From: a bacterium
GTDB lineage: Bacteria; SM23-31; JAUVVT01
Length of the DNA stretch: 8,910 bases
Assembly: GCA_030616165.1 (NCBI GenBank)
Contig: JAUWXV010000155.1
Coordinates: 1-8,910, forward strand
Direction of reading: 5' to 3'
In this document: positions 1 to 8,910 of the stretch, one piece after another
How positions within the stretch are numbered: the first letter of the stretch is position 1
How the letters are laid out: the number at the start of each line of letters is the position of its first letter
Notes under the pieces: model-generated
Database searches by the model: none
What the model was told of the DNA's origin: nothing
Seen by the model: the letters and a program-made list of their open reading frames with translations, nothing else
Made by a program: the position numbers and the translations under genes

Positions 1-1
1 T

Positions 2-931
2 ATGTGCGAAAATATACTTCTACCATACTATTGTAAAAAGCTTACGATTGATCTATTATTTTCAACTGGTAGGGCCTTACCATTATTAGTCCCATGTAAA
101 TCAGTTGTTGTTATTCAAAATATTTTAAGTTTTTATAAAAAAACTAAAGTATTAAGAAATATTTATAGAAGATTAATGATATTTAATTCTCTAAAAAATG
201 CAAATAAAATTATAGCAGTTTCCAATTTTTTAAAAACTAAATTAATTGAAAAATTCAATTGTTATGAGAATAAAATTGATGTTGTTTATGAAGGTGTCAA
301 TATTGATCACTTTAATCCACAAAATATTAATTATGATGAGATGAGTGAGATATTATCTAAATATAACATTAAAAATAATTACCTATTATATGTTTCAGCA
401 TTATGGGCTCATAAGAATGCTGAAAAATTGATTAAAGCATATAAAGTTTTAATAGAGAAATATGGCATTGATAATAATTTGGTAGTTGTGGGAGAAGGGG
501 ATAAGATTTATGAACATAAAATAAAAAATTTAATAAAAGATTTAAATTTAACAAAGTATGTAATATTAACAGGATTTATTGAAAGAAAAAAGTTAAAATA
601 TTTCTACAAAAATGCCTTAGTTTTTATATATCCATCTTCAATTGAGTCTTTTGGATTACCTCCACTGGAAGCAATGGCTATGGGTGTTCCTGTTGTTGCA
701 GCTAATAAAACCGCAGTTCCTGAAATAGTCGGGGATGCTGGTATATTAGTTGATCCAGATAATATTAAAGAATTGTCAGAAGCAATTTATAGTTTAATAA
801 GTAATGTTAGTTTAAGAAATAAATATATTAAAAAGGGTAAAGATAGGATTAAATATTTTTCTTGGTTAAATGGTGCAAGAAAAACAATAGAAATTTTCAA
901 AGTTGTTTATTATAATGGTTATAAGCAATAA
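2..931 (+). CDS. GT4-family glycosyltransferase, 5' end outside the window
   Basis: A retaining GT4 (GT-B fold) glycosyltransferase, predicted to add a sugar from a nucleotide donor to the growing lipid-linked glycan at the cytoplasmic face of the membrane. The C-terminal donor-binding domain is clear. It shows GVN at residues 98-100, SALWAHKN at 132-139, VVVGEGD at 161-167, LTGF at 189-192, and the signature ESFGLPPLEAMAMGVPVVAA at about 215-234, followed by AVPEIVGDAG. The conserved E-x7-E pair is present (Glu215 and Glu223). The N-terminal acceptor domain starts abruptly in what is normally its middle, so the ATG at position 2 is probably an internal methionine and the gene continues upstream. 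About 60-80 residues are likely missing, judging from the usual 360-390 aa. The gene ends 40 bases before the epimerase and is probably in the same operon. The sugar and linkage cannot be read from the sequence. Confidence 0.9.
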   Translation: MCENILLPYYCKKLTIDLLFSTGRALPLLVPCKSVVVIQNILSFYKKTKVLRNIYRRLMIFNSLKNANKIIAVSNFLKTKLIEKFNCYENKIDVVYEGVNIDHFNPQNINYDEMSEILSKYNIKNNYLLYVSALWAHKNAEKLIKAYKVLIEKYGIDNNLVVVGEGDKIYEHKIKNLIKDLNLTKYVILTGFIERKKLKYFYKNALVFIYPSSIESFGLPPLEAMAMGVPVVAANKTAVPEIVGDAGILVDPDNIKELSEAIYSLISNVSLRNKYIKKGKDRIKYFSWLNGARKTIEIFKVVYYNGYKQ

Positions 932-971
932 ACTATTAATTTCTACCACATAAATAAAAAGGAGTTTGGGT

Positions 972-1883
972 ATGAAAAATTTAGTTACTGGAGGGTTAGG
1001 AACAATTGGTAAAGTACTTGTAAAAAAATTGGAAAAATTAGGTCACCAAATAATATTTTGTGATCTTTTTCACTGTCATTCTGAAAATTACATAAAATGT
1101 GATGTGTCCAGTTTTTTACAATTACAACGAATTTTTGAGGAACATAAATTTGATTTTGTTTATCATTTGGCTGCAGAGTTTGGCAGATGGAATGGTGAAG
1201 ATTACTATGAAAATTTATGGAGAACTAATGTTATTGGTACAAAAAATATAATAAGACTGCAAGAAAAATATAAATTTAAGATGATATTTATAAGTAGTTC
1301 AGAGGTTTATGGAGATTATGAAGGTCTTATGCGAGAAGATGTTATGGATAAATTCGAAATTAAACAACTTAATGATTATGCAATGACAAAATGGGTGAAT
1401 GAAATGCAGATTATGAATTCTACTAATATGTTTGGCACAGAAACAGTTCGAGTCAGATTATTTAATACCTATGGCCCTGGAGAATATTATAGTCCTTATA
1501 GAAGTGCAATTTGTATTTTTATATATCATGCGCTTCATGATTTGTCATATAAAGTATTTTTGAATCATCATAGAACTTCAACATACGTATCCGACACCGT
1601 CAATACCCTTTGTAATATAATAGATAATTTTATTCCTAACGAAGTTTATAATATTGGTGGTACTGAATATCATGACATGAAAAAAGTGTCGGATATTATT
1701 CTCGATTATCTAAATAAGAATGATACGTTGGTAGAGTATATTGATGAGGAGTCGTTCACAACAAAAGACAAGAAAATCGATGTTACAAAAGCCATAAAAG
1801 ATTTAAAACATAATCCAAAAATATCGTTAAAAGAAGGAATACCAAAAACAATAGAATGGATGAGAAAAATCTATGCAATATAA
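972..1883 (+). CDS. NAD-dependent epimerase/dehydratase (extended SDR)
   Basis: An extended short-chain dehydrogenase/reductase acting on a nucleotide sugar, 303 aa. The NAD-binding Rossmann motif GGLGTIG is at residues 7-13, with an acidic Asp31 after strand 2. The catalytic set is SSSEVYG (108-114) and Y136-x3-K140 (YAMTK). RLFNTYGPGEYYSPYRS (162-178) and RTSTYVSD (201-208) form the substrate side. The Ser-Glu pair in SSSEVYG and the RLFNTYGPG motif resemble UDP-glucuronate decarboxylase and UDP-glucose epimerase relatives, but the exact reaction is not settled by motifs. I chose ATG 972 because AAAAAGGAG (956-964) lies 7 bases upstream; a TTG two codons earlier (966) would overlap that site's spacer. 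The last 11 bases overlap the next gene, so the two are probably translationally coupled. The product likely supplies the donor sugar for the neighbouring glycosyltransferases. Confidence 0.88.
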   Translation: MKNLVTGGLGTIGKVLVKKLEKLGHQIIFCDLFHCHSENYIKCDVSSFLQLQRIFEEHKFDFVYHLAAEFGRWNGEDYYENLWRTNVIGTKNIIRLQEKYKFKMIFISSSEVYGDYEGLMREDVMDKFEIKQLNDYAMTKWVNEMQIMNSTNMFGTETVRVRLFNTYGPGEYYSPYRSAICIFIYHALHDLSYKVFLNHHRTSTYVSDTVNTLCNIIDNFIPNEVYNIGGTEYHDMKKVSDIILDYLNKNDTLVEYIDEESFTTKDKKIDVTKAIKDLKHNPKISLKEGIPKTIEWMRKIYAI

Positions 1884-2634
1884 TAAATTAAGCTTGTTAA
1901 ATTGCCCAATAGATAATGTAAAAGCGGAAGAGGTTCTAACTATAATTATCGGGAAAATTTCTACATATGAAAGTCTTCATATATGTCCAATAAATGTTGC
2001 AACTTGTATTAATGCTTTAAGAAATAACGATTATTTAGAGAAAATTAAACTTTTTAATTTATCTATTTCAGATGGTGTGTGGATTATAATTGGAGCCAAA
2101 ATATTAGGTATGAATATAAAGGCTCAAGTAAGAACTCCAGACCTAGCAAGGAATATATTGAGATTATGTGTAGATAGAAACTATAAGATATATTTTTTAG
2201 GTGCAAAGAAGGAAATATTAGCAAGATGTATAAACAATATTAAAAAGGAATATCAGGATTTAAAAATTGTCGGATATAATGATGGTTATTTTAGTTTAGA
2301 TAAAGAAGATATAATAGTAAATAATATAAATAAATCTGGGGCAGATGTATTGTTAATTGGTCTTCCAAGTCCTAGAAAAGAAGATTTTGTGATAAATAAT
2401 ATTGGCAAATTAAAACCTATTGTGAGCTTAGGAGTTGGAGGATGGTTTGACATTGTTGGTGGGAAAACAAAAGAAGCACCTATAATAGTACAAAGAATTG
2501 GAATGGAATGGTTCTATAGATTGATACAAGAACCGCGTAGACTTTGGAAAAGGTATTTAATTACAAATACGGTTTTTATTTATTTATTATTCAAAGAAAA
2601 AGTTAAAATATTTATTCAGAGATTTTTTTTATAA
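1873..2634 (+). CDS. WecG/TagA/CpsF family glycosyltransferase (GT26)
   Basis: A GT26 glycosyltransferase of the WecG/TagA/CpsF family, 253 aa, which is the usual length. Known members add the second sugar (for example N-acetylmannosamine or ManNAcA) to an undecaprenyl-diphosphate-linked sugar at the membrane. Family marks are present in order: NVATCINALRN (41-51), the catalytic-region Asp in ISDGVW (65-70), RTPDL (87-91), IYFLGAKKE (106-114), LLIGLPSPRKEDF (160-172), GVGGWFD (187-193), and the basic membrane-binding tail EWFYRLIQEPRRLWKRYL (212-229). The ATG lies inside the end of the epimerase gene (11-base overlap), with GGATGAG just upstream as ribosome site. The last residues (FFL) are encoded across a run of eight T (2623-2630); see findings. 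The donor sugar is not predictable here. Confidence 0.9.
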   Translation: MQYNKLSLLNCPIDNVKAEEVLTIIIGKISTYESLHICPINVATCINALRNNDYLEKIKLFNLSISDGVWIIIGAKILGMNIKAQVRTPDLARNILRLCVDRNYKIYFLGAKKEILARCINNIKKEYQDLKIVGYNDGYFSLDKEDIIVNNINKSGADVLLIGLPSPRKEDFVINNIGKLKPIVSLGVGGWFDIVGGKTKEAPIIVQRIGMEWFYRLIQEPRRLWKRYLITNTVFIYLLFKEKVKIFIQRFFL

Positions 2635-2651
2635 TAAATCTTAATTATATA

Positions 2652-2822
2652 ATGAAATTTCTAAGAAGATTTGCTGATATCCGACAATATAGCTCATTGG
2701 TTTCTAAATTACGTAAAAAACGTATTGCTCTATTTAAGTCTCTTATTAAATCGCTTCCTTGGTCTTATAATTGGGATATAATTGCAAAAGAGACTGAAAA
2801 AGTTTATAAGAGTTTGATTTGA
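2652..2822 (+). pseudogene. chimeric gene scar: methyltransferase start joined to glycosyltransferase end
   Basis: A 56-codon open frame with no visible Shine-Dalgarno sequence. The first part, including SSLVSKLRKKRIALFKSLI and ending in KSLP at residues 33-36, resembles the N-terminal lead-in of class I SAM methyltransferases common in polysaccharide clusters, where a nearby ILDVGG motif normally follows. That motif is absent. Instead the frame runs into WSYNWDIIAKETEKVYKSLI (37-56), which resembles the last helix of GT4 glycosyltransferases (compare FSWLNGARKTIEIFK at the end of the first gene in this window). The best reading is an internal deletion that fused two genes in frame, leaving a remnant. 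The family resemblances are from memory and each rests on only 20-35 residues. It could also be a small unrelated protein. The next 104 bases (2823-2926), up to the flippase gene, contain nothing I can identify. Confidence 0.45.
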
Positions 2823-2926
2823 ATATATTTGTTTTTGCCGCCTTATTTTACAGATTAGTTCAAGAAATTTATTTTTATATGCGAAACCAATTCAAAGAAA
2901 TCCAATTTGTTCTTGATTAAAATTAA

Positions 2927-4159
2927 ATGACATTTTCTCAAAAGAATATTTTCAAGAATTTTTCTTATTTATTAATTGAAAAAATTGCAGTTTTATCTAT
3001 TAATGTTCTTTTAGTATTAATATTACCTGCACATTTAACTTATTTAGAATTTGGTGAATTTATCACAGCATTTAGCATTGTTTCATTATGTTGGATATTT
3101 CTGGAACTTGGTTTTAATACGAAATTAATAAAAGAGATTGCAGCAGATAGAACATCAACTAACTTCTATATCTCTCAAATTTCATTTCTAAAACTTATAA
3201 CCTCCCTTCTAATAATAACATTCGCCATTATATTACTTCAATTCTCATCTTATTCTGAAAATTTGATAAGATGTACATACATTTTACTGATATCCGCATT
3301 TGTCATGAATTTAACAGAAACTTTCCAGTCTGCTTTTAAAGGATTTGAAAAGATGAATTATAGTACTTCTATATTGACTTTTGCAAATTTAATAATCTTT
3401 ATAGGATGTCTATTAATCATAGAAAAGGAGAATGTAATAATTAATATAGCTTTTGTATTTTTAATAGGGAGAATTGTCAATCTTTTATTGTCGTTTATTA
3501 TATTTTCAGGATATTATAAATCATTTAGATTTAATATAAAAATAAAAAATAGCATTTCAATAATGTTTGATTCTCTGACCAGAATACCTGCTCAATTTTT
3601 TCTTTCTAATTTTTACAATCAAGGTATAGTTATTGTCTCTGTGTTGAGCAAGCAGGATGTTGGTAGTTTTGGTTTGGCAGCAAAAATATTAACTTCACTA
3701 ATATTTATATTAACGAGTTTTTTTGAGGCGGTTTTACCAATTATGTCTAAATTTTCTTCTTTGAGTAAAAAAACAACAAAAAATATTTTTTTACACTCTT
3801 TAAAAATACTCATTATAATTATTGTGATTGTAATTTTACTTACTATTGGATTTTCAAAAATAATAATTAGATATATTTTTGGTCCAGAATATATTGATTC
3901 ATATTATTTTTTAAAGATTTTAATAATTGCTTTCCCTTTTATGGTATTAATATCATTATTTCAATACTTTTTGGCTTCAATAAACCAACAGAAAAAGCTA
4001 TTTTTCTATTTGATTGGAGCATTTAGCGCGAATTTTATTTTTTCCTTAACTGGATATGAGATTTTTGGAATAAATGGAGTTATGGGAGCAATATCTTTAA
4101 CTTCAATAGTTTCTTTTATTATAATATATTATTCGTTTTATAGAAAAATTGTAATATAA
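2927..4159 (+). CDS. Wzx-type polysaccharide flippase (MOP superfamily)
   Basis: An integral inner-membrane protein of 410 aa, typical for Wzx/RfbX lipid-linked oligosaccharide flippases of the MOP superfamily. These move the undecaprenyl-linked repeat unit from the cytoplasmic to the periplasmic face. About 12 hydrophobic segments can be drawn, for example near residues 14-35, 44-63, 87-107, 116-131, 150-166, 170-195, 230-240, 254-272, 293-310, 330-352, 358-374 and 383-403. The start has the common arrangement of a short basic N-terminus followed by a first helix, and FGEF in the first loop resembles the LGxF/YGxF motif of the family. FGPEY at 318-322 sits where such proteins usually carry a FGxxY motif. 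No Shine-Dalgarno sequence is visible before the ATG, and the upstream 100 bases are gene-free. The specific lipid-linked substrate is unknown. Confidence 0.85.
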   Translation: MTFSQKNIFKNFSYLLIEKIAVLSINVLLVLILPAHLTYLEFGEFITAFSIVSLCWIFLELGFNTKLIKEIAADRTSTNFYISQISFLKLITSLLIITFAIILLQFSSYSENLIRCTYILLISAFVMNLTETFQSAFKGFEKMNYSTSILTFANLIIFIGCLLIIEKENVIINIAFVFLIGRIVNLLLSFIIFSGYYKSFRFNIKIKNSISIMFDSLTRIPAQFFLSNFYNQGIVIVSVLSKQDVGSFGLAAKILTSLIFILTSFFEAVLPIMSKFSSLSKKTTKNIFLHSLKILIIIIVIVILLTIGFSKIIIRYIFGPEYIDSYYFLKILIIAFPFMVLISLFQYFLASINQQKKLFFYLIGAFSANFIFSLTGYEIFGINGVMGAISLTSIVSFIIIYYSFYRKIVI

Positions 4160-4209
4160 TCTCACTATTTGAAATATAAAGATATTTTATCATTAGGGAA
4201 TTTTAAATA

Positions 4210-5583
4210 ATGAAGATAATTGTTGGAATTTATTTTGTCATTTTATTAATTGTTCCTATTTTACCAGAAAATTTACCATATAAAAATGATATTTTTGTTT
4301 CAATTTTAAGCGTTTTATTGTTATTGCAGTTGTATCTAATCCTTTTTCCCAGATTTAAAAGAGAAAAGAGAATTTATGATATAAAGCAAATTTTTAAAGA
4401 AAAAAGCATAATTTTTCTTTCTCTTTTTTCATTAATTTCTTTAGCATCTCTATTTTTTTCTTCAAATATATTGATTGGTCTAAAGAAATATTGGCTTTTT
4501 TTTACAATTATTCCTGTTCCAATAATTTTATTTATTTTAGTAAAAGATAGCATAGTCAGGGAAATTTTTATCTATGTATCTTTAATATCTTCCACTTTTT
4601 TATCTATTTGGGGGATTTGTGAATATTATGGAATAATTCCTTATAGTTTAAGCGAGATTTATAGAAGTCGTGTGTCAGCTTCTTTTTCAAATCCTAATCA
4701 CTTTTCATCGTATTTAAGTTCTACTTTTCTATTATTGGCTTTGTATTTTTTGCAAATAAAAAATAGTAAATATAAATTAATTTTTATGATAATTTTGTGT
4801 TTAATTTATTCTAACATTCTTTATTCGGAAACAAGGGGAGTATGGATTAGTTTAATTATTGCAATAGTATTTTTATCTTTTTTCATAATCAGATATTCAT
4901 TCTATATTGTTAAAAAAAATAAATACTGGTTAGTGTCTTTTAGTGTATTACTTATTTTAATTACTTTTATTTACTCTTATCCAACTCCTATTAGGCACCC
5001 TAAATCCATTTCTGTTACAGAGAGGCTGTCTTCAACTTCAGAGATATTGGATATGAGTTCAACAAAAGATTTTTCATTAAAGGAGAGATTATATATTTGG
5101 GAAATAGCCTTCAAAATGATTGAGAATTCTCCTGCATTAGGCGTTGGTTGGGGGAATTTTAAAGAGAGTTTTAAAGTTGTAAGAAATTTATTATATACCA
5201 ATCCTGAGTTTCTTAATAGATTTCCTCCAAATATTTTTAAAAATATTAAAGAGCATGCACATAACGAGTTTTTACATATCGGAGCTGAATCAGGAATTTT
5301 AAGTTTAATATTTTTTATAACTTTTTTATTATTTTTATTCTTAAAATTAAAAAAGGTTAATTATACCCGGTCAGAATTTAATATATTATTCATTATAGGT
5401 ATAATGAGTTGTACCTTGACAATTTTAGTACACGGATTAGTAGGTTATCCCCTGCATATTTTGCCTACAGCATTAAACTTTTGGACCTTTACAGCTTTTA
5501 TAATAGTAAATTATTATAGAAAGGTTTATCAAAGAACAAAAGAAAAACCTGATAATAGTTCTGTCTTGTTTTTTGTATTATAA
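4210..5583 (+). CDS. O-antigen ligase/polymerase-like membrane protein (Wzy/WaaL type)
   Basis: A polytopic membrane protein of 457 aa carrying the O-antigen ligase domain (PF04932 type). Proteins of this family act on the periplasmic side, either joining glycan to lipid A-core (WaaL) or polymerising repeat units (Wzy). The motifs can be read in order: RVSASFSNPNHFSSYL (154-169, with the NPN core), ETRGVW (207-212), RLYIWEIAFKMI (293-304) followed by PALGVGWGNF (308-317), and EHAHNEFLHIGAESG (348-362). The large region between about residues 259 and 355 is the expected periplasmic loop, flanked by hydrophobic segments on both sides. Sequence alone does not separate ligase from polymerase; its place beside a flippase in a small cluster makes polymerase at least as likely. 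AGGGAA (4195-4200) is a weak ribosome site 9 bases before the ATG. The gap to the next gene is 11 bases, so it is co-transcribed. Confidence 0.85.
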   Translation: MKIIVGIYFVILLIVPILPENLPYKNDIFVSILSVLLLLQLYLILFPRFKREKRIYDIKQIFKEKSIIFLSLFSLISLASLFFSSNILIGLKKYWLFFTIIPVPIILFILVKDSIVREIFIYVSLISSTFLSIWGICEYYGIIPYSLSEIYRSRVSASFSNPNHFSSYLSSTFLLLALYFLQIKNSKYKLIFMIILCLIYSNILYSETRGVWISLIIAIVFLSFFIIRYSFYIVKKNKYWLVSFSVLLILITFIYSYPTPIRHPKSISVTERLSSTSEILDMSSTKDFSLKERLYIWEIAFKMIENSPALGVGWGNFKESFKVVRNLLYTNPEFLNRFPPNIFKNIKEHAHNEFLHIGAESGILSLIFFITFLLFLFLKLKKVNYTRSEFNILFIIGIMSCTLTILVHGLVGYPLHILPTALNFWTFTAFIIVNYYRKVYQRTKEKPDNSSVLFFVL

Positions 5584-5594
5584 AAGGATTTCCT

Positions 5595-6311
5595 ATGAGA
5601 AAACACTATTTCATAAATGTATTTTTAGTTATAATATTTGCATTTATTTCATCTCAAGAACAGAATATAAACAATATAATCCCTATTGAAACTTTATCCT
5701 TTGAAGATCAAGTTGCAGTTAAAAACATAATAGATAATTTGGCTGTAAATGTGGAATACAAAGATAACAAATTTAGATGTGATCAGAATATATTCAATTT
5801 GCTATTGGACAATTTGCCACTTTCATCATCTATTTGGCGAGCTTACAATTTTGCTCCTCCTTATCTTATCAAATCAAAAAATCATAATGAGTTTTATATT
5901 GAGGATGGTGTGAGATTAAAAGGAGTGTTGAAATTAGTATATAAAGATATATCAAAAAGAATCTATATTGCACATGGTACAATAAAATTTGACAAAACAA
6001 TCGTAAAGATAGAAATAGAAGGAGGTGCAATAATTATTGTGGAAAATTATATGTCAGGTAATGAAATTAATAATAATATTTATGTACATGCAAAATTGGA
6101 AAATACATTTTGGAAATACTTATCAAAGATATCTTACACTATTTTCAAGAGATTTATTGATAATAGAATAAATAACATCATAAAAGACACAAAAGCTATT
6201 GCTTATAATGTTTACTCAAATCCCAAAAGAGTTTTATTTTTGTTAAAAAGTAAAAATGGAAATTCAGAAGAAATATTAAAGTTTGAAAATGTTTTTATAA
6301 AATCAGAATAG
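5595..6311 (+). CDS. secreted protein of unknown function, end of polysaccharide operon
   Basis: I do not recognise this 238-aa protein with confidence. It begins with a short basic stretch (MRKHYF) and a hydrophobic core up to about residue 18, followed by SSQEQN. This is a signal peptide with probable cleavage near residue 20; there is no lipobox cysteine, so it should be periplasmic or exported. The mature part has a short helical section, then alternating beta-rich segments from about residues 84 to 170 (IEDGVRLKGVLKLVY, RIYIAHGTIKF, VKIEIEGGAIIIVENY, NIYVHAKLEN), then a helical C-terminal part with FKRFIDNRINNIIKD. That layout could fit a lipid- or ligand-binding helix-grip fold, but this is a guess from pattern only. 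AAAAGGA (5582-5588) lies 6 bases before the ATG, and the gene starts 11 bases after the ligase/polymerase stop, so it belongs to the operon and may have a role in envelope glycan export. Confidence 0.75.
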   Translation: MRKHYFINVFLVIIFAFISSQEQNINNIIPIETLSFEDQVAVKNIIDNLAVNVEYKDNKFRCDQNIFNLLLDNLPLSSSIWRAYNFAPPYLIKSKNHNEFYIEDGVRLKGVLKLVYKDISKRIYIAHGTIKFDKTIVKIEIEGGAIIIVENYMSGNEINNNIYVHAKLENTFWKYLSKISYTIFKRFIDNRINNIIKDTKAIAYNVYSNPKRVLFLLKSKNGNSEEILKFENVFIKSE

Positions 6312-6552
6312 ATAATCGTAGTTAAAAACAATGTTATTACATGAAGTTCTTTTTTTATTTTGAAATGTTCATATTTTATTTGTAAATTATATAAAAATTT
6401 AAAAAATAATGATTATTTCAGTGCCATTCCGGGGATAATTCGAATACTATTTTCCGAAATTAAATCTATTTTCGGCAAAATATATCAAACTATAAGATTA
6501 AATTAAAACAAGAATATATGGAGTATTTTCTTTATTATCAATAGCATACGAA

Positions 6553-6573
6553 ATCGACTCCTGCCCTCGGCAC
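6553..6573 (+). other. orphan tRNA 3'-end fragment, candidate attachment-site remnant
   Basis: The bases fit the 3' end of a tRNA element by element: T-loop ATCGACT (6553-6559, consensus TTCGANT), 3' T-stem strand CCTGC (6560-6564), 3' acceptor strand CCTCGGC (6565-6571) and discriminator A (6572). After that comes CTTT rather than a full CCA. The acceptor strand would pair with a 5' GCCGAGG, which is typical of bacterial tRNA-Leu and tRNA-Phe. The rest of the tRNA is missing: the bases before the T-loop (GCATACGA) do not supply the GCAGG pairing strand, and no GCCGAGG occurs about 75 bases upstream. A 3'-end copy followed by the gene's own terminator is what integration into a tRNA gene leaves at one boundary. 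It could also be a decayed tRNA gene or a chance match. Confidence 0.5.
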
Positions 6574-6580
6574 TTTAATT

Positions 6581-6615
6581 AAAGCCCTTCATTGATTATT
6601 TCCGAAGGGTTTTTT
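6581..6615 (+). terminator. intrinsic (Rho-independent) terminator
   Basis: CCCTTC (6585-6590) pairs with GAAGGG (6604-6609). The stem can extend outward by a G-U and three A-U pairs into the T run, and the loop is 13 bases. Six T residues (6610-6615) follow directly. It reads on the + strand, eight bases after the tRNA-like fragment, so it may be the original tRNA terminator. It would also stop transcription from the polysaccharide operon and insulate dtd. Confidence 0.75.
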
Positions 6616-6626
6616 ACTTAAAATAA

Positions 6627-6656
6627 TTGATTTTCGGAGAAAATAAATGTTATAAT
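6627..6656 (+). promoter_or_regulatory. possible sigma-70-type promoter for dtd
   Basis: TTGATT (6627-6632) and a perfect TATAAT (6651-6656) are separated by 18 bases, just downstream of the terminator, where dtd needs its own promoter. The expected start of transcription would be near 6663, inside the dtd start codon at 6660, which is slightly too late for a leaderless message unless initiation is early. The TATAAT could be chance in such AT-rich DNA. Confidence 0.35.
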
Positions 6657-6659
6657 ATT

Positions 6660-7100
6660 ATGAGAGCGGTAATTCAAAGGGTCAAATGGAGTAGGGTTAA
6701 GGTAGATGGGAACGTTGTTGGGGAGATTAAAAAAGGATTGATTATCCTTCTTGGTGTTTCGGTCGATGATAACGAAGAAAACGTAAGGTATCTTGCGGAC
6801 AAATGCGTTAACTTGCGAATATTTAACGATAGTGAAGGGAAAATGAATTTATCTGTACTTGATGTTAGTGGAGAAATTTTATCTATTTCGCAATTTACTT
6901 TATATGCTGACACAAGAAAGGGAAGGAGACCAAGTTTTGTTGGAGCTGCTGACCCGATAAAAGGTGAAAAGTTATACGAAAAGTTTAATCAGTATTTAAG
7001 TGATACTGGCTTGAAAATACAAACGGGTATATTTGGAGCCATGATGGAAGTTGAACTATTGAACGATGGTCCGGTAACCATTATTGTCGATTCAAAATAG
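6660..7100 (+). CDS. dtd: D-aminoacyl-tRNA deacylase (Dtd)
   Basis: A cytoplasmic proofreading enzyme that hydrolyses the ester bond of D-amino acids (and glycine on tRNA-Ala) mischarged to tRNA, 146 aa, the usual length. The two family hallmarks are intact: SQFTLYAD at residues 77-84 (active-site Ser-Gln-Phe-Thr) and NDGPVT at 135-140 (Gly-cisPro chirality filter). KGRRPSF (87-93) is also typical. I place the start at ATG 6660 because the family begins with MRAVIQRV. An in-frame TTG at 6627 would add 11 unrelated residues and has no ribosome site. GGAGA (6636-6640) lies about 19 bases from ATG 6660, too far for normal use, so the initiation signal is unclear. The gene stands alone between a terminator and a 312-base gap, and is less AT-rich than the polysaccharide genes to its left. 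Confidence 0.96.
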   Translation: MRAVIQRVKWSRVKVDGNVVGEIKKGLIILLGVSVDDNEENVRYLADKCVNLRIFNDSEGKMNLSVLDVSGEILSISQFTLYADTRKGRRPSFVGAADPIKGEKLYEKFNQYLSDTGLKIQTGIFGAMMEVELLNDGPVTIIVDSK

Positions 7101-7412
7101 GTGCATTCCTTTTAATTTTATCCCTTTTTAATTTTTAAATTATTATATTATATTAAATAGCATGAATAGTTTATTAGATTCTTTATTTTCTTAGACAAAT
7201 TATTGAAATTATTAAAAATATTACAGAATTACATTTAAAACAGGTTTAGGCTCTATCACTATTGTCATTCCGATCCTGATACATGTTCAGGATCTTCGGA
7301 ATCTTTTATTTATAGATCCTGAAATAAATTCAGGATGACAGGAAAAGGGTAAATAAATTTAAAATAACAATAACAGAATTTATAAATAAATCAGATTAGA
7401 TTTTTTAGAATT
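7101..7412. other. 312-base gap between dtd and ispG
   Basis: No gene is visible. The left 160 bases are AT-rich with no strong hairpin, so I see no clear dtd terminator. The middle holds the palindromic repeat at 7263-7340. The right 70 bases before ispG are again AT-rich; TAGAAT (7406-7411) sits directly before the ispG start codon but has no convincing partner hexamer. Confidence 0.6.
7263..7340. repeat. palindromic intergenic repeat, TGTCATTCC type
   Basis: The unit begins TGTCAT (7263-7268) and ends ATGACA (7335-7340), an inverted pair. Inside are two hairpins. In the first, ATTCCGATCCTGA (7267-7279) pairs with TTCAGGATCTTCGGAAT (7286-7302) apart from a three-base bulge. In the second, ATCCTGAA (7316-7323) pairs perfectly with TTCAGGAT (7329-7336) over a 5-base loop. 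The core ATCCTGA/TCAGGAT thus occurs twice in each direction. Short palindromes with TGTCATTCC and GGATGACA ends are widespread dispersed intergenic repeats in many bacterial genomes; no protein is encoded. Transcribed RNA would fold strongly and might affect dtd or ispG message ends. Confidence 0.75.
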
Positions 7413-8468
7413 ATGGAAAGGAAAAAAACAAAGAAGGTTTTTGTAAAGGATGTTGTAATTGGAGGTGGAGAACCTGTATCTGTTCAATCTATGACTAAAA
7501 CAAGGACAGAAGATATAAAATCGACAATAAGGCAGATAAAGGAATTAGAAGAATATGGATGCCAGATAGTCCGTTCGGCTGTTCCCAATATGGAGGCGGC
7601 GATGGCGGTAAGGGAGATAATAAAGAATATAAAAATTCCACTGGTTGCTGATATTCATTTTGACTATCGGCTGGCTCTGGCGGTTCTTGATGGGGGTATT
7701 GATAAAATAAGGATTAATCCGGGCAATATCGGTTCTGTAGAGAGAATTAACAAGGTTCTTAAAAAAGCAAAGGAACTGTCTGTTCCCATTAGAATAGGAG
7801 TGAATTCGGGTTCACTTGAAAAGGATATACTGAATAAATATAAAAAACCGACCCCTGAAGCCCTTGTAGAGAGCGCATTGAGGCATGTAAAGATTTGTGA
7901 AGAGGCTGATTTTGACCAGATTGTTATATCAATCAAATCCTCGGATGTAAATCTGATGGTTGATTCATATCGCCTTATATCGAAAAAGGTAGATTATCCT
8001 CTACACCTTGGTGTGACCGAGGCAGGTTCTGTGTGGTCTGGTACTATTAAATCGGCAGTGGGAATAGGAACACTGCTTGCGGAGGGTATCGGAAATACAA
8101 TAAGGGTATCGCTGACTGGAAGTCCAGTGGAAGAGGTTAAAGCTGCTAAGGAGATTTTAAAATCCCTGAACCTAAGGAATGATAGTATAACCTTGATTTC
8201 CTGCCCTACCTGTGGGAGAATCCAGGCAGACCTTATTGATATTGTAAATAAGTTAGAAAAGGAGATATATAAATTTAATAAGCCTTTAAAAGTTGCTGTT
8301 ATGGGATGTGCTGTTAATGGACCCGGAGAGGCAAAAGAAGCTGATATCGGTGCTGCATTTGGGAAGAAATCTGCTATAATCTTTAAAAAGGGTTCTGTTA
8401 TTGGAAAGGTTCCTGAGGAGAAGGTTATCGAAACTCTAATTTCTGAAATTAAAAACTGGAATGTTTAA
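7413..8468 (+). CDS. ispG: 4-hydroxy-3-methylbut-2-en-1-yl diphosphate synthase (IspG/GcpE)
   Basis: IspG catalyses the penultimate step of the MEP isoprenoid pathway, reducing 2-C-methyl-D-erythritol 2,4-cyclodiphosphate to HMBPP with a [4Fe-4S] cluster in the cytoplasm. The protein is 351 aa, a normal length for the short bacterial type without the inserted domain of plant and Chlamydia enzymes. The N-terminal TIM-barrel part shows VSVQSMTKTRTED (22-34), VADIHFDYRLAL (78-89) and IRINPGNIG (99-107). The cluster ligands are complete: Cys264 and Cys267 in SCPTCGR, Cys299 in GCAVNGPGEA and Glu306. Their spacing (3, 32, 7) equals that of E. coli Cys270, Cys273, Cys305 and Glu312. No Shine-Dalgarno sequence precedes the ATG, but the family N-terminus supports this start. 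It is transcribed in the same direction as the TPR gene 62 bases downstream. Confidence 0.97.
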   Translation: MERKKTKKVFVKDVVIGGGEPVSVQSMTKTRTEDIKSTIRQIKELEEYGCQIVRSAVPNMEAAMAVREIIKNIKIPLVADIHFDYRLALAVLDGGIDKIRINPGNIGSVERINKVLKKAKELSVPIRIGVNSGSLEKDILNKYKKPTPEALVESALRHVKICEEADFDQIVISIKSSDVNLMVDSYRLISKKVDYPLHLGVTEAGSVWSGTIKSAVGIGTLLAEGIGNTIRVSLTGSPVEEVKAAKEILKSLNLRNDSITLISCPTCGRIQADLIDIVNKLEKEIYKFNKPLKVAVMGCAVNGPGEAKEADIGAAFGKKSAIIFKKGSVIGKVPEEKVIETLISEIKNWNV

Positions 8469-8480
8469 GTTAAAGAATTA

Positions 8481-8520
8481 GCAATTATTTACCGATTTAA
8501 AAAAAGAATATTATAATTGC
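8481..8520. repeat. 8-bp inverted repeat in the ispG-TPR gap
   Basis: GCAATTAT (8481-8488) is exactly complementary to ATAATTGC (8513-8520) across a 24-base spacer. It is AT-rich and lacks a following T run, so it is a poor terminator. The right arm overlaps a possible -10 hexamer, so it could be an operator, or chance. Confidence 0.3.
8488..8517 (+). promoter_or_regulatory. possible promoter for the TPR lipoprotein gene
   Basis: TTTACC (8488-8493, four of six bases of the -35 consensus) and TATAAT (8512-8517) have an 18-base spacer. Predicted transcription start is near 8524, giving a leader of about 7 bases before ATG 8531, and no ribosome site is present there. This is weak evidence in AT-rich DNA. 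Confidence 0.3.
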
Positions 8521-8530
8521 CATACATCAA

Positions 8531-8910
8531 ATGAAAAGATTTAATAAATATTTTTTTAAAAATTTAAATTTCAAAATTTTATTTATTTTGCTAATTATTT
8601 TTATATTTGAGAGTTGTACTATACCTTTCATAGGTGCAAAACGAGGAGATAGTGTTTCATCAATATTTGATAAAGAAGGTTACTTAAATATAAATGAATA
8701 TTCTTTCAGAGAGTATGAATGGAACAGAGATTCAAGGACTTCAGAAGAGATTTATATCAGGGGTCTTTCTGATTATTTCTTCAAGGGTCAGTATGATAGA
8801 GCAGAAGTAATTTTTAACAGCGCTCTTAAAATATACAGAAAAGATGCAAGAATTTATACCAGACTTGCTGAATGTTATGCGAGATTGGGTGATTATAATA
8901 AGGCGCTTTC
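8531..8910 (+). CDS. TPR-repeat lipoprotein, 3' end outside the window
   Basis: The first 126 codons of a longer gene are visible. The N-terminus is basic (MKRFNKYFFKN), followed by a hydrophobic stretch and IFESC, with Cys29 as a plausible lipidation site although the lipobox lacks the usual Leu at -3 and small residue at -2. A linker follows with RGDSVSSIFDKEGYL. From about residue 76 come TPR-like helices: IRGLSDYFFKGQYDRAEVIF, then SALKIYRKDARIYTRLAECY, then ARLGDYNKAL at the window edge, with the spacing of about 34 residues and Gly/Ala/Tyr positions of TPRs. Such proteins are usually protein-protein scaffolds on the periplasmic side of a membrane, often in outer-membrane assembly or export systems; the specific partner is unknown. 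No Shine-Dalgarno sequence precedes the ATG at 8531. Confidence 0.8.
   Translation, partial: MKRFNKYFFKNLNFKILFILLIIFIFESCTIPFIGAKRGDSVSSIFDKEGYLNINEYSFREYEWNRDSRTSEEIYIRGLSDYFFKGQYDRAEVIFNSALKIYRKDARIYTRLAECYARLGDYNKAL

Follow-up and report, generated by a model that had tools for sequence, protein, structure and literature searches.

An orphan tRNA-Leu 3' end at the border between a polysaccharide cluster and dtd in an uncultured bacterium

Introduction

The Islander catalogue collects genomic islands that are integrated in tRNA genes and lie between a tRNA gene and a displaced fragment of it, and the T-loop is among the crossover subsites that it records (PMC4383910). Island PYG1 of Pyrococcus yayanosii has a partial Gln-TTG tRNA gene alongside, and its 44 bp repeat, both of its ends and the island itself are known (PMC9897764). 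Here we describe a partial tRNA gene in a window of 8,910 nucleotides, the whole stretch of DNA that was analyzed and the complete contig C303 of a draft bacterial assembly (3.74 Mb, 343 contigs, 90% complete). The overall goal of our analysis was to evaluate a first-pass annotation that had read this partial gene as the mark of an insertion by a tRNA-targeting integrase.

Results

A tRNA-Leu 3' fragment followed by a hairpin

The following features of the window are used throughout (coordinates, strand, description and evidence).

2..6311, +, polysaccharide cluster, putative element side; Pfam and NCBIfam matches, 25.3% GC
6554..6572, +, 3' fragment of a tRNA-Leu gene; 17/19 against resident Leu(CAA), 16/19 against Leu(TAA), unique in the assembly
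6573..6578, +, CTTTAA, the same as the bases after tRNA-Leu(CAA) on contig C272; part of a 25-nt BLAST block, 3' C plus five bases past the tRNA
6580..6616, +, hairpin and T-run, probable intrinsic terminator, presumably the tRNA's original one; predicted fold, z = -2.8 for 6550-6622
6660..7100, +, dtd (D-aminoacyl-tRNA deacylase), putative chromosomal flank; PF02580, E 1e-59
7413..8468, +, ispG/gcpE, putative chromosomal flank; PF04551, E 1e-153

The 19 bases at 6554..6572 on the plus strand (TCGACTCCTGCCCTCGGCA) correspond, in order, to the T-loop from its second T, the 3' strand of the T-stem, the 3' strand of the acceptor stem and the discriminator A at 6572. The next base, 6573, is C; almost every tRNA gene in this genome has the same base after its discriminator. 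A 21-base tRNA 3' end had originally been placed at 6553-6573. The order of its parts stands, and we trimmed its extent at both ends: identity to the resident tRNA starts at 6554, because position 6553 is A where that tRNA has T, and the C at 6573 lies past the discriminator. The 5' three-quarters of the tRNA is absent, as first described, with no 5' part of a tRNA-Leu found on either strand of the window, and neither ARAGORN nor Rfam at its gathering threshold reported a tRNA there. The fragment is a GC-rich 19-mer inside AT-rich intergenic DNA. It reaches the 3' end of a tRNA gene and lies outside conserved protein domains, the properties by which Islander defines a fragment. We regard the observation of an orphan tRNA 3' end as confirmed.

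Between the C that follows the fragment and the hairpin there is a short A/T-rich stretch. The hairpin arms, AAAGCCCTTC and GAAGGGTTTTTT, fold, and the 73-nt stretch that contains them has the z-score given above. A terminator scan that allowed loops of 3-8 nt omitted this hairpin because its loop is 13 nt. From its predicted fold and its T-run, the hairpin is probably an intrinsic terminator, and it is presumably the original terminator of the tRNA. The terminator previously claimed just past the fragment corresponds to a terminator-like hairpin.

Resemblance to resident tRNA genes

The 17-mer GACTCCTGCCCTCGGCA occurs nowhere else in the 3.74-Mb assembly. Allowing up to two mismatches adds a single site, at the 3' end of the intact tRNA-Leu(CAA) gene on C272 (C272:15261-15345, minus strand), and a reversed-pattern control gave 0 matches. 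When 6312-6660 was compared with the whole assembly by BLAST, the same 3' end was the joint-best non-self match (25 nt, 92%, E = 0.007), with 6554-6578 and C272:15255-15279 identical, in register, at 23 of 25 positions. Agreement over the CTTTAA in this block is weak evidence, because the resident tRNA-Val(CAC) also has TTTAA there. In a ranking of resident tRNA ends, Leu(CAA) (23/27) and Leu(TAA) (22/27) came out on top and all others scored at most 18, and the fragment therefore comes from a tRNA-Leu. The isotype had been left as Leu or Phe; only Leu stands, Phe being ruled out by a resident tRNA-Phe that ends GCGCCA and by non-Leu ends of at most 18/27.

Both differences between the fragment and Leu(CAA) are C-to-T changes, a pattern that fits a copy that has lost its function and decayed in an AT-rich genome. 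It is about as possible that the source was Leu(GAG) or Leu(TAG), which are missing from the assembly along with several other tRNAs. Exact and near-exact searches found no identical intact tRNA end in the genome itself or in any of the six genomes from the class or phylum. The first-pass annotation had proposed that absence of such an end from the genome would refute integration. Taken literally, this holds, as every assembled tRNA has a different end, and the objection is weak because the assembly is a 343-contig draft without Leu(GAG) and Leu(TAG) and because a decayed fragment would mismatch its source. In viral contigs, the 19-mer was not found as a possible phage attP; its 15-base core had 22 matches there, none of them in a recognizable tRNA.

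Flanking genes and base composition

The fragment has the same orientation as the polysaccharide cluster to its left, and the window starts inside that cluster. The cluster genes encode a group 1 glycosyltransferase, an epimerase, a WecG/TagA/CpsF protein, a flippase, a Wzy_C/O-antigen ligase and a 238-amino-acid protein of no family. This last protein (window 5595-6311) begins with a hydrophobic, signal-like segment and matched nothing in Pfam or NCBIfam. GC content steps across the fragment from 25.3% on the polysaccharide side to 33.9% on the dtd/ispG side. We treat this step as supporting evidence only, because low GC is common in polysaccharide clusters for unrelated reasons.

The dtd gene is closely related to that of a candidate division KSB1 assembly. 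There was no tRNA in the examined dtd flanks of five relatives from the class. In the nearest of these relatives (84% dtd identity), the contig begins 297 bp before dtd and those bases contain no tRNA. None of the window's polysaccharide genes lies beside dtd in the relatives, which have no dtd-polysaccharide synteny. With neither tRNA nor polysaccharide genes in these flanks, the five class relatives offer no empty site.

The intergenic DNA between dtd and ispG contains an inverted repeat, GTCATTCCGATCCTGATACATGTTCAGGATCTTCGGAAT, at window 7260-7300. A similar palindrome, GTCATTCC...GGAATC, occurs near a tRNA-Met gene on contig C150, so the repeat may be dispersed.

Integrases in the window and in the genome

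As stated in the first-pass annotation, the window has no recognizable integrase. The same is true of C272, and tblastn with five resident integrases gave nothing above noise in either contig; this result covers the two contigs, and sequence between them is unassembled or unrecognized. Elsewhere in the genome, eleven matches to the phage integrase family exceed the threshold, and four of them lie beside tRNA genes. Tyrosine integrases beside tRNA genes indicate that tRNA-targeted insertion occurs in this lineage. These matches show that tRNA-associated integrases are present in the genome; none is thereby tied to the fragment. The four tRNA-adjacent integrases belong to one family, which has TTGCCA-type repeats next to short tRNA-derived stretches, and the window contains neither. 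Neither the window nor C272 contains an exact match to TGGCAAGAAA, the arm-like motif of this family.

The four related tyrosine integrases (three of ~390 amino acids and one partial) are on C106 (L209), C127 (L210), C150 (L208) and C94 (L212), beside genes for tRNA-Ala GGC, Arg CCT, Met and Pro CGG. They have TGGCAAGAATTGGCAAGG-type repeats at their 3' ends, and near them is a short stretch resembling the 5' strand of a tRNA D-stem/anticodon-stem, usually next to TTTCTTGCCA. On C94 (4212-4248, minus strand; L212:1307-1343), the 5' half of tRNA-Pro(CGG), broken off in the anticodon, is present as a 37-nt exact copy. The intact tRNA-Pro gene follows 59 bases downstream, and the copy occupies part of the gap that separates this gene from the partial integrase. 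This copy is the rarer, 5'-fragment kind of tRNA scar.

Contig C272 as a candidate far end

Downstream of tRNA-Leu(CAA) on C272, the main genes all point the same way. They encode a PAS histidine kinase, two proteins with type IX sorting tails (the first secreted, the second of 2902 residues) and a polyprenyl glycosylphosphotransferase. GC content drops to ~25% at this last gene, and the contig stops inside the gene that follows. The low-GC polysaccharide cluster is 13.5 kb downstream of the tRNA and in the same orientation. The arrangement is suggestive of the left half of an island inserted in a tRNA gene; joined to the window, it would give the candidate order tRNA-Leu(CAA), island, 3' stub, dtd, which is the classical arrangement for islands of this type (PMC4383910).

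The ends of C272 and C303 do not overlap and share no sequence. Islander looks for an intact cognate tRNA on the same replicon, upstream of the 3' fragment, in the same orientation and 2-200 kb away; the orientation of tRNA-Leu(CAA) fits, and the contigs are unlinked and the ends differ by two base changes. The polysaccharide clusters on C237, C146 and C109 are also open and could equally be the left neighbors of the window, with cluster GC mostly 28-36% versus 25% here. The tRNA-Leu(CAA) gene has its own terminator-like hairpin, which an element could have supplied.

The intact upstream tRNA with a matching end that the first-pass annotation anticipated has a candidate counterpart, identical at 17 of 19 positions rather than exactly and on an unlinked contig. 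This tRNA-Leu(CAA) is the best candidate for the far end, the alternative being an unassembled tRNA-Leu(GAG) or Leu(TAG). We put forward, as a doubtful reconstruction, that a single island of at least 22 kb, inserted at tRNA-Leu(CAA) in a KSB1-like bacterium, has C272 at one end and the window at the other. It would carry an exopolysaccharide cluster, a sensor kinase and giant secreted surface proteins; the 22 kb seen includes no recognizable integrase.

Discussion

We favor the interpretation, with a probability of roughly 0.6, that insertion through a tyrosine integrase displaced the 3' end of a tRNA-Leu gene and left it behind as the fragment. In such an event, the element would have inserted at the T-loop, and its own copy of the tRNA 3' end would have rebuilt a working tRNA at the far left end. 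The original 3' stub, with its terminator, would have ended up next to dtd, at the right border. The polysaccharide genes could be cargo of the island or a later acquisition, and the integrase may have been lost or may be in unassembled sequence. The site before insertion would have read whole tRNA-Leu, CTTTAATTAAAGCCCTTC, dtd. Of the tRNA-targeted integration originally proposed, the T-loop breakpoint, the tRNA-sense orientation, the retained hairpin and the GC step all fit; an identical or linked intact tRNA, an integrase and an empty site are missing, and the interpretation is unproven for that reason.

The main rival is that a whole tRNA-Leu once stood upstream of dtd and lost its 5' three-quarters by deletion, homologous recombination or cluster replacement, with no integrase involved. 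Many bacteria exchange polysaccharide loci by recombination, resident tRNA-Leu copies would be available as recombination partners, and neither the window nor C272 has a recognizable integrase. However, the breakpoint is in the T-loop, a standard integrase crossover subsite (PMC4383910), where a random deletion would end only by chance. We consider this origin possible but on the unlikely side.

Two other explanations were weighed. The assembly could have joined two unrelated pieces at a tRNA-like sequence, as might happen in a draft, metagenome-type assembly of 343 contigs, and the GC step falls at the same point. The bases to the left of 6554, however, occur at no other tRNA end in the assembly, so there is no sign of a repeat at the junction that would be long enough to have misled the assembler, and we judge such an artefact improbable. 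The silence of the Rfam tRNA covariance model even at a permissive E = 10 would agree with a merely coincidental likeness to a tRNA end, although a stretch of 19 bases is too short for this model. Against chance, a model of local base composition predicts that the window would contain ~2e-5 comparably good matches to any of ~40 tRNA ends, and the GC-rich 19-mer stands in AT-rich intergenic DNA with its parts in the right order and a hairpin behind it. By this estimate chance is negligible, and we give it hardly any weight.

If displacement by an integrase is confirmed, the fragment would establish one edge of a cell-surface gene cluster that an uncultured, poorly sampled lineage gained by horizontal transfer. 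It would also show that surface polysaccharides are exchanged at tRNA genes in such lineages, through a mechanism that is itself well known.

Compared with the known systems, the locus resembles the 3'-fragment type of Islander with a T-loop/junction subsite in its tRNA-sense 3' fragment, its break in the T-arm and its composition border (PMC4383910). In contrast to Islander islands, it presents one end only, with neither an integrase nor a linked intact tRNA, and would not pass the Islander integrase filter (PMC4383910). Whereas PYG1 has a 44 bp repeat with both ends known, the repeat here would be ~19-25 bp, inexact relative to the only candidate, with one end known; the two loci are alike in having a non-functional partial tRNA copy that borders an inserted block (PMC9897764). 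The fragment is most likely an ordinary scar, marking one end of a DNA insertion that entered a tRNA gene long ago. Whether it arose by insertion or as the remnant of a deletion or cluster replacement, it is a feature of a known kind.
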